NCBI GenBank assembly: GCA_030748575.1
Contig: JASMLR010000002.1
Coordinates: 89,939 to 153,938 of the forward strand
From: Phycisphaerales bacterium
GTDB taxonomy: Bacteria > Planctomycetota > Phycisphaerae > Phycisphaerales > SM1A02
Reading direction: 5' to 3'
Length of the DNA stretch: 64,000 nt
In this document: piece after piece, positions 1-64,000 of the stretch
How the letters are laid out: every line of letters starts with the position of its first letter
Numbering within the stretch: position 1 is the stretch's first letter
Notes under the pieces: generated by a model
Seen by the model: the letters and a program-made list of their open reading frames with translations, nothing else
Databases searched by the model: none
What the model was told of the DNA's origin: nothing
Program-made: the position numbers and the translations under genes

Positions 1-1070
1 TGCCGGCGAACCTGTTGCTCCAGCGTGTTGTAGAAGGTCAGGACGTCTGTGAGGGTTTCAAAGTTGCCAGCGTGCATGTAGGGGGGGGTCGCTGCGACGT
101 TCCGCAGCGAGGGCGTCTTGAAGGCGCCCCAGTGTTCGGTTCCGATGCGAATGGCAGCGGTTCGCCTGGCCTTGCGGCTCTCCGGAGCGTCGCTGTGCGG
201 CCCGTCGGCGCGGAAGGCGCTTGCCCGAAGCAACGGGTAGCCGGCCCCCCGCCCCGGGTGTGGCGTGGCGTCGTCGGCTGGCGGGAGTGACAGGTCGTGA
301 AACTCCAGATCGGACAAGGTTGGCCCGAAGTGACATTGCCGGCAGCCTGCGGCTCCGGCGAAGAGTGCCAGGCCTCGAACAGCGGGCTCACCCAGAATGT
401 CATCGTCCCGAGTCCCTGCGTTCACGGCAGCGACCCATCGATCAAAGTCGGATTCGCCAGGCTGAAGGAGCCGCTCGTACGCAGCGATCGCCTTGCCGAG
501 TGTGGCAAACGCCGTGTCGATCGTCTGGCGGTCGGCGGGATGCATAGCCTCCCACGACGAAGTGCCCGGCCGCGCGCCACTTGGGAATCGAACGGTGTCC
601 GAGATGTCCGGCATGGGGCCAGCGATGGACTCGTACAGGCTGCGAAGTGGGGGTGTTTCCGCGACGTGCCGCACGGCATCCAGGCGTGATCCGTCCATTT
701 CAATCGGATTCTCGATCGGCCCAAGTGCCTGAGACCAGAGCGAGTCGGCACGCCCGTCCCAGAAGAGCCAGCGATGGTGCGCTGCGCCCAGCACGGTGGG
801 CGTGTTGAACGACCCGGACCCGGCGGCCTCCGCGACCGCCCGGCCATCCGTAAAGGCGAGCGCCGGGTCATGGCACGTGGCGCACGATGTGTCTCTACGC
901 CCGGACAAGGCCGGGTCAAAGAACAGCATGTGCCCCAGCGTTGCGGCCGTCGGGTTGTCCGCAAGTGCATTGGTGGGCTCTGCCGGAGGCGGTGGGACCG
1001 GGCTTGCGGCCCGTGCAAATGCGATCACAGCCGGGTCGAGATCGACCGACGGCTGACACAGCAACGCCAT
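1..1070 (-). CDS. Di-heme cytochrome c peroxidase / MauG-family protein (3' part outside window)
   Basis: Reading the minus strand from an ATG at 1070 gives an open frame that leaves the window at base 1. It contains two c-type heme sites, CATCH at residues 63-67 and CRQCH at residues 243-247, and near the cut end the family signature PYMHAGNFETLTDVLTFYN. This layout is that of the bacterial di-heme cytochrome c peroxidase/MauG superfamily, periplasmic enzymes that reduce peroxide or oxidise protein and metal-peptide substrates. The N-terminus (MALLCQPSVD) is a poor signal peptide, so the true start could be elsewhere. It is last in a tight minus-strand run, 14 bp after a YtkA-like lipoprotein. 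Family assignment is firm; substrate is unknown. Confidence 0.85.
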   Translation of the reverse strand, partial: MALLCQPSVDLDPAVIAFARAASPVPPPPAEPTNALADNPTAATLGHMLFFDPALSGRRDTSCATCHDPALAFTDGRAVAEAAGSGSFNTPTVLGAAHHRWLFWDGRADSLWSQALGPIENPIEMDGSRLDAVRHVAETPPLRSLYESIAGPMPDISDTVRFPSGARPGTSSWEAMHPADRQTIDTAFATLGKAIAAYERLLQPGESDFDRWVAAVNAGTRDDDILGEPAVRGLALFAGAAGCRQCHFGPTLSDLEFHDLSLPPADDATPHPGRGAGYPLLRASAFRADGPHSDAPESRKARRTAAIRIGTEHWGAFKTPSLRNVAATPPYMHAGNFETLTDVLTFYNTLEQQVRR

Positions 1071-1084
1071 GACGACAACTGCGA

Positions 1085-1468
1085 TCACTTCAGCACGACT
1101 GCCTCTCGGGCGCGGTGCAGTACGCCGCGATCGTCAATGACGTCGAAGTCGAATACCCATTCACCGGGCATGTGCAGCAGCACGTCGCGGACGATCCAGG
1201 CATCCGGACCAGTCTGCTCGGGCGTCACGATGACGTTCATGCCGTGCCGATGTGCGGGCATGGTGGCATCGAACACCATGTCATGTCCACGGAGCGAACC
1301 ATGTGCCGGTTCGACCTGCACGACGATGTCGAAGTACTCGTTGGTTGGGACGACCTGCGGTGGTTGAGGGGTCCACGTGATCCCGTACTGTCCGTCCGTC
1401 GTTCGCAGGCCCTGCGATCCGCATCCGCCGATCGCGAGCAGAGTCGTACACAGCAGGAGTCTGATCAT
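1085..1468 (-). CDS. YtkA/FixH-like lipoprotein
   Basis: A 127-residue protein beginning MIRLLLCTTLLAIGGCGSQ, a lipoprotein signal peptide with lipobox IGGC. I chose the ATG at 1468 because it gives this signal and overlaps the stop of the upstream NHL gene by 4 bp (ATGA), a coupled start. The mature part has the immunoglobulin-like pattern of the YtkA/FixH group, with MPAHRHGMN and a C-terminal HMPGEWVFDFDVID strand. Relatives are often found beside cytochrome and copper genes, and the His/Met-rich loop could bind copper, which is inference. It lies directly before the di-heme peroxidase. Confidence 0.7.
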   Translation of the reverse strand: MIRLLLCTTLLAIGGCGSQGLRTTDGQYGITWTPQPPQVVPTNEYFDIVVQVEPAHGSLRGHDMVFDATMPAHRHGMNVIVTPEQTGPDAWIVRDVLLHMPGEWVFDFDVIDDRGVLHRAREAVVLK

Positions 1469-3246
1469 TGATCCTCCGTTTCGCCGCCGCCTCGGGCGGG
1501 GGTCGTATGTTGCCGCGTCCAGGCGCGGCCGGCGCCGAACGTCATGATCCATGTGCCGTCCGGCTCAAACATCTGAGCGCGGTGATTTCCATGATCGAGC
1601 ACGATGACGCGGCCGTGGTGGTCCACTTCGATGGCGGCTGGCCTCCACAATTCGCCGTGCCCGGTGCCCCGGCCTCCCCAGTGGCCCAGCGGCTCGCCGG
1701 CGGGACTGAAGTGGTGCACGCGGTGTCCGGCCCGGTCCAGTACGAGCAGTGATCCATCTGCCGCGACCGCCAGATCCACCGGATCTTCGACGGCGGGCAA
1801 GGCGACGGTGTCGACCGGCCAGTCGCCCGTCAACTGGACTCGGGGCCCGAATGCATCCAGCACGGCCATGCGGCCAGCAGGCCCGTCCGCGGCGATCGGG
1901 AGTCGCGCGGCGCTCGGCGGCGCCGCGGTGTGCTGGCCATCGGCCTGGAGCCATCGAGCGTGGCCGGTGACGCCATCCAGATGCAGGAGCCCCTGGTCGG
2001 TGGGGTGGAGGACGCCATCTCCGGCATGGTGGAGCGGGCTTGAGCGGCTGAGCACGGCCATGCCGGGATCAAATGCGGGGCGATCGGGTGGAGGCGGGGA
2101 AAGGGCCCACTCATGCAGTCTGCCATTGCCGGCATCCACAGCCCAGAGCAGGTTTCGATCGGCGTCAACGGCGAGCGATGTCAGATGTCCGAGTTGTCCG
2201 GCCGCGGTGCCCGGTGTTCCGAAGGTGCAGAGGCGCAGCGGCGTTGTGCGATCGAGGTCGAAGATGTGCACCGCGCGAAGTTCGGGCTCCCATGTGCAGA
2301 AGAAACGCCCGTCGGTTGCGGCGGTCGGGCCGAAGTGCGACTGGACGTCACGCGGCGATGGTGGTGCTGTCGGGATGTCCATGCCTTCGGGACCGAACCG
2401 TTGGGTGCGTTCCTCAAAGGGTTCGGCAATCGTCACCGTGCCATCTGCTGCGAGGGCCGCATCTTCCGGGTAGTGAACGCGTCCCTCGCCTTGCCGCGGA
2501 CGAAACGCGTGCATGCCCCAGGACTCGATGACGGCTCCGGTGCTTGCATCCAGGACCTGAACGCGGTGATTGAGTCGATCCGTGACGATCACCCGGCCGC
2601 CGCCCGCCTCGACACCGCCTGGCTCCATGAACTGGCCTGGAAACGTGCCCCACGATCCGATCGAGCGAACGAGGTCGCCCGATGGCGTGTAGCACTGCAC
2701 GCGATGGTTGTGCGTATCTGCCACCCAGATGCGGCCAGCGTCATCGATGGCCACTCCTTCAGGTCGCCGAAGTGGGCCATCGTCGCCGCCCCGAATGGAT
2801 CGCAGGTGCAACCCGTCAGGCTGGTACACCTGAATGCGGTTGTTTCCTGTGTCTGCGACGACGAGGTGCTCGGCGTCAACGTCGACGGCCGAGGGGCTGC
2901 GGAGCCGGAAGGGCTCTTCGCCCACACCCCCGCACCCACCCGACATGCGCCCTCCCGGCTCGAAGAAAATGACGTGGTTTCGATCGGCGCACGTGATGTA
3001 CATGCGGCCGGTCGGCCCGAAGGCAAGTCCGCTCGGCTGCGTGACCCACTTGGATACGTCGAACGGTGTGGTTTCACCGGGCAACAGCACGGCGGACGTG
3101 TCTCCGTCGAGCAGGGCGATGTCTCCGCTGGGGGTGGCTGCGACTGCGGTGATGCCGCCAACGTCAGCCTGCGTGTCCATCCACTTCCCCAGCGGCGTGG
3201 GGGCGGACAACGACGAAACGATGAGGAGATGGCAGAGCGTCAGCAT
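1465..3246 (-). CDS. NHL-repeat (six-bladed propeller) exported protein
   Basis: 593 residues starting with a signal-like MLTLCHLLIVSSLSAP. The body is built from NHL repeats: stretches such as LRSPSAVDVDAEHLVVADTG, RPEGVAIDDAGRIWVADTHN and WRPAAIEVDHHGRVIVLDHG, each followed by N-H/N-R-V/I-Q-x-[FY]. There are enough blades for two propellers. NHL propellers are binding scaffolds, and no catalytic motif is visible. It sits between an HMA-domain lipoprotein (51 bp upstream) and the YtkA-like lipoprotein (4-bp overlap), so it probably works outside the cytoplasm with those proteins. Function is not predictable beyond binding. Confidence 0.75.
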   Translation of the reverse strand: MLTLCHLLIVSSLSAPTPLGKWMDTQADVGGITAVAATPSGDIALLDGDTSAVLLPGETTPFDVSKWVTQPSGLAFGPTGRMYITCADRNHVIFFEPGGRMSGGCGGVGEEPFRLRSPSAVDVDAEHLVVADTGNNRIQVYQPDGLHLRSIRGGDDGPLRRPEGVAIDDAGRIWVADTHNHRVQCYTPSGDLVRSIGSWGTFPGQFMEPGGVEAGGGRVIVTDRLNHRVQVLDASTGAVIESWGMHAFRPRQGEGRVHYPEDAALAADGTVTIAEPFEERTQRFGPEGMDIPTAPPSPRDVQSHFGPTAATDGRFFCTWEPELRAVHIFDLDRTTPLRLCTFGTPGTAAGQLGHLTSLAVDADRNLLWAVDAGNGRLHEWALSPPPPDRPAFDPGMAVLSRSSPLHHAGDGVLHPTDQGLLHLDGVTGHARWLQADGQHTAAPPSAARLPIAADGPAGRMAVLDAFGPRVQLTGDWPVDTVALPAVEDPVDLAVAADGSLLVLDRAGHRVHHFSPAGEPLGHWGGRGTGHGELWRPAAIEVDHHGRVIVLDHGNHRAQMFEPDGTWIMTFGAGRAWTRQHTTPARGGGETEDQ

Positions 3247-3297
3247 CGGTGCAGGATAGACCGCATCGGACCGTCCGTCGGCGGCAGGGCTGTATGC

Positions 3298-3603
3298 CTA
3301 TTCGGGCTGAGGCGAGGGCGAGAACCCCAGCGACTTGATTCGGGCGATCGCCGGGTCGGCGGAGTGGCCGGGCTTGATCCAGAGGACGACCTCGCCGTTG
3401 GGCGCCGAAGCCTCCACGGCATTGACATCTTCGCACTGCATGGCTGCGCCCTCGATGGCCGCTTCACAACTGCCGCACGACATGCCACCCACTGGAATCA
3501 CGATGCGGTCACCGGTTTGCGTCTGCTGTTTCGGTGGCTCGGCGCCTTCGCAGGCTGCCAGAGTCAACCCGAAGAGTGCTGCAATGAGGGTGCGTTTGCG
3601 CAT
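3298..3603 (-). CDS. HMA (heavy-metal-associated) domain lipoprotein
   Basis: A 101-residue protein from the ATG at 3603. MRKRTLIAALFGLTLAAC is a lipoprotein signal with the lipid-acceptor Cys at residue 18. The rest is one HMA ferredoxin-like fold with the metal site GMSCGSC (GMxCxxC), the Cu(I)-binding loop of Atx1/CopZ-type chaperones. HMA chaperones are normally cytoplasmic; a lipid-anchored, exported version is less usual and points to copper capture at the envelope. Neighbours support copper: a CopA-type ATPase upstream and a YtkA-like lipoprotein plus di-heme peroxidase downstream. Confidence 0.75.
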   Translation of the reverse strand: MRKRTLIAALFGLTLAACEGAEPPKQQTQTGDRIVIPVGGMSCGSCEAAIEGAAMQCEDVNAVEASAPNGEVVLWIKPGHSADPAIARIKSLGFSPSPQPE

Positions 3604-3650
3604 GGGAGCAGTATGGCAGAGTGGAGGGCGGTCGGTGGCTGGCAGCCTGT

Positions 3651-4928
3651 TCACGTCTTGAGTACAGGGGCGCGGCTCCAGCGGCGGCGGAGAATGACGT
3701 CGGGGTCGGCACCCATCCAGCCCTCCAGGACAGCCGCGTACACCTGCCTGAAGTCCGCGGTGAACTTCAGGTCTCCGTTGTCGAGGTTGGTGAGGCTGGG
3801 ATGTGTGCCCAGAACACCAGGCTGGACCATTGGTCCCACGAGATACATGGGGGCGGCCGTGCCGTGATCGGTACCCCCGGACGCATTCTCGCCCACACGC
3901 CTTCCGAACTCCGAGAACACCATCGTCAACACGCGGCTGTCGTTCCCTTGTTCCCTGAGTTCGTTGTTGAATGCCAGCAGCGAGTCTCCCACCTGGCGGA
4001 GCAGGCGTTGGTGGGCGCCGGCCTGATTGGCGTGTGTGTCAAACCCGCCAAGCGAGACGTAGTACACACGCGTGGGCATGTCCGATCGAATCATCGCTGC
4101 CACCATGCGGAGTTGGTTGGCGAGGTCGCTCCGCGGCCACTCGACGAGCGGCGTGAGTGAGGCGGCCTGCCTCACCTGATCGGACGAGAGTTGGGCATCG
4201 AGGGTGGTCCGTTTCAGAAACGCCAGATTGTTGCCATCAGGCTGCTGCTGCTGAACGGGCATGGCGCGGTACGTGGTGTCGACGTCCTCGCCGAAGTCCT
4301 CGCCAACCCATCGGTAGAGGTCGGCCGATTCAAAGCTCACGGGCAGCGAGCGGTCGCCCTGCATGGCCAGTGGGGCTGTGTTGCCCAGTGCAATGCCGCT
4401 GGCGGCCTCGGGTGTTCCGGTGCATGCATTGTCGAAGTACCGACCGATCCAACCGTTGTCCCGCCCGTTTGTGTCGGCGGTGTGCCAGATGTCCATGGAG
4501 GAGAAGTGGGAGCGATTCGGGTTTGGGTATCCGATGCCCTGCACGACGCTGGCAACGCCCCGGTCAAGCAACTCTCGCATGCCGCTGAATGCCGGGTGAA
4601 GGCCGAGCCCGTCCACACCTGGAAGTTCCAGGGCGGCGTCGCCGCCACGGCCGGGTGCGGCGATCGCGAGTTGAGGTCGGCGTTTGTAATACTCGTCTGC
4701 GCCGTAGGGCACCACGGTATTGAGTCCGTCGTTGCCTCCGCCCAGTTGCACAACCACCAGCACGTGATCCTGAGGGACGCCCGCCAGCGACGTCAGCATC
4801 GAGTGGGCGGGGAGGGACATCGCACGACTCGCCTGCTCGATGAAGAGGGGAGCCGTGGTGGCGAGGCTGGCCAGTGCCGTTCCTCGGCGGAGAAAGTGTC
4901 GTCGTGTCCAGGCGTGATGATCGGTCAT
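3651..4928 (-). CDS. DUF1501 family protein (Tat-exported, sulfatase-like fold)
   Basis: 425 residues from the ATG at 4928, which places the twin-arginine signal RRHFLRRGTALASLATT near the N-terminus. The open frame extends further upstream but overlaps the preceding gene, so the later start is preferred. Family features include LVVVQLGGGNDGLNTVVPYG, the GIGYPNPNRSHFSSMDIWHT segment and the C-terminal FSEFGRRVGENASGGTDHG. DUF1501 proteins resemble alkaline phosphatase/sulfatase folds, are abundant in Planctomycetes and typically pair with DUF1800, as here with a 17-bp gap. Biochemical role is not established to my knowledge. Confidence 0.9.
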   Translation of the reverse strand: MTDHHAWTRRHFLRRGTALASLATTAPLFIEQASRAMSLPAHSMLTSLAGVPQDHVLVVVQLGGGNDGLNTVVPYGADEYYKRRPQLAIAAPGRGGDAALELPGVDGLGLHPAFSGMRELLDRGVASVVQGIGYPNPNRSHFSSMDIWHTADTNGRDNGWIGRYFDNACTGTPEAASGIALGNTAPLAMQGDRSLPVSFESADLYRWVGEDFGEDVDTTYRAMPVQQQQPDGNNLAFLKRTTLDAQLSSDQVRQAASLTPLVEWPRSDLANQLRMVAAMIRSDMPTRVYYVSLGGFDTHANQAGAHQRLLRQVGDSLLAFNNELREQGNDSRVLTMVFSEFGRRVGENASGGTDHGTAAPMYLVGPMVQPGVLGTHPSLTNLDNGDLKFTADFRQVYAAVLEGWMGADPDVILRRRWSRAPVLKT

Positions 4929-4945
4929 GAGTCGGCGTCCGGCGG

Positions 4946-6436
4946 TCAGGAGAGTTGGTACTCGGGGGAAGCGGTCATAAGGGAGAGCAGGTGGACGAGG
5001 GCCGTGTTGTCGATGGTGTCTCGTCCACGAAGAAGGCTTGTCCACTGCTCCACCCGTCCGTCGGTGGGCGGTTCACCCAGCGTGAGCCGTGACAGGTACA
5101 TCACGATGTCCGCCGCCTCGTCCCGCCCGGGAAGACTGCGGAGATGCGCGATGAGCGGTTCAGCCGACCAGACGGTTTCACCCGACTCCCAGGCCTTGGC
5201 AGCCGGGTCGCGGCCGGTCAACAGATAGACGAGCAGGTTCTCTCGCACGAACAGGGTGGATGTGTTGATCCACTTGCGGCCACCTTCCCAGCCCTTCACG
5301 CTGGGAGGCTGGAAGAGTTCCTGTCCCATCACTCCACAGGCCTGATTGATTCGTCCGATGCTCCGGGCAGGTGTTCCGAACGATCGAATGGCTTCCACGG
5401 CAAGTTGGACCGGGCTCTTGATGAGCGTTCGTCTGTTCTCAGGGGCATAGAACCACGCCGAGCGGAAGAGTTCGCGAAGCACCGGGCGAATCTCCCAGTT
5501 GGATCGGCGGAACGTCCGACTCATGCGGTCGACGGCCCGCTTGATGTCGCCATCCGTTCGCATCGAATCGTCGACGAAGAACCGGTGAAGTTTCCAGGGG
5601 GTGAACCAGGCGGCCGAAGGGCGTTGGAAGATGAGTTCGACGAAGTCATCTGCATCAAACTGCCCACTGCGGCCGAACAGTCGCTTGCCGCTGGAATCGA
5701 AGTTGCGTTGGTTGAAGGCGAACTGGTCGTCCCGGTAGGTCATGCCGGTCAACGCGCGGGCGCCCTCCTTGATGTCGTTTTCGGTGTAGCCGTTGCCTTC
5801 GCCCAACGTGAACAGTTCCATCAACTCCCGGGCAAGATTCTCGTTGGGCGCTTCACGGGTGTTCTGATTGTTGTTGAGATACTTGATCATCGCCGGATCG
5901 CGAATGATCCCGTGCACCAGATCGTCCTTGAAGTTCCCCCCGGCGTGGCGTCGGAAGAACTCGTTCTGAAGGAGCATGTGCCAACTGTCTTCGACCGACC
6001 GGTATCCGGTTGCGAAGTGTCCGTGCCAGAACAGCGTCATCTTCTCCTGCAGCGGTCTGGCCGTCTCAATCAGCCGCTCCAGCCACCACGCTTGAATCTC
6101 CCGCATCTGCCGCCGGTCCGCTCGCTGCCTCTCCTGCCTGGCGTTGCGAAAGATCTCCAGCGTCGCTTCGTCACCCTGCCGGCGAGCCCGCTGCACACGC
6201 TGGCGGTCCGCCGGGGCTAGTGGCTGCATGATGTCCGAGCTGTACCCGTCGGCGGGCGAGGCCGGGTCGGCGACCCGCTCCCAGACGACGAGGTGGTCCA
6301 CTGCGTCATCCAGACCCATGTCGGAGAGCGCGACGATCTGGGAGGGGGTTCCGCCAAAGCCCGCCCGCCGGAGCAGGTGCGCTGCTTCTTCATATCCGAA
6401 CTCGTTTGCCGGAAGCGGAGCGAGCGGTTGTGCCAT
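4946..6436 (-). CDS. DUF1800 family protein
   Basis: 496 residues. The ATG at 6436 has a good ribosome site (AGGAGG about 7 bases before), so the longer frame from 6502 was not used. Recognisable DUF1800 segments are AAHLLRRAGFGGTP near the start, MTLFWHGHFATG, the NENLARELMELFTLGEGNGYTE block, and VKGWEGGRKWINTSTL. DUF1800 proteins are nearly always encoded beside DUF1501, as in this case. They are large alpha-helical proteins of unknown function. No obvious signal peptide is present, unlike its Tat-exported partner. It follows the CopA-type ATPase by 70 bp in the same direction. Confidence 0.9.
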   Translation of the reverse strand: MAQPLAPLPANEFGYEEAAHLLRRAGFGGTPSQIVALSDMGLDDAVDHLVVWERVADPASPADGYSSDIMQPLAPADRQRVQRARRQGDEATLEIFRNARQERQRADRRQMREIQAWWLERLIETARPLQEKMTLFWHGHFATGYRSVEDSWHMLLQNEFFRRHAGGNFKDDLVHGIIRDPAMIKYLNNNQNTREAPNENLARELMELFTLGEGNGYTENDIKEGARALTGMTYRDDQFAFNQRNFDSSGKRLFGRSGQFDADDFVELIFQRPSAAWFTPWKLHRFFVDDSMRTDGDIKRAVDRMSRTFRRSNWEIRPVLRELFRSAWFYAPENRRTLIKSPVQLAVEAIRSFGTPARSIGRINQACGVMGQELFQPPSVKGWEGGRKWINTSTLFVRENLLVYLLTGRDPAAKAWESGETVWSAEPLIAHLRSLPGRDEAADIVMYLSRLTLGEPPTDGRVEQWTSLLRGRDTIDNTALVHLLSLMTASPEYQLS

Positions 6437-6506
6437 GTCAGGTCCTCCTGATCGGCCTGCATGCGAGTCTACGGTCAACTGGTGGGAGGCATCCCTGTCC
6501 AACCAG

Positions 6507-8687
6507 TCAGGCAGGCGTAAATGGAGCCAACTTCCGCAACTTCCGACCGAGTCTGACGGCGTTGCCGATGACCGTGATGTCGCTCAGGGCCATGGCACCG
6601 GCCGCAATGAGCGGACCCCAGGGCCCCAGCAGGCCAAATGCGGCAACCGGAATCATGATCGTGTTGTAGAAGAATGCGAAGAAGAGGTTCTGGTGAATGG
6701 CCCGCAGCGTCTTTCGGGCAATCACAATCAGCATCGGAACCGCCGATGGGCGATGCGCGGGAATCACGACGTCGGCGGCATCAATGGCGACGTTCGTGCC
6801 GGATCCAACGGCCACACCGACCGTCGCGGTCGCGAGGGCGGCGGCATCGTTGATGCCGTCTCCAACCATGAGCGTGGGCTCGGTGGCGTCCCGAATGGCA
6901 GCGGCCTTCGCCTCGGGCGTGACGCCGGCGGTGACGCGGTCCGCGTCGATGCCCACCCGGCGGGCGATGTCCATCGCCGAGCCTTCACGATCTCCCGAGA
7001 GCATGGCCGCCGGTACGCCCAGGGACGCCAGAGCGGTGACGGCGGCCGGAGCATCCGGAAGCGGTTCGTCCTGAACGTCAATGCGGCCGAGCAGTGTGCC
7101 GTCGAGCGTGACCGCGCACGCTGCCTCGGCATCTCTGTGTACTTCAACGCGTTGACCATCGACGACGGCTTCGACCCCAAGACCGGGCAGCGCCCGGAAC
7201 TCGGTTGACCGTGGAACCTCAATACCTCGCTCGCTCGCCGCATCGGAAATGGCCCTGGCGACGGGATGCTCGCTTGAGGACTCCGCGGCTGCAGCGAGTC
7301 GGAGAACGTCCGCATCCTCGTGCCCCGGTTCCGAGGCAATGGACACGACGATCGGTCGCCCCACGGTCAGCGTGCCGGTCTTGTCGAAAACGACCTGTCG
7401 CACGCTACCGGCTTGCTCCAACGCTGCTGCAGACTTGATCAGGATGCCCCGTCGCCCGGCTTCGCCCGTTCCGACCATAACTGCCATGGGCGTGGCCAGG
7501 CCGAGCGCGCACGGACAGGAGATGATCAACACCGTCACGGCGGCGATGACCCCGGTGGAGAACCGACTCCAGTCGCCCGTGGATGCCGCTGCGATGGTCC
7601 ACCCGGTGATCGTCAGCATCGCGACCAACAGGACGGCTGGGACGAAGATGGCGCTGACCCTGTCCGCGACCCGCTGAATGTCTGCCCGGCTGCTCAACGT
7701 GTCGGAGACCAGGCGGGCGATTCTCGCGATGGTCGAGTCATGGCCACCTGATGTGGCTTCAATGACAAGCCTTCCGAGCGCATTGACCGACCCGGAGACC
7801 ACGGCGTCGCCTTCGCGGCGAACAACCGGCAATGGCTCGCCGGTCAGGAGCGACTCGTCAACCTCGGACTCGCCTTCCCGCACAATGCCGTCGACCGGAA
7901 TGCGTCCGCCCGGACGCACCAGAAGCCGGAGGCCGGCCGCCACCTCGGCCACGGGGACTTCGCGGACCTCACCCTGCTCGTCGATGAGTTCGGCGGTATC
8001 CGGTTGCAACTCGAGCAGGTCGCGAATGGCAGATCCTGCCCGCGCCGACGAGCGGGCCTCGAACCAGTGCCCCAGGCTGATCAGTCCAAGAAGCGCCGCT
8101 GCCTCGGTGAAGTACATGGGCTGGCCGTGCTCAAAGCCTGCGAGTTCCAGAATGAACAACACCATCGAGTACGCCCACGCGGTGCCGGCACCGATGCTGA
8201 TGAGCGTGTCCATGTTGGTGCCGCCCCGCTGGAGCGCGCCCCATGCGGATCGAAAGAAGCCGGGCCCCACGATGCAGACCACCGCCGTGGCGAGCACGCC
8301 CAGCGTCCAGTGCAGCCACGGCCCGGCCAGCCCGAGCGGGGGGGCGCCCCAGTGCAGCGCCGCCATGGGAACCCACATGCCAAGGCCGACGATGGCCCGC
8401 CGTCTCCACTGCCGTTCGTGCCACGCTGCCTGCCGCTCCATGTGGTCGTGCAGGTCTGCTGCGGAGGACACATCAGACTCAACGGGGTGGGCGGGGTACC
8501 CGGCTGCGGTCACGATTCGCGCGGCCTCGGTGGGATCGATGGAACCAGTGATCACCCCGCGGCCGGTCTGAACGCTGATCGAGGCTTCCTCAACCTGCGG
8601 GTGGGCGAGCAGGGCTCGTCTGGCCGTTTCGACGCAACTGGCACAGCTGAGTTCTTCAATCTCCAACTGGATGGGGTCGTTGGGCAT
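6507..8687 (-). CDS. copA: Copper-translocating P1B-type ATPase
   Basis: A 726-residue heavy-metal pump. One N-terminal HMA domain carries [10 protein letters not shown] (CxxC). The membrane metal site CPC is in [11 protein letters not shown] near residue 394, the phosphorylation motif DKTGTLT near 433, and [10 protein letters not shown] near 607. TM7 has the YN pair (FFYNTIMIP) of Cu(I) pumps. TM8 reads [17 protein letters not shown], so the usual MxxSS is MxxSD, a small departure. Length is normal for bacterial CopA. It presumably exports Cu(I) from the cytoplasm. Six same-strand genes follow, several with metal-binding features. No convincing Shine-Dalgarno precedes its ATG. Confidence 0.92.
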
Positions 8688-8711
8688 GGCGTGGGGTAGA
8701 CTACCGGCTTC

Positions 8712-8996
8712 ATGCCCGCAGCCCGACGATCCATCACGCTGACCCTGATGCCACTTCTGGCGGTCATGGTCGCTCTGCTGGGAGACCCGATCTCCGAAGC
8801 GGGCCAGTCGACATCGTGCGATCGGTCCGGCTTCGTCGTGCGAGTGGCGGGCTCACCGCCGGCGGAAGTGACGGCGTCGCCTCAGCCCGGCCTCCCTGCA
8901 GGTGCCATGCCCGCGCCCCGCACGGGTCGACTTCGAGTTCGCGAGGCCGACCGACTGGGTCCGGGCCGTCTGCACCTGCCGCCACCGACTGCGTGA
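8712..8996 (+). CDS. Small signal-peptide ORF upstream of secA (possibly frameshifted)
   Basis: A 94-codon frame starting with a plausible signal peptide ([24 protein letters not shown]) and ending LHLPPPTA 73 bp before secA. Codon third positions are GC-rich up to about 8870. From about 8905 the +1-shifted frame, open from 8872 to a stop at 9064-9066, looks more like coding sequence, with residues [15 protein letters not shown] and VGHAVACGLVEST. It stops 3 bp before the secA ATG. This suggests either a frameshift in one roughly 120-residue protein, a programmed shift, or two chance ORFs. A secreted leader before secA recalls SecM-type monitors, but no known arrest motif is seen. It lies only 24 bp from divergent copA. 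Confidence 0.35.
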
Positions 8997-9069
8997 ACGC
9001 GGTTTCCGGGTCGGGCACGCCGTGGCGTGCGGTTTGGTGGAATCAACACACTCCAGAGGATTTTGAGAC

Positions 9070-12000
9070 ATGGCCATTCCTGTAGTTTCGGGACTCGCGC
9101 GCAAGGTGTTCGGCACGCGAAACGACCGGCTCGTCAAGCGGTATCTGGGCATCGTCAACAGAGTGTCTGATCTCGAAGACGAGGTTCGGACGCTCGATGA
9201 CAGCGCACTTCGAGCAAAGACCGCCGAGTTCAAGCGGCGGCATGAGGCGGGGGAGAAGACAAGCGATCTCCAGCCCGAGGCGTTCGCTGTGGCGAGAGAG
9301 GCGATGGATCGAGCTGTCGGGATTCGGACCATCTTCGATCCTGACGCCGCGTTCGATCCAAAGGTGCTCAGCGACGAGGCCAGAGCCCTCTACGAGCAGA
9401 CCAAGGCCGCGATGGACGCGGCCGAACCGCAGCCGCCGACGGGAGCGCTCCTGGGAAACACGGCGCCTGTCCCGGCGTGGATGTGGATGGACATCCCGCT
9501 GCCCCTGTATGACGCCGTGCGTGCGGTGTGGCCCGAGTCCAGGCCACCGTTCCGGGCGAGGCCATTCGACGTCCAGATCATCGGCGGCATGGTGCTGTAT
9601 GAAGGCCGCATCGCGGAGATGAAGACGGGCGAGGGCAAGACGATTGTGGCGCCGCTCTCCTGTTACCTGTCGGTGATTGAAGGTAAGCAAGTGCACCTGG
9701 TCACCGTGAACGAGTACCTCGTGCAGCGGGACCGTGACTGGATGTTCCCGTTCTTCCATGCACTGGGTATGACGGTCGGGGCGATCCACCCGCAGCACAT
9801 GCAACCGACCCAACTCAAGCAGATCATGTACCACTGCGATGTCGTGTACGGAACGACATCCGAGTTCGGATTCGATTATCTCCGCGACAACATGAAGATG
9901 TCTGTCGGCGAGCAGGTTCAGCGCAAGCGTCAGATTGCAATTGTGGACGAAGTCGACTCGACGCTGATCGACGAAGCCCGGACGCCGCTCATCATCGCTG
10001 GACCGGCGCACGACTCGCAGCCTCGATATGAACTGGCAGATCGGCTGGCTTGCCATCTGCTTGCGAAGCAGACTGAGTGGAATCGGGCCGACGAAGACGT
10101 CCAGAAGTGTCTTGTGAGAGTCTCGTCTCTTGAAGGCGACATTCGCAACGCCCGAGACCGGGCGGATGTGCCGGACCTCAAGCGTCAACTCGACGAGCAG
10201 AAGGCCGACCTGCCGAAACTTGAAACGGCCCGCGACAAGTTCACCCAGTACTACGAAGTGGAACTTGACAAGAAGCGGGCGACGTTGACGCATGACGGCA
10301 TTGCGGAGGCCCAGCGGGAGTCGGGGCTGGGATCGTTCTACGTTGGTGAGAACATCGACATGCCTCACCTGCTTGAACAGGCCATCCGGGGGCACAGCGT
10401 CTACCAGCGTGATCGCGACTACATCGTGGCCCCTGATGACCAGGGCCAGCAGAGCATCGTGATCGTCGATCAGAACACCGGCCGGAAAATGGTTGGCAGG
10501 CAATGGTCCGATGGATTGCATCAGGCGATCGAAGCCAAGGAAAGCGTTCCCATCAAGCAGGAAACGCAGACCATGGCCACCATCACCATCCAGAACTTCT
10601 TCAAACTGTACGAACGCCTCTCCGGCATGACCGGTACGGCCGATACGGAGGCGACAGAGTTCTACGAGATCTACAGTCTCGATGTCGTGGTGATTCCCAC
10701 GAACGTCCCCGTGGTTCGGGGTGATCACAACGACGTCGTGTTCCTCTCCGTGGGCGATAAGCAGGATGCCATCATCGATGAGGTGGCCCGGTTTCACGAT
10801 ATTGGACGGCCGGTACTGGTCGGTACGACGAGTGTTGAGAACTCCAAGGAGGTGTCAGACCTCCTGAAGAAGCGACACTCGATCAAGCACGAGGTCTTGA
10901 ACGCCGAGCAGCACGAGCGTGAAAGTGAGATCGTCAAGCACGCCGGCGAGCTGGGGGCGGTCATGATTGCCACCAACATGGCGGGCCGCGGCACGGACAT
11001 CAAGTTGCAGCCATTCACTCCAGGCGAGCTGGTCGAGCACTGGAAGCGGCGTGACCTCTGCCCGGCAGACGTGACTGCGGACATGCCGGAGGCCGAGATC
11101 GTCGCCAGGTGTCTTCGACACGTGGCGCCCCGCGAGACCGGAGCATCCAGGAGTGACATTGCGGCGTTGTCGGACGAGCAGGTTCGGCGGATGCTTCTGG
11201 AGGCGTGGTACGAGAAGCACTGCTATGGCAAGGAGTCAAAGGCGAAGTCGATGAGCGACGCTGCGCTTCTGGAGGCGATCGACGAGAGTGGCGCGTGCAC
11301 GCTGCACCGCCTGCGGATGTTTGACGGCGCGGAGGATCTCGGAGGCCTTCACGTGGTTGGTACGGAGCGACATGAGTCGCGACGAATCGACAACCAGTTG
11401 CGGGGTCGGTCCGGCCGGCAGGGAGACAAGGGGTCTTCGCGGTTCTTCCTCAGCCTGGAGGATCCGCTCATGAAGATGTTTGCGGGGCCGACGACCCTGA
11501 AACTGCTCAGCCGACTCGGGATGAAGGAGGGCGATGCCATCGAGCACCCGATGCTCAGCAAGGCCGTCGGTCGGGCCCAGCGGAAGGTCGAAGAGCGGAA
11601 CTTCCTGGTGCGAAAGAACATCCTTGAGTATGACGAGGTCATGGATCACCAGCGGCACGAGTTCTACGGGACCCGGCAACGCATCCTCGAAGGCCGCGAC
11701 ATCAAGGAACTCATTTTCGACCACCTTGAGCAGGCATCGCTGGATGCCGCATGGAGGTTTTACGACCCGCTCTTCCCAGCCAAGTGCATTTCCGAGTGGG
11801 TGCGAGAGCACATGTCGGTGACCATCGATCCGACGCGGCTGAAGACTTCAGATCGTGAGGATCTGCACGGCGGCATCCGGCAGTTGGCGCGTGAGGAGTC
11901 GATGTCCATTCTCCGGGTTTCGATCGGGGAGTTCCTCACCGAGGACATCGACCTTGGCGACGGCGCTCTGGCCGAACGTGACGCTCAGGCCGACGATTGG

Positions 12001-13209
12001 AAGGGGCTTGCCGACTGGATGAATGGTCACTTCGGTACGAGTGTGACCGTGGCCGATCTGGAGGGCATGGATCGCTCGACGTTGTTCGACTACATGGAAG
12101 ACGAAGCTGAGAAGGCGCTGGAGGTCATCGATCTCGGTCCGCTTGACGTCTACCTGGTCGAGGACTATCCGAAGCGGGAACTCGCCCAGTGGGTTTCGAC
12201 CCGTTTCGGAGTCGAGTTTGCGGCCGACCGCCTGCTTGAGGCGCACGAGGCCGATGCTGCAGCCGCGGTGGTGCTTGAGGCGGCTCGGACGCTCTATCGC
12301 GAGCGAGAAGTCTGCTATCCGATCGACTTCGCCATCGACATGACGACGGCCAACATTCAGTCGGACCCAGCCAAGGCGATCGGGCAGTTCTGCAATTGGG
12401 CAAAGTCGCGGTACGAGGTGGACTGGACGCCTGAGTCCCTTCCGGCGACCGATCCACAGGAGATTCGTACGGCGCTCGTCGAGATTGCTCGAACGTGGGA
12501 CGACGAGAAGATGGCCGCGAGGGCTGCCGCCGTCGTCGAGTCCGTCGGCACGGACGTCGATGCCATCGACACCTGGTTCAGGGAGACGATGGGGGCCGCG
12601 ATGTCGGAGGCGGAGCGGGAGTCGTGCGAACGTGACCCGGCCGCGGCGGCGACTGACTGCATCCGGAGAGTCATGCGGTCCGAGGTGTCGCATCTCGAGC
12701 AGTGGATCCTGCTGCAGATTCTGGATTCCTCATGGAAGGAGCATCTGCACCAGATGGACCAACTGCGAGAGTCAATCGGCTACCGCAGTTTCAGCCAGCG
12801 TGATCCTCGCATCGAGTTCAAGCGGGAAGGGGCCAACCTCTTTGAAGACATGCTGATCGCCATCCGGGACAAGGTGACGGATCTGGTGTTCAAGGCGAGG
12901 TTGCAGCCGCAGGTGCGGCAGAAGCAGCAACCACAAGCGGCGGCAGACCGAGGGCATCCTGCCGATCAAGGTGAAGCCGCGCCGCAGCCTGCACCCGAGC
13001 AGCCGGCCTCCCAGGCAGATCCTGAGCAGGAGGCCGACCGTTCCGCGGTCGCCGCTGCGGCTGCAGCCGCAAGCAAAGGGCGGCGGGTCAGAACGGGCGG
13101 CGGGGCGAAGCCGGCATCGGCCGCCGCGGCGACGGGTGTCGTAGGCCGGAACGAGCCGTGCCCGTGTGGTTCCGGCAAGAAGTACAAGAAGTGTTGCGGC
13201 GCGACCTAG
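9070..13209 (+). CDS. secA: Preprotein translocase ATPase SecA, oversized
   Basis: SecA drives protein export through SecYEG. Motifs: Walker A MKTGEGKT at 184-191, Walker B/DEVDSTLIDEARTPLII near 293, motif V MAGRGTDI near 637, LRGRSGRQGD near 777, and a C-terminal SEC-C zinc site CPCGSGKKYKKCC near 1364. At 1379 residues it is far longer than the roughly 900 of E. coli. Extra sequence sits before Walker A (about 80 residues, Pro-rich), between motifs V and VI (about 75), inside the helical wing/scaffold region (about 250, residues 955-1210), and in an Ala/Gln/Pro-rich linker before SEC-C. An AGAGGA ribosome site precedes the ATG. Motifs are intact, so it should be active. Confidence 0.97.
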   Translation: MAIPVVSGLARKVFGTRNDRLVKRYLGIVNRVSDLEDEVRTLDDSALRAKTAEFKRRHEAGEKTSDLQPEAFAVAREAMDRAVGIRTIFDPDAAFDPKVLSDEARALYEQTKAAMDAAEPQPPTGALLGNTAPVPAWMWMDIPLPLYDAVRAVWPESRPPFRARPFDVQIIGGMVLYEGRIAEMKTGEGKTIVAPLSCYLSVIEGKQVHLVTVNEYLVQRDRDWMFPFFHALGMTVGAIHPQHMQPTQLKQIMYHCDVVYGTTSEFGFDYLRDNMKMSVGEQVQRKRQIAIVDEVDSTLIDEARTPLIIAGPAHDSQPRYELADRLACHLLAKQTEWNRADEDVQKCLVRVSSLEGDIRNARDRADVPDLKRQLDEQKADLPKLETARDKFTQYYEVELDKKRATLTHDGIAEAQRESGLGSFYVGENIDMPHLLEQAIRGHSVYQRDRDYIVAPDDQGQQSIVIVDQNTGRKMVGRQWSDGLHQAIEAKESVPIKQETQTMATITIQNFFKLYERLSGMTGTADTEATEFYEIYSLDVVVIPTNVPVVRGDHNDVVFLSVGDKQDAIIDEVARFHDIGRPVLVGTTSVENSKEVSDLLKKRHSIKHEVLNAEQHERESEIVKHAGELGAVMIATNMAGRGTDIKLQPFTPGELVEHWKRRDLCPADVTADMPEAEIVARCLRHVAPRETGASRSDIAALSDEQVRRMLLEAWYEKHCYGKESKAKSMSDAALLEAIDESGACTLHRLRMFDGAEDLGGLHVVGTERHESRRIDNQLRGRSGRQGDKGSSRFFLSLEDPLMKMFAGPTTLKLLSRLGMKEGDAIEHPMLSKAVGRAQRKVEERNFLVRKNILEYDEVMDHQRHEFYGTRQRILEGRDIKELIFDHLEQASLDAAWRFYDPLFPAKCISEWVREHMSVTIDPTRLKTSDREDLHGGIRQLAREESMSILRVSIGEFLTEDIDLGDGALAERDAQADDWKGLADWMNGHFGTSVTVADLEGMDRSTLFDYMEDEAEKALEVIDLGPLDVYLVEDYPKRELAQWVSTRFGVEFAADRLLEAHEADAAAAVVLEAARTLYREREVCYPIDFAIDMTTANIQSDPAKAIGQFCNWAKSRYEVDWTPESLPATDPQEIRTALVEIARTWDDEKMAARAAAVVESVGTDVDAIDTWFRETMGAAMSEAERESCERDPAAAATDCIRRVMRSEVSHLEQWILLQILDSSWKEHLHQMDQLRESIGYRSFSQRDPRIEFKREGANLFEDMLIAIRDKVTDLVFKARLQPQVRQKQQPQAAADRGHPADQGEAAPQPAPEQPASQADPEQEADRSAVAAAAAAASKGRRVRTGGGAKPASAAAATGVVGRNEPCPCGSGKKYKKCCGAT

Positions 13210-13215
13210 CGAAGG

Positions 13216-14304
13216 TCAGGCCGGGCCACGACGCCCGGCCACCCACGGTGCTGTGAGGACGAGCCCGGCCGCCGGCACCGCCACCCAGGCCGGGCCGGTG
13301 AGAAAGCCGACGGTGCCCAGCCCGCCGGCTGCGATCAGCAGGATCGTGAACCGCGCGGCTGCATCAGCACTGATCCGGGGCGATCGCGGCAGGCACCATC
13401 CGAGGACCACGGCCGGGAAGGCGATGCCATAGGCGGCCAGCAGGCTGATGTAGGCGTCCAGCGCGAGGTCCCGCGACGTGGCCGCGGGAATGCAGGCGGC
13501 GACAAGGATGGCCGCCGTGATGAGGGCGCGGCCACCTGCGGGGTAGCCGGTGTGGACGCCCGGAAGGGTCCGCCGCTCCTTGAAGTTCGCGGCCATCGTG
13601 AAGATCGACTGGCCGAACATCCACACGAGCACGATCTCCGGCGCGTTGCCGTCGCCGATCCACCAGTAGGTGGCGGTGACGAGCAGCATGCAGAGGAAGA
13701 GCGGCCCGAGCAGCAGCGAGGTCCAGGGCCCGCGAACTTCCTGCCTTGCCCGATGAAAGGGGCCGTCCAGCCACGGGCAGATGAGAAAGCCGATCGCAAA
13801 GACCGGAAGAAACCAGGCCGCGTGCCAGAGCGATCGCTGGCCGGTCCACGCAGGCTCCGCCAGCATGTGCCCCCACTCGAGCACAACGAATGCGCCGACG
13901 CCGAACGCCGCGGTCCCCATCAGGGGCCAGAACTTCCTTGGAATCCACGACACGCCGTAGGCAATGGCAACCGACCACAGCACGCCGGCGGCGGGAAGGT
14001 CGCCACCCTCCGGGGCCAGCCACAGACCGGCCATGAAGAGGAAGAAGAGGTGAAACGCGATGGTGACGTCGATGAATGCCGCGATGGCAGCAGGGTGACG
14101 GCGACAGAAGCGGCGGGACGCCCCCGGCGATCCCAGCAGGAGCCCCATGGCGGCTGCGCCGACGCAGTTTGGTATGGCGATGAGCAGAAAGCCCGTCCAG
14201 CCGAACCACTGCATCAGGATCGTGGGCAGGAACAGGCCGATACACCACGTCCATGATGAGGCGGCGTAGAAGCTCCATCCGAGCGATCGAATGAGGTGTG
14301 GCAC
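13216..14304 (-). CDS. Multi-spanning membrane protein, unrecognised
   Basis: 362 residues from a GTG at 14304, chosen because the longer frame overlaps the upstream gene while this start leaves a 5-bp gap. About ten hydrophobic segments are visible, among them FLPTILMQWFGWTGFLLIAIPNCVGAAAMGLLLG, AFIDVTIAFHLFFLFMAGLWL and LLLGPLFLCMLLVTATYWWIG. The first helices resemble the beginning of sodium/solute symporters, but I cannot confirm the family. It follows a DUF4442-like gene and converges on secA. Likely inner-membrane; transporter function is a guess. Confidence 0.6.
   Translation of the reverse strand: MPHLIRSLGWSFYAASSWTWCIGLFLPTILMQWFGWTGFLLIAIPNCVGAAAMGLLLGSPGASRRFCRRHPAAIAAFIDVTIAFHLFFLFMAGLWLAPEGGDLPAAGVLWSVAIAYGVSWIPRKFWPLMGTAAFGVGAFVVLEWGHMLAEPAWTGQRSLWHAAWFLPVFAIGFLICPWLDGPFHRARQEVRGPWTSLLLGPLFLCMLLVTATYWWIGDGNAPEIVLVWMFGQSIFTMAANFKERRTLPGVHTGYPAGGRALITAAILVAACIPAATSRDLALDAYISLLAAYGIAFPAVVLGWCLPRSPRISADAAARFTILLIAAGGLGTVGFLTGPAWVAVPAAGLVLTAPWVAGRRGPA
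13219..13240. terminator. GC-rich hairpin between convergent secA and membrane-protein gene
   Basis: A perfect 8-bp stem (GGCCGGGC / GCCCGGCC) with a 6-base loop lies just after the secA stop and inside the last codons of the convergent minus-strand gene. There is no clear T-run on either side. It is well placed to act as a bidirectional terminator for two genes whose stops are 6 bp apart. Confidence 0.4.
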
Positions 14305-14309
14305 GGGTC

Positions 14310-14927
14310 TCAGACCGTGAGCTTGCGCCGCTTCCGGGCCTTCTTGCTGCTGCGGCTTCGAACCATGGCCTTCGGAGCGCAGTGGAAGGTCATTTCGCAC
14401 CGACCGACCCGGAGCGTGCGGTCACGCTTGGCCATGATCTGGCGAACGTCCATCGTGAGGTTCACGTTGAACTCAGTCCCGCTCTGCTTCGATGCGGCAA
14501 TCTGGTCGTGCAGGTTGTCCATGTCCACGACGTCGTAGACCGCGGGGCCGCAGCAAGGTCGCAGGAACTTGTACTTGAGTTCCTTGCAGATGACGATGTA
14601 GTCGACGCCCACCTCCGAGAAGAGAAACATGCCGCCGGCGACCTCGGAGTTTCCGAGGAGCGCCGCGCCAGCCATGGCGTTGTACCAGTTGCGGTTGACT
14701 CGCTTGAAGGGCAGGATCGCGGTGAAGCGTCCGGTGTTCAGCCGCTTCATGGAGATGCCGGACCGCCACGCGTATGGAAGCCAGATCAATGAGCAGACGC
14801 GGTGCCAGAAGTTGTTCCGCGTGCTCAGCCGGCTGAAGAAGGCCTCCATCCGAGGCCAGAGCCCTCGTGGGGGGGAGACAGTCTGGATGTCGACGCCGGC
14901 TGGGCCGGCTGCAGGTGTCATGGACAT
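14310..14927 (-). CDS. DUF4442 / hotdog-fold thioesterase-like protein
   Basis: About 205 residues from the ATG at 14927 (an ATG two codons later is equally possible). The segments WLPYAWRSGISMKRLNTGRFTAILPF, NWYNAMAGAALLGNSEVAGGMFLF and a C-terminal NVNLTMDV strand match the DUF4442 hotdog pattern, related to acyl-CoA thioesterases. The C-terminus is strongly basic (SRSSKKARKRRKL). No catalytic assignment is possible from sequence alone. It is immediately upstream of the membrane protein gene, with a 5-bp gap, so the two are probably co-transcribed. Confidence 0.6.
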   Translation of the reverse strand: MSMTPAAGPAGVDIQTVSPPRGLWPRMEAFFSRLSTRNNFWHRVCSLIWLPYAWRSGISMKRLNTGRFTAILPFKRVNRNWYNAMAGAALLGNSEVAGGMFLFSEVGVDYIVICKELKYKFLRPCCGPAVYDVVDMDNLHDQIAASKQSGTEFNVNLTMDVRQIMAKRDRTLRVGRCEMTFHCAPKAMVRSRSSKKARKRRKLTV

Positions 14928-15067
14928 TGGTGGGGATCCGGGCCCCGGGGCGGGGCGTTGGAGTCTTTTTGGAGAGGATGCATGGTACCCGTTGACCCCC
15001 CTGATGACCATGGAGATCCTGTGGGAACGCCGCCCGCCGGGCTTACGGCGTGGAAAGGACGGTCGCC

Positions 15068-15892
15068 ATGCCACTTGCCCGACTCGGAACAACTTCCTGG
15101 AGCCTTCAGCCCACGGATCCGGCGGACCTGGTGCGTCTGGTGCACGCCACCGGGCTCGAGGCCGTGCAATTGGGCTTGACGCCATGTATCCGCGATCGAG
15201 CTCACTGGGCGGGCGCCGTACCGGCGCTGATTGAGGCCGACGTGACGCTGCTCTCGGGCATGATGCAGCCCGTTGGCGAGGACTACAGCACCATCGAACG
15301 CATCAGGCAGACGGGGGGCATTCGTCCTGACAGTACCTGGGAGGCCAACGAAGCCATGGCCCGGGCGATGGCCGTGCTGGCAGCGAACGCCGGGATCGGA
15401 ATCGTCACGATGCACGCCGGGTTCATCCCCGAGGATGCGTCGGCCCCGGAACACGGCGTCATGATTGACCGCCTCCGGCTGCTCACGGACATCTTTGCCG
15501 CCGAGGGCGTGCACCTGGCGCTCGAAACCGGACAGGAGTCGGCCGAGACCCTGCTGGCTGCGATGGAGGCCATCGATCGGCCGATGCTCGGGGTCAACTT
15601 CGACCCCGCCAACATGCTCCTGTACGGCTCGGGGGATCCGACCAGGGCGATGGAACTGCTGGCGGCGCACATCATGGCACTGCACCTCAAGGACGCCACA
15701 CCGTCGCCATCGCCCGGGGCATGGGGTACGGAGACGCCGCTCGGCCGCGGCGATGTGGACTGGGACGCCTTCTTCTCCATTGCTCGAGATCTGCCCCGCG
15801 AGGTTGACGCTGTCATCGAGCGCGAGGGAGGAGACCGCCGCGTCGAGGAGATTCGCGAGGCGGTCGACTTCGTGCGAGCGCACTTCAAGTGA
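15068..15892 (+). CDS. Sugar phosphate isomerase/epimerase-like TIM barrel protein
   Basis: 274 residues from the ATG at 15068, which has AAAGGA 10 bases upstream; a GTG at 15050 is the alternative. The fold is that of xylose-isomerase-like TIM barrels: [61 protein letters not shown] and [12 protein letters not shown] carry the usual Glu, Asp and His metal ligands at strand ends. Planctomycetes have many such proteins with unknown sugar substrates. Its stop overlaps the start of a gamma-glutamyltransferase, but no metabolic link between them is evident. Confidence 0.85.
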
Positions 15893-17568
15893 GGTGCATG
15901 GCCTGGGTCCTGCTCTGCCTGACCGTTGGATCTGCGGCGGCCGATACCTATACCCGCGGCGCAGTCGCGGCAGATCATCCTGTGGCCTCGGCGTCCGGTG
16001 TCGAGATGCTCCGGCGGGGCGGCAACGCCGTCGATGCCGCTGTCGCGACAAGTTTCGCGCTCTCGGTCACGGATCCGTTCAGTTGCGGCGTGGGCGGGGG
16101 CGGGTTCATGATTGTGTCTGTTCCCGGCCCCGCAGGCGAGCGGACCAACGTGGCGCTCGACTACCGCGAGCGATGCCCCCAGGGCGTGGGGCCGACGTTC
16201 TTCGTTGACCATCCCGGCGTGTCCAGCCGCTATGGCGGCGGTGCAGTCGGCGTGCCCGGCACGGTTGCCGGGCTCTGGGAGGCCCATCAGCGGTGGGGCG
16301 TGCTGCCGTGGAGCGACTGCCTCGAGCCGGCGATTCGCGCCGCGACCCGCGGCGTCGAAGTGGGTGGCCCCTGGCTGCGGGCGGTCGAGTGGGTTCGCAC
16401 GCGGCGGGCCGACGATCCAGCGTTGGTGGGCCCTTCGGATTGGGTGTGGCGAAATCTGTGCGGCGGCGGCGATCTGCAGGCAGGCGACATCGTGCGTCAG
16501 CCGGCGCAGGCATCCCTGCTGACGATGATCGCCGCGGGCGGTCCAGGTGTCTTCTATGAGGGTGAAGTCGCCAGTGACATCGCCGCGGCCGTGCAGGCGG
16601 CCGGTGGTGTCATGACGCGAGGGGATCTGCATCGGTACGACGCAACCTGGGCCGTCCCGCTGGAAAGCGCCGTCGTCCTGGAGAAGTTTCGCCTGATCTC
16701 GATGCCACCCCCGAGCAGCGGCGGCATTGCCATGCAGCAGATTCTGGGCATTCTGGACCGCCGCATGGCGGACGTGGGAGACCCCGGGACGGCGGCGTGG
16801 TACCACCTGCTTGTGGAGGCGATGCGAAGTGCATTTGCGGATCGCGCCAGGTTCGGAGCCGATGGCACCCATGTCGCGGTGCCGATTCGCGAGATGACGC
16901 ACGCTGCCCATCTGGACTCGGCGGCCGAGGCAATTCCGTTGGACCGCGCCCGATCAAGCGCCGAGGCGGGCGTCCTGCCTCCCCCGGACGATGCGGGCAC
17001 CAGTCACTTCTGCGTCTACACGGCTGATGGATGGGCGGTTTCGTGCACGGAGACGATCAACCTGGAGTTTGGAAGTCTGGTGGCCGTTCCCCAGTGGGGC
17101 ATCGTGCTCAACAACGAGATGGACGATTTTGCCACCAGTCCGGGGAAGGCCAACGCATTCGGGCTTGTGCAGAGTGATCGTAATGCGCCGTCGCCAGGGA
17201 AGCGTCCGTTGAGCAGCATGTCACCGACCATCGTGCTTGAGCACGGTCGCGTTCGTCTGATCGCCGGCGCGTCGGGCGGGCCGAGGATCATCAACGGAAC
17301 GTTGCAGGTGATTCTGAACGTGCTGCTGCGGGGGATGTCCCCGGAAGAGGCCCTTGTGGCCCCGCGGCTCCATCACCAGTGGCTTCCGGATGTCGTGCAA
17401 CTGGAGGAGGCCTGGTCAGACGCGGGCGTCCTTGAGGCGATCGAGGGGCTTGGCCATGCAACGAAGCGTCGGCCGACAGTCGGCAAGGTGCAGATCATCG
17501 AGATTACCGAAGCGGGCATGACGCCGGCGAGCGATCCTCGCAAGGACGGCACGCCAGCCGGGTGGTAG
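15889..17568 (+). CDS. ggt: Gamma-glutamyltransferase
   Basis: 559 residues with an N-terminal signal peptide ([18 protein letters not shown]). The GTG at 15889 overlaps the preceding stop and supplies the Arg of the n-region; an ATG at 15898 is possible. The Ntn-hydrolase precursor features are [27 protein letters not shown], and the autoprocessing/nucleophile site DAGTSHFC with Thr371, followed by the small-subunit motif [11 protein letters not shown] and a [13 protein letters not shown] glycine pair. The enzyme cleaves or transfers gamma-glutamyl groups, for example from glutathione, in the periplasm. Family length is normal and all key residues seem present. Confidence 0.95.
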
Positions 17569-17588
17569 TGCCGCCTAGAATGGCGGAC

Positions 17589-17882
17589 ATGCCCACCTAC
17601 CTCTATCAGGTCGTGACCGACGATGACTCCGAAGGCGAGATCTTCGAGGTCGTGCAGCCCATGAGCGACAGCCCGCTCACGAAACACCCCGAGACCGGTG
17701 AGCCAGTGACACGGATACCGGCGCTCCCGAACATCGCCGGCAAGTGGTCCGACATGAAGGGCAAGTCACAACTGAGCAACAAGAATCTCGACCGGCTCGG
17801 CTTCACCAAGTACGAGCGGGCCGGGGATGGGCACTACGAGAAGAAGGCGGGCGGGGGACCGAACGTGATTTCGGCGGATTGA
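17589..17882 (+). CDS. FmdB-like small protein lacking the zinc-ribbon cysteines
   Basis: 97 residues starting MPTYLYQVV, which matches the MPxYxYxC opening of FmdB/zinc-ribbon regulatory proteins. The usual two CxxC knuckles are absent: the protein has no cysteine at all. The TRIPALPNIAGKWSDMKGKSQLSNKNLDRLGFTKYE region is retained. An ATG at 17580 would add three residues. The gene stands alone between gamma-glutamyltransferase and the convergent tsf gene. Function is unknown; absence of ligands means it cannot bind zinc in the standard way. Confidence 0.65.
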   Translation: MPTYLYQVVTDDDSEGEIFEVVQPMSDSPLTKHPETGEPVTRIPALPNIAGKWSDMKGKSQLSNKNLDRLGFTKYERAGDGHYEKKAGGGPNVISAD

Positions 17883-17901
17883 TCGCCGGCAAGCAGTGAC
17901 A

Positions 17902-17930
17902 GCGGGAGCCGAGCGTCGCTCGACTCCCGC
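17902..17930. terminator. Inverted repeat between convergent FmdB-like gene and tsf
   Basis: GCGGGAG pairs with CTCCCGC and, after one mismatch, CGAG pairs with CTCG around a 5-base loop, giving an 11-bp stem. It lies 20 bp after the FmdB-like stop and 25 bp after the tsf stop on the other strand, so it is well placed to end both transcripts. No long T-run follows. Confidence 0.5.
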
Positions 17931-17954
17931 GTGGGAAACTGCTTGCAGATGCGT

Positions 17955-18743
17955 TCAGCCGCCGAGCGTGTACCGAACGAATCTGGTGATGGTGCATCCC
18001 TCGGGCAGGATGTCCTCGATGGTCTGGCTTTCATCGAGCACGTACTTCTGCTTGATGAGCGTGTTCTCTTCGAGGAACTTGCGGACCTTGCCTTCAGACA
18101 TCTTCTGGGCGATTTCTTCGGGCTTGCCCGACTCCTTCGCTTCCTCGATGGCCTTGGCCCGAATCTCGTCGAGTTTCTCGGCCGAGACATCCTCCGGGGA
18201 GATGGCGGCAGGGTCATAGAACGTGATGTGCTGGCAGATGCCCTTGAGCGTGTCGGCGTCCGCCTGGCCCTCGATCTGCAGGAGGCATGCACGCTTGTTG
18301 TCGTGGTGCACATACTGGCCGAAGGTCCCGCCCTCAAGCTTCTCGCCGCGTGCAAAGTTGGCATTCTCGCCGGTCTTCACGCGAATGTTGTCGATGGCGG
18401 CGGTCATCTCGTCGGTGACGGCGATGTCGCCGGTGGGGCACTCGAGGGCGGACTTGCTCACGGTGTTCATCATGTCGACGAACTCGTCGTTGCGGGCCGT
18501 GAAGTCGGTCTCTGTCAAGACTTCCACAATGACGGCGCAGCCGTCACCGATCTCGATGGCGATCCGACCTTCGCCGGTCGTCCGCTCGGTGCGGCTGTCC
18601 ATCTTGCCCTTCCGCTTGGCGCGGATCCATTCCTCGGCGGCGGTCATATCGCCGTCGTTTGCCTCAAGGGCCTGTTTGCAGTCCATCATGCCGAGCCCGG
18701 TCTTCTGACGCAGGCTCATGACGTCTTTGGCGGCAATGCTCAC
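17955..18743 (-). CDS. tsf: Translation elongation factor Ts
   Basis: 262 residues. EF-Ts is the nucleotide exchange factor for EF-Tu. The N-terminal UBA-like domain carries the hallmark LRQKTGLGMMDCKQALEAN, followed by DMTAAEEWIRAKRKGKMDSR, and the core contains the paired segments VEVLTETDFTARNDEFV and YVHHDNKRACLLQIEGQAD. The C-terminal VLDESQTIEDILPEGCTITRFVRYTLG end is typical. It is 26 bp downstream of rpsB on the same strand, the standard rpsB-tsf order. Confidence 0.97.
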   Translation of the reverse strand: MSIAAKDVMSLRQKTGLGMMDCKQALEANDGDMTAAEEWIRAKRKGKMDSRTERTTGEGRIAIEIGDGCAVIVEVLTETDFTARNDEFVDMMNTVSKSALECPTGDIAVTDEMTAAIDNIRVKTGENANFARGEKLEGGTFGQYVHHDNKRACLLQIEGQADADTLKGICQHITFYDPAAISPEDVSAEKLDEIRAKAIEEAKESGKPEEIAQKMSEGKVRKFLEENTLIKQKYVLDESQTIEDILPEGCTITRFVRYTLGG

Positions 18744-18769
18744 GGTGTTCTCTCCGATTGACTCGAGGG

Positions 18770-19603
18770 TCAGTTGCTCTTGTCGGCCGCTGTAGCGGCG
18801 ACCTCTTCAGTAGCGGTGGTTGGGGCATCGGCCGAGAAGGCGACGCGGCTGGAACGCTTGCGTGGCTTGTCCTCTGCAGGTGCCTGCTCGGCCTCGTCGG
18901 CGCCCTCGGCGGCAGCGGTTCGGCCGGCGATACCGTCACGGACTGCGGCTGCGAACTCTCGCATGACGACGTCGATCGAACGCATCGAATCGTCATTGCC
19001 GGGAACGGGGATGTCGCAGTCGCCCGGGTTGCCATCCGTGTCGATCAATGCAATCGTCGGGATGCGAAGCACGCGGGCCTCGCGAAGCGCGTTGCTCTCG
19101 CGGTTGGTGTCGATGACAATGACCGCGCCGGGCAACTTGTTCATGTTGCGAATGCCCTGCAGGTTGCGGGTGATCTTTCGCTTCTCCCGCATGAGTTGCG
19201 AGGTCATCTTCTTTGAGTAGGTGTCAATCTCGCCGCTCTCCACGAGCTTCTCGAGTTCGACCAGACGATTGAGTCGCTCACGGATCGTTCGGAAGTTGGT
19301 GAGTGTGCCACCAAGCCAACGCTCGACGACCCACGGCATGCCGACCTCGGTCGCATAGTGCTCGACGGACCCCTTGGCCTGCCGCTTCGTGCCGACGAAA
19401 CAAACGTCCCGGCCATTCGCCACCGTGCGAGTGATGAACTTCTTGGCGAGCAACAGTCCACGGACCGTTTCGCGAATATCGATGATGTGAATTCGGTTCC
19501 GCTGGCCCCAGATATAGGGCTTCATGCGGGGGTCCCAGGCACTGCGTCGCTGGCCGAAGTGAATGCCTGCGTCGAGCAGGTCCTGAACGAGATTATCCGA
19601 CAT
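18770..19603 (-). CDS. rpsB: 30S ribosomal protein S2
   Basis: 277 residues. S2 motifs are LLDAGIHFGQRRSAWDPRMKPYIWGQRNRIHIIDI, VCFVGTKRQAKGSVEHYA, RWLGGTLTNFRTI and NKLPGAVIVIDTNRESNALREARVLRIPTIALIDTDGNP. Beyond the conserved core the protein ends in a low-complexity, Ala/Glu/Thr-rich tail of about 50 residues (AAEGADEAEQAPAED onward), common in Planctomycetes-style S2. tsf follows in the same operon. The promoter must lie in the 191 bp between this gene and pyrC, where I see no distinct -35/-10 pair. Confidence 0.97.
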   Translation of the reverse strand: MSDNLVQDLLDAGIHFGQRRSAWDPRMKPYIWGQRNRIHIIDIRETVRGLLLAKKFITRTVANGRDVCFVGTKRQAKGSVEHYATEVGMPWVVERWLGGTLTNFRTIRERLNRLVELEKLVESGEIDTYSKKMTSQLMREKRKITRNLQGIRNMNKLPGAVIVIDTNRESNALREARVLRIPTIALIDTDGNPGDCDIPVPGNDDSMRSIDVVMREFAAAVRDGIAGRTAAAEGADEAEQAPAEDKPRKRSSRVAFSADAPTTATEEVAATAADKSN

Positions 19604-19794
19604 GGATCGCGCTCTCTCTCAGCGTCACCGACGATCCGGTGTGCGGGCTCCGCGGGGGCGGAACCGGTCGTCCGAGGGACGCTTGGGGGGGGCCGGCCGA
19701 GGCCGGCGGAATCGAAACTGTCGGAGACGCCCCCGCACGGGGCGAACCGACCGGATGCCCGAGGCCACACGGCCACAAGCGAAGACCCGCCAGT

Positions 19795-21144
19795 CTACCG
19801 AACCACGGCCGCATCTTCAATGGCTGCGTCGGCCCGCGGGCCGGCTGCCTGGTGCATCATCCGGCCTGCCACCAGGGTCGCAATCGCCCTGCCTCGGGCG
19901 GATCGCCCTTCGAAGGGGCAATTGCGGCCCCTGGAGTGGAATCGGTCGGCCTGAATGGTCCAGGCCGCCTCCGGGTCAATCACCGTGACGTCGGCGGGCC
20001 CGGCCACTTCCAGCCTGCCCAGACCGAGGTGGTGGAGCCCCGCGATGGCGGCCGGCTCGCTGGTCATCATGGCGAGCATGGCGGGCCAGTCGAGCACGCC
20101 GTCGTCAATCAGTGCCTCCCGATACAGCGGGAGGGCGCATTCCAGCCCGACCATGCCGAAGGCGGCTGAGGCAAAGTCGGTCTGCTTGGCGTGGGCGGGG
20201 TGCGGCGCGTGGTCGGTGGCGAGCACGGTGATCGTGCCTTCGGCAATGCCTTCCTTGATGGCGGCGACGTCCGCATCCGTTCGCAGGGGCGGATTCACCT
20301 TGGCCATCGTGTTCCAGCCGTCGCATGCCGCCTCGGTGAGCAGCAGGTGGTGCGGCGAAGCTTCGCCCGTCGCGGCCTGGCCCTCGGCGCGGGCCTCGCG
20401 GAGCGTGGTCACACTCTCGGCCACGCTCAGGTGCTGCGCGTGGTATCGGGCCCCAACGGAGCGGTTCAGGATGAGGTCGCGGCGGAGCATGAGCGATTCG
20501 GCCTCACGCGGCCAGCCGCCGAGGCCAAGGCGGGCCGCGAGCGGGCCGGCATTCATCGCCGCACCCCGGGTGAGTGTTGGATCCTGACAGTGCTGCATGA
20601 AGACGGAGTCGGCGGCGGCCACCAGAGAAAGGACCTGACGCATGACCCCGCTGTCAGCGACTCCGTCGCCGTCATCGGAGATGGCGACGGCGCCGGATTC
20701 GACGAGGTCGAGAATGGGCGCAACCGTCTCGCCCGCGCGGCCGATGGTGCCGCAGGCGACCGGGAAGACGCGTGCGAGGTTCGCAGCGGCACCGCGGCTT
20801 CGGATCGACTCGACGACCTCCGTTGAGTCGATTGCAGGCGTCGTGTTCGGCATGCAGCACACGGAGGTAAACCCGCCGGCAACAGCCGCTGCGCTTCCGG
20901 TCGCGATCGTCTCTTCGTGCGCGGCGGCCTGATCGGGGTCTCGGAAGTGCACGTGAATGTCCAGGAGCCCTGGAGAGACAATGCAGCCTTCGCAGTCCAA
21001 CTTCGGCGCGTCGGACGTGATGGGGGACACGCTGATGTCCGCCACCATGCCGTCGCGGATCAACACGTCGCCGGTCTGGTCAAGGCCGCTCGCCGGGTCG
21101 ATGACCCGGCCGCCGCTGAGCAGGAGGTCAGTCATGTCAGGCAT
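19795..21144 (-). CDS. pyrC: Dihydroorotase
   Basis: 449 residues, starting MPDMTDLLLSGGRVIDPASG. This is a class I (long) zinc dihydroorotase for pyrimidine synthesis, converting N-carbamoyl-aspartate to dihydroorotate. Metal and substrate motifs are visible: DIHVHFRDP (HxH), CCMPNTTPAID, the Asn/Lys region at VFMQHCQD, GEASPHHLLLTEAA, and ATDHAPHP with the catalytic Asp. The ATG at 21144 is preceded by GGAG; a second in-frame ATG is three codons later. It is followed at 191 bp by rpsB on the same strand but is probably a separate unit. Confidence 0.95.
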   Translation of the reverse strand: MPDMTDLLLSGGRVIDPASGLDQTGDVLIRDGMVADISVSPITSDAPKLDCEGCIVSPGLLDIHVHFRDPDQAAAHEETIATGSAAAVAGGFTSVCCMPNTTPAIDSTEVVESIRSRGAAANLARVFPVACGTIGRAGETVAPILDLVESGAVAISDDGDGVADSGVMRQVLSLVAAADSVFMQHCQDPTLTRGAAMNAGPLAARLGLGGWPREAESLMLRRDLILNRSVGARYHAQHLSVAESVTTLREARAEGQAATGEASPHHLLLTEAACDGWNTMAKVNPPLRTDADVAAIKEGIAEGTITVLATDHAPHPAHAKQTDFASAAFGMVGLECALPLYREALIDDGVLDWPAMLAMMTSEPAAIAGLHHLGLGRLEVAGPADVTVIDPEAAWTIQADRFHSRGRNCPFEGRSARGRAIATLVAGRMMHQAAGPRADAAIEDAAVVR

Positions 21145-21239
21145 GGTACGGGGTTCTCCGCGCGCGACGACGCCCGAGGCACGCGTGATTCAAGCGTGAT
21201 TCGGGCGTCGTGGAAATCAGATCGAAGAGATCGGTTCGA

Positions 21240-21503
21240 TCACTTCTTCTTGCTGGCGCAGCACGGGGAGGTGCCGGCGGCCTTGGCGGCGCGGGCAGCC
21301 TGGGGGCAGCCTGCGGCAGCCTTGGCCTTGTTGCAGTCAGCCTTCTTCTTGCCGGCGCACGCGGCCTGGTCCGGGCACTTCGACTTGTCGGCGCAGCAGG
21401 CCGCAGCGTCGATGGCGCCGGGGCTCGCGGTGGAGGCCTTCTGGTTGCAGCCACCAAAGAGAACGGCGGCGCCAAGGGCAGCGGTCAATGCAAGCGTCTT
21501 CAT
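21240..21503 (-). CDS. Small Cys/Lys/Ala-rich lipoprotein
   Basis: 87 residues from the ATG at 21503, with CAGGAG a proper distance before it. MKTLALTAALGAAVLFGGC is a lipoprotein signal with lipobox FGGC. The mature part is low complexity: Cys pairs and spaced Cys (CCADKSKC, CAGKKKADC, AGCPQAA, PCCASKKK) alternate with Lys and Ala runs. The pattern suggests a metal-binding or disulfide-rich envelope peptide, but no family is recognised. It stands alone, 95 bp downstream of pyrC on the opposite side from UvrC. Confidence 0.65.
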   Translation of the reverse strand: MKTLALTAALGAAVLFGGCNQKASTASPGAIDAAACCADKSKCPDQAACAGKKKADCNKAKAAAGCPQAARAAKAAGTSPCCASKKK

Positions 21504-21678
21504 GGATCTGTACTCCTGTGGGGATGAACCCGTCATCGGGTGTTTCAATTGGTAGCCCGTCACTGTATCGGATCCGTGCCACCGAGGCGGCCTGAAAGTG
21601 GCTGAGATTGGGCAATTGCGCGGCAGGCGGTCTGAAACCGCTCTGACCGGAGGCTCGGCAGGCCCTACGATCCTCGGA

Positions 21679-23031
21679 ATGGCACCTGCACGGGCATTTG
21701 AGAACCGGCGATCACGGCTGCACGGCCTTGCCAGGGACCTGCCCAGCGGTCCGGGCGTGTACCTCATGCAGGACGCGGCCGGCGTGGTTGTCTACGTCGG
21801 GAAGGCGTCGTCGCTGCGGGACCGCGTGTCCAGTTACTTCCTGCCGTCTGCGGATCTGGGCCCGCGAAAGCAGCCCATGCTGGAGGTCATTGAGTCGTTC
21901 GAGTGCATCGAATCCGCGGCCGAATGGGAAGCGCTTCTGGCCGAAGCGCGACTCATCAAGGACCTTCGGCCGAAGTTCAATGTGCTGCTCACCGACGGCA
22001 AGTCGTATCCCTATCTGGCCGTCACCGTCCGCGACGATTTTCCGGGTGTGCATGTGACCCGCGATCCCGCCGACCCCCGCTATCGCGGCGCGCGAGTCTT
22101 TGGCCCGTTCACGTCGGGGCGGGACATTCGTGAAGCGGTCGACGTCATGCAACGGATCTTCCGGTTTCGTACGTGCTTTCTGGATATCACCGAGGGGGAT
22201 CCGGCAAACGCCCGGTTTCGCCCTTGCCTGCTGCACGCCATTGACCAATGCACGGCGCCGTGCGCGGATCGCGTCACGCGGGAGGCATACGCGGCCGATA
22301 TCGACCGCCTGCTTCGCTTCATCGGCTCGAAGCGGGCGTCCGTGATCAGAGACCTGAAGGCCCAGATGGAGGAGGCCGCGGCGGGCCGCCGGTATGAGCA
22401 GGCCGCCGTCCTGCGTGATCAACTCAGGGCCATCGAGCGGCTGGGAGATCGGGCCGCAACGCAGGCGGAGGCCAAAGCGTGGCAGCCCGAGGTGACCGTG
22501 TTTGCCACCGACCCGTCCGCAGCGCTGCGAAGTCTGCAGCGGACGCTTGCTCTGGAGGGCCCGTGTCGCTGCGTTGAAGCCATCGACATTGCCCACCTGG
22601 CTGGCGGAGAGACGGTTGGGTCGAAGGTGTGCTTCCTTGACGGACGCCCGTTCAAGGAGCAGTACCGGCGGTACCGCATCCAAACGGCCGGCAACGATGA
22701 TTACGCCTCCATCAAAGAGGTCGTGGCGCGGCGGTACGCAGACGCCGGCGCCGGCATCGAGCGGTTTCCGGATGTCATCCTCATCGATGGGGGGCAGGCT
22801 CAGTTGGCCGCCGCCCTGGAGGTGCTGGCGACCTTCCCGCATCAACCGCCCATCGTGATCTCGCTGGCAAAGCGGGAGGAGCTCATCTGGATTCAGGACC
22901 GGGATGCCCCGATTCGGCTTGGGAGGCACAATCCGGGCCTGCGGCTCTGCCAGGCCGTGCGGGATGAGGCCCACCGATTTGCCCAGTCCTACCATCACCT
23001 GCTGCGACGCAAACGTCTGTTTGATGATTGA
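21679..23031 (+). CDS. uvrC: UvrC-type excinuclease subunit lacking the C-terminal HhH domain
   Basis: 450 residues from the ATG at 21679 (a GTG at 21598 would add 27). Domains in order: GIY-YIG nuclease (GVYLMQDAAGVVVYVGKASSLRDRVSSYF, residues about 24-52), Cys-containing linker, UVR motif (VIRDLKAQMEEAAAGRRYEQAAVLRDQL, about 216-243), and the RNase H-like 5' nuclease domain with VEAIDIAHLAGGETVGS, NDDYASIKEVVARRY, DVILIDGGQAQL and RDEAHRFAQSYH, so the acidic/His catalytic set is kept. The protein stops right after RRKRLFDD, where other UvrC proteins continue into a helix-hairpin-helix pair. Nucleotide excision repair is the expected role. Confidence 0.85.
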   Translation: MAPARAFENRRSRLHGLARDLPSGPGVYLMQDAAGVVVYVGKASSLRDRVSSYFLPSADLGPRKQPMLEVIESFECIESAAEWEALLAEARLIKDLRPKFNVLLTDGKSYPYLAVTVRDDFPGVHVTRDPADPRYRGARVFGPFTSGRDIREAVDVMQRIFRFRTCFLDITEGDPANARFRPCLLHAIDQCTAPCADRVTREAYAADIDRLLRFIGSKRASVIRDLKAQMEEAAAGRRYEQAAVLRDQLRAIERLGDRAATQAEAKAWQPEVTVFATDPSAALRSLQRTLALEGPCRCVEAIDIAHLAGGETVGSKVCFLDGRPFKEQYRRYRIQTAGNDDYASIKEVVARRYADAGAGIERFPDVILIDGGQAQLAAALEVLATFPHQPPIVISLAKREELIWIQDRDAPIRLGRHNPGLRLCQAVRDEAHRFAQSYHHLLRRKRLFDD

Positions 23032-23109
23032 GCAAATACGCGGTTGAATCGGTCACGGGGGGAGGTATTGTGGGCATCGGGGCTGAAATGAGATTCGAGA
23101 GGAAGTGGC

Positions 23110-23910
23110 ATGAAAAAGGTACTACTCGGGGCTGTTCTGTGTGCAGGATTCGCCGCACCCGCGTCGGCGGCGGTTGTCGAGGTTCTGGTGGGCACGTACT
23201 ACATGGAGCCGCAGTTTCCGCATGTCGAAGTCGGGGACACCATTCGGTGGCTCTGGGACGGGGGAAACCATGATGTGACCAGCGGCGCCTTCTGTGGCGA
23301 CGACACGGGGATCTTTTACTCGCCGCTCACATCCGGAACTCCATCCTTTGAGTGGACGATCCCCGCCGATTACGACGGCCAGGTCATCCCGTACTACTGC
23401 AGCGTCGGGAACCACTGTGTTGCCGGAAACCAATACGGTGGTCTGCTCGTCAATGTTGGAAACACGCACTTCGTGTCATCAAACGGATTCGCGTTTGAGC
23501 CTGCTGACATTTCAGTCGATGCCGGTGATGTTGTCATCTGGATTCACGATGGGGGATCCCACACCGTCACCTCAGGGTCGAACTGCACGCCCGATGGAAG
23601 GTTTGACGATCTCTTCGACAATCTGCACCAGATGCCGTTCTACGTCGTTCCAGACGATGAACCGACGGGCACGATTGACTACTACTGCACGCCTCACTGC
23701 GGCATGGACATGACCGGAACGATCGATGTTTCGGGCGTTTGTGCCGGCGATCTCGACGGGGATGGAACTGTCGGCGTCGACGATCTGCTTGGCCTGCTCG
23801 CCGCTTACGGAGACACCTGCACGGGTTGTCCGGAGGACATCAACGGCGACGGGGAGGTTGGTGTGGACGACCTGCTTGAACTGCTGGGCGTCTACGGCAC
23901 GTCCTGCTGA
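23110..23910 (+). CDS. Exported tandem cupredoxin with C-terminal dockerin-like repeat
   Basis: 266 residues with signal peptide MKKVLLGAVLCAGFAAPASA. Two plastocyanin-like domains follow. The first has candidate type 1 copper ligands His54 (GNHDVTSG), Cys97 (YYC) and His102; its fourth ligand is unclear. The second keeps the full set: GSHTVTSG, YYCTPHCGMDM. The C-terminus is a pair of EF-hand-like dockerin segments (GDLDGDGTVGVDDLLGLLAAYG and DINGDGEVGVDDLLELLGVYG). Such proteins could carry electrons or bind copper outside the cell and be docked to a partner. AGAGGAAG precedes the ATG. It stands alone, convergent with a Ppx/GppA gene. Confidence 0.8.
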   Translation: MKKVLLGAVLCAGFAAPASAAVVEVLVGTYYMEPQFPHVEVGDTIRWLWDGGNHDVTSGAFCGDDTGIFYSPLTSGTPSFEWTIPADYDGQVIPYYCSVGNHCVAGNQYGGLLVNVGNTHFVSSNGFAFEPADISVDAGDVVIWIHDGGSHTVTSGSNCTPDGRFDDLFDNLHQMPFYVVPDDEPTGTIDYYCTPHCGMDMTGTIDVSGVCAGDLDGDGTVGVDDLLGLLAAYGDTCTGCPEDINGDGEVGVDDLLELLGVYGTSC

Positions 23911-23922
23911 ACGGAGCGGTTC

Positions 23923-25422
23923 TCAGTTCGTGGTGATCGCGATGTCCAGCGTGCGTCCCATCCGCGCCCACTGCTGACACTCGGAGGCGAGGTCGGCCAT
24001 GGTCAGCGGGTGGCGTGCGGCCTGTTCACTCGTCAGCGTCAACTCCAACCCCTCAGGCGTGCCGGAAAGGCCGATGTTGGCAATGGTGCCCGGAGTTCTG
24101 CTCCGGTGCAGGTGGACGGCGACCCTGAGGAGCAGAGCCAGGTCGCGAATACGCGTGCGAGTGGGGTCGTCGCCTTCGGCGAGTCGGTTCCACGAGATCC
24201 GCTTGCGGTGCAGACGAATGACGCCGGCCAGTGTCTCCTGCGTGGTGCGTGAGAATCCCGGCATCTCGGTGTTTGCAACGATGTACTCGCCATGGCGGTG
24301 GTAGTCGGTGTGGCTGATGGACAGGCCAACCTCATGCAGCGCCGCCGCCCATCCGAGCAGGCGGGCGTCATCTTCGCTCAGGTCCCATGCGGGTTCGACG
24401 ACCTCAAACAACTGTCTGGCGGTTCTGGTCACCCTGGTCGCCTGTGCCTGATCAACATGGGACCGCGTGGCCAGTGCTGCCACGCTCGCATCGCGGCGAT
24501 CGTTTCCGGTGAAACGTCCGACCATGTCCACGAGCACGCCCTCGCGAAGCGCGCACCTGCTCGTGCGAAGGTGGTCAATGTCCACGGCGTCGAACACGGC
24601 CTGCATGGCAGCCAGTCCGCCTGCGATCACAGGACGTCTCCCGTCAGAGAGGCCGGGGAGATCCAATGCGTCGATGTTCCCGGCCTCCAGAAGCGCCTTG
24701 GCGAGGCGGCTGAGTACGTCCCGGTCGATGCCACTGTCACGCCATCCGCACGCGGCCGCGATCTCTTCGATGGCGAGCGCCGTGCCGGACGATGCGACGA
24801 TGTCGGCGGCGGCGCCGGCAAAGAGGTGCGCGATCGGTTCAAGTTCGACGCCGGCCGCAATGGCCGCCTCCTTCATGCGTGACCGAGTCAACTTACCGTT
24901 GGGAAAGAAGCGGCTGCTCAGGCCGACGCAACCGACCTGCACACTCTCCGCGACGGAGGGGGTGTCGCTGCGACCCATGGCAAGTTCCGTACTGCCTCCA
25001 CCAATGTCGATGGCGAGCAGCGGCAGGTCGGTCTCTCCAACGTCATACCGAATGCCGAGAAACACAAGCCTTGCTTCCTCTGCGCCGCCGAGAATCTCAA
25101 TGGTGCGGCCCATGGCTTCGGTGGACGCCGCGAGAAACCGGCCACCATCTCGAACCTTCCGAAACGTATTGGTGCCGACCACCCGGACGTGCCGGGAGGG
25201 AATGTCGCGGAGCCGTTCCGAAAACTGCCGGAGACAGTGCAACCCGCGATCGGCGGCGGCGTCCTCGAGCACGCCGCCGGCGTCGAGGCCCGCAGCCAGC
25301 GCGACGCGGTCGCGAATGCGGTCGATCAGTTGGATTCGCCCGTTGCCTGCGCGGGCCACGACCATGTGAAACGAGTTTGACCCCAGGTCGACGGCAGCGA
25401 TCTGTCTGGACGCACCCTCCAC
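23923..25422 (-). CDS. Ppx/GppA-family phosphatase
   Basis: 499 residues from a GTG at 25422, supported by AGGAG 6 bases upstream and a 17-bp gap after ftsH; the longer frame would overlap ftsH. The N-terminal actin-like ATPase fold has AAVDLGSNSFHMVVAR, VVGTNTFRKVRDG, and LLAIDIGGGSTELAMG, typical of exopolyphosphatase/pppGpp pyrophosphatase enzymes. The C-terminal half (from about residue 310) is an HD-type helical domain with LLGWAAALHEVGLSISHTDYHRHGEYI. It would hydrolyse polyphosphate and/or pppGpp; sequence does not decide which. Confidence 0.9.
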   Translation of the reverse strand: MEGASRQIAAVDLGSNSFHMVVARAGNGRIQLIDRIRDRVALAAGLDAGGVLEDAAADRGLHCLRQFSERLRDIPSRHVRVVGTNTFRKVRDGGRFLAASTEAMGRTIEILGGAEEARLVFLGIRYDVGETDLPLLAIDIGGGSTELAMGRSDTPSVAESVQVGCVGLSSRFFPNGKLTRSRMKEAAIAAGVELEPIAHLFAGAAADIVASSGTALAIEEIAAACGWRDSGIDRDVLSRLAKALLEAGNIDALDLPGLSDGRRPVIAGGLAAMQAVFDAVDIDHLRTSRCALREGVLVDMVGRFTGNDRRDASVAALATRSHVDQAQATRVTRTARQLFEVVEPAWDLSEDDARLLGWAAALHEVGLSISHTDYHRHGEYIVANTEMPGFSRTTQETLAGVIRLHRKRISWNRLAEGDDPTRTRIRDLALLLRVAVHLHRSRTPGTIANIGLSGTPEGLELTLTSEQAARHPLTMADLASECQQWARMGRTLDIAITTN

Positions 25423-25438
25423 GAGAGGCTCCTGTCGC

Positions 25439-27484
25439 TCAGGCCGGGGCGGGAAGCAGCCCGTCCCCCTCGTCGCCCGGGTCAACGGTTTCCGGGGCCG
25501 GCGGCGGATCGGCCGCCGGGGGCGGCGCCGATTCGGCGTCAAGGAGGTCTGAGACCGTTGGGCGGTCAATGGTGCCGCCCTCCATGAGGGTCATCACTTC
25601 GCCGCTCTGGAGCGTCTCGTACTTGAGCAGGGCTTCGGCAACGGCCGCCACCGTGTCCCAATGTGACTCGATGAGGTGCTCTGCGTCCGCATAGGCAGCG
25701 TCGATGACGGCCTTGACCTCTTCGTCAATGATGCGGGCCGTTTCCGGCGAGTACTCCTTGTCGATGACGAGCGACTCGCTTCCCTCCTCCGGTGCGTACC
25801 TCACAAATCCCAAGCGGGCGGACATGCCCCAGTCGAGAATCATGGCTCGGGCGTAGGCCGTTGCCATCTGAATATCCATGGCAGCGCCGGACGAAATGTC
25901 TCCTGTCATCCGCTGTTCGGCAATGCGACCGGCGCACAGCACGCGGAGTGTGGCCTCAATGTACTTGCGTCCATACCCGTACCGATCCTTCTCGGGAAGG
26001 CTGAACGTGGCGCCCATTGCCTGTCCACGCGGAATGATGGTGACCTTGTGCACCGGGTCGGCATCCTCCAGCAGTACCTGCACCGCGGTATGTCCGGCTT
26101 CGTGATAGGCCGTGGCGATCCGCTCGCGTTCTTCGATCTTCCTGCTGTGACGTGCCCGGCCGAACTTGATCTTGTCCCGTGCCTCTTCCAGATCGAGCTG
26201 GTCGACGGCATCCTTGTTCTCAAGGGTTGCGATGATCGCGGATTCGTTGATGAGCGCTGCCAACTCTGCGCCGGAGAACATCGGCGTGCCTCGGGCGACA
26301 CGGCGCAGGTCAACTTCGGGCGCCAGTGTGATGGATGTCGCGTGCACCTCAAGGATTTTCAGGCGACCTTCGACATCGGGAAGTGACACCGGAACCTGTC
26401 GGTCGAACCGGCCGGGTCGGGTCAACGCCGGGTCCAGCACGTCTGCTCGGTTGGTTGCCGCGATAACGATGACCTGGTCCGTTGCCTCAAAGCCATCCAT
26501 TTCGACGAGAATCGCGTTCAGGGTCTGCTCACGTTCGTCGTGCCCACCGCTGCTGAAGCCGCTGCCCCTTCGGCGGCCCACGGCATCAATCTCGTCAAGG
26601 AAGATGATGCAGGGCGAGTTCTCCTTGGCCTGTTTGAAGAGATCACGGACGCGGCTCGCGCCCACGCCGACAAACATCTCAACAAAGTCCGATCCCGAGA
26701 TTGAAAAGAACGGGCAGTCAGCCTCGCCGGCGATCGCCTTGGCAAGAAGCGTCTTGCCGCATCCGGGAGGTCCAACGAGCAGAACGCCTCGCGGAATGCG
26801 GCCACCCAGTCGCTGGAACTTCTTGGGGTTCTTGAGGAACTCGACAATCTCCAGCACTTCCTCTTTGGCTTCATCGATGCCTGCAACGTTCGTGAACCGG
26901 ACGGTGGACGCCTCCTTGGTGGAGATGCGGTGTCGCGACTTTCCAAAGCTCCCCAACATGCCGCCCGGACCACCGCCGGCGCTGCGGACGGCTCGGGCCA
27001 TGAAGAACCAGAGCACCAGGATGATCAGCAGGATCGGACCGATCGTGATCAGGAGTTGGCCCCATACGCTCCGGCTTGTGTCGGCTGTGAAGTCGACGTG
27101 CATCGCCTCGAGTTGCGAGAGGTACCACGCGCGGCTGTCACCGTCGATGCGGTGGTAGACCATTGCGGGTTCCTTGGTCGGGTTGACGCCTTCAATCTCC
27201 GGCTTGACCGTGGCCATGATTCGATCATTCTTCACGAGCACCGGATCCGGGGACCCCGCCGTCGTGGCGTACAGTTCCTTTGACTCGGGGTTGATGATCT
27301 CCCGAAACTCCTGCCAACTCTTGATCTCCCGGCCGCTCGTCGATTGCTGCATCACCGCGAACAGCACAATCATGAGGCCGATGATGAACACCCAACTCAT
27401 CAATCCACGCCCGGCGGGCTTGGAGGGTTGCGGACGTCCCTGAGGTTGCTGGGGATCAGGCTGATTCGGGTCGGGGTCGGGCAT
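25439..27484 (-). CDS. ftsH: ATP-dependent zinc metalloprotease FtsH
   Basis: 681 residues. Order: Pro/Gln-rich N-terminus, TM1 ([20 protein letters not shown]), periplasmic domain, TM2 ([20 protein letters not shown]), a Gly-rich linker, the AAA domain with Walker A GPPGCGKT near 236, Walker [16 protein letters not shown], second region of homology [20 protein letters not shown], and the zinc protease site YHEAGH near 461. The tail is Pro/Ala-rich. It degrades membrane and short-lived cytoplasmic proteins. The Ppx/GppA gene follows at 17 bp and is probably co-transcribed. Confidence 0.97.
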
Positions 27485-27580
27485 AGGGGTTTCCGGAGTA
27501 GGTGCAGGAGAGCCCCCATGCTACGCCCGGGGGGTGGCTTCGTCGAACACGCTGACGTGGAAGGTCTGCTTTGGCGGCCT

Positions 27581-28093
27581 TTACCAGGATGTTGCCATGC
27601 GATCGACAATGGCCTCCGCCATGAGATCTACGGCCTGAAGTCGCCCCAGTTCGATGGGCTCTCCGATCGGGTTGGACGGCAGGAACACGCCGGTGGTCCC
27701 CATGCCGTCCCAGCCGGTGATCGTCGAATTGTCGTCGAGCCGCTCCCATGTCCAGTCGGTGGTGAGTTGCACGGCCACTTCCTGATCCAGTTTGGTCAGT
27801 CTGGACTGGGAGAGGGCCCGCAGGTCCACCGTGGTCACCGTGACTTCCAGCAGCGTGTCGGCCTCCGTCTCGCTTGCCACACGCCACGGCGTCCGCGTCT
27901 CGATCTCGCGGATGAGGGCGCTGGTCAGGAGATAGCCGACTTCACGGTCAAATGTGTCGTTCTTGACGACCGGTACCGCAACGGTCTTGTAGTCCGTGTT
28001 GAAAGTCGTCCCGACAACCCACCCGGTGGTCGGGTCCGTGCCGCAGCCGGCGGCGGTCAGCGCCGCAGCAAGGACGATCGCCTGCCGAATCAT
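27581..28093 (-). CDS. lptE: LptE-like LPS-assembly lipoprotein
   Basis: 170 residues from the ATG at 28093; its ATGA overlaps the stop of the upstream BamD-like gene. MIRQAIVLAAALTAAGC is a lipoprotein signal (lipobox TAAGC). The mature domain shows the LptE pattern: KTVAVPVVKNDTFDREVGYLLTSALIREIETRTPWRV, then alternating strands, EVTVTTVDLRALS, and a C-terminal QAVDLMAEAIVDRMA helix. LptE plugs the LptD barrel that inserts lipopolysaccharide into the outer membrane, so the host probably has a Gram-negative style envelope. LptD is not in the window. Confidence 0.8.
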   Translation of the reverse strand: MIRQAIVLAAALTAAGCGTDPTTGWVVGTTFNTDYKTVAVPVVKNDTFDREVGYLLTSALIREIETRTPWRVASETEADTLLEVTVTTVDLRALSQSRLTKLDQEVAVQLTTDWTWERLDDNSTITGWDGMGTTGVFLPSNPIGEPIELGRLQAVDLMAEAIVDRMATSW

Positions 28094-29211
28094 GGCGTCT
28101 CCTCCGCGGCGTCTTCGACCGCAGGTGCGCCGACCTGCTGGAGCCGCGCTCGGAGCATCGCGTAGTCGGGCGCCTTGGCCAGGGCCGACGCCGGAAGCAT
28201 CGGGAGAATGGCCTGGACGCGATCGAGCGCACGCACGCAGGCGGCGGATCTCGGAAACCGTTGCACGAGGCTTCGAATGGTCACCTCGGCGGCGATGGGG
28301 TCGCCCTGGTCCAGATACCACAGCGCCGTCGTCAGGATCTTGTTGGACTCGGACTCCTCGATGCGACGCACCAACGCCGAGGCGCCGATCCGCTCGGCTT
28401 CCGCCGGCCGTCGCACCGCGAGTTCCTGGAGTTCTGCTTTGGCTTCAAGCAGTCCGACGATGTCGAACTCCGGTCCCTTGAATGTGGCAATGTTGGCGTA
28501 GATCAGGCGTCGGCGGGCAAAGCCCAGTTTGGTGGACCGAGGGTATCGCTCGACAAAGACGGCATAGGCCTCGGCAGCCATGGTCATCCGCCGGTGTCGG
28601 AAGTACATGTCGGCCAGTTGCAGTCCCGCCTGCTCTGCGAGCCCGCTGCCCGGAAGTCGCTCCTGAATCCGGATGAGCAGTTCCTCCGCCTCATCCGTGG
28701 CGTCGATCATGCGGATGCCCATGAGCTTTCGCCGCAGGCCGTGCGCGTACTTGACGGCGATCTGGTACTCGCGTTCGAGTGCGATCGAGAACACCTCGCT
28801 CCCCGGGTACTTGCGGACGAGGAATTCATAGTCGTAGAGGGCTTCGTACTCGTCCCCCACGCCGACCAACGCGTCGCCCCGGACCAGGTATGCCTCAGGC
28901 AGAAGGGCCGAGGTCGGGTTTCGCTTCATCCACCGGTTGGCCATATTGAGCGCGCGATCGAATCGCCCCTCGGCCAGGAGCACGCGGGCTCGTGAGAGCC
29001 TGGCGGCGGGCGACCCGGCGGCGGGGGTGGCCTCGTGCTGCCACTGGTCATCCGGGCCCAGTTTGTAGACCTCCTGGGCCGTTGCAGGCCCGGAGGAGGC
29101 CCACAAGGCCCACGCAGCCGTTCCTGCGGCGATGCCGCGACGCAGTCGGCGGGCCAGGGTGGCCGTGGGCAGGCTCGCAGCTCCGGGGCGGCGGTGGGTG
29201 GGTCCCGTCAT
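28090..29211 (-). CDS. bamD: BamD/YfiO-like TPR outer-membrane assembly protein
   Basis: 373 residues from the ATG at 29211. The N-terminus has a basic stretch followed by a hydrophobic signal (GIAAGTAAWALWASSGPATAQ). The body is TPR-like helices typical of BamD: LSRARVLLAEGRFDRALNMANRWMKRNPTSALLPEAYLVRGDALVGVGDEYEALYDYEFLVRKYPGSE and a later MTMAAEAYAVFVERYPRSTKLGFARRRLI. No lipobox Cys is obvious, unlike proteobacterial BamD, and it is longer than the roughly 245 residues of E. coli. It overlaps lptE by 4 bp, consistent with an envelope assembly pair. Confidence 0.7.
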   Translation of the reverse strand: MTGPTHRRPGAASLPTATLARRLRRGIAAGTAAWALWASSGPATAQEVYKLGPDDQWQHEATPAAGSPAARLSRARVLLAEGRFDRALNMANRWMKRNPTSALLPEAYLVRGDALVGVGDEYEALYDYEFLVRKYPGSEVFSIALEREYQIAVKYAHGLRRKLMGIRMIDATDEAEELLIRIQERLPGSGLAEQAGLQLADMYFRHRRMTMAAEAYAVFVERYPRSTKLGFARRRLIYANIATFKGPEFDIVGLLEAKAELQELAVRRPAEAERIGASALVRRIEESESNKILTTALWYLDQGDPIAAEVTIRSLVQRFPRSAACVRALDRVQAILPMLPASALAKAPDYAMLRARLQQVGAPAVEDAAEETP

Positions 29212-29749
29212 GGCGCGGCATCCTACTGCGCTCCGTGGGCCCGGGGCGGGGCCTGGTGGGTTGGCCCCCCCGCTTGTGGCCGGCAGGGCCGGGCGCAGGA
29301 TCTGCTCAACAGGACCGATAACCCGCTGCCACGACCGGGGTTGGTGGCCGACGTTTCGGACGGTCGAGCAGAGGGGCGATGCGGCTCCGCCAGGCGGGGC
29401 CCGCTCGAGCGATGGGCGTTCGAGTTGAGAGGAGACTCCCCGCACCGCCGGAACGACCGGAGCAACTGGCGCCGATTTGCGCGTACGACGCGGAATCGTG
29501 ACACAACCGTGGCACACGCGAAAGCCAAATCGTCTCTTCTCGATTGACTTGACCGTGAAGACGCCAAACCCCACTCCGATTGAATCCACCGCACCTACGC
29601 ATCCTCGTTGGCTTGTGAACCTGTGTCGGCATGTGTATGGTGCTGACGCGTCATGTGCCAGCTCAAGGAGGAGTCTGGACGCGGCGGAACACGCCGAAGG
29701 ATCTGCGTGTTCAACACAACGGCGGCGCAGCGGTCAAGGAGTGGACCCG
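29212..29749. other. Divergent intergenic region, no gene seen
   Basis: 538 bp between the BamD-like gene and the sigma factor gene, which point away from each other. The frame of the sigma factor is open through much of it but codes for unlikely protein. It must hold both promoters. I looked for structured RNA signatures (SRP, RNase P, 6S) and saw none. The stretch just before 29750 carries an AAGGAG ribosome site for the sigma factor. Confidence 0.5.
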
Positions 29750-30592
29750 ATGCCGAAGATCGAAACAATGCAGAAACAGGGCGGAACGGCGACTGCAACG
29801 TCGTCGCGCCGAGCCATTCCGGACACGACGACCGACGGTCGTCTGGTCGTGGACGTCTGGCTTTCCTATCGCGATGACCCCAGCGATGAGACACGCAACG
29901 TTCTCGTCGAGCACTACCTGAAGTTGGTGCGCTACACAGCAGAACGACTGCATGCGCGACTGCCATCTGAAGTGGATGTTGAGGATCTCATGTCGTCGGG
30001 ACTATTTGGTCTCATGGACGCGATCGATGCTTTCGATCTCGACCGGGGCGTCAAGTTCGAGACGTATTGCGCCCAACGCATTCGCGGCGCCATCTTCGAC
30101 GAACTTCGCGCCATGGACTGGGTTCCACGGCTGGTCAGGTCGCGTACCGCCAAGATGGAACGAGCCCGCAAGGACCTCCAGATGGCCACAGGCCGGACGG
30201 CGACCGAGCAGGAAGTGACCGCCCATCTGGACGTCACGCCTGAGGAGTTTGCCAAGATCAAGCGTGACTCGCGTCCCGTCAGCATGGTGTCCCTGAATCG
30301 CAAGTGGTATGAGACCGACTCCAGCCGCGACGTGACCGAGGTGGACGTTGTGCGGGATCGCCGTCAGGAGAGCCCGGTCTCAAAGCTGCAGCGTGAAGAT
30401 CTCAAGTACCTCCTCACCCGCGGGCTTTCGCGTGCCGAGCGACTGATTGTCATCCTCTACTACTACGAGGAGATGACGATGAAGGAGATTGGTGTCACGC
30501 TCGACCTGAGCGAGTCACGCGTCAGCCAGATGCACTCGTCGATCCTGGCGAGGCTCAAGGCGCAGATGCAGCACCGCACCAAGGACGTCTGA
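29750..30592 (+). CDS. RNA polymerase sigma factor, FliA/WhiG family
   Basis: 280 residues from the ATG at 29750, with AAGGAG 8 bases before. Region 2 shows VEHYLKLVRYTAERLHARLPSEVDVEDLMSSGLFGLMDAIDAFDLDRGVKFETYCAQRIRGAIFDELRAMDWVPR, the classic FliA/WhiG signature; region 3 is RTAKMERARKDLQMATGRTATEQEVTAHLDV; region 4 is GLSRAERLIVILYYYEEMTMKEIGVTLDLSESRVSQMHSSILARLK. Such sigma-28 type factors direct flagellar, motility or developmental genes. No flagellar genes are in the window, so its regulon is unknown. Confidence 0.93.
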   Translation: MPKIETMQKQGGTATATSSRRAIPDTTTDGRLVVDVWLSYRDDPSDETRNVLVEHYLKLVRYTAERLHARLPSEVDVEDLMSSGLFGLMDAIDAFDLDRGVKFETYCAQRIRGAIFDELRAMDWVPRLVRSRTAKMERARKDLQMATGRTATEQEVTAHLDVTPEEFAKIKRDSRPVSMVSLNRKWYETDSSRDVTEVDVVRDRRQESPVSKLQREDLKYLLTRGLSRAERLIVILYYYEEMTMKEIGVTLDLSESRVSQMHSSILARLKAQMQHRTKDV

Positions 30593-30604
30593 ACGCACTT
30601 CAGG

Positions 30605-31273
30605 TCACGCGACCGATTCGAACTCGGCTGGCGATCCCTCGACGATGATCTCGGCGGCGGTCTTCTCGACGACTTCCTCGGCGGTGACCCCGGGCGCCAG
30701 TTCGGTCAGGACGAAGCGGCGTCGCTTCGGATCCATTTCAAGCACGCACAGGTCTGTGATGATCATGTCGATGCAGTGCACGCCCGTCAGAGGCAGTGTG
30801 CACGCGGGGATGAGTTTGGGCTCACCTCGCTTGTTGCAGTGATCCATCATCACGACCACGCGGCGGACGCCGGCGACAAGGTCCATCGCGCCGCCCATGC
30901 CCTTGACCATCTTCCCCGGAATCATCCAGTTGGCAATGTCACCTTCCTGGCTCACTTCCATGGCGCCGAGGATGGCGAGGTCGATGTGGCCGCCGCGGAT
31001 CATCCCGAATGACTCATGACTCCCGAAGAAACTGGCACCGGGCACGGCTGTCACGGTTTGCTTGCCTGCGTTGATCAGATCGGCGTCCACCTCCGCATCC
31101 GCCGGAAACGGCCCCATCCCGAGCAGTCCGTTCTCAGACTGAAGCCACACCGTCATGTCATCGGGAACGTGGTTGGCCACGAGGGTGGGCATGCCGATTC
31201 CCAGGTTGACGTAGAAGCCGTCCCGCAGTTCGCGGGCGGCGCGGCGGGCGATGTCGTCGCGGGTGAGTGGCAT
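30605..31273 (-). CDS. scoB: 3-oxoacid CoA-transferase subunit B (orphan)
   Basis: 222 residues from the ATG at 31273. It is a typical B (beta) subunit of succinyl-CoA:3-ketoacid transferases: [24 protein letters not shown], catalytic glutamate in [34 protein letters not shown] and [23 protein letters not shown]. These enzymes need an A subunit, normally adjacent, but neither neighbour is one: a sigma factor converges on it and an aldehyde dehydrogenase diverges. The A subunit must be elsewhere, or the complex differs. Activity would move CoA between succinate and acetoacetate or a related acid. Confidence 0.9.
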
Positions 31274-31296
31274 GGGGGGAAGTGTACGGGCCGCGT

Positions 31297-31340
31297 CCGG
31301 AGGCGTGAAGCCCCACAGCCGGAGGCGTGAAGACCCAGCG
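31297..31340. repeat. Two tandem copies of a 22-bp unit
   Basis: CCGGAGGCGTGAAG occurs at 31297-31310 and again at 31319-31332, each followed by a similar 8-base tail (CCCCACAG, ACCCAGCG). The repeat lies in the 126-bp space between divergent scoB and the aldehyde dehydrogenase gene. It could be a binding site or a leftover dispersed repeat; no palindrome is present. Confidence 0.5.
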
Positions 31341-31399
31341 CCGGCGAGCCAGTCGGCCTGTAGGGCCCGGGCGGTGGCGGTCGCCTCTACAATCTCCGG

Positions 31400-32941
31400 A
31401 TGTCCACTACCACCGATATCGTGCAGGACCTCTGCGAGCACCCACTTCTGGTCTCACCTGACACAGACGGGTGCGCCGTGTCGACCAGCCCCGCGACTGG
31501 GGAGACGCTCGGCGCCGTACGTCTGCAGTCCAAGGCCGAGTACGAGGCGGCAGTTCAGGCCGCGCAGCGTGTGCAGAAGCACTGGCGCATGTTCCCCGCT
31601 CCGAAGCGTGGCGAACTTGTCCGGCGCATGGGCAACGCCTTTCGCGAGCAGGAAGAGCCGCTGGGCAGGCTTGTCACCATGGAAATGGGCAAGATCCTTC
31701 CTGAGGGAATCGGTGAGGTCGTCGAGTGCATCGACATTGCCGACTTCGCAGTCGGGCTCTCTCGGCAGTTGTACGGGCTGACGATGCCCTCCGAGCGTCC
31801 GCTGCACCGTATGTATGAGCAGTGGCATCCACTGGGCACCGTCGGAATCATCACGGCCTTCAACTTCCCCGTGGCGGTCTGGGCCTGGAACGCCATGTTG
31901 TCCGCCGTGTGCGGCAACGCCCAGATCTGGAAGCCCAGCCTTGCGACGCCGCTGACGGCCATCGCCATGACCAACATCGCTCGCCGCGTGATGCAGGAGC
32001 AGGATCTCTTCACACCGGCGGAAGGTGATCCCGCGGATCTTTTCGGTCTGGTCATCGGTACCGATGACGAGGTGGGAGAGACGATGATCGCTGACCGCCG
32101 GCTGCCGCTCATCAGCGCGACGGGTTCGTGCCGGATGGGCCGGCACGTCGGAACTCAGGTTGCCAAGAGGCTTGGCCGAAGTCTCCTCGAACTTGGTGGC
32201 AACAACGCCATCATCGTGACCGAGTCGGCCGACGTCGATCTGGTGGTACGGGGCACGCTCTTTGGCGCGGTTGGCACGGCTGGCCAGCGGTGTACCACCA
32301 CCAGGCGACTCATCTGCCACGAGCAGGTCGTGGACGCAGTCACAGCCGGGCTCGTCAAAGCCTATGGTCAGGTTCCCATCGGCGATCCGCTGGAGTCCTC
32401 CACGCTGGTCGGCCCGCTGATCGACCAGCGAAGCGTGGACACGATGCGGGCGGCCATTGAAGCAGCGGTGGATCAGGGCTGCGAGGTCCTCTGCGGCGGC
32501 GTGGACGGCATCGACCAGTTTGCCGGGGAACCCGGTCACTTCGTGACGCCAACAATCATCAAGGTTCCGGCAGGCCAGGTTCCGCCCATCACCCGGGAGG
32601 AAACCTTCGCGCCGGTCCTGTATGTGTTCACGTACAGTTCGTTCGACGAAGCGGTCGAACTGCAGAACGACGTGGATCAGGGCCTCTCCAGTGCTGTGTT
32701 TACGGACTCGGTCAGGATGGCGGAGCGATTCCTCTCCCATGGTGGCAGCGACTGCGGAATCGCCAACGTCAACATTGGGACCAGCGGTGCTGAAATCGGT
32801 GGCGCATTCGGTGGTGAGAAGGACACTGGAGGCGGCCGAGAGAGCGGTTCGGATGCCTGGAAGGCGTACATGCGTCGCCAGACGTGCACGATCAACTGGG
32901 GCGACGATCTGCCGCTGGCCCAGGGCATTGAATTCGGCTGA
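31400..32941 (+). CDS. Aldehyde dehydrogenase, antiquitin (ALDH7)-like
   Basis: 513 residues. NAD-dependent aldehyde dehydrogenase with the catalytic Cys298 in [13 protein letters not shown], the general-base Glu in [12 protein letters not shown] near 263, [11 protein letters not shown] in the oxyanion region, and the C-terminal [33 protein letters not shown], which is the signature of the ALDH7/antiquitin group. Members oxidise alpha-aminoadipic semialdehyde (piperideine-6-carboxylate) in lysine breakdown. No other lysine genes are adjacent; a Nudix gene follows 6 bp later. Confidence 0.9.
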
Positions 32942-32947
32942 TCCGGC

Positions 32948-33601
32948 GTGCCGACCGATGCGGTGATTCGACTTCGCCGGCCCGCCGTCATCTCATTGTC
33001 GGACCGGGAGTGGCTGCCCGACCCGCACCTGCGGGGGGATGCAGAGCGGGTGTGGGCCTCGATGCAGCACGCCAACCCGCATGCATTCGACGGCAGGTTG
33101 ATTCAGGTCGCGGGTGTCCACCGCAATGGAGCGGGGGCCGCGGTCATTCAGGGCTTCCCGTGCGCGTACCGCTGGTACGCGGCGCAGGTGCAGGATCCCG
33201 AGTGCGAACTCGGGTGCAGGCCACTTGGCGTCAAGGGTGTCACGCGGTGCGGCGACCAGGTCCTGATCGGCCGCCGGGCCGCGTGGACAGCCAGCTTTCC
33301 TGGCCAGGTCGAGTTCGCGCCATCCGGAGGCGTCGAGCCTGGTGACTCGCCCGAGGCCGCCGTAGCGGCCGAGTTCGCCGAGGAGGTTGGCGGGCTTGAG
33401 CGTCCGGTACCGCGAGCCGTCGCTGTGCTGTACGACGCGTCGGCCCGATCGTGGGAGGTCGTGCTGATGCTGGATGTCGAAGGGCAGGACGTGGCGCCCA
33501 GGACCGACGAGTACGAGTCACTCACCTGGTGCCGCCCGGGCGAACTGCCGGACGATCTCACACCGATCGCGCAGCGGATTCGAACCCTTGTGTTTGGTTG
33601 A
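32948..33601 (+). CDS. Nudix-fold hydrolase with altered Nudix box
   Basis: 217 residues from a GTG 6 bp after the aldehyde dehydrogenase. An N-terminal region of about 95 residues (WASMQHANPHAFDGRLIQVAGV) precedes the Nudix domain (GVTRCGDQVLIGRRAAW... FAPSGGVEPGDSPEAAVAAEFAEEVGG). Against the consensus GX5EX7REUXEEXGU, the first Glu is Asp and the Arg is Ala, while the three metal-binding glutamates of the EFAEE segment remain. The arrangement recalls NUDT22-like proteins. Hydrolysis of a nucleotide sugar is a possibility, not a conclusion. Confidence 0.75.
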   Translation: MPTDAVIRLRRPAVISLSDREWLPDPHLRGDAERVWASMQHANPHAFDGRLIQVAGVHRNGAGAAVIQGFPCAYRWYAAQVQDPECELGCRPLGVKGVTRCGDQVLIGRRAAWTASFPGQVEFAPSGGVEPGDSPEAAVAAEFAEEVGGLERPVPRAVAVLYDASARSWEVVLMLDVEGQDVAPRTDEYESLTWCRPGELPDDLTPIAQRIRTLVFG

Positions 33602-33616
33602 GCCTTCGGCGGACCG

Positions 33617-33937
33617 TCAGGCGGAGCGGACGTCGAGCCAGGTCGCAACGCTCTTGAGATCGCCGACGATCTGAGGCGTCACAGCCAGGGTGAACTCCTG
33701 GCCGGCTTCGCACCGCTGCAGCCGGGTGGCTCGCTTGCGATTGGTCCAGGGACGCCCAGCGCGGATGTACGTGTGGTTGTCGGTCTGGCGGCGGCGCCGC
33801 TGCAGATCCCGCATCCCCTTCTGGATAGTTGGCTGCATCCACATGAGCCGTTCGATCGTCTTGACCTTGGAGGCGGTCGGGGGGACCGCCTTCACGGTGA
33901 AGGTCAGAGTCTGGTTCGGTGCGATCTCGATGCTCAT
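33617..33937 (-). CDS. Conserved-looking hypothetical protein
   Basis: 106 residues, MSIEIAPNQTLTFTV..., with TGAGGA upstream of the ATG. The middle is rich in Arg/Lys (MRDLQRRRRQTDNHTYIRAGRPWTNRKRATRLQR) and the flanks look like beta strands (LTFTVKAVP, EFTLAVTPQIVGDL). The mix suggests a nucleic-acid- or polyanion-binding small protein, but I do not recognise a family. It sits between a convergent Nudix gene and, 94 bp upstream, the end of the GspE/PilB-like gene on the same strand as itself downstream. Confidence 0.5.
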   Translation of the reverse strand: MSIEIAPNQTLTFTVKAVPPTASKVKTIERLMWMQPTIQKGMRDLQRRRRQTDNHTYIRAGRPWTNRKRATRLQRCEAGQEFTLAVTPQIVGDLKSVATWLDVRSA

Positions 33938-34031
33938 GGCAGATGGTCCTCAGGGGGAAGCCCCGCAGTATATCAAGCACCGGGATGACGCCAAGCCCAC
34001 TCCTCGGGCCCCCGGCGGTGCCGTGTGGGGG

Positions 34032-35738
34032 CTATTCCGACCCCGCCACCCGCTCGATCTCGTCGAATGTGGTCTGTCCGTCTGCCACCAGATTGAACCC
34101 GAACTCCTCCAGCGAGGTGAACAGGCCCTGCTTGGCCATCGAGCGGATGCCCTTGATGGATGGGCCCTTCATGATGAGATCGCGAATGCCATCCGTGATC
34201 TCGAGCAATTCGAAGAGGGCCCGGCGGCCGTGGAAACCGGTTCGGAGGCACTTTTTGCACGCCTGGGGTACATAGACCCGGGCCAGCCCGGCCACACTCT
34301 GCCCCATTTTCAGCGTCTGGGCGGGCGTGGGGGCGACGGCTTTGCGGCAATTGGGGCACAGGAGGCGGATGAGCCGTTGGGCAACGATGAGGTTGAGCGC
34401 GTTGGCGACGAGCGGTGGCTCGATGCCGAGGTCCAGCAGCCTGAAGATGGCCCCGATCGTGTCCTTGGCGTGGACCGTTGTGTAGACGAGGTGCCCCGTC
34501 ATCGACGCCTGCATGGCAACGGTCGCCGTCTCGATGTCGCGGATCTCCCCGACGAAGATGACGTCCGGGTCCTGCCGCAGCACGGATCGGAGCACGCTGT
34601 GGAACGTCGTGCCCTGGCCGTGGTCGATCGGAATCTGCGTGCAACCTTCAAGGTAGTACTCCACAGGGTCCTCGATGGTGATCGCATTGCGTTGCTCGAC
34701 GTCGATCTCCCGAAGGCACGAGTACAGCGTCGTGGTCTTGCCGGATCCGGTCGGACCGCAGGCCAGCAGCAGGCCTGCGTCCTTGGTGGCAATCGTCCGC
34801 AACTTGTCGTACATCCATGGGATCAGGCCGAGTTCGTGCAGCCGGCTCGGGCTGTTGCTGGAGTCAAGCACACGAATGACGAGCTTCTGCCCGTGGACCG
34901 ACGGGGTCAGGCTGACCCGGTAGTCGACCCGGCGGCCGTTGATGGACACCGAGAAGTGCCCGTCCTGAACCTGATTCTTGAGGCTGGTCTCGATCTCACA
35001 CAGGATCTTCACGATGCCGAGCAGTCGTTTGAAAATCTGCTTGGAGAATTGCACGGCCGAGATCATGGTGCCGTCAACGCGAAGCCGGACCGCGCACCCT
35101 TCGATGCGAGGTTCGATGTGAAGGTCAGTTGCCCGCGTGCGGAACGATGCATACAGCAGCTTTCGGAAGGCGCGGGTACCTTCGGCGGCGTCGCCTGACC
35201 GTCCCGTATCCAGCCCGCCTGACTTCGCCTGGTGGACCGTCACGCCGCGGTTGTCTACGAGGCTGATGTCGTCCTCTGCAAACCCGCGGTCCTCTCCGGA
35301 CTCGATGATCTCTTCGAGCCGCCGCTCCCAGTTTGTCTGCGCAGCCTGCTTCGCTTCCGCCTGAAGGTCGATGTCCAGGGTGTCGAGGTCTGGAGGAAAG
35401 AGTTCGTCCTCGACCGGCGGCGCTGCCTCCATCTCGGGGATCGAGATCAACTCATCGGGATCGATATAGGTAATCCGGGTCCGGCCGATGCGGACGATGT
35501 CGCCATTGCCCAGCCGGTCCTCAGAGACCTTCTGGTCGTTCAGGGTTGTGCCGTTGCGGGACTCCAGATCCCGGATGCGAAAGCCCTCCTCAGAGGGCTC
35601 AATGATGCAGTGATGCCGACTGGCCTGATCGTCCTTGATGACCAGCGTGTTGTCGTCCGATCGTCCGATCGTGACCGGGCGATCGGTCAGTTCGAATCGC
35701 TTGCGGCCCTGCTTGGTCTTGATCTCGATTTGTGGCAT
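34032..35738 (-). CDS. GspE/PilB-type secretion ATPase with N-terminal FHA domain
   Basis: 568 residues. Residues 1-95 form an FHA phosphothreonine-binding domain (VTIGRSDDNTLVIKDDQASRHHCII... SRNGTTLNDQKV). After a linker comes the type II/IV secretion ATPase core: RATDLHIEPR, Walker A GPTGSGKTTTLY near 326, Asp box, Walker B QDPDVIFVGEIRDIET, GHLVYTTVHAKDT, and the zinc knuckle CPNCRK...CKKC. The usual GspE/PilB N-terminal domain is replaced by FHA. It powers pseudopilus or pilus assembly. No other secretion genes are adjacent, so control by phosphorylated partners is inference from the FHA domain. Confidence 0.9.
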   Translation of the reverse strand: MPQIEIKTKQGRKRFELTDRPVTIGRSDDNTLVIKDDQASRHHCIIEPSEEGFRIRDLESRNGTTLNDQKVSEDRLGNGDIVRIGRTRITYIDPDELISIPEMEAAPPVEDELFPPDLDTLDIDLQAEAKQAAQTNWERRLEEIIESGEDRGFAEDDISLVDNRGVTVHQAKSGGLDTGRSGDAAEGTRAFRKLLYASFRTRATDLHIEPRIEGCAVRLRVDGTMISAVQFSKQIFKRLLGIVKILCEIETSLKNQVQDGHFSVSINGRRVDYRVSLTPSVHGQKLVIRVLDSSNSPSRLHELGLIPWMYDKLRTIATKDAGLLLACGPTGSGKTTTLYSCLREIDVEQRNAITIEDPVEYYLEGCTQIPIDHGQGTTFHSVLRSVLRQDPDVIFVGEIRDIETATVAMQASMTGHLVYTTVHAKDTIGAIFRLLDLGIEPPLVANALNLIVAQRLIRLLCPNCRKAVAPTPAQTLKMGQSVAGLARVYVPQACKKCLRTGFHGRRALFELLEITDGIRDLIMKGPSIKGIRSMAKQGLFTSLEEFGFNLVADGQTTFDEIERVAGSE

Positions 35739-35881
35739 GAGTCTGGATGGCCCCGAATACGTTCTGCCGCTCCGGCCACACGACCTTCACCGCATAGCCA
35801 CCGGCCCGGCAGCCATCCTATCCTACAGGCTGCAACGATCTGCCTGTGGGGTGGATCGCGTCTATGGAGCCGCGCACCGCT

Positions 35882-36982
35882 ATGCCGACACGCTGTCTGA
35901 CATCCATGGCCCTGGCCGCCGGGCTCGTCGCCGCCGCCGATGGGCGGACGATTCAGGTGCCGGAGGATGCCGCGACCATTCAAGGGGCTGTCGACCTGGC
36001 TGGCCCGGGTGATCGCGTTGTGGTCGGCCCCGGCACCTGGAGAGAAGCCGTCCGCATCGATGGCCGCGGCCTGGTGCTCGAGTCGAAGTCGGGCCCGTCT
36101 CGCACGCTCATCGACGGAAGCGGCCTGAGCAGCTCGGTCCTCACGGTGACGGGCAGCCGGGCGGACTCGGTGGTGATCCGCGGATTCAGGGTGGCCGGCG
36201 GGGTGGGGGACGCCGACCGCTTCGGCCCTTCGGCCACGATTGGCGGCGGACTGCTCGTCAAGGGAGCGTCGCCGCTCATCGAGAACTGCCGCTTCTCCGG
36301 CAATGTGGTCACGTACGAGGGCGGAGGCGCCTGGATCGGGGGCCGCGCCGCCGCTCGCTTTGTGAACTGCTCGTTCACTTCGAACCGGGCGGAGCGAGGT
36401 GGGGGCGCTTACGTCCATGACAGCAAGGCGACGTTTGTCGATTGCCGCTTCATGTCGTGCATCGCACTCTTCGCAGGTGGGGGCATCGTGGCGGATGCCG
36501 CCAGCGAGGTGACGGTCTCAGACTCGACGTTTGAGGAATGTACTGCCGCGCATAATGGTGGTGGCATTTATGTCTACCAGAGTGGGGCGACGGTCGAACG
36601 CTCCACCTTTCTACGCAACTCGGCCGGCCGATCAGGCGGTGCGATCTATCAGGGCTACAACGCACAGGTCGAACAGGTCGATCTCGACTTCAGGACCTTT
36701 GGCGACAGCGTTTTCGGGCAGTGGTATTCGAGTCTGGCGGGGCCACCCAAGGGTGCCTGCTGCATCGAATCGGTCTGCATCGAGGTCACGGAGCGAGCCT
36801 GCCACGATGCCGGCGGTCGTTGGTCGGGGGCCGATACGGACTGCGTCTCGGTGCTCGCCGCGGCCTGCCCGATTGCGACGCCGGGGGATCTCAATGACGA
36901 CGCGGCGGTGGACATTCTGGATGTGGCCATTCTGATGAGCCTGTGGGGGGAGGACCCACCAGCCCCCGCGACCGAGCCGTGA
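35882..36982 (+). CDS. Exported parallel beta-helix protein with GACC repeat and dockerin-like end
   Basis: 366 residues from the ATG at 35882, which gives a signal peptide (MPTRCLTSMALAAGLVAAADG). The main part is a right-handed beta helix (PbH1 repeats: GGGLLVKGASPLIENCRFSGN, GGGAWIGGRAAARFVNCSFTSN, GGGAYVHDSKATFVDCRFMSC, GGGIYVYQSGATVERSTFLRN). A Cys-rich GACC unit follows (GACCIESVCIE... ERACHDAGGRW... DTDC), then a single dockerin-like segment GDLNDDAAVDILDVAILMSLWG. The Cys unit matches those in the 60.5-62.8 kb protein. Likely a secreted polysaccharide-binding or structural protein; no catalytic residues are assigned. Confidence 0.8.
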   Translation: MPTRCLTSMALAAGLVAAADGRTIQVPEDAATIQGAVDLAGPGDRVVVGPGTWREAVRIDGRGLVLESKSGPSRTLIDGSGLSSSVLTVTGSRADSVVIRGFRVAGGVGDADRFGPSATIGGGLLVKGASPLIENCRFSGNVVTYEGGGAWIGGRAAARFVNCSFTSNRAERGGGAYVHDSKATFVDCRFMSCIALFAGGGIVADAASEVTVSDSTFEECTAAHNGGGIYVYQSGATVERSTFLRNSAGRSGGAIYQGYNAQVEQVDLDFRTFGDSVFGQWYSSLAGPPKGACCIESVCIEVTERACHDAGGRWSGADTDCVSVLAAACPIATPGDLNDDAAVDILDVAILMSLWGEDPPAPATEP

Positions 36983-37050
36983 GCCGGTGCTCGGAAACGG
37001 CTTGCTAGACTGCGCGGTTTCAGCCGGTCCATGCAGGATGCCCCACCGCG

Positions 37051-38934
37051 ATGAGCCAGAAGACGAAACCTTGTCCGACTCCCGTTGAATCGGTCGCCGT
37101 CAGATTCGCCGGCGACAGCGGCGACGGCATGCAACTGGCCGGTGGCCAGTTCACCAGCGCCACGGCCATTCTTGGAAACGACTTTGCGACGTTTCCGGAC
37201 TACCCGGCGGAAATCCGGGCCCCTCGTGGCACGACGTTTGGCGTGTCGGGCTTCCAGGTTCACTTTGCTTCGCACGCGATCCATACACCTGGAGACAGCG
37301 TTGATGTGCTTGTGACGATGAATCCGGCCGCGTTCAAAATGAACACGGGCGATGTTCGTCAGGGCGGGATGATCATCGCTGACGAGGACGAGTTCACCAA
37401 GGTCAATCTGAAGAAGGCCGGATACGGCCCGGATGAGTCACCGCTTGCCGACGAGGTGCTCGGTCAGCGATTCCGCATTGTGACCGTGCCCATCAGCCGA
37501 ATGGTCCGTGAGGCGCTCGCTGAGAGTGGGCGAAGCGCCAAAGAAATCGATCGTTGCCGCAACATGTTTGCGCTGGGGCTGGTCTGCTGGATGTACGACC
37601 GCCCCCTCGAGCCCACCATCGACTGGCTCGAGTCCTACTTTGGCGCGAGAAAGAAGCTTCCCGACGTCGCCGCGATGAACGTGACAGCGCTCAAGGCGGG
37701 CTGGGCCTTTGGTGAGACGACCGAAGCGATTCCCCAGCGATACACCGTGGCGCCCGCAGAACTTCCGGCCGGCGTCTACCGCAAGATCAGTGGAAACGAA
37801 GCCATGGTGCTCGGCCTGGCAGTTGCAGGCGAGAAGATCGGGAAGCAGGTTTCGTACTGTGGATACCCGATCACCCCAGCCTCCGACCTTCTGCACGGTC
37901 TGGCCGGGCTCAAGCGTTTCGGTGTGCAAACCTTCCAGGCGGAGGACGAGATCGCCGCGGTTGCCGCTGCCATTGGAGTCAGTTATGCGGGCGGCATCGG
38001 TGTAACGGGTACATCCGGTCCAGGGCTTGCGCTCAAGGGCGAGGCCATGGGCCTGGCCGTGATGCTGGAACTCCCGCTGATCGTCGTTGACGTCCAGCGG
38101 GCTGGGCCCGCAACCGGCATGCCGACCAAGACCGAGCAGACCGACCTGCTGCAGGCCTTCTATGGAAGAAGCGGCGAGGCTCCCTGCATCGTGCTGGCCG
38201 CGTCCTCGCCAGCAGACTGCTTTGAGATTGCCATTGAGGCCGTGCGACTGTCCACGCGGGCCATGTGCCCGGCGATTGTGCTCAGTGACGCGGCCATTGC
38301 CAACGGCGCTGAGCCGTGGCTGGTCCCGGACGTCTCGTCGATTTCACCGATTCCGTGCAGCCATCCAGAGGCGCAGCCAGATTCCGATGAGCAGTTTGAG
38401 CCATACCGGAGAGACCCCGAGACCGGCGCGCGGCGTTGGGCGATCCCCGGGACCCCCGGGCTGGAGCACCGCGTGGGCGGTCTTGAGAAACAGGACGTGA
38501 CGGGCGACGTCAGCTACGACGGGCCGAATCATGAACACATGATTGCCCATCGAGCCGCCAAGGTTGCCAGACTTGCCGACATCATTCCGCCCATCGAGGT
38601 GGGCGGCGACGTCGCCGCGGACACGCTCGTACTTGGGTGGGGTGGAACGGCAGGCGCCATCCTGTCAGCAGTGAATCGCCTTCGCGACGAAGGCGCCACG
38701 CTGGCCATCGCGCACCTTCGCCATCTCAACCCGTTCCCGTCAAACCTGGGTGAAGTGCTCGGACGCTACCGCCGCGTCATCGTGCCTGAGATCAACAGCG
38801 GTCAGTTGCGATTGCTGCTCCGCGGTCGATTCCTGGTGGACGTTCGGGGGGTCAACGTGATTCAAGGGCGGGGCTTCCACGTCGAGGAACTCGTCGAAGG
38901 CATTCGGGCCGAAATGGCCGAGGAGGCGTCATGA
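37051..38934 (+). CDS. korA: 2-oxoacid:ferredoxin oxidoreductase, fused gamma-alpha subunit
   Basis: 627 residues. The gamma domain comes first (SVAVRFAGDSGDGMQLAGGQFTSATAI... TNMNPAAFK-type core near 80-110), then the alpha (pyrimidine-binding) domain with SGNEAMVLGLAVAGEKIGKQVSYCGYPITPASDLLHGLA, QAEDEIAAVAAAIGVSYAG and TSGPGLALKGEAMGLAVMLELPLIVVDVQRAGPATGMPTKTEQTDL. It forms the 2-oxoglutarate (or related) oxidoreductase with korB, whose start overlaps by 4 bp, feeding reduced ferredoxin and succinyl-CoA. Substrate is inferred from family. Confidence 0.93.
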   Translation: MSQKTKPCPTPVESVAVRFAGDSGDGMQLAGGQFTSATAILGNDFATFPDYPAEIRAPRGTTFGVSGFQVHFASHAIHTPGDSVDVLVTMNPAAFKMNTGDVRQGGMIIADEDEFTKVNLKKAGYGPDESPLADEVLGQRFRIVTVPISRMVREALAESGRSAKEIDRCRNMFALGLVCWMYDRPLEPTIDWLESYFGARKKLPDVAAMNVTALKAGWAFGETTEAIPQRYTVAPAELPAGVYRKISGNEAMVLGLAVAGEKIGKQVSYCGYPITPASDLLHGLAGLKRFGVQTFQAEDEIAAVAAAIGVSYAGGIGVTGTSGPGLALKGEAMGLAVMLELPLIVVDVQRAGPATGMPTKTEQTDLLQAFYGRSGEAPCIVLAASSPADCFEIAIEAVRLSTRAMCPAIVLSDAAIANGAEPWLVPDVSSISPIPCSHPEAQPDSDEQFEPYRRDPETGARRWAIPGTPGLEHRVGGLEKQDVTGDVSYDGPNHEHMIAHRAAKVARLADIIPPIEVGGDVAADTLVLGWGGTAGAILSAVNRLRDEGATLAIAHLRHLNPFPSNLGEVLGRYRRVIVPEINSGQLRLLLRGRFLVDVRGVNVIQGRGFHVEELVEGIRAEMAEEAS

Positions 38935-39940
38935 GCGTGACTGACCACTCGTTGCCGACCTACAAACCCAAAGACTTCATGTCTGATCAGGACGTGCGGT
39001 GGTGCCCGGGATGCGGTGACTACGCCGTCCTCGCCGCCGTTCGAAAGGCGCTGCCCAACGTCGGCCGCCGCAAAGAGGACTTTGTCTTTGTGTCCGGCAT
39101 CGGATGTGCGGCAAGGTTCCCGTACTACATGGAGACGTACGGGATGCACTCGATCCATGGTCGGGCGCCCGCGTTCGCTACCGGCATCAAACTCGCCAAT
39201 CCTGATCTTGATGTGTGGATCGTTTCCGGGGACGGAGATCTACTTTCGATCGGCGGCAATCACACGATGCACGTCATGCGACGAAACGTCGGCGTGCGGA
39301 TTCTGTTGCTCAACAATCGGATCTACGGGCTCACGAAGGGTCAGTATTCACCAACGAGCGAGCGTGGAAAGGTCACCAAGTCCACACCCATGGGCTCGAT
39401 CGACGAGCCAGTCAATCCCCTGGCGCTTGCCCTTGCCGCCGAGTGTACGTTTGTGGCGAGGTGCATCGACATCGACGCCAAGACGTTGACGGCGACGATG
39501 GAGCGTGCGGCCGCGCATGAGGGGTGCGCTTTCATCGAGGTGTATCAGGACTGCAACATTTTCAATCACCAGGCGTGGTTCTATGCATCGCAGAAGGACA
39601 CGCGTCCGGCGAACACGGTCGACCTGGTGCACGGAGAACCCCTCATCTTCGGCGCAGAGCGTGACAAGGGCGTCATGATCGTCAACGGCCGTCCCCGCGG
39701 CGTGACGCTGGGCGCCGGAGGCGTGACGGAGAAGGACCTCCTCGTGTTTGACGAGACCGACCGAACCCTCGCATTCACGCTTGCGAACATGCACTGCCCG
39801 GATCTTCCGGAGCCCCTTGGTGTGCTGTACTGCAATCCGGACCGGCCGGCCTATGAGCAGGCGAGCCGAGAGCAGGTGCAGGCGGCCATGGCCTCGGCAC
39901 CCGGGGCCGAACTGCAGGACCTGGTTCGCGGGCCAGACAC

Positions 39941-39959
<19 letters not shown>
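38931..39959 (+). CDS. korB: 2-oxoacid:ferredoxin oxidoreductase beta subunit
   Basis: 342 residues. The thiamine-diphosphate subunit: VRWCPGCGDYAVLAAV near the start, GIGCAARFPYYMETYGMHSIHGRAPAFATGIKLANPDLDVWIVSGDGDLLSIGGNHTMHVMRRN (TPP/Mg site GDGD...N), NRIYGLTKGQYSPTS. ATGA overlap with korA shows coupled translation. This two-subunit oxygen-tolerant type is used in the oxidative TCA cycle of many aerobic bacteria. The last codons overlap the start of mnmG by 19 bp. Confidence 0.95.
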
Positions 39960-41800
<1,841 letters not shown>

Positions 41801-41935
41801 GGCCGCCGGAACGCAGGCCGCTGGTGGTTCGGCGCGGGCCACGGATGTCGATGACTGGGGTTCGGTTCAGCAGACGCGTTGCAGCGAGCGAGGTTCGCCT
41901 GAGGCGTTTCACCAGCCGGGACGCATACCGCAAGG

Positions 41936-41964
41936 TTCACTCGGCAAGGTCCACCGGATACCCT
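41936..41964 (+). promoter_or_regulatory. Candidate promoter for tRNA-Thr
   Basis: TTCACT and TACCCT separated by 17 bp, ending 9 bp before the first base of the tRNA. The same -10 (TACCCT) with 17-bp spacing occurs before tRNA-Tyr at 46821-46849, which supports both. Confidence 0.4.
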
Positions 41965-41973
41965 GCACGCTTC

Positions 41974-42046
41974 GCCACCGTAGCTCAATTGGCAGAGCAC
42001 CTGATTTGTAATCTGGAGGTTACCGGTTCGATTCCGGTCGGTGGCT
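41974..42046 (+). tRNA. tRNA-Thr (anticodon TGT)
   Basis: 73 nt that fold as a cloverleaf: acceptor GCCACCG/CGGTGGC with discriminator T, D arm with AGCTCAATTGGCAGAGC, anticodon loop TTTGTAA giving TGT, and T arm with GGTTCGATTCC. CCA is not encoded. It reads ACA codons (threonine). It follows mnmG by 173 bp on the same strand and converges on a minus-strand exported-protein gene. Confidence 0.95.
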
Positions 42047-42100
42047 TGGCGGCTGCACTCGGGGTGGGGGCCAGTCCGGGTGGGCTCAATCCTTGAGCGA

Positions 42101-44245
42101 TCAGTCCGGGGCCGCTGCGGCCGTATCCACTGTTGTCGACAGCCACGCATCGACGAGTCCTCTCTGCTCGTCGTACAACGCGTGTACATCGAGCGTCCGC
42201 CTGCCTGCCGCGTCCCCTCGGGGCCGCCTCATGCCGTCAATGAGTCGATCGGCCATGGTCTGCTGAAGGTCCGTGATGGCGCCGACGAGCGTGGCAAAGT
42301 CGGCCTCCAGTGTGGGCCCGCGCTCCGCGGGGGCCGCGTGCCAGTGCGCGCGGGCCCGATCCATCTGCGCTGCGAACCGTGGCCAGAGCGACTCTGCGAC
42401 AGCCACGCGAAAGGCGGCCCTTCCGCGCGCATCCAAGGCTGCCTCGACGCTCTCTACCGCCTCAATGGCGGCAGCCTTCTGGGCAACCTGTGCTGACACA
42501 AGCATCTCGTTGCAGACCTTCATGGACTCGTTCGGACCGTACATTCCATCGTTGATGGGTACCCAGGCGGCGTTGGATTCCATCTGAAGTGTTCGGGCTT
42601 CGCCAGCAATCAGATGCGCCGAGTGCATCGTCTCTGCGGCGTGGCAGAGTGCATCGACGAGCACCGGGTCATCGAGGTCCAGGCCGGCTCGCACCGCGCA
42701 GGTGACCACATTGAACCTCGCTGGTTTCTGCGACCAGATGACGGGGTCATCCGGATGGATGGGGCGGGCCGGCGGTTGAAGTCGAAGCCCATCAATCAGG
42801 TGGAGCGCAAGTTGGCGGCGGTGCGGCGGTGCGCCGGTCGCCTCCAGAAAGGCGGCGTCGGCCGATTTCACACGTGCGAGGGCTGCCTTGCGGTGGCTGA
42901 ACACCTTCCGGGCCTCGTCGAGCGACGGCCGGGGCGCCGGGGAGGTGGCGTCCCGCGAATGAGGCGTGGCTGCGGCGATGGCGGCGTCGTGCGTGATGGC
43001 CCTGGCAGCCGCGTCGGCATGTGGCGTAATCGCCTGAGGCGTCAGGCCGAGGACCTGGGCGACCTCGGCCCGCTGGGCCCGAGTCAGCGGCCGCACCTGC
43101 AGGCCGAACCAGGGCAGGTCCGGCGCAGCGTCGCTGGGGTCACTGGCTGCGGCGTCGAAGGGTTCGGATGCGGCCACGCGGGCGGCGATGGGGGCCTCCA
43201 GATCACGAGCGATGGCGAGCATCTGATCCTGCCACGGCCGCTGCGCTTCTGCAGTCTGGCCACCGGCGTCGAGCCGTCGATCGATGTCTTCAATCTCCTG
43301 AAGCGCGTCGAGAATGAGCGCTACGCAGGCTTGTCGATCGGTGGTGGAGAGGCCGTGTTGATCCACCTGTTGAATCCACTCCATGATGCTCGAGGCAGCG
43401 AGATCGTCGTAGGAGGGGGGACCATCCAGTTGCAGCCATTGAGCACGCGCCCAGGCGACCTGCAGCGGGCTGAGGGTGCGCAGCGCGGACGCGACGTCTC
43501 GACGCACCTCCTCAGCAATCCTGGCCCAGGCGGCGTCAGCTTCGGCGACGGCATTGTGTATGGCGCGTTGCGTGTCGTCCGAGTTCGTCATGCTGCACGC
43601 TTCAAGGATGCGCCTTGAGAATGCCCCGAAGGCGCGGTCGCACCGATCGGCCCGGCGCCGGATCGGTGTGGCCAGGTCCTGCAGGAGCGTGCGCCGCGCG
43701 TCGCCCGTGGAGATGGATGGCGGGATGAGCGACAGGGGGTCGGGAATGACACGCCACGCCGCCGGGGAGGCGGCATGCCACCGGCCGCGCATGCTGTCCC
43801 TCCAGACCGTTGCCAGCGTTACCTGGGAGTCTGACAGCGTGTCCTCAACCTTCAGGAAGAGCGCTTCGTCGAGCGACTCCAGACCATCGATCGCTTCGAG
43901 CCCGGCGCGAAACAGTAAACCCAGCGGCGCCGTGCCATCCGCGACCGACCGCTCCAGCGGTGGGAGCTCATCCTCGATGGCGGCGATGGCGTCGGTCCAC
44001 GCATCCTGATAGGCCTCAAAGGCCGCTGCTGCGGCCTGCCTCTGAGCGTCACTGCAGTCCAGCGTCTCCATCATGTCCTCGATCACCGCATGCCGAATGG
44101 GCGGGGCGATCATGCATCGAACGCACATGGCGTGCGCATGGGATGCGCCCAAGATGCACGCAACCGCGATGCCGAGACGGCGGACGCGGGCGCCGCTGCT
44201 CCGGATGGTTCGTGCTGCTGCACTTGATGTCGACGTTGTTGCCAT
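42101..44245 (-). CDS. Large exported alpha-helical protein, unrecognised
   Basis: 714 residues from the ATG at 44245; the frame opens further upstream but the chosen start gives a signal-like RVRRLGIAVACILGASHAHA. The mature protein begins with a CVRCMI motif and is mostly predicted helix, rich in Ala, Asp, Arg and Gln, e.g. LDCSDAQRQAAAAAFEAYQDAWTDAIAAIEDELPPLE and repeated LSPLQVAWARAQW / LTRAQRAEVAQVLGLTP pieces that recall LTxxQ-type periplasmic helical proteins. No family is recognised. A divergent operon of other exported unknowns starts 174 bp away. Confidence 0.7.
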   Translation of the reverse strand: MATTSTSSAAARTIRSSGARVRRLGIAVACILGASHAHAMCVRCMIAPPIRHAVIEDMMETLDCSDAQRQAAAAAFEAYQDAWTDAIAAIEDELPPLERSVADGTAPLGLLFRAGLEAIDGLESLDEALFLKVEDTLSDSQVTLATVWRDSMRGRWHAASPAAWRVIPDPLSLIPPSISTGDARRTLLQDLATPIRRRADRCDRAFGAFSRRILEACSMTNSDDTQRAIHNAVAEADAAWARIAEEVRRDVASALRTLSPLQVAWARAQWLQLDGPPSYDDLAASSIMEWIQQVDQHGLSTTDRQACVALILDALQEIEDIDRRLDAGGQTAEAQRPWQDQMLAIARDLEAPIAARVAASEPFDAAASDPSDAAPDLPWFGLQVRPLTRAQRAEVAQVLGLTPQAITPHADAAARAITHDAAIAAATPHSRDATSPAPRPSLDEARKVFSHRKAALARVKSADAAFLEATGAPPHRRQLALHLIDGLRLQPPARPIHPDDPVIWSQKPARFNVVTCAVRAGLDLDDPVLVDALCHAAETMHSAHLIAGEARTLQMESNAAWVPINDGMYGPNESMKVCNEMLVSAQVAQKAAAIEAVESVEAALDARGRAAFRVAVAESLWPRFAAQMDRARAHWHAAPAERGPTLEADFATLVGAITDLQQTMADRLIDGMRRPRGDAAGRRTLDVHALYDEQRGLVDAWLSTTVDTAAAAPD

Positions 44246-44419
44246 GTGGGCACCCCTGCAGAATTGACCCGCCCCATGTCTCCCGCTGCGGAGCGTATCG
44301 ACCCCGCGGCGGCCAGCAGCAAGGTGATGCGTTTTCGCATTCCCCTCGCAGCCGGTCTCACCGCGAGCGTACGGTCCCGTCGTGTCGTTGCAACACAAAT
44401 CAACAAGGAGTTGGTAATC

Positions 44420-44875
44420 ATGTGGATTCAAACAACGCTTCAAACAATGGCGGTGGCGGTCTGTTCGGCAGGTATGCCGGCCGCGGCAAACGGGGTGCCG
44501 GCGGCGTCGGGCTGCTACTGGGTGTCAAGCGGGTTCGACATGCTGGCCTGCCGCATGCCACCGCAGGTCTGCCCCAATGGGTTCTTTACGGGTGTGGAGA
44601 CCTGCGCCGCGGCGACGTCACACGCTGGATGTCAGGGGCGGCGACAGGCCAGCGGATATTGGGGCGATGAACCCACGGGCCGCAGCATGCGTTTGACCGG
44701 GTGCGGTGACGTCGGCGCTACCTATGCCGTGATGGCCTGCAGGTGTACGGGCAACATTCTGGGCTGGTGCGCTGGGCCCTGCGAACCTGCCGGTGGGGTG
44801 GTTCAGGCGGAGGTGGCGTGCCCGGGGTCCATTCGCCGCGTTTTCTCGTGCGACGAACTGAGTTCCGAGCGGTGA
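44420..44875 (+). CDS. Small Cys-rich exported protein, unrecognised
   Basis: 151 residues from the ATG at 44420 with AAGGAG 8 bases before. A signal-like N-terminus (MWIQTTLQTMAVAVCSAGMPAAANG) is followed by a domain with twelve cysteines in about 120 residues, spaced irregularly (CYW, LACR, VCPNGFF, ETC, AGC, TGC, MACRC, WCAGPC, VACP, FSC), probably disulfide-bonded. Nothing here matches a family I know. The stop overlaps the next ATG (TGATG), so it heads a three-gene set with a DUF1573-like protein and a 330-residue exported protein. Confidence 0.6.
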   Translation: MWIQTTLQTMAVAVCSAGMPAAANGVPAASGCYWVSSGFDMLACRMPPQVCPNGFFTGVETCAAATSHAGCQGRRQASGYWGDEPTGRSMRLTGCGDVGATYAVMACRCTGNILGWCAGPCEPAGGVVQAEVACPGSIRRVFSCDELSSER

Positions 44876-45819
44876 TGCAGACTGCATGGTGCATGCTGAT
44901 GGCGGCGACCGGCGCGGTCTCATCGGGTGGCGTGGTTGATGTCGACGTGGGCCTGGTGACCGCAGGTTCACCGCGGGTTGTCGAAGTGGCACTTGCCCAC
45001 AAGGGACCTGGGCCATGGGTTGCAGACCGGGTGGTGGTGAGTTGCCCCTCCTGCGTGAAGGTCTTGTCGCATCCGAAGAGGCTGGTGCCCGGCGGGCAGG
45101 GGCGAGTGTCGATTCGCCTCACCGCCCGCCCCGAGCCGGGGCCGCAGGCCTGGGGGGCCGCCTTGATCGATGCAGATGGGCAGCCGACCAGGATTCGGAT
45201 GCGGGGCGTCGTCGCCGGGCTGGCGGCGTCGCCGCGTGCGGTTGTGTTTGACGCGGGCTCGCCCCGCCACATGCAGGTGCGACTCACCTGGCACGGGCCG
45301 AATCCACCACGCGAACTTTCGGCGAACGCCAGCGCAGCGTGGTTGGACGCCCGCGCACCCACCGCAGACGGTCCAGCGACGTGGCAAAGCGATCTGGCGG
45401 TGGACGCGGATCAACTGGGCTCCGGTGGAGGGGGCGTGTGGGAGGCATCGGTCGACCTTCGGGTTGATGTAGCGGCGCCGCCAGTTGCCCGCATACCGGT
45501 GCGCTGCGAGCTTCCGAGCGCCCCCGTGGTCCCCGGCGGACCTGTCTTTCTCGGGTGCGCGCGTCCGGGCGCCATGGTGCAGCGTGTGGTGCGCGTGCCG
45601 ATACCTCACGTCGAGGTCTCCAGAACCACGATGCCGGGTCTTCAGGCCGAAGCGCGTTCGACCGATGGTCAGACCACGGAGGTCCGGCTCCGATGGACAT
45701 GCCCACCATCCACCCACGGAAGGCTGGACGGCACGCTGACGCTCCGTGACCCGGTCACGGGCGAAGCCATGCCGGCGCGGTCGGTCTTTGGCTTTGCGCT
45801 GTCGGATCGTGAGTCATGA
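44875..45819 (+). CDS. DUF1573-like exported protein
   Basis: 314 residues from the ATG at 44875, one base overlapping the previous stop. A signal region (MQTAWCMLMAATGAVSSG) precedes a domain like DUF1573: VDVGLVTAGSPRVVEVALAHKGPGPWVADRVVVSCPSCVKVLSHPKRLVPGGQGRVSIRLTARPEPGPQAWG, an immunoglobulin-like strand set with the typical CxxC after strand three. DUF1573 proteins are common exported proteins of Bacteroidetes and Planctomycetes with unknown roles. The next gene begins inside its stop (ATGA). Confidence 0.65.
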   Translation: MQTAWCMLMAATGAVSSGGVVDVDVGLVTAGSPRVVEVALAHKGPGPWVADRVVVSCPSCVKVLSHPKRLVPGGQGRVSIRLTARPEPGPQAWGAALIDADGQPTRIRMRGVVAGLAASPRAVVFDAGSPRHMQVRLTWHGPNPPRELSANASAAWLDARAPTADGPATWQSDLAVDADQLGSGGGGVWEASVDLRVDVAAPPVARIPVRCELPSAPVVPGGPVFLGCARPGAMVQRVVRVPIPHVEVSRTTMPGLQAEARSTDGQTTEVRLRWTCPPSTHGRLDGTLTLRDPVTGEAMPARSVFGFALSDRES

Positions 45820-46808
45820 TGCGGGCCGCTGCGCTGGCCGTGGCGATTGGTGGTGGCGTCTGGGCGGCGCCGTCGCCTGCTGACCTGTTGACGCGTCTCC
45901 GCGCCGGCGCCGGTCCGCAGACGAGCCAGGCGCTGCACGCGCTGGTGCGGGACACCATCGACCATCCGACGGGTGACGGCGACCTGGCGGGCGACATCAT
46001 GACCGCGTGGAACGCTGGCCGGCGGCCACCGCCGGTTGACGTCAGTGACCTCGAGGCCATCTTCAGCGCCAAACGAGACGCCGTACGCCGCTTTGAAGTC
46101 GAGTACGCGACAACGAGCACCGCATCGGACGGCGCCGATCGCTCGTGGTGGACGCGGTGGACGCAGGGGCCTGACCGGGCCGAGCGTTGCACCGCGTCCG
46201 CCCGGAACGGCCTTCGTGACGCCGCGGCCGATCCGACGGCGATGCGATGGGTGCGGGAGCGAGGCCGGGTCTGGTTTGGAAGGATGGATGAGCCGCTCAC
46301 GAGTGCGGCCGGGGCATCGATGCTGGGCCTGGAGGACAGTTGGCTCGGGGCCGGGGGGTGCATCGGCGACCGGCGAAGCGGCCTGGCGCGAGCCTCCGAG
46401 CACGATCTTGGCTCCCTGCTTGGAAGGCTTCCCTTTGGCGTGGCCATTGTCGAGTCGGCCCCGATGACCCTGGAGGGTGTCGACTGCGTCGTGCTACGTG
46501 TCGGCTGGGAGTGGCCGTGCTGGGTCTATCTGGATCCGGCCCTTGACTTCGCGCCGAGGCGAATTGACCGCGTCATGGACCTCGCTGGCCAGGCCACGCT
46601 CTCACGGACCAATCTCCGCGACTTTGTGCGGCGTGGAGGACTGTGGATTCCCACCCGGATCGCGTGGCGGCAGCACCCGCTGAGCAGCAATGACTTCGGC
46701 CCGGGCGACGTGGCGGAGGCGGCCCCGGATTGGGTTCTGACATCGACCGCAACGCGCCTGGTGGTCAATGGCGAGTCCTGGTCGGCTCGCGGTCAGGCCG
46801 GTCCCTGA
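45816..46808 (+). CDS. Exported protein, possibly LolA-like fold
   Basis: 330 residues starting MMRAAALAVAIGGGVWAAPSPADLL, a signal peptide, with a 4-bp overlap with the DUF1573-like gene. The segments RRFEVEYATTST, MTLEGVDCVVLRVGWEWPCWVYLDPALDFAPRRIDRVMDLAGQATLSRTNLRDFVRRGGLWIPTRIAWRQ read like the beta-sheet of LolA/outer-membrane lipoprotein-sorting type proteins seen in planctomycetes. The match is by pattern only. Role is unknown; it ends a three-gene operon of exported proteins. Confidence 0.55.
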   Translation: MMRAAALAVAIGGGVWAAPSPADLLTRLRAGAGPQTSQALHALVRDTIDHPTGDGDLAGDIMTAWNAGRRPPPVDVSDLEAIFSAKRDAVRRFEVEYATTSTASDGADRSWWTRWTQGPDRAERCTASARNGLRDAAADPTAMRWVRERGRVWFGRMDEPLTSAAGASMLGLEDSWLGAGGCIGDRRSGLARASEHDLGSLLGRLPFGVAIVESAPMTLEGVDCVVLRVGWEWPCWVYLDPALDFAPRRIDRVMDLAGQATLSRTNLRDFVRRGGLWIPTRIAWRQHPLSSNDFGPGDVAEAAPDWVLTSTATRLVVNGESWSARGQAGP

Positions 46809-46820
46809 TTCGGGCCAGTC

Positions 46821-46849
46821 TTGCCGGCCTGCTGGCCATGCAGTACCCT
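46821..46849 (+). promoter_or_regulatory. Candidate promoter for tRNA-Tyr
   Basis: TTGCCG, 17 bp, then TACCCT, ending 13 bp before the tRNA. The -10 is identical to the one before tRNA-Thr at 41959-41964. Confidence 0.45.
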
Positions 46850-46862
46850 GCTCGACTGCTCA

Positions 46863-46945
46863 GGGCGTGTACCCAAGTGGCCAAAGGGGACAGGCTGTAA
46901 ACCTGTTGGCGTTCGCCTTCGGAGGTTCGAATCCTCCCGCGCCCA
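46863..46945 (+). tRNA. tRNA-Tyr (anticodon GTA)
   Basis: 83 nt, class II: acceptor GGGCGTG/CGCGCCC with discriminator A, anticodon stem ACAGG/CCTGT around CTGTAAA giving GTA, a long variable arm, and T arm GGAGGTTCGAATCCTCC. Reads UAC/UAU. It is followed by a terminator-like hairpin and then tRNA-Pro. Confidence 0.95.
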
Positions 46946-46954
46946 TTCCCGAGT

Positions 46955-46978
46955 GCCCGCGAAAGCGGGCCATTTTTT
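46955..46978 (+). terminator. Intrinsic terminator-like hairpin between tRNA-Tyr and tRNA-Pro
   Basis: GCCCGC, a GAAA tetraloop and GCGGGC, then CA and six T. A good rho-independent form placed 9 bp after tRNA-Tyr. Since no promoter is evident before tRNA-Pro, some read-through is likely, or the hairpin may act in processing. Confidence 0.6.
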
Positions 46979-46992
46979 CTGGTTCTGCATCG

Positions 46993-47071
<79 letters not shown>

Positions 47072-47079
47072 TTGAAAGA

Positions 47080-47099
47080 CCCGCCTTCGGCGGGTTTTT
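47080..47099 (+). terminator. Intrinsic terminator after tRNA-Pro
   Basis: CCCGCC, loop TTC, GGCGGG and five T, 9 bp after the tRNA. A clear rho-independent terminator. Confidence 0.75.
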
Positions 47100-47212
47100 C
47101 AATAGAGCAGGAGGGCTGAGGGCGAAGCCCGATCCCTGCGCTGCACCGCTCCACTCCGCTCCCTCTCGACCACAAAACAGAGCAATCACCAAACGGCCGC
47201 CCTCTGCCATTC

Positions 47213-47400
47213 ATGTTTGAGCGGCTGAACGTGTTCCAGAAGTCGATCGACGTCATCGACGAAGCGGCAGCGTTGATTGAGACGTTCCCTGAGGGGGTAT
47301 GGCGACCTGGGCAACCAATTCGCCCGAACTTCGCGCTCCCTCGGCGCCCATCTGGCTGAAGGCAAGGGACGCTTTACGAAACCAGATCGCCGGAAGCCTC
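47213..47400 (+). pseudogene. Frameshifted four-helix-bundle (S23/IVP-type) protein relic
   Basis: From the ATG at 47213 the frame codes MFERLNVFQKSIDVIDEAAALIETFPEG, the first helix of four-helix-bundle proteins related to those encoded in 23S rRNA intervening sequences. At a run of five G (47293-47297) the frame shifts: removing one G continues into YGDLGNQFARTSRSLGAHLAEGKGRFTKPDRRK, which is the family's second and third helices (QLRRASxSIxxNIAEGxGR type). After about 47400 the similarity fades in all frames and the fourth helix is missing. The gene looks broken by a homopolymer change and a lost 3' end. It lies just after the tRNA pair. Confidence 0.7.
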
Positions 47401-47542
47401 CGAACTCCACCCCTCCCCCCAGTCGGTTTCTTGTGGGTTTCGACGTCTGCGAGGGATGCGATCGTGGTTGTCGACGTCTCGTACGGCAAGTGCGTGTGGC
47501 AGCGGGCATGCTGCGTGTGCGCGTGGTAGAGGAAGTGGTCAG

Positions 47543-47764
47543 ATGCAGCGTGTCAGAAGACGTCGGTCCTTGACCGGCGTGGTGCCCGCCATCGCATGCG
47601 CGCTGATGGCAATCGCCGCTTCCGCAGGGGCCAGGGTCGCCTGCCCGGGTGGTTCGTCTGACGATGACGCCATTCAGGCAGGAGTCAATGAGGCGTCTGA
47701 GATTGCGGTGATCCCGCACGCGGCGGCGGCCTGTTCTGCGACGCCAGCACAGCGCCACGGATGA
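47543..47764 (+). CDS. Small secreted hypothetical protein
   Basis: A 73-codon frame from the ATG at 47543, with AGAGGAAG a short way upstream. It begins with a basic n-region and hydrophobic core ending at an AxA-like site (MQRVRRRRSLTGVVPAIACALMAIAASAGA), a convincing signal peptide, followed by only about 40 residues (VACPGGSSDDDAIQAGVNEASEIAVIP...). No family is recognised. It could be the remnant of a longer exported protein. Confidence 0.4.
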   Translation: MQRVRRRRSLTGVVPAIACALMAIAASAGARVACPGGSSDDDAIQAGVNEASEIAVIPHAAAACSATPAQRHG

Positions 47765-47888
47765 AATGGGTGGGGCGTCGTCCTGCTGATGACCGAGGGA
47801 CCCGTAGTGGGATCACCAAATCAATGTAGGATATCAATCGCCTTCGCTTGAGCAGCGTGTTTGAGTGGCGGCCTCATGGAGTTTCACC

Positions 47889-47908
47889 GCGTACGTACGT
47901 ACGTACGC
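47889..47908. repeat. 20-bp perfect palindrome made of GTAC units
   Basis: Four tandem GTAC units flanked by GC on each side make a perfect 20-bp self-complementary sequence. It sits 20 bp before the carbonic anhydrase ATG and 8 bp before its GGGAGGA ribosome site, so it is probably in the mRNA leader or at the promoter. Confidence 0.8.
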
Positions 47909-47927
47909 AAGCACAGGGAGGATCAGC

Positions 47928-48629
47928 ATGGCTTGCGGACGTGTCTCGTGGAAGTATCTCGGAAGAAAAAAAGTGGCGGGGGTATTGGCAGCCGCAGGCA
48001 TCGTGATGGGAGGGGTTGCGCTCGCAAGCACTGCCAGTCAGATGACGCCGGATGATGTGTTGGCCAAACTTGTCGCGGGCAACAAGCGATATGTCGAGGG
48101 TGGCATGACGTCGCACAACCTGCCCGCGGCCCGAGCTGGCCTCGCTGCCGGACAGGCACCGATGGCCGCCGTGATTCGTTGTGCGGACTCGCGTGTCGCG
48201 CCCGAGATTGTCTTTGACCAACCGCTCGGCGATCTGTTTGTGTGTGGTGTCGCCGGCAACATTCCGACCACAGAGATCATTGCCAGCCTTGAGTTCGGTG
48301 TGGCCGTGCTTGGCTGCAAGTTGATCGTGGTCATGGGGCACTCAGCGTGCGGTGCTGTGGATGCTGCGTTGGAGCATCGGCACGACACCAATGCGTTGCC
48401 TGGAAACCTCCCAGCTTTGGTTGATCAGATCGTCATTCCTTGTACGGTCAACGCCGACCCGAACGCGCCTGGCGCACTCGATGCTGCCATTGCGTGCAAT
48501 GCCCGCGAGGGAATTGGCGGACTGTTGCGAGGGTCCAAGATTCTTTCAGATGCCGTCGAGGCCGGAACGCTCAAGTTGGCTGCAGGCGTGCAAGACCTCA
48601 AGACCGGACGATTCACGCTGGTCGAATAG
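47928..48629 (+). CDS. Beta-class carbonic anhydrase with N-terminal export signal
   Basis: 233 residues from the ATG at 47928, preceded by GGGAGGA. Zinc site residues of the beta class are Cys85 and Asp87 in CADSRVAPEIVFDQ, His138 and Cys141 in MGHSACGAVDAAL. Residues 1-35 (KKVAGVLAAAGIVMGGVALA after a Trp/Lys/Arg-containing n-region) look like a signal peptide or anchor, so the enzyme probably acts in the periplasm, converting CO2 and bicarbonate. It is a single gene, with a strong terminator 91 bp after its stop. Confidence 0.92.
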   Translation: MACGRVSWKYLGRKKVAGVLAAAGIVMGGVALASTASQMTPDDVLAKLVAGNKRYVEGGMTSHNLPAARAGLAAGQAPMAAVIRCADSRVAPEIVFDQPLGDLFVCGVAGNIPTTEIIASLEFGVAVLGCKLIVVMGHSACGAVDAALEHRHDTNALPGNLPALVDQIVIPCTVNADPNAPGALDAAIACNAREGIGGLLRGSKILSDAVEAGTLKLAAGVQDLKTGRFTLVE

Positions 48630-48719
48630 AGACTCTGGCTGATTGCCGGGGCGGCAAACGCTGCCCCGAATGAGAGTCGCTGGCATGTCCCTCTCGGGAG
48701 CCAGGCATAGATCGCTCGG

Positions 48720-48764
48720 GCGGGCCCCTCTGGACTGATGCGTCAGGCAGGGGGGCCCGCTTTT
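48720..48764 (+). terminator. Terminator of the carbonic anhydrase gene
   Basis: A 13-bp stem (GCGGGCCCCTCTG with CAGGGGGGCCCGC, allowing one T-G pair) around a 15-base loop, followed by TTTT. A strong intrinsic terminator form. Confidence 0.7.
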
Positions 48765-49095
48765 CATGCCTCCGTGAAGATGGCCCATGGCTTGCACGCG
48801 CCGTACAGCGCCTGACCTGCGAAATGATCGGCACAGCGAAATGGTCGGCAGGCCCGGTGCAGCGGCCCAGCCGCTGATGATCCCTCGCTCGCCTGTGAGA
48901 AGCCATGGGCCGCTCGCCAGGCTTGCTGCCTGCCCTGACGCCTGCAGTCTCCTGAGCGCGCCTCACCGCGCGCGGCCGGGCTCGGGGGGGCGGAAGCGGC
49001 GACGGAACGCCGACACGCCTCACGCGAGCGGCCTTGGCCATGCCACAAGGGCCCGGTGGTCTGCAATGGGGGGCAGGCACCTCGGCGGCGGGCAC
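48765..49095. other. Intergenic, no gene supported
   Basis: 331 bp between the terminator and the end of the minus-strand nuclease-repeat gene. Open frames on both strands have no protein-like composition or start signals. A 15-base unit GCGAAATGATCGGCA at 48819 is repeated with one change at 48836. Confidence 0.4.
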
Positions 49096-51675
49096 CTACG
49101 GGCTCGGCGCCGTTCCTGCCGGTTCGTCGATGAAGCAACCGACCCCTGAGCCCGCCGGTTCGGGGTCCGTCGCGGTGACGGTGACCTCGTGGACAGTTCG
49201 TGGAAGCGAGCAGGTGTCGACACCGTCTCCGCGATCAAGCAGCAGGCTGAATGAATGTGCTTTCGCCGCATCCCAGTGATAGGTGTTGCTGCCGGATGCG
49301 CCCTGCGCGGGCGCTCGGGCTCGGAACTCGTCGCTGCCGCCAAGGTCAATCAGATACGCGATGGCCTGCTGAGCCGCGCTGCCTTGCGCCATCCCATCGG
49401 CCTCGTACAGATCATCGCCGCCCCGGTCCACCAGCGCTCCGGCCGCGATGTCCCAGGCCGCGCCCTGATCCGCGGCGGTCTTCCCCAGGTAGTGATCGTC
49501 TCCGGCGTCGTCAATGAGTACGCCAAACGCCTGGTGCACACCGAACCCCTGCGCGTAGCGGTTGCCGTGGTAAACGTCGTCGCCCGAGAAGTCGCGGAGG
49601 ACTCCCAGACTGTGGTAGTAGCCGCCGCCCTGGCTGAACTCGCCCGCCTGATACCGATCGTCCCCGGAAAGATCACACAGGACCCCAATGCCGCCCGCGG
49701 CGAACGTGCGATAGCCGAACCCCATGCCCTGGCTGAATGAGGCGTGCACACCCGGTGTGTCGTACGCGGAGGGGGTCGGCCCATCGGAGATGTGGATGTC
49801 GTCGCCCGCTTCGTCCAGGACCAGCCCGAATCCACGCGGTCCGCCGACCGCGTCAGTGAGATAGTCGCCGAGATAGATGTCGTCGCCCTTGCCCAGGTCC
49901 AGAATGATGCCAGCGCCATACATCGCCGCGCCGATCGACCAGCGGGTGCCCATGTAGATGTCGTCGCCGCCGCGGTCGATGATCATTCCCACGCCGAACG
50001 CACCCGCGCCGGTCGAGAAGGCGCCCCCTTGCTGCCCGTATCGATCGTCGCCTTCGTAATCATCGATGATCCAGGCCCCTAGCAGCCCCGCGGCCGGCCC
50101 TTGCCTCGCTGTGCCTGTGTACATGTCGTCACCATTGACATCCACGATCCGCCGATCTCCCAGCACCAGGGCCGTCGCCATGTAGTGGTCGTCTCCACCC
50201 GTGTCGTAGACCTCGTGGATGAGGGACATGTCGTATGTATTCCGGCCGGGGCCGCCGATGATCCGCCACCCGTCAGATGCGCGAGTGGCTGAGATGATCT
50301 CGCCGGTGACGCCGGTCGGGACGGCCTGGCCAGGCGCCGCTTCCGCACTCGGCGGCAGGCTGATGCCTGCGACGATGGTGCCGAAGTCCATCGAGGCGGC
50401 CCGGTCGAAGACGTCGAGTAGCCCGAAGTCCTGATGCTCAAGGTAGAAGGTGTCGGCAGGAACATGGAGGAGCCTCAGCACGGCGTCAGCAAACGCGGCG
50501 TCGACCGGGAACTGCTGGCCGGATGATGGTGGCGCGTCCAGCATGTCGCCCGCGATGGCCCGCGCGATGGCCGGGGCGGTGGACGGATCGGCCGGGATCG
50601 TGGTCAGCCGGTCCGACACCTCCGCGCCCAACTCCGGGAGTTGGAAGGGGTAGTCAAAGCCCGCCAGCACGCGGGAGAGTTGATTGGCATCCGTTTCTGT
50701 GGCAGCCCGCGCTGCGAGCACCGACGCCGTTTGCTGGGCGTGCCGCGTGAGTGCAGGCGGTATCGGGAGCGCGTCGAGGTCGAGGAGCCGGTGCGGCGGT
50801 GGCACCCAGATGCGATCGGAGCGGCGCGGCCTGCCGATGGTGCCCTGTGGCATGCGTGGCGTGACTGTGGCGACAACGGGGTCGTGGTCGGATGCCGGGT
50901 GGTCGCCGTCGCGGGGTCGCAACACGCAGCTCGCGTCGACCTGCCACTTGTCATTGAGCAGGATGTAGTCGATGCGGGGGCCCATGTGATCGGGGTCAAA
51001 GCCGTGGAAGGTGCCCAAGGCCTGATCTGTTGCGGGGGTGAAGCCGGCGCTGGTGAAGATCTGGAGGCACGCGCTTGCTGGACGTGCATTCAGGTCGCCC
51101 ATGATCGCAATGGGCATCGGACGGCCCCGCGACCACGCGTCCAACCGCGAGACAATCAGTTGGGCTGCCTCCACTCTGGACGTTGCGCCGCGATGGTCCA
51201 GATGGGTTCCGATGAGCATCATGATGGGGCCGGACGAACCCCACACTCGCACCTGCGCCCACGACGCCGTTCGGGGGAGTGCCGCATCCCATCCCACACT
51301 GGCCACCTCGTCCGGCGTTTCCGAGAGCCACAGGTGTCCGGACTTGATCACCTCAAGCCGGGACGAGTCGATCAGCAGGCCGCTGAACTCTCCCGAGCCA
51401 TGGCCGTCTCTGGTCGTGCCGATCTGAGTGAAGGACGGTTCCGCGGCGAGGATCGCTTGCAGTTGGTGGGGGAGTGCCTCTTGTACCGCCACCGCGGCGG
51501 GCCGCTGGCCGGCAATGGTGGACAGCACGAAGTCTCGCCGCGCAGGCCAGGCGTGCGCGCCATCTGCTGCCGTGTCGTAGCGGATGTTGAATGTCATGAA
51601 TGTGACGTCGGCCAATCCGCTCGTGGACAGGGTCGCGGACAGGGCTGCGGCGAGCAGGGGAGATTCGGTACGCAT
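49096..51675 (-). CDS. Exported endonuclease/exonuclease/phosphatase domain fused to G-D-D-x-Y repeats
   Basis: 859 residues with a signal (MRTESPLLAAALSATLSTSGLA). Residues 22-280 are an EEP-fold phosphoesterase with FMTFNIRYD, AVQEALPHQL, GTHLDHRG, GDLNARPA, DYILLNDKW and SDHDPVVA, the complete DNase I-like catalytic set. A helical middle (to about 480) follows. Residues about 488-822 hold some eleven units of roughly 26 residues: [IL]-D-x-x-G-D-D-x-Y-x(5-8)-Q-G-x(3-8)-[FY]-G-x-[LI], e.g. CDLSGDDRYQAGEFSQGGGYYHSLGVL. The acidic GDD turns suggest metal (calcium) binding in a beta solenoid. I do not know a named family for the repeats. Single gene. Confidence 0.8.
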   Translation of the reverse strand: MRTESPLLAAALSATLSTSGLADVTFMTFNIRYDTAADGAHAWPARRDFVLSTIAGQRPAAVAVQEALPHQLQAILAAEPSFTQIGTTRDGHGSGEFSGLLIDSSRLEVIKSGHLWLSETPDEVASVGWDAALPRTASWAQVRVWGSSGPIMMLIGTHLDHRGATSRVEAAQLIVSRLDAWSRGRPMPIAIMGDLNARPASACLQIFTSAGFTPATDQALGTFHGFDPDHMGPRIDYILLNDKWQVDASCVLRPRDGDHPASDHDPVVATVTPRMPQGTIGRPRRSDRIWVPPPHRLLDLDALPIPPALTRHAQQTASVLAARAATETDANQLSRVLAGFDYPFQLPELGAEVSDRLTTIPADPSTAPAIARAIAGDMLDAPPSSGQQFPVDAAFADAVLRLLHVPADTFYLEHQDFGLLDVFDRAASMDFGTIVAGISLPPSAEAAPGQAVPTGVTGEIISATRASDGWRIIGGPGRNTYDMSLIHEVYDTGGDDHYMATALVLGDRRIVDVNGDDMYTGTARQGPAAGLLGAWIIDDYEGDDRYGQQGGAFSTGAGAFGVGMIIDRGGDDIYMGTRWSIGAAMYGAGIILDLGKGDDIYLGDYLTDAVGGPRGFGLVLDEAGDDIHISDGPTPSAYDTPGVHASFSQGMGFGYRTFAAGGIGVLCDLSGDDRYQAGEFSQGGGYYHSLGVLRDFSGDDVYHGNRYAQGFGVHQAFGVLIDDAGDDHYLGKTAADQGAAWDIAAGALVDRGGDDLYEADGMAQGSAAQQAIAYLIDLGGSDEFRARAPAQGASGSNTYHWDAAKAHSFSLLLDRGDGVDTCSLPRTVHEVTVTATDPEPAGSGVGCFIDEPAGTAPSP

Positions 51676-52116
51676 GGCGGGTCATGGTAGGGCTCGGCTC
51701 TGGCCGGCCGGTTGGAATGAGCAGCGTTCCGTTTGCGTAGGCACCCGGATTGCCACGCCTGCCCTCCTCGGCAGGTGTTCGGGCATCACCTCCCCAATGT
51801 CAGACGATGCTCATCAGGGGGGGTGTCGCTGGTTTGAGACGCGTCCTTTGAGGCGTCTACTCCATGCGGCCGGGCCTGCCGCCGCCAGCGTGCGCTGAAT
51901 CTGATGAGCAGGCTTGACCTGCTTGTCAGGGCCGCGGTTGGTATCACGACGGCAACGCGTCCGGCCCGCCCAGCCTGTGAGCATGGCTTGGCCGTCGCCA
52001 TCGGCTCTGCCTTCAGACGTCGCCGCGTCGGGCTGGAGTAGCAGGCAGCCCCCGGGCCGTCCGGGCTCTTCCTTCTGGTGGCCATGCTTGCCCGCTGCCG
52101 GCGGGCGGTGGGGGGA
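51676..52116. other. Intergenic, no gene supported
   Basis: 441 bp between two minus-strand genes. It contains short inverted repeats, among them GCCCGC/GCGGGC at 52090-52106 just after the mntR stop (possible weak terminator) and AGACGC/GCGTCT. No frame looks coding. It should hold the promoter of the nuclease-repeat gene. Confidence 0.4.
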
Positions 52117-52518
52117 TCAGTCACGCATGCGTCGCCGCATCGCGGACAAGGTGGCATCACTCACGTGGTGCTCCATGCCCTCGGCGTCGCGGGCGGCGTC
52201 GGCTGGCGGAACGCCGATGTGCAGCAGAAACTCAAGCAGGAGTTGATGGCGGGCCCGGGACCGCCTGGCCATGGCGGCACCCGCTGCGGTGAGGGTGCAT
52301 GGGCCGTACGGCTTCTTCTCGATCAACCCCTCGCCTGAGAGCCGCTGGAGAATGCGGGTCACGGTGACGTGTGTGACGCCCATTTTCGACGCCAGATCCT
52401 TGACCCGACAGGTCGATTGCGTCTCAAGGATGTCACCGATCGCTTCGACGTAGTCCTCGGCCGTTTCAGTGGCATGATCCTGCCGGGTCTTGGCAAAGGT
52501 ATTCGGGCGTCTGGGCAT
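52117..52518 (-). CDS. mntR: MntR/DtxR-family metal-dependent transcriptional regulator
   Basis: 133 residues from the ATG at 52518. A short Arg-rich start leads into AEDYVEAIGDILETQSTCRVKDLASKMGVTHVTVTRILQRLSGEGLIEKKPYGPCTLTAAG, the winged helix of MntR-like repressors, and the dimerisation/metal domain RHQLLLEFLLHIGVPPADAARDAEGMEHHVSDATLSAM with the EHH ligand block. It has no SH3 domain, like E. coli MntR. It is divergent from an Mn/Zn-type ABC importer, and the region between them holds two matching inverted repeats, so autoregulation and repression of the importer are likely. Confidence 0.92.
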   Translation of the reverse strand: MPRRPNTFAKTRQDHATETAEDYVEAIGDILETQSTCRVKDLASKMGVTHVTVTRILQRLSGEGLIEKKPYGPCTLTAAGAAMARRSRARHQLLLEFLLHIGVPPADAARDAEGMEHHVSDATLSAMRRRMRD

Positions 52519-52549
52519 GGCTGTCTCCACAGCGGTCCCCACCCGGGGG

Positions 52550-52578
52550 TTGACCGCGAACGGCCCGAAGTGTAGCAT
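52550..52578 (+). promoter_or_regulatory. Promoter of the metal importer operon
   Basis: TTGACC, 17 bp and TAGCAT lie 49 bp before the mntA ATG. The -10 is inside the first inverted repeat (52572-52585), so a bound repressor would block RNA polymerase. A GAGGA ribosome site is at 52614-52618. Confidence 0.65.
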
Positions 52579-52605
52579 TGGCTACCAGGTTGTAGCAAGT
52601 GCTAC
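52572..52605. promoter_or_regulatory. Twin MntR-type operators
   Basis: Two perfect inverted repeats of the form GTAGC-N4-GCTAC: GTAGCATTGGCTAC at 52572-52585 and GTAGCAAGTGCTAC at 52592-52605. Their starts are exactly 20 bp apart, about two helical turns, so two dimers would bind the same DNA face. They lie between the divergent regulator and importer genes, over the -10 and the start of transcription. Confidence 0.8.
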
Positions 52606-52626
52606 ACCCCTGCGAGGACCGACCAC

Positions 52627-53583
52627 ATGAAGCGTCTCGTTTCCGGCTTATGCGTGGTACTCATGACGGCGGCGTCACTCGCCGCGCCGCTTGACATCGT
52701 CGCGACGACGGGCATGGTGGCCGACATCGCCAGGCACGTCGCCGGTGATCGCGCCACCGTTGTCAACATCATGGGCGAGGGCGTCGACCCGCATCTGTAC
52801 AAGCCCGTAGCCTCCGACGTTCGCCGCATCATGGGGGCCGATGTTGTTCTGTACAACGGGCTCAAGCTTGAGGGCCGCATGGGGGACATCTTCGAGCGAG
52901 TCGCGGCGCGGGGGCGATTTGTGCGGCCCGTTGCCGCCATGGTCGATGAGTCGTTCCTGCTGGAGCCGGCGGATCAGCCGGGCCACCCCGATCCGCACGT
53001 CTGGATGGATGTGGGCGCGTGGATGGCCGCCACCGAGGCCGTGGCCATCGCCTTGTGTCAGGCCGATCCGGAAGGATGCGCCGCGTATCGGTTGCATGCA
53101 TCTGAGTACATCCGCGAACTCACGGAACTGGACGGGTACGTACGAAGCGTGATGTCAACTATTCCCGAGAACCAGCGAGTCCTCGTCACGGCCCACGATG
53201 CCTTCAACTACTTCGGCCGCGCCTACGGACTGGAAGTCATGGGCATCCAGGGCATTTCGACCGAGTCCGAGGCGGGCCTGGCCGACGTGAGCGGGCTCGT
53301 GAATGTGCTGGTTGAGCGGCAGATTCCGGCGGTATTCGTTGAGTCCAGCGTCTCGGACAAGTACGTCCGCGCTCTTGTTGAAGGCGCCGCCGCGCGAGGG
53401 CACGCGGTTGTCGTGGGAGGCGAACTTTTCTCAGACGCCATGGGCCAGCCCGGCACGTGGGAGGGGACCTACATCGGCATGATCGATCACAACGCCTCGA
53501 CGGTCGCCAGGGCGCTGGGTGGGACCGTGCCTGAACGAGGGTTTCGAGCCGTCGCTGACACCGACGACGCGGCGAAACACTGA
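52627..53583 (+). CDS. mntA: Metal ABC transporter substrate-binding protein (TroA/MntA type)
   Basis: 318 residues with signal MKRLVSGLCVVLMTAASLA; no lipobox Cys, so a soluble periplasmic protein. Cluster A-I fold with candidate ligands His56 (DPHLYKP), His124 (DPHVWMD), Glu239 (FVESS) and Asp287 (MIDHN). A set of two His, one Glu and one Asp is the TroA/PsaA manganese arrangement; the long His-rich loop of zinc-specific ZnuA is absent. First of four genes in a tight operon. Manganese is the inferred substrate. Confidence 0.9.
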   Translation: MKRLVSGLCVVLMTAASLAAPLDIVATTGMVADIARHVAGDRATVVNIMGEGVDPHLYKPVASDVRRIMGADVVLYNGLKLEGRMGDIFERVAARGRFVRPVAAMVDESFLLEPADQPGHPDPHVWMDVGAWMAATEAVAIALCQADPEGCAAYRLHASEYIRELTELDGYVRSVMSTIPENQRVLVTAHDAFNYFGRAYGLEVMGIQGISTESEAGLADVSGLVNVLVERQIPAVFVESSVSDKYVRALVEGAAARGHAVVVGGELFSDAMGQPGTWEGTYIGMIDHNASTVARALGGTVPERGFRAVADTDDAAKH

Positions 53584-53586
53584 TCG

Positions 53587-54402
53587 ATGGATGCGCCTCG
53601 GTCGATCAGGTCACGTATTCCCCGGGGAGACGAGCATGATCCGAATGCCGCCCTGTCGATCCATGATCTGACGGTGGCGTACGACCGCCGGCCCGTCCTC
53701 TGGGACGTTGATCTGGATGTGCCGCCCGGGTGCCTCGCGGCGATCGTCGGACCGAACGGAGCGGGCAAGAGCACGCTCATCAAGGCGTGTCTGGACCTGC
53801 TTCCACGCGTCTCGGGAGATGTCCGGATGTTCGGATCGCCCTGGCGGTCCGTTCGTCATCGTGTGGCATACGTGCCGCAGCGGGAAACGGTGGATTGGGA
53901 CTTCCCGGTCAGCGCGCTGGACGTGGTCGCCATGGGGACCTACGGGCGGCTGGGCTGGTTGAGGCCGGTGGGCCGCGCGCAGAAGCGGGCAGCCATGGAA
54001 GCGCTTGACCGCGTCGGGCTGGCTGATCTGTCCAGCCGCCAGATCAGCCAGTTGTCGGGAGGCCAGCAGCAACGCGTCTTCCTCGCGCGGGCGCTGGCCC
54101 AGCAGGCGGATCTGTATCTCATGGACGAGCCCTTCGCCTCGGTGGACGCAGCGACCGAGCAGGCGATTGTGGAAGTGCTTCGATCCCTTCGTGAAGGTGG
54201 CGGGACGCTCGTTGTTGTGCACCATGATCTTCAGACTGTGGCCGAGTACTTCGAGCACGTCATTCTTCTGAACATGCGCGTCGTCGCCAATGGGCCGATG
54301 ACGCAGACGTTGACTGCGGAGAATCTGAGAGCGACCTACGGCGGCCGGCTCACCCTGCTGGAGCAGGCAGCCACCGCGATTGCCGCCTCAGAGGGGCGTT
54401 GA
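53587..54402 (+). CDS. mntB: Metal ABC transporter ATP-binding protein
   Basis: 271 residues, starting 3 bp after mntA. Walker A GPNGAGKSTLIKA, Q-loop YVPQRETVDWDFPVSALDVV (the WDFPV segment is characteristic of Mn/Zn importers), signature LSGGQQQRVFLARAL, Walker B LYLMDEPFASVD and the switch His in VVVHHDL. It hydrolyses ATP to drive the two permease subunits encoded next. A longer N-terminal tail (MDAPRSIRSRIPRGDEHDP) than usual is present. Confidence 0.93.
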   Translation: MDAPRSIRSRIPRGDEHDPNAALSIHDLTVAYDRRPVLWDVDLDVPPGCLAAIVGPNGAGKSTLIKACLDLLPRVSGDVRMFGSPWRSVRHRVAYVPQRETVDWDFPVSALDVVAMGTYGRLGWLRPVGRAQKRAAMEALDRVGLADLSSRQISQLSGGQQQRVFLARALAQQADLYLMDEPFASVDAATEQAIVEVLRSLREGGGTLVVVHHDLQTVAEYFEHVILLNMRVVANGPMTQTLTAENLRATYGGRLTLLEQAATAIAASEGR

Positions 54403-54406
54403 TGGC

Positions 54407-55717
54407 ATGTCGCTTGCTGCTTCGCTCTTTGACACGCTGCTGCTGACCGACTGGAACACCCGGGTCGTCGTGCTGGGCACATCGATGTTCGGCTGCGCGG
54501 CGGGGGTTGTGGGGACGTTCCTCGTGCTTCGGAAGCGAGCGCTTCTGGGCGACACGGTCAGTCACGCCATGCTCCCTGGCGTCGTCACCGCCTTTCTGGT
54601 GATGCAGGCCTTTGGAGCAGGGGGGAAGTCGTTTGCAGGGCTTTTGCTTGGCGCAGCACTTGCGGGCATGGCAGCTGCCATGGCGATTCCTGTGCTGCGC
54701 CGCGCGACGCGGCTCAAAGACGATGCGATCATGGGGGTCGTGCTGGGCGGCGGCTTTGGACTTGGTATTGCGCTGCTTGGAGTGGCGCAGTCCTTGCCGG
54801 GCGGGAATCAAGCGGGCCTGGAGTCCTTCATCTACGGTCGGACGGCGTCGATGGTCCGAAGCGATGCGGTCGGTATCGGTGTGACGGCCTGTGTGGCGCT
54901 GCTGGTCTCAGCACTGCTCGCCAAGGAGTTTCGGCTTCTCTGCTTTGATGAGGCGTTCGGTCGATCCATCGGTCGGCGTGAACGGCTGCTTGACCTCGGA
55001 CTCATGCTGCTCGCCGTGGGGGTGACGGTCGTGGGACTCCAGGCGGTCGGGCTGATCCTCGTCATCGCGCTGCTCATCATCCCCGCCGCCGCTGCGAGGT
55101 TCTGGACCGACAACTTCATACGGGTGGTGGTTCTTGCGGGGTTCATCGGCGCGGGAGCGTGTTGGGTCGGGGCCTCCATCAGTGCCTTGGCGCCCAAGTT
55201 GCCTGCGGGAGCCATCATCGTCCTGACGCTGGCCGGCATGTTCTGCGTGTCCATGGCGCTGGGCGCACGTCGTGGGGGGATCCGCCGCGTTGGGTCCGCG
55301 CTTCTGCTGCGGAAGCGGACCGGGCGGCAACATCTTCTCCGCGCTGCTTCCGAGTTCATGGAGTCGTCCGGATGCGCAGCGTGGCGGATCGAGGACCTTC
55401 GGCCGATGCGGAGCTGGTCCGCGTCCCGGCTTGCCGGGCTGCATCGAAAGGCGGCCCGCACCGGGGACATTCAGCGATCTGGCAGGGGGTGGACCCTGAC
55501 GCCATCCGGGGCCGAGGCCGCCGCGCGAGTGGTCCGAAACCACCGCCTTTGGGAGATCTTTCTCATACGGCACGCGGACATTGCGGCATCGCACGTCGAC
55601 CGCGACGCGGACTTTGTCGAACACGTTCTGGGGGATGAACTTGTCGCCGAGTTGGAGTCCATGCTGGACACGCCGGATCCGCCGCGGAGCCCGCATCCGA
55701 TTCGAGGTTCCGCATGA
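54407..55717 (+). CDS. mntC: Metal ABC transporter permease with C-terminal DtxR-like module
   Basis: 436 residues from the ATG at 54407. Residues 1-285 are an ABC-3 permease (VGTFLVLRKRALLGDTVSHAMLPGVVTAFL, DEAFGRSIGRRERLLDLGLMLLAVGVTVVGLQAVGLILVIALLIIPAAAARFW). From about residue 298 the chain continues into a cytoplasmic winged-helix-like region (LLRAASEFMES... LAGLHRKAARTGDIQRSGRGWTLTPSGAEAA) and a DtxR-type dimerisation/metal segment (VVRNHRLWEIFLIRHADI... ) with His396 and Glu405-His406. This module is extra to the plain permease and could sense metal or bind the regulator. Overlaps mntD by 4 bp. Confidence 0.85.
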   Translation: MSLAASLFDTLLLTDWNTRVVVLGTSMFGCAAGVVGTFLVLRKRALLGDTVSHAMLPGVVTAFLVMQAFGAGGKSFAGLLLGAALAGMAAAMAIPVLRRATRLKDDAIMGVVLGGGFGLGIALLGVAQSLPGGNQAGLESFIYGRTASMVRSDAVGIGVTACVALLVSALLAKEFRLLCFDEAFGRSIGRRERLLDLGLMLLAVGVTVVGLQAVGLILVIALLIIPAAAARFWTDNFIRVVVLAGFIGAGACWVGASISALAPKLPAGAIIVLTLAGMFCVSMALGARRGGIRRVGSALLLRKRTGRQHLLRAASEFMESSGCAAWRIEDLRPMRSWSASRLAGLHRKAARTGDIQRSGRGWTLTPSGAEAAARVVRNHRLWEIFLIRHADIAASHVDRDADFVEHVLGDELVAELESMLDTPDPPRSPHPIRGSA

Positions 55718-57021
55718 CCATTGACTACGACGGCTGGATCATTCTGATCGGCGTGCTGGTGGCCGCGTGCTGCGCTATTCCGGGATCATGGCTGGTGGTG
55801 CGGGGCATGGGCATGATGGGAGATGCCATCTCCCATGCGGTTCTTCCGGGGATTGCATTGGGGTTCATGTTCAGCGGGAGCCGCTCAGGTGGATGGATGT
55901 TTCTTGGCGCTGCGTTGTCCGCGGCCGCGGCTGCGGTGTTGACCCAGACCATTCACAGGTGGGGGCGGGTTGAGCGAGGCGCCGCGATGGGCCTGGTGTT
56001 CACGACGTTCTTCTCGCTCGGACTTCTGCTGATCGTCCAGACGGCTGACAGCGTTGACCTTGATCCAAACTGTGTGCTCTATGGGTCCATCGAGTTGGCC
56101 CCACTCGACACGCTTTCGATGGGCGGGGTGGATGTGCCTCGCATGATTGTCCCACTCGGACTGGTGCTGGCGGCCAATGTTCTGGTGACGATCGTGCTGT
56201 ACAAGGAACTGCTGGCAAGTTCCTTTGATGCAGCGCTCGCCACCGCCCAGGGCTTCAGTGCCCGGTGGCTTCACCTCGGGCTCATGGTGCTCACGGCCGC
56301 GACGTGCGTGGCATGTTTCGAGGCTGTCGGGAGCATCATCACCGTGGCCTTGCTCGTGGCCCCTCCTGCAGCGGCGCTGCTGCTCACCAGACACATGCGA
56401 TGGGTCATCGTGTGGGCGACTGTGCTGGGCAGTCTGGCGGCGGTGGTCGGGCACGTGTCTGCGGTGACGGTCCCTGGATGGATCCTGGCAGCGCCGCTGG
56501 ATACATCCTCGGCCGGCATGATGGCTGTGGCCGCCGCGGGCATCTTTCTGCTCGTGGCCCTCGTGGCGCCCGGGCGAGGGGTGCTGATGCGGCGGATGGC
56601 GGCGCGGCGCGATGCCATGCAGATTGCCATCGAGGACGCGCTCGGGCTGCTCTTTCGGCTGGAGGAGCGATCTGTCCACGCCAGCCGGGCGGAGGTTGAG
56701 GAACTCCTGCGTTCAGACGTGCGGGTGGGATCCCGACTGGGGGCGGTGCTTGGCCGGCTTCGCCGCGGCGCCCTGGTCGCCCTGCACCAGGACACCTGGC
56801 GGCTGACGGACCACGGCAGGGCGGAGGCCAGAACGCTGGTGCGGGCGCACCGACTGTGGGAAACCTATCTGGCGGGCCACGCGAGTATTCCTGACAGCCA
56901 CCTCCACGCGGCGGCGGAGCGGCTTGAGCACGTCAGCGACGCGGCCGTCGCCGAAGCGCTGGAGGCTGAGGTGGGGCAGACGAGGGATGATCCTCACGGC
57001 CGACCAATCCCGCCGGGTTGA
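55714..57021 (+). CDS. mntD: Second metal ABC transporter permease, also with DtxR-like C-terminus
   Basis: 435 residues. ABC-3 permease in residues 1-290 (GSWLVVRGMGMMGDAISHAVLPGIALGFMF, KELLASSFDAALATAQGFSARWLHLGLMVLTAATCVACFEAVGSIITVALLVAPPAAALLL). From about residue 298 comes a winged-helix-like part (EDALGLLFRLEERSVHASRAEVEELLRSDVRVGSRLGAVLGRLRRGALVALHQDTWRLTDHGRAEA) and HRLWETYLAGHASIPDSHLHAAAERLEHVSDAAV, with His396, Glu405 and His406 at exactly the positions of mntC. Both permeases thus share the fusion. Last gene of the operon by spacing. Confidence 0.85.
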   Translation: MTIDYDGWIILIGVLVAACCAIPGSWLVVRGMGMMGDAISHAVLPGIALGFMFSGSRSGGWMFLGAALSAAAAAVLTQTIHRWGRVERGAAMGLVFTTFFSLGLLLIVQTADSVDLDPNCVLYGSIELAPLDTLSMGGVDVPRMIVPLGLVLAANVLVTIVLYKELLASSFDAALATAQGFSARWLHLGLMVLTAATCVACFEAVGSIITVALLVAPPAAALLLTRHMRWVIVWATVLGSLAAVVGHVSAVTVPGWILAAPLDTSSAGMMAVAAAGIFLLVALVAPGRGVLMRRMAARRDAMQIAIEDALGLLFRLEERSVHASRAEVEELLRSDVRVGSRLGAVLGRLRRGALVALHQDTWRLTDHGRAEARTLVRAHRLWETYLAGHASIPDSHLHAAAERLEHVSDAAVAEALEAEVGQTRDDPHGRPIPPG

Positions 57022-57068
57022 GTCGGTCCACCAATGGTGACGCGTGGCAGGCGATAGGATGCGGCCCC

Positions 57069-58514
57069 ATGGCACTCCCCTGGAAGGCGGCCCCAACTGG
57101 CTATGACGAAGCGTTGGCAGCGAACGACACCGCGCGGGGGCTCTATCGGTCTGTGATCGAGACGCTCGGAGACTTTGACGCCGCCGACGTTCGCCGCCGA
57201 GAGGAACTGCAGGAAGTGTCTCTTGTCAATCAGGGGATCACGTTCACGGTCTACGGTGAAGAAGAGGGTACGGAGCGGACGTTCCCGTTTGATTTCGTTC
57301 CGCGGATCATCGGCTCGGATGAGTGGGAGTCGCTTGAGAAGGGCCTGGTGCAGCGTGTCACCGCCATCAATCTGTTCCTTGAGGACGTCTACGGTGACCA
57401 GCGGTGCCTGCGTGAAGGCGTGGTTCCGTTTGATCTTGTGCTTTCGCGGAGCGACTTCAGGCGTGAGTTGATTGGGACACGGCCGAGGCACGGCGTGTTC
57501 ACTCACATCACTGGAGTTGACCTGCTGCGAGGCGAGCAGGGAGAGTTTCTCGTTCTCGAGGACAACTGCCGGTGCCCGAGCGGCGTCTCGTACGTGCTGG
57601 AGAATCGCAACCTGCTCTCCCGGGTGTTCCCGGAGATCTTTGCGAACTATGGCGTGCGGCCTGTCGATTCCTACCCGCAGATGTTGCTCGATGCGCTCAA
57701 GTTCTCGGCGCCGCGCGGGCGTGAGCGGCCTTCGGTGGCCGTGCTGACGCCCGGTCTCAACAACAGCGCCTACTTTGAGCACTCGTTTCTCGCCCGTGAA
57801 ATGGGCGTGCCCCTGGTGGAGGGACGTGACCTCATTGTTGAGAATGATCAGGTCTCCATGCGAACCACACGCGGCCGTCAGCGGGTGGACGTGCTGTACC
57901 GCCGCGTGGACGATGCGTTTCTGGATCCGGTTGTTTTCAACGCGGGCAGCCTGCTTGGTGTGCCGGGGCTCATCCATGCCTGGCGTGCGGGCAACATCAC
58001 GATTGCCAATGCGCCGGGGGCGGGCGTGGCGGATGACAAGTCCATCTATCCCTGGATGCCCGACATCATTCGGTTCTTCCTCGACGAAGAACCGCTGCTG
58101 GCGCAGGTTCACACCCTGATAGGGCGGAAGCCTGATGACGCCGCCTACATTCGCGAGCACCTCTCGGAACTCGTTGTCAAACTGACCGATGGTGCGGGCG
58201 GCTACGGCATGCTGGTTGGCCCGACTGCATCGTCGGCCGAGATCGCCGAGTTCGCTACCGTCTTCGAGGAGAGGCCTGAAGCCTACATTGCCCAACCGCT
58301 GGTCGAGTTTTCCTCCCACCCGACCTGGACCGGGGACGGGTATGCGCCTCGTCGCGTCGACATGCGACCGTTTGTGTTGTACGGAGAGTCGATACGCGTC
58401 CTTCCCGGTGGACTCACCCGGGTGGCATTGCAGGAAGGCTCCTACGTTGTCAACTCTTCCCAGGGAGGTGGCAGCAAGGACACGTGGGTGCTCGCGGAGG
58501 AACTCCTGCGATGA
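57069..58514 (+). CDS. Circularly permuted type 2 ATP-grasp protein
   Basis: 481 residues from the ATG at 57069; an earlier TTG frame start overlaps mntD and is less likely. Typical blocks are FTVYGEEEGTERTFPFDFVPRIIGSDEWESLEKGLVQRVTAINLFLEDVYGDQ, LLRGEQGEFLVLEDNCRCPSGVSYVLENR, and a C-terminal KLTDGAGGYGMLVGP with PRRVDMRPFVLYGE. The family is found in a fixed cluster with an alpha-E protein and a transglutaminase, as here, and is thought to make peptide-like bonds on an unknown substrate. Confidence 0.92.
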   Translation: MALPWKAAPTGYDEALAANDTARGLYRSVIETLGDFDAADVRRREELQEVSLVNQGITFTVYGEEEGTERTFPFDFVPRIIGSDEWESLEKGLVQRVTAINLFLEDVYGDQRCLREGVVPFDLVLSRSDFRRELIGTRPRHGVFTHITGVDLLRGEQGEFLVLEDNCRCPSGVSYVLENRNLLSRVFPEIFANYGVRPVDSYPQMLLDALKFSAPRGRERPSVAVLTPGLNNSAYFEHSFLAREMGVPLVEGRDLIVENDQVSMRTTRGRQRVDVLYRRVDDAFLDPVVFNAGSLLGVPGLIHAWRAGNITIANAPGAGVADDKSIYPWMPDIIRFFLDEEPLLAQVHTLIGRKPDDAAYIREHLSELVVKLTDGAGGYGMLVGPTASSAEIAEFATVFEERPEAYIAQPLVEFSSHPTWTGDGYAPRRVDMRPFVLYGESIRVLPGGLTRVALQEGSYVVNSSQGGGSKDTWVLAEELLR

Positions 58515-59461
58515 GCGTCATGCTGTCGAGATCCGCTGAGAACATCTACTGGATGGGGCGATACCTGGAGCGGGGCGCCAATCTGTGCCGCATGCTGCAG
58601 GTGGCCGAGCAACTGACTGTCGAGATTCGCGGTCTGGCGCCGGACGAGGCGGTGGGATTCTGGGCTGGCTTCGCGGATGTGTATCCGGGGTCTCCTCCTT
58701 TCGATGAGGGCATCGATGTTGACGCTGCCCGCATGGCCGGTTTGCACGCCTGGCTGCTCGGGCAGGGCAACGTACTCTCCGTCGCCACCTCGGTTCATCA
58801 CGCCAGAGAGAACGCTCGGGCCATTCGGGAGTACCTCACTCGGGAAGTCTTTGAGCAGATCAACGAGTGCTGGCTCCGGCTCGACGCGGGGCTGCGGGGT
58901 GAGGCCGGGCCCGATGTTCTGCTCGGGCAGGTGCAGCAGGCAATCTTCGGGATCGGCGGCACCATCAGCCGCACCCTGATTCGTGACGAAGCCTGGGTCT
59001 TTCTCGACGTGGGCGTCATGTTGGAGCGGGTGTACCGCGTGCTGCTTCTGCTTCGCCACAGGCTTCCGATGCTCATGGCGACGCCTGATGACATCGACAT
59101 CCCCGTGCATCATGCGTTGCTTCGAGCCGTGTTGCGATCGGCAGGCTCGCTTGAGAATTACCGCCGGGTTCACGGAGCGGCACTGTCACCACGACAGGTC
59201 TGGAGTTTCCTGTTCTTCGATCAGTTGTGTCCCCACAGCGTTGCATTCGGGATCTCCAACATGCAGGAGGACCTCGCCGGAATCGAGCGGGGCGGCGTGC
59301 TTACCGATGCGGCCATGCAGGTGGGGCGGCTGGCCTCGCAGTTGCGGTACGAGGCGCAGGATCTACTGGGCCGCCACGATTTCTCGGCCGTTTGCGACGG
59401 GCTTGCGGCAGACGTCGATCGAATTCATGAGTCGCTCACACGGTTGTACTTCACGGTATAG
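58511..59461 (+). CDS. Alpha-E domain protein (DUF403)
   Basis: 316 residues from the ATG at 58511, overlapping the previous stop (ATGA). It starts MSVMLSRSAENIYWMGRYLERGANLCRML, the DUF403/alpha-E signature, and continues as a helical bundle with TSVHHARENARAIREYL, FLDVGVMLERVYRVLLLLRHRLP and FLFFDQLCPHSVAF. It is the standard partner of the permuted ATP-grasp protein upstream. Confidence 0.93.
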   Translation: MSVMLSRSAENIYWMGRYLERGANLCRMLQVAEQLTVEIRGLAPDEAVGFWAGFADVYPGSPPFDEGIDVDAARMAGLHAWLLGQGNVLSVATSVHHARENARAIREYLTREVFEQINECWLRLDAGLRGEAGPDVLLGQVQQAIFGIGGTISRTLIRDEAWVFLDVGVMLERVYRVLLLLRHRLPMLMATPDDIDIPVHHALLRAVLRSAGSLENYRRVHGAALSPRQVWSFLFFDQLCPHSVAFGISNMQEDLAGIERGGVLTDAAMQVGRLASQLRYEAQDLLGRHDFSAVCDGLAADVDRIHESLTRLYFTV

Positions 59462-59467
59462 AGACGC

Positions 59468-60427
59468 ATGCTGCTTGGAATTGAACATCATCTGCGTTTT
59501 GAATACTCGGCCTTTGTCCGTGAATCGCATATCGAGATTCGCGTGGAACCTCGCGTGCTCCCGGGGCAGGCGCTTCATGACTTCGATCTGGCAATCGGAC
59601 CGCACGCGCAGCCAAGCCGTCACGAAGACTGGCTTGGCAATTCCATGCACTGGTTCTCGATCACCGACTATCACGATCGCGTCGAGGTCGCGTGTCGATC
59701 ACTGGTGGAAACGAGCCCCCCGGAGATCGACCCGCAGACGCTCGAAGCGGCCATTGACGGCCTGCCCGATCGGCGGGACACATGGGACTTTCTTCAGTTC
59801 GGAGGTCCCGTCGTCCGGAGTGAGCGGCTCTCGCTGCTGTCGGAGGAACTGGAGCTCCCTGCCTGCGAGACCGTGGGTGAAGTCATCGGACGGCTCGCCG
59901 GCTCGCTCAAGGGCCGCATTGCGTATCGACCGCTGGTCACGCATGCCCATTCGACCAGTGACGATGCGCTTGAGGCGGAAGCGGGCGTCTGTCAGGACTT
60001 CGCTCACATCGCGTTGGGCCTCCTGCGTCTCCGCGGCGTTCCATGCCGCTACGTCAACGGATACTTGCATGTGGAGAACGCCTCTCGCCCATCGGAGAGC
60101 CATGCATGGATTGAAGTATGGACACCTCAGCATGGTTGGATCGGCTTCGATCCAACGCATGCCTGCAGCGTGGGCGAGCGGCATGTCGTGATCGCGTACG
60201 GCCGGAGCTACGTCGATGTGCCGCCGAACCGCGGCATCTTTCGAGGCGCGGCCGAAGAGTCACTGACCGTCGAAGTGAGAACGAGCCCGATGCAGCGCCG
60301 CGAGCGGCACCAGGCCGGCGCGCCGCTCATCATGGATGTGCCCGTCTTCGCAGAGCCGCCGGACCGCGTCGCCGCCCATGAGCAGCGGGGCGATGAGGCC
60401 GCTGCGCAGCAGCAGCAACAGCAGTAG
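59468..60427 (+). CDS. Transglutaminase-like cysteine protease family protein
   Basis: 319 residues. An N-terminal transglutaminase-associated beta domain (HHLRFEYSAFVRESHIEIRVEPRVLPGQALHDFDLAI) precedes the papain-like core with Cys175 (GVCQDFAH), His212 (SHAWIEVW) and Asp228 (GFDPTHACSVGERHVVIAYGRSYVDVPP), the full catalytic triad. The C-terminus ends in six Gln after Ala/Arg-rich sequence, longer than most homologs. Third gene of the ATP-grasp/alpha-E/transglutaminase cassette; may cleave or crosslink the product of the ATP-grasp step (inference). Confidence 0.93.
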   Translation: MLLGIEHHLRFEYSAFVRESHIEIRVEPRVLPGQALHDFDLAIGPHAQPSRHEDWLGNSMHWFSITDYHDRVEVACRSLVETSPPEIDPQTLEAAIDGLPDRRDTWDFLQFGGPVVRSERLSLLSEELELPACETVGEVIGRLAGSLKGRIAYRPLVTHAHSTSDDALEAEAGVCQDFAHIALGLLRLRGVPCRYVNGYLHVENASRPSESHAWIEVWTPQHGWIGFDPTHACSVGERHVVIAYGRSYVDVPPNRGIFRGAAEESLTVEVRTSPMQRRERHQAGAPLIMDVPVFAEPPDRVAAHEQRGDEAAAQQQQQQ

Positions 60428-60477
60428 CAACGGCAGTCACAAAGCCAAGCGCAGACATCAGGCAACCGAAAAGCAGA

Positions 60478-60508
60478 ACCGCCCCCCGACCGGTGGCCGG
60501 GGGGCGGT
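60478..60508. terminator. Bidirectional terminator between convergent genes
   Basis: An 11-bp stem (ACCGCCCCCCG / CGGGGGGCGGT) with a 9-base loop, 50 bp after the transglutaminase stop and 20 bp after the stop of the convergent minus-strand gene. The T-rich tail is on the minus strand side (TTCTGCTTTT), so it fits best as terminator of that gene. Confidence 0.6.
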
Positions 60509-60528
60509 GTCCGGAGATCAGTACCGCA

Positions 60529-62835
60529 TCACTCGGTGATGCAGTAGTTCAGGCTGAAGACCTCGGCGATCCACCCGGTGCCGTCATCGATCGCCGACGC
60601 GCCGGCGCCAGATGCGGTGGACGACATCCAGAGGAACCAGCACTCGCCTTGACCGGAGCTGGTCGAAGCGACCGACACCCAGTCGACGCTGCCGGCATAC
60701 CCCATGTCGAAGGTCCAGCCGTGCAGCGCGTAGGCGCCCGCGTAGACCAGATCGGTCCCCGCATAGGTGCCGCCTGCCCCGGTGGCCAGATCGGCGCCTG
60801 GGAGCCCGCCGCCGTCAGACATGAGTGACCACTGCATGCCCATGTCAGCCGCGGCGCCGCATTCGGACCAGCCACCGCTGTAAGCCAGCGCGAGGCCGTA
60901 CACGGTGCACTGCGACACGGACGGAGCCGTGACGCCCATCGCTCGGAGATACCCGGACCCGGTGTCCGATGTACCTGCGGTCCAGGAGTCGTCGATGCCG
61001 AGCGGGTCTTCACCGTTGCCGGTGTTGCAAGGCTCGAAGGCCGCGGGACAGGCGTAGGTGGCGCAGGACTCGCCGGAGACGTAGGTGCCGCCGAGCGAAG
61101 CGCAATCGGTGGGATCAAGATCGCCGACGCACTCGGTGAGCACGCAGCAGGCCGCGGCCGGCGCCGCAGCACCGGTGAGCGTGACCGAGTACTCGTTGAG
61201 GCCCGTGGAGCACGGGTTGGTACCACCGTCGAAGTTGAATCCGACCCAGACGCTGTAGTTGCCGCCTGCAGGCAAGGTCACCGTTGTGGTGCCTTCCTCG
61301 TACGGCGCGACGACGAAGTAATCGACGAAGGCCAGGGCGTCGTTGTCGACGATACCCATGACCAGGTCCATTTCACCGCCACCGGAGATCGTCCACTCGC
61401 CGCCGGCCGAGTTGTCGAACAGGTACCAGTCGGTGTCGCGGTAGGTCGCGTCTGCGCCACCGTCGCATCCGATGCAGGTGTAGGTCGACATCAGGCCGCA
61501 GATCGTCTCGCCGTTGGCGATGGCGCCGAAGGCAGGTGGATCCACGTTCATGCCGCCGTTGGGGTCTGCATTGGGATCGGTCGTGTCTTCCTGACACGGC
61601 ACGCCCTCGGACGTCGAGCCGCCCGGGCACCCTTCCCAGCCGCAGCTGGTCGTGGCGCAGTCGGTCCCGCTGCCCATGTAGGTGCCGCCGAAGTCGCTGC
61701 AGTCTGTCGGCAGGAGGCCGTCCAGGCAGTCGGTATTCGTGATGCAGCACGCACCAGGCGATGGCTGCGGGCAATTGGCCGCAGCGCAGTCCACGCCGTC
61801 ACCGGCGTAGGTTCCGCCGGCGACCGTGCACTCGGCAGGGGTGCCTTCCGTGCAGGAGCCGTCGATGTAGCAGCAGGCGCCCGCGTGGCACTCGCTGCAG
61901 TCCGAGTCGGCGCCAAGCCAGTCGGCAGCGCAGTCCTCTTCCAGGACGTCATCATCGCAGCCGGAGATACCGAAGCAGCAGGCGCCTCGGGGGCGGCAAT
62001 CCTCGCCGAAGGCGCCGATGACGGTCAGAAGGTCGTCCACCGTCACAGCGCAGTCGCCTGCGGGCTCCGGCCAGCAGTCGCCGGTCGGGCGATAGGTGCC
62101 GTCGCCGATCTCGCCAAACGTTCCGATGGTTGCGAGCACATCGTTCACGTCCACAATGCCGTCGGGCTCACCGGCGGGTCCGGAGACGTCCGCAGGACAG
62201 GGTGGAAGCGGAACGGCACACGGGTCGCCGGTGCCGCCCATGACGCGATATGCGAGGTTGTTGGTGCCGGTCTGCCAGTTGTCCGGCATGCCGAAGCCGC
62301 CGCCGGGGTTGGCCTGCCAGCAGTTGAGGTCGCCGATGAACGACACCGCAATGCCCGTCTGGCCGTTGACCGCGAACTCATTACCCGGGATGACCGAGAC
62401 GTACTGGGTGCCTGCGGCCAGCGACCACACGGCTTCCACCGTGACGACGTCGCCAAACGCCTGCCCGGTCCAATCTGGATCGAGCGTGACTGCCGCATCG
62501 ACAGACGCATAGCCGACAAGGCTCGCTGCCGCGTCCTCGACCGCCATATAGAAGTTCACTTGAAGGCCGTTGACCCCGTCGATGCCGGCGTAGCCGTTCC
62601 AACCTGAAATGCAGGCGGACACGGCCGATGCTGCCGAGCCGGAGCCATTGTCAAAGTCATCGATCGCCGCGATGTCGTAGACCGAATAGGCGGCCTCAAA
62701 GTACTGCGATGCGAGGATGTTACTGGAGTCCATGTCGGCGCCGTTGTTGGCCCCGATCTGGTCCATCAGTGGCGTTCCCGCCGTGGCGGAGGCGGCCACG
62801 GTGGCGGCGCCCGCGAAAGCAAAGGTCTTGAACAT
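60529..62835 (-). CDS. Large exported multidomain protein with dockerin-like and GACC repeats
   Basis: 768 residues from the ATG at 62835, with AGGAG before it and signal MFKTFAFAGAATVAASATA. An N-terminal beta-rich domain of about 210 residues is followed by two dockerin-like EF-hand segments (PDGIVDVNDVLATIGTFG, CAVTVDDLLTVIGAFG), three tandem Cys-rich units of about 37 residues (GACCFGISGC, GACCYIDGSC, GACCITNTDC, residues about 282-398), a PPC-like beta domain (TYRDTDWYLFDNSAGGEWTISG... VGFNFDGGTNPC, to about 555), a fourth unit (AACCVLTEC), and a 165-residue C-terminal domain. Function unknown; the layout suggests a cell-surface or secreted adhesive or binding protein. Confidence 0.75.
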   Translation of the reverse strand: MFKTFAFAGAATVAASATAGTPLMDQIGANNGADMDSSNILASQYFEAAYSVYDIAAIDDFDNGSGSAASAVSACISGWNGYAGIDGVNGLQVNFYMAVEDAAASLVGYASVDAAVTLDPDWTGQAFGDVVTVEAVWSLAAGTQYVSVIPGNEFAVNGQTGIAVSFIGDLNCWQANPGGGFGMPDNWQTGTNNLAYRVMGGTGDPCAVPLPPCPADVSGPAGEPDGIVDVNDVLATIGTFGEIGDGTYRPTGDCWPEPAGDCAVTVDDLLTVIGAFGEDCRPRGACCFGISGCDDDVLEEDCAADWLGADSDCSECHAGACCYIDGSCTEGTPAECTVAGGTYAGDGVDCAAANCPQPSPGACCITNTDCLDGLLPTDCSDFGGTYMGSGTDCATTSCGWEGCPGGSTSEGVPCQEDTTDPNADPNGGMNVDPPAFGAIANGETICGLMSTYTCIGCDGGADATYRDTDWYLFDNSAGGEWTISGGGEMDLVMGIVDNDALAFVDYFVVAPYEEGTTTVTLPAGGNYSVWVGFNFDGGTNPCSTGLNEYSVTLTGAAAPAAACCVLTECVGDLDPTDCASLGGTYVSGESCATYACPAAFEPCNTGNGEDPLGIDDSWTAGTSDTGSGYLRAMGVTAPSVSQCTVYGLALAYSGGWSECGAAADMGMQWSLMSDGGGLPGADLATGAGGTYAGTDLVYAGAYALHGWTFDMGYAGSVDWVSVASTSSGQGECWFLWMSSTASGAGASAIDDGTGWIAEVFSLNYCITE

Positions 62836-62929
62836 GCTGATACTCCTTCTCGTCTGCTCCAAGTGTCCCTGAACGAGTGCGGACGAAGGCCCACACCCCC
62901 GCCCGGGTTGTTCCCCCGAGGCTACCGGG

Positions 62930-63898
62930 TTAGTTCCGTTCTGCGAAGCCCCGGCGTGGGCAAATTCCCCTTGAAAGATCTATTGCTGCCATTTTGAGCG
63001 TCTCAGGCAGGTCCGGCGACTGGTATTGAAAGCCCACGGCCTGAAGGGCGTGAGCCCGACACCGCTGGCTTGCCAGCAGTACCTCGCGGGCCAGACCTCC
63101 AGCAAGGCACCGCAAGGCAGGTGCCGGAGCCGGGAGCCAAGCGCGACGACTGAACGCGGCGGCGAGCGCTGCGGTGAAGTCACGGTTTGTGATCGGTTCG
63201 GGCGTGACCGCGTTGACCGGGCCGGTCAGCCGCGGATCCGTCACGCTCCGCCGAATGACCTCGACCACATCGGGAAGCGCGATCCAACTGATCCACTGCG
63301 ATCCATCACCCAAACGACCGCCGAGGCCGCGGCGAAAGAGCGGAGCCATCTTGGCGACGGCGCCGCCAGGCCCGATCACCATGCCCAGCCGCAGCACGAC
63401 TCGCCGCACGCCGAGGTGATCCAGGCCAGCCGCTGCGTGTTCCCAGTCTGCGCAGAGGTCCGCCAGAAAGCCGCTTCCCTTGGGGTCGGATTCGACCAGC
63501 CATCGGTCTCCCTGATCGCCGTACCACCCGATGGCGGCGCACTGCACGAAGGCGGCCGGTGGGCGGCGGAGGCGGGCGATGGCCGCCGAGAGGTTTCGGC
63601 TCGCGTCTACGCGGCTGGACCGCAGCACGGCCTTTCGGGCGGAGGTCCAGCGGCGGTCAGCGATGCCAGCGCCGGCGCAGTGGATGAGCCCGTCGAGCCC
63701 TTCCAGACGCGGGTCGGCCTGGTCCGGCGAACTGGGATCCCACGCCGGGGTGTCGCCGGTGCCCGGTCGGCCTCTTCGCACGCGGCGCACGTCGTGCCCC
63801 TGTAGTCGGAGCGACCGGACAGCGGCGTCGCCGATGAATCCGGAACTCCCCGTCACTGCAAGACGCAGGCCGGGGCTCACACTGGAAGCCGCGTGCAT
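62930..63898 (-). CDS. TIGR01777-family NAD-dependent epimerase (SDR)
   Basis: 322 residues. Extended short-chain dehydrogenase fold with LAVTGSSGFIGDAAVRSLRLQGHDV at the nucleotide site, LIHCAGAGIADRRWTSARKAVLRSSRVDASRNLSAAI, the active-site region QCAAIGWYGDQGDRWLVE, VLRLGMVIGPGGAVAKMAPLFRRGLGGRLGDGSQWISWI and NAVTPEPITNRDFTAAL. These are marks of the YfcH/TIGR01777 group, sometimes annotated as cell-division inhibitors. Substrate unknown. It is 95 bp upstream of the exported multidomain gene on the same strand. Confidence 0.92.
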   Translation of the reverse strand: MHAASSVSPGLRLAVTGSSGFIGDAAVRSLRLQGHDVRRVRRGRPGTGDTPAWDPSSPDQADPRLEGLDGLIHCAGAGIADRRWTSARKAVLRSSRVDASRNLSAAIARLRRPPAAFVQCAAIGWYGDQGDRWLVESDPKGSGFLADLCADWEHAAAGLDHLGVRRVVLRLGMVIGPGGAVAKMAPLFRRGLGGRLGDGSQWISWIALPDVVEVIRRSVTDPRLTGPVNAVTPEPITNRDFTAALAAAFSRRAWLPAPAPALRCLAGGLAREVLLASQRCRAHALQAVGFQYQSPDLPETLKMAAIDLSRGICPRRGFAERN

Positions 63899-63946
63899 AT
63901 GCCAGAACGATACCGGCGGCCCGAAGGTGCCGCGCGTGATCGTCGG

Positions 63947-64000
63947 TCAGGCGGCGTTGCCGAAGTCGTTGTCGGCCTCGTTCATCTCCTTGAGCTTCTG
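63947..64000 (-). CDS. 3' end of a gene cut by the window edge
   Basis: Only the last 17 codons are present, reading QKLKEMNEADNDFGNAA before a TGA. The helical, charged ending would suit a coiled-coil or PspA-like protein, but too little is here to name it. Confidence 0.4.
   Translation of the reverse strand, partial: QKLKEMNEADNDFGNAA

Follow-up and report, generated by a model that had tools for sequence, protein, structure and literature searches.

DtxR-type modules on both permeases of a planctomycete metal ABC importer as candidate transporter-resident metal sensors

Introduction

The closest described relative of the permeases considered here is chlamydial YtgC-YtgR (CT069/CTL0325), an ABC metal permease fused to a repressor which, in the passages cited, is cleaved off (PMC5599777, PMC6504234, PMC7755916). 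According to PMC6504234, no iron-dependent regulator besides YtgR has been identified in Chlamydia, and PMC5599777 reports fusions of this type from 11 phyla. Permease-DtxR fusion as such is already known; the statement of the sequence-only reading of the present locus, that no mechanism had been described, is therefore mistaken as far as the fusion itself is concerned. A second precedent comes from MetNI and ModBC, in which, according to the cited part of the source, the cycle is halted when the substrate being transported binds to a cytoplasmic domain at the C-terminus (PMC10710835).

Permease 1 (P1) and permease 2 (P2) of the locus described here resemble YtgC-YtgR in being ABC metal permeases with a C-terminal DtxR-like domain, encoded in a metal ABC operon. 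In YtgC-YtgR, as far as the cited passages describe it, one permease is fused and its domain is cleaved and represses, whereas here both permeases are fused. Furthermore, judged against the description of YtgR, the present modules differ in having an unconserved recognition helix and in being accompanied by a separate MntR with likely operators. Among the literature matches listed, which were openly licensed full texts, no title concerned double fusions or domain-based gating of transport. On balance, we lean towards reading the fused modules as cytoplasmic metal sensors resident on the transporter, derived from a DtxR/MntR-type repressor and gating uptake post-translationally.

Results and Discussion

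Organization of the locus

The window is the whole 64,000-nucleotide stretch of Phycisphaerales DNA that was analysed. Its features of interest are as follows:

52117..52578, minus strand: free MntR repressor of the short two-domain type (NF008273 MntR; PF01325 and PF02742)
52572..52585, unstranded: likely operator 1, GTAGC-N4-GCTAC, one of two genome copies
52592..52605, unstranded: likely operator 2, GTAGC-N4-GCTAC, the second of the two genome copies
52627..53583, plus strand: metal-binding periplasmic protein of the ZnuA family (PF01297, 1e-74)
53587..54402, plus strand: ABC ATPase (PF00005, 1e-28; best model Deinococcus MntA)
54407..55717, plus strand: P1 (436 aa), ABC-3 transmembrane domain and C-terminal DtxR-type module
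55277..55498, plus strand: P1 residues 291-364, predicted tether helix (291-321) leading into a winged helix with divergent recognition helix (AlphaFold, conservation)
55499..55678, plus strand: P1 residues 365-424, Fe_dep_repr_C metal/dimerisation domain (PF02742, 5.4e-15)
55714..57021, plus strand: P2 (435 aa), ABC-3 transmembrane domain and C-terminal DtxR-type module
56569..56805, plus strand: P2 residues 286-364, predicted tether helix (286-318) and winged helix (AlphaFold model m243f0f724572, conservation)
56806..57012, plus strand: P2 residues 365-433, Fe_dep_repr_C metal/dimerisation domain (PF02742, 1.7e-19; DtxR/IdeR fold)

P1 and P2 share their operon with the metal-binding protein and the ATPase, as in ABC-3 metal importers (ZnuB/MntB/PsaC). 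P1 is counted from the ATG at 54407, and its stop is overlapped by the start of P2 in the sequence ATGA (55714-55717). Both permeases match PF00950 (ABC-3; 3e-55 and 4e-41, or 187.9 and 141.9 bits against a cut-off of 20.1). In profile searches, the binding protein matches the AztC, MntC and EfaA models below their cut-offs, and the ATPase scores 234 bits with NF053840 (Deinococcus MntA), under the cut-off of 400. PF02742 was not found in the ATPase by the same means; the regulatory domain sits on the permeases. In MetNI and ModBC, by contrast, the domains are described in the cited part as lying on the ATPase and having other folds, while the present modules lie on the permease and have a metalloregulator fold.

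Fold and ligand columns of the fused modules

Both PF02742 matches exceed the curated cut-offs, while PF01325, the DtxR helix-turn-helix (HTH) profile, was found in neither permease at E<=1 in the profile search. Despite the missing PF01325 match, AlphaFold predicts a winged helix followed by a metal domain in both tails, with mean pLDDT of 91.4 for P1 and 94.0 for the P2 module. The sequence-only reading had proposed a DtxR-like module on both permeases, in tails of about 140 residues; this is borne out, the tail beyond the last transmembrane helix of P1 (267-285) measuring about 150 residues. The DtxR profile match that it looked for was obtained for Fe_dep_repr_C and failed for PF01325, and the predicted winged helix agrees with the fold it expected.

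The models are single chains, of full-length P1 and of the P2 module alone; the P1 of the window was modelled together with 43 of 66 fused P1 proteins from the named set, and its P2 module together with the 18 fused P2 modules of that set. The P1 model resembles PsaC (7kyp, TM 0.89 by target length) and DtxR-family chains, and the fused-module fold approaches that of DtxR/IdeR with Z up to 16.5 over 133 residues; the VIA-align and Foldseek lists consist mostly of DtxR and permease chains, and the absence of other folds from them is uninformative. Like MntR, DtxR and IdeR, the fused modules combine a winged HTH with a metal/dimerisation domain and present the same ligand columns. Unlike these regulators, they are attached to a membrane protein, and P2 ends just past DPHGRPIP, so that no SH3 domain follows its metal domain.

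The canonical ligand columns are occupied in P1 by H309, H379, E383, D398, D402, E405 and H406, and in P2 by D308, H379, E383, H398, E402, E405 and H406. His309 of P1, like Asp308 of P2, sits on the tether helix. In the P1 model this helix (291-321), which bears ligand column 8/10, is continuous and starts five residues past the last transmembrane helix; for both permeases the predicted tether is one unbroken helix of high confidence, which would not by itself prevent cleavage. The ligand loop of P1 is predicted less well (block means of 78 and 67 over residues 391-410), which counts against the sensor reading. The earlier observation that His396, Glu405 and His406 carry identical numbers in both permeases is correct. 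His396 is nevertheless not one of the canonical ligands, since its position in the alignment is DtxR column 96, whereas the ancillary-site His98 lies two residues further on.

Conservation of the metal site

The metal-ligand set is kept in 183 of 190 fused modules (182 of 189 distinct ones, L019 and L097 being one locus fetched twice), with position 102 scored permissively as D/E/C/M/H/N. The full set is present in 53/55 and 66/66 P1 modules and in 47/51 and 17/18 P2 modules, each of which counts for the sensor reading, and E105 and H106 (DtxR columns) are invariant in all 190, in keeping with the expectation that the His and Glu residues would persist in homologues. These counts leave out 12 module-less permease rows (P1 of L039, L048, L051 and L053; P2 of L016-L020, L036, L056 and L057) and the row entered as a free regulator for L007, which is in fact a piece of permease where a contig ends. 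Metal-domain identity is alike in the fused sets (0.51-0.59) and the free sets (0.54-0.69).

This conservation bears on the idea that the module is an old fusion which only stabilizes the permease, its metal site being kept for folding. Tails that lack the metal domain do exist, and the module can be absent altogether; yet the ligand columns hardly vary, whereas identity falls to about 14-27% in helices 2 and 3 of the fused modules and in the wing between them. Furthermore, two main sets of residues occupy positions 8, 98 and 102 of P1, H-D-D in 64 of 121 modules and N-H-E in 34, a pattern that shared ancestry might also produce. A purely structural remnant thus appears improbable.

At DtxR column 96, an additional His (H396 in both permeases of the window) occurs in 174/190 fused and 0/98 free modules and is missing from three extra single-permease modules; with these three excepted, it distinguishes fused from free modules in the sequences aligned. 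W382, the Trp of HRLWE, was at first found in 106/106 fused and 1/44 free modules; as a mark of the fusion it was rejected because 29 of 54 named free regulators carry the Trp too. The column-96 His could be an added metal contact, and together with the conserved ligands it would suit modules that take up or store metal as it emerges from the pore, or that activate the transporter with metal instead of shutting it. The literature matches listed hold no precedent for such delivery or buffering, and homologous structures suggest that the site is a domain-bridging switch; we consider this role unlikely.

The DNA-reading part and the separate repressor

The recognition helix has diverged in the fused modules: its mean pairwise identity is 0.21-0.26 in four fused sets versus 0.38-0.60 in three free sets, one of the 44 planctomycete free regulators falling in neither class of the comparison. 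A free-HTH profile was matched by none of the 84 named-set fused modules at E<=0.01. Two results count against the sensor reading here, namely a weak match to that profile (1e-4) by L159, one of three single-permease fusions, and the mean net charge of the recognition-helix region, which is +2.8 in P1 and +3.1 in P2 versus +1.4 in free regulators. With this more basic character, the modules may still bind DNA (or lipid). Nevertheless, the pattern suggests that the fused modules have lost conserved sequence-specific DNA reading and retained the metal site.

A separate MntR is indeed encoded next door, as had been proposed, and scores 160.5 bits with the NCBIfam MntR model NF008273 (cut-off 153). 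Its true start is probably internal, because the listed start codon falls within operator 1. A search of the genome for PF01325 gave a single match, this free MntR, which counts for the sensor reading. The repeat GTAGC-N4-GCTAC occurs twice in the 2.38-Mb genome, both times between mntR and the importer operon, and the reversed control pattern occurs 32 times. Fused modules neighbour a short MntR at 23 loci, a longer DtxR-type regulator at 12 and no nearby regulator at 10, and an operator-like repeat accompanies 16, none and four of these, respectively. GTAGC-N4-GCTAC is thus likely, from its sequence and distribution, to be the operator of the free MntR.

With the ligands retained, the unconserved recognition helix and the dedicated MntR beside the operon together argue against a repressor role of the modules. 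The alternative, that they act as YtgR does, as metal-dependent transcriptional repressors that are either cleaved or membrane-bound, has the chlamydial fusion and its 11-phylum spread as precedent, and the cited passages also allow repression by uncleaved YtgC (PMC5599777). Domain order and fold are identical, and the basic recognition-helix regions would suit it. Against these points stand the low conservation of that helix, the lack of matches to the free-type HTH profile among the 84 named-set modules, the continuous tether, and an operator-like repeat that tracks the type of free regulator. In addition, two different modules per transporter would imply two diverged repressors. On this evidence, we regard a YtgR-like role as unlikely.

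The sequence-only reading had also suggested that the modules tether the repressor. Since the PF02742 dimerisation domain is common to the permeases and the MntR encoded with them, the fused domains might pair with free MntR and keep it at the membrane. Fused modules are found, though, beside two kinds of free regulator or none, and some relatives with unfused permeases (L154-L156) still have a free regulator. Moreover, permease modules cluster apart from free regulators in a modestly supported tree built from 101 of 301 modules. Tethering is accordingly very improbable.

Distribution and variation of the fusion

Fused ABC-3 permeases are present in Planctomycetota, Bacteroidota and Verrucomicrobiota at least, culturable Pontibacter and Algoriphagus (loci L067 and L080) among the carriers, and parallel forms lie next to FeoB and on an ABC ATPase. 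The FeoB-adjacent modules, found in the same taxonomic order as the window, combine a winged HTH with a metal domain, with FeoA repeats in both proteins scanned, and count for the sensor reading; the eight of them in the tree form their own group (SH-aLRT 92). They neighbour the FeoA/FeoB system of ferrous iron import and, unlike the permease modules, are separate proteins unfused to the transporter. In a genome contig scan, none of the 80 named loci, drawn from at least 583 relatives, was labelled chlamydial.

Sixty loci were picked mainly for fused-length ORFs and the 80 named loci were found via patterns from the module itself, so that fusion frequencies from these sets are biased; a sample of 71 genomes of the order provides a fairer basis. 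Among the matches listed there, neither member of a comparable permease pair is fused in 6/71 genomes, which counts against the sensor reading; L155 and L156, two of four unfused pairs inspected, may be another transporter type. One-module transporters were found with P1 only in 3/71 and with P2 only in 3/71. The classes were tallied by hand; the six single-permease genomes include G215 and G236, and in the four others (L015 and L157-L159) the locus itself was inspected. Obligatory pairing of the P1 and P2 modules was rejected as a general rule, since one-module and single-permease transporters exist.

At 13 of the 80 named loci the metal domain is gone from both permeases and tails of at least 45 residues are kept, which, where inspected, look by eye like winged helices. 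These tails suggest that the winged helix has a role at the permease. It may also be observed, against the sensor reading, that the modules are dispensable and that the described relative, YtgR, acts as a repressor.

A possible mechanism of transport gating

A sensor on the transporter that shuts transport upon metal binding, as the sequence-only reading had proposed, is partly supported, and fits the conservation pattern best. The modules keep the metal site and may also keep its conformational switch. Cytoplasmic metal, probably Mn2+, would occupy the metal site, which links the tether helix with the metal domain; the tether, through which the module is connected with the final transmembrane segment, would then change shape, the modules might pair, or both, and the importer would be slowed by trans-inhibition, for which MetNI and ModBC are precedents (PMC10710835). 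Transcription would be under separate control by free MntR, acting at the two likely operators.

In DtxR, according to the cited part of the source, the first turn of the helix that matches the tether unfolds once metal occupies the primary site (PMC10317159). Against this, MntR of Bacillus halodurans is described, in the passages cited, as dimeric even without metal and as hardly moving upon Mn binding (PMC6860424), and the DtxR switch may therefore not apply to a Mn-type site. Pairing of two modules per transporter cannot be obligatory, because one-module transporters exist. More tentatively, a whole class of ABC-3 metal importers could gate itself by a domesticated DtxR switch, with the unfolding helix serving as the membrane tether; this extension is conceivable rather than probable, and within it metal binding would act directly on the pore.

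Implications

Should the sensor reading be correct, transcription and transport would come under two cousins of one repressor family, and Mn/Fe ABC importers would gain a mechanism of trans-inhibition made from a gene repressor. Mutants in the ligands would then over-accumulate metal while transcription remained unchanged. The chlamydial fusion has been read as the source of a cleaved repressor; the pattern found here, including permease tails that lack the metal domain, suggests that many bacteria instead keep the domain attached to the pump, where it would sense metal.

Both permeases end in a DtxR-type module

The locus consists of two divergent units: mntR on the minus strand, and on the plus strand an importer operon encoding, in order, a ZnuA-family binding protein, an ABC ATPase and two permeases whose genes overlap each other.

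Features of the locus and its flanks
52117-52578, minus strand: mntR, free repressor gene, divergent from the importer operon
54407-55717, plus strand: permease 1 (P1), 436 residues
55714-57021, plus strand: permease 2 (P2), 435 residues
57018-60427: CP_ATPgrasp, Alpha-E and transglutaminase gene trio, starting inside the last codons of P2
49096-51675, minus strand: large protein, N-terminal Exo_endo_phos domain; GDD(x)Y-like motifs recur along its long C-terminal region

The gene trio may be co-transcribed with the importer. The C-terminal region of the 49096-51675 protein has no Pfam match at 1e-5.

In profile searches, the ABC-3 transmembrane domain of each permease is followed by a C-terminal Fe_dep_repr_C domain (5.4e-15 in P1, 1.7e-19 in P2). 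Although the DtxR helix-turn-helix profile PF01325 matches neither protein, a winged helix followed by a metal domain is predicted by AlphaFold both for full-length P1 (mean pLDDT 91.4, pTM 0.86; poorer at residues 391-410, with pLDDT 78 and 67) and for the P2 module (mean pLDDT 94.0). Foldseek matches the P1 model to PsaC (7kyp, TM 0.89 by target length) and its tail to DtxR-family chains (1ddn, TM 0.83 by target length, rmsd 2.0, E 4e-3). For the isolated P2 module, the match to IdeR/DtxR structures has an E of 8.5e-9, and a separate structure comparison gave a Z of 16.5 across 133 residues. The extension on both permeases is a two-domain module of DtxR type, as the sequence-only reading had proposed, and the free MntR that it placed beside the importer is encoded there.

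That reading supposed that similar fusions occur in some annotations and knew of no described mechanism. Such fusions do exist, in 11 phyla according to passages of PMC5599777, but one mechanism has been described: in Chlamydia, YtgC carries YtgR, which is cleaved off as an iron-dependent repressor (sections of PMC5599777, PMC6504234 and PMC7755916). P1 and P2 have the fusion architecture in common with this system.

The metal site is conserved and the recognition helix is not

Aligned with free regulators, P1 and P2 retain the ligand columns of DtxR and MntR.

Ligand columns of the two modules (79, 83, 98 and 105/106 are DtxR numbers)
Column 8/10: His309 in P1, Asp308 in P2
Columns 79 and 83: H379 and E383 in both
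Columns 98 and 102: D398 and D402 in P1, H398 and E402 in P2
Columns 105 and 106: E405 and H406 in both

Ligand identities were taken from parts of PMC10317159 and PMC6860424, together with the alignment. E105 and H106 are invariant in 190/190 fused modules, and a column-96 histidine (H396) occurs in 174 of them versus 0/98 free modules; the His and Glu residues singled out from sequence are thus kept in homologues. With position 102 scored permissively (D, E, C, M, H or N accepted), the full set is present in 183/190 fused modules (P1, 53/55 in planctomycete loci and 66/66 in named loci, fetched separately via module patterns; P2, 47/51 and 17/18). The seven exceptions have Arg at 79 (two P1) or T, S or G at 102 (five P2). 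The identical definition is passed by 64/98 free regulators; short MntR proteins lack Glu at 83. At P1 positions 8, 98 and 102, two main sets account for H-D-D in 64 and N-H-E in 34 of 121 modules. The adjacent MntR and the kinds of ligand make Mn2+ the likeliest metal for the site, with Fe or Zn as alternatives.

Sequence comparison indicates that the fused modules conserve this site and not the recognition helix. Mean pairwise identity in the recognition-helix region is 0.26 for P1 (n=55), 0.21 for named P1 (n=66), 0.26 for P2 (n=51) and 0.26 for named P2 (n=18), and 0.60 (n=23), 0.53 (n=20) and 0.38 (n=54) for the three free sets; the metal-domain values are 0.59, 0.58, 0.51 and 0.52, and 0.57, 0.69 and 0.54, respectively. 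A profile built on free-regulator helix-turn-helix domains of planctomycete loci matches 0/84 fused modules of the named set (one from a locus also present in the planctomycete set), and all free regulators listed bar one 95-residue piece. Against a loss of DNA reading stands a weak match (1e-4) to this profile by L159, one of three single-permease fusions. Furthermore, the mean net charge of the region is +2.8 and +3.1 in fused versus +1.4 in free modules; the fused region is more basic, and may therefore bind DNA or lipid in some other way.

A candidate operator for the free MntR

Two inverted repeats, GTAGC-N4-GCTAC, lie in the gap between mntR and the binding-protein gene (52572-52605). 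The searched genome (2.38 Mb, 85 contigs, 97% complete) holds no further copies, and the reversed pattern, as control, occurs 32 times. Across 45 loci of the order, chosen mainly for fused modules (44 carry at least one; L057 was left unclassified), the box is found with 16/23 short MntR genes, 0/12 DtxR-type free regulators and 4/10 loci with none nearby. The presence of the repeat thus tracks the free repressor, and its position, rarity and co-distribution with short MntR make it a likely MntR operator. Searching the same genome gave one PF01325 domain and three PF02742 domains (MntR, P1 and P2). Because both copies of the repeat sit in this one gap, an MntR regulon of a single operon is suggested.

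Distribution and history

Among the matches listed for 71 genomes of the order, tallied by hand, both permeases are fused in 32, only P1 in three, only P2 in three and neither in six; six have one single fused permease gene, one (G234) combines a fused P2 with an unmatched P1 extension, four are without class, and 16 have no match or weak ones (E >1e-43) ascribed to other permeases.

The 80 named loci were retrieved using the module itself, and 66 carry it in full on P1, with P2 plain in 42, full in 18, tail only in two and not seen in four. In 13 others (L098, L108, L110, L111, L114, L118, L122, L124-L126, L128, L132 and L141) both permeases bear tails of at least 45 residues without a metal domain, as does P1 only in one further locus; several have titles of Flavobacteriales type (Aequorivita, Kordia, Aquimarina). 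The double tails are of ~90 residues on P1 and ~110 on P2 (183 in L111); those inspected look by eye, not by profile, like winged helices, and each such locus also encodes a separate full-length DtxR-type regulator. A free regulator lies inside the fetched stretch at 54/80 named loci. By title, module carriers include Bacteroidetes, Verrucomicrobia, Planctomycetota, Omnitrophota, Latescibacterota, Sumerlaeota and Holophagales.

In a quick tree built from 131 columns of 101 modules, with half of its forks unresolved, one branch (SH-aLRT 86) separates every permease module from free and FeoB-linked modules, and midpoint rooting places three single-permease modules outermost among the permease modules. 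With modest support, this tree fits a single ancient fusion that was later duplicated in tandem and lost several times.

The likeliest mechanism

In DtxR, one helix loses its first turn when metal binds at the primary site; the DNA-binding domain contributes one ligand of this site, and apo DtxR and IdeR are mostly monomers that dimerise upon metal binding (passages of PMC10317159). In the P1 model, the counterpart of the DtxR moving helix spans residues 291-321, bears His309 and starts five residues past the last transmembrane helix (267-285); in the P2 module, the same long helix spans 286-318 and bears Asp308. This helix joins the module to the last transmembrane helix, so that the part which moves in the repressor here links the module to the pore. 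Once metal occupied the site, it would pull on or loosen this tether, or pair modules, and so slow the transporter. Inhibition rather than activation would be expected because of MetNI and ModBC, whose substrate-binding domains slow the transporter (part of PMC10710835). Caution comes from Bacillus halodurans MntR, which, in sections of PMC6860424, is dimeric without metal and hardly moves on Mn binding. Transporters with one module exist; therefore, pairing inside one transporter is not essential everywhere.

Related modules in other transport systems

Proteins with related modules
L144-L152 and L161 (e.g. L148:2101-3189, plus strand; L161:2301-3338, plus strand): open frames of 328-384 residues, winged helix of the fused kind and metal domain
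L162:2238-3344, minus strand: ABC ATPase (PF00005, 1.6e-36) with C-terminal Fe_dep_repr_C (1.1e-25), an ATPase-DtxR fusion in one genome

The 328-384-residue proteins occur in the same order and phylum. FeoA repeats are present in both that were scanned (L148 and L161), the L148 protein has an apparent N-terminal membrane helix, and a FeoB_N protein adjoins in L144 and L147; a role as metal sensor for FeoB is possible. The L162 fusion is nearer in layout to MetN and ModC. Together, the FeoB-linked proteins and this fusion fit a wider recruitment of DtxR-type metal domains to transport systems.
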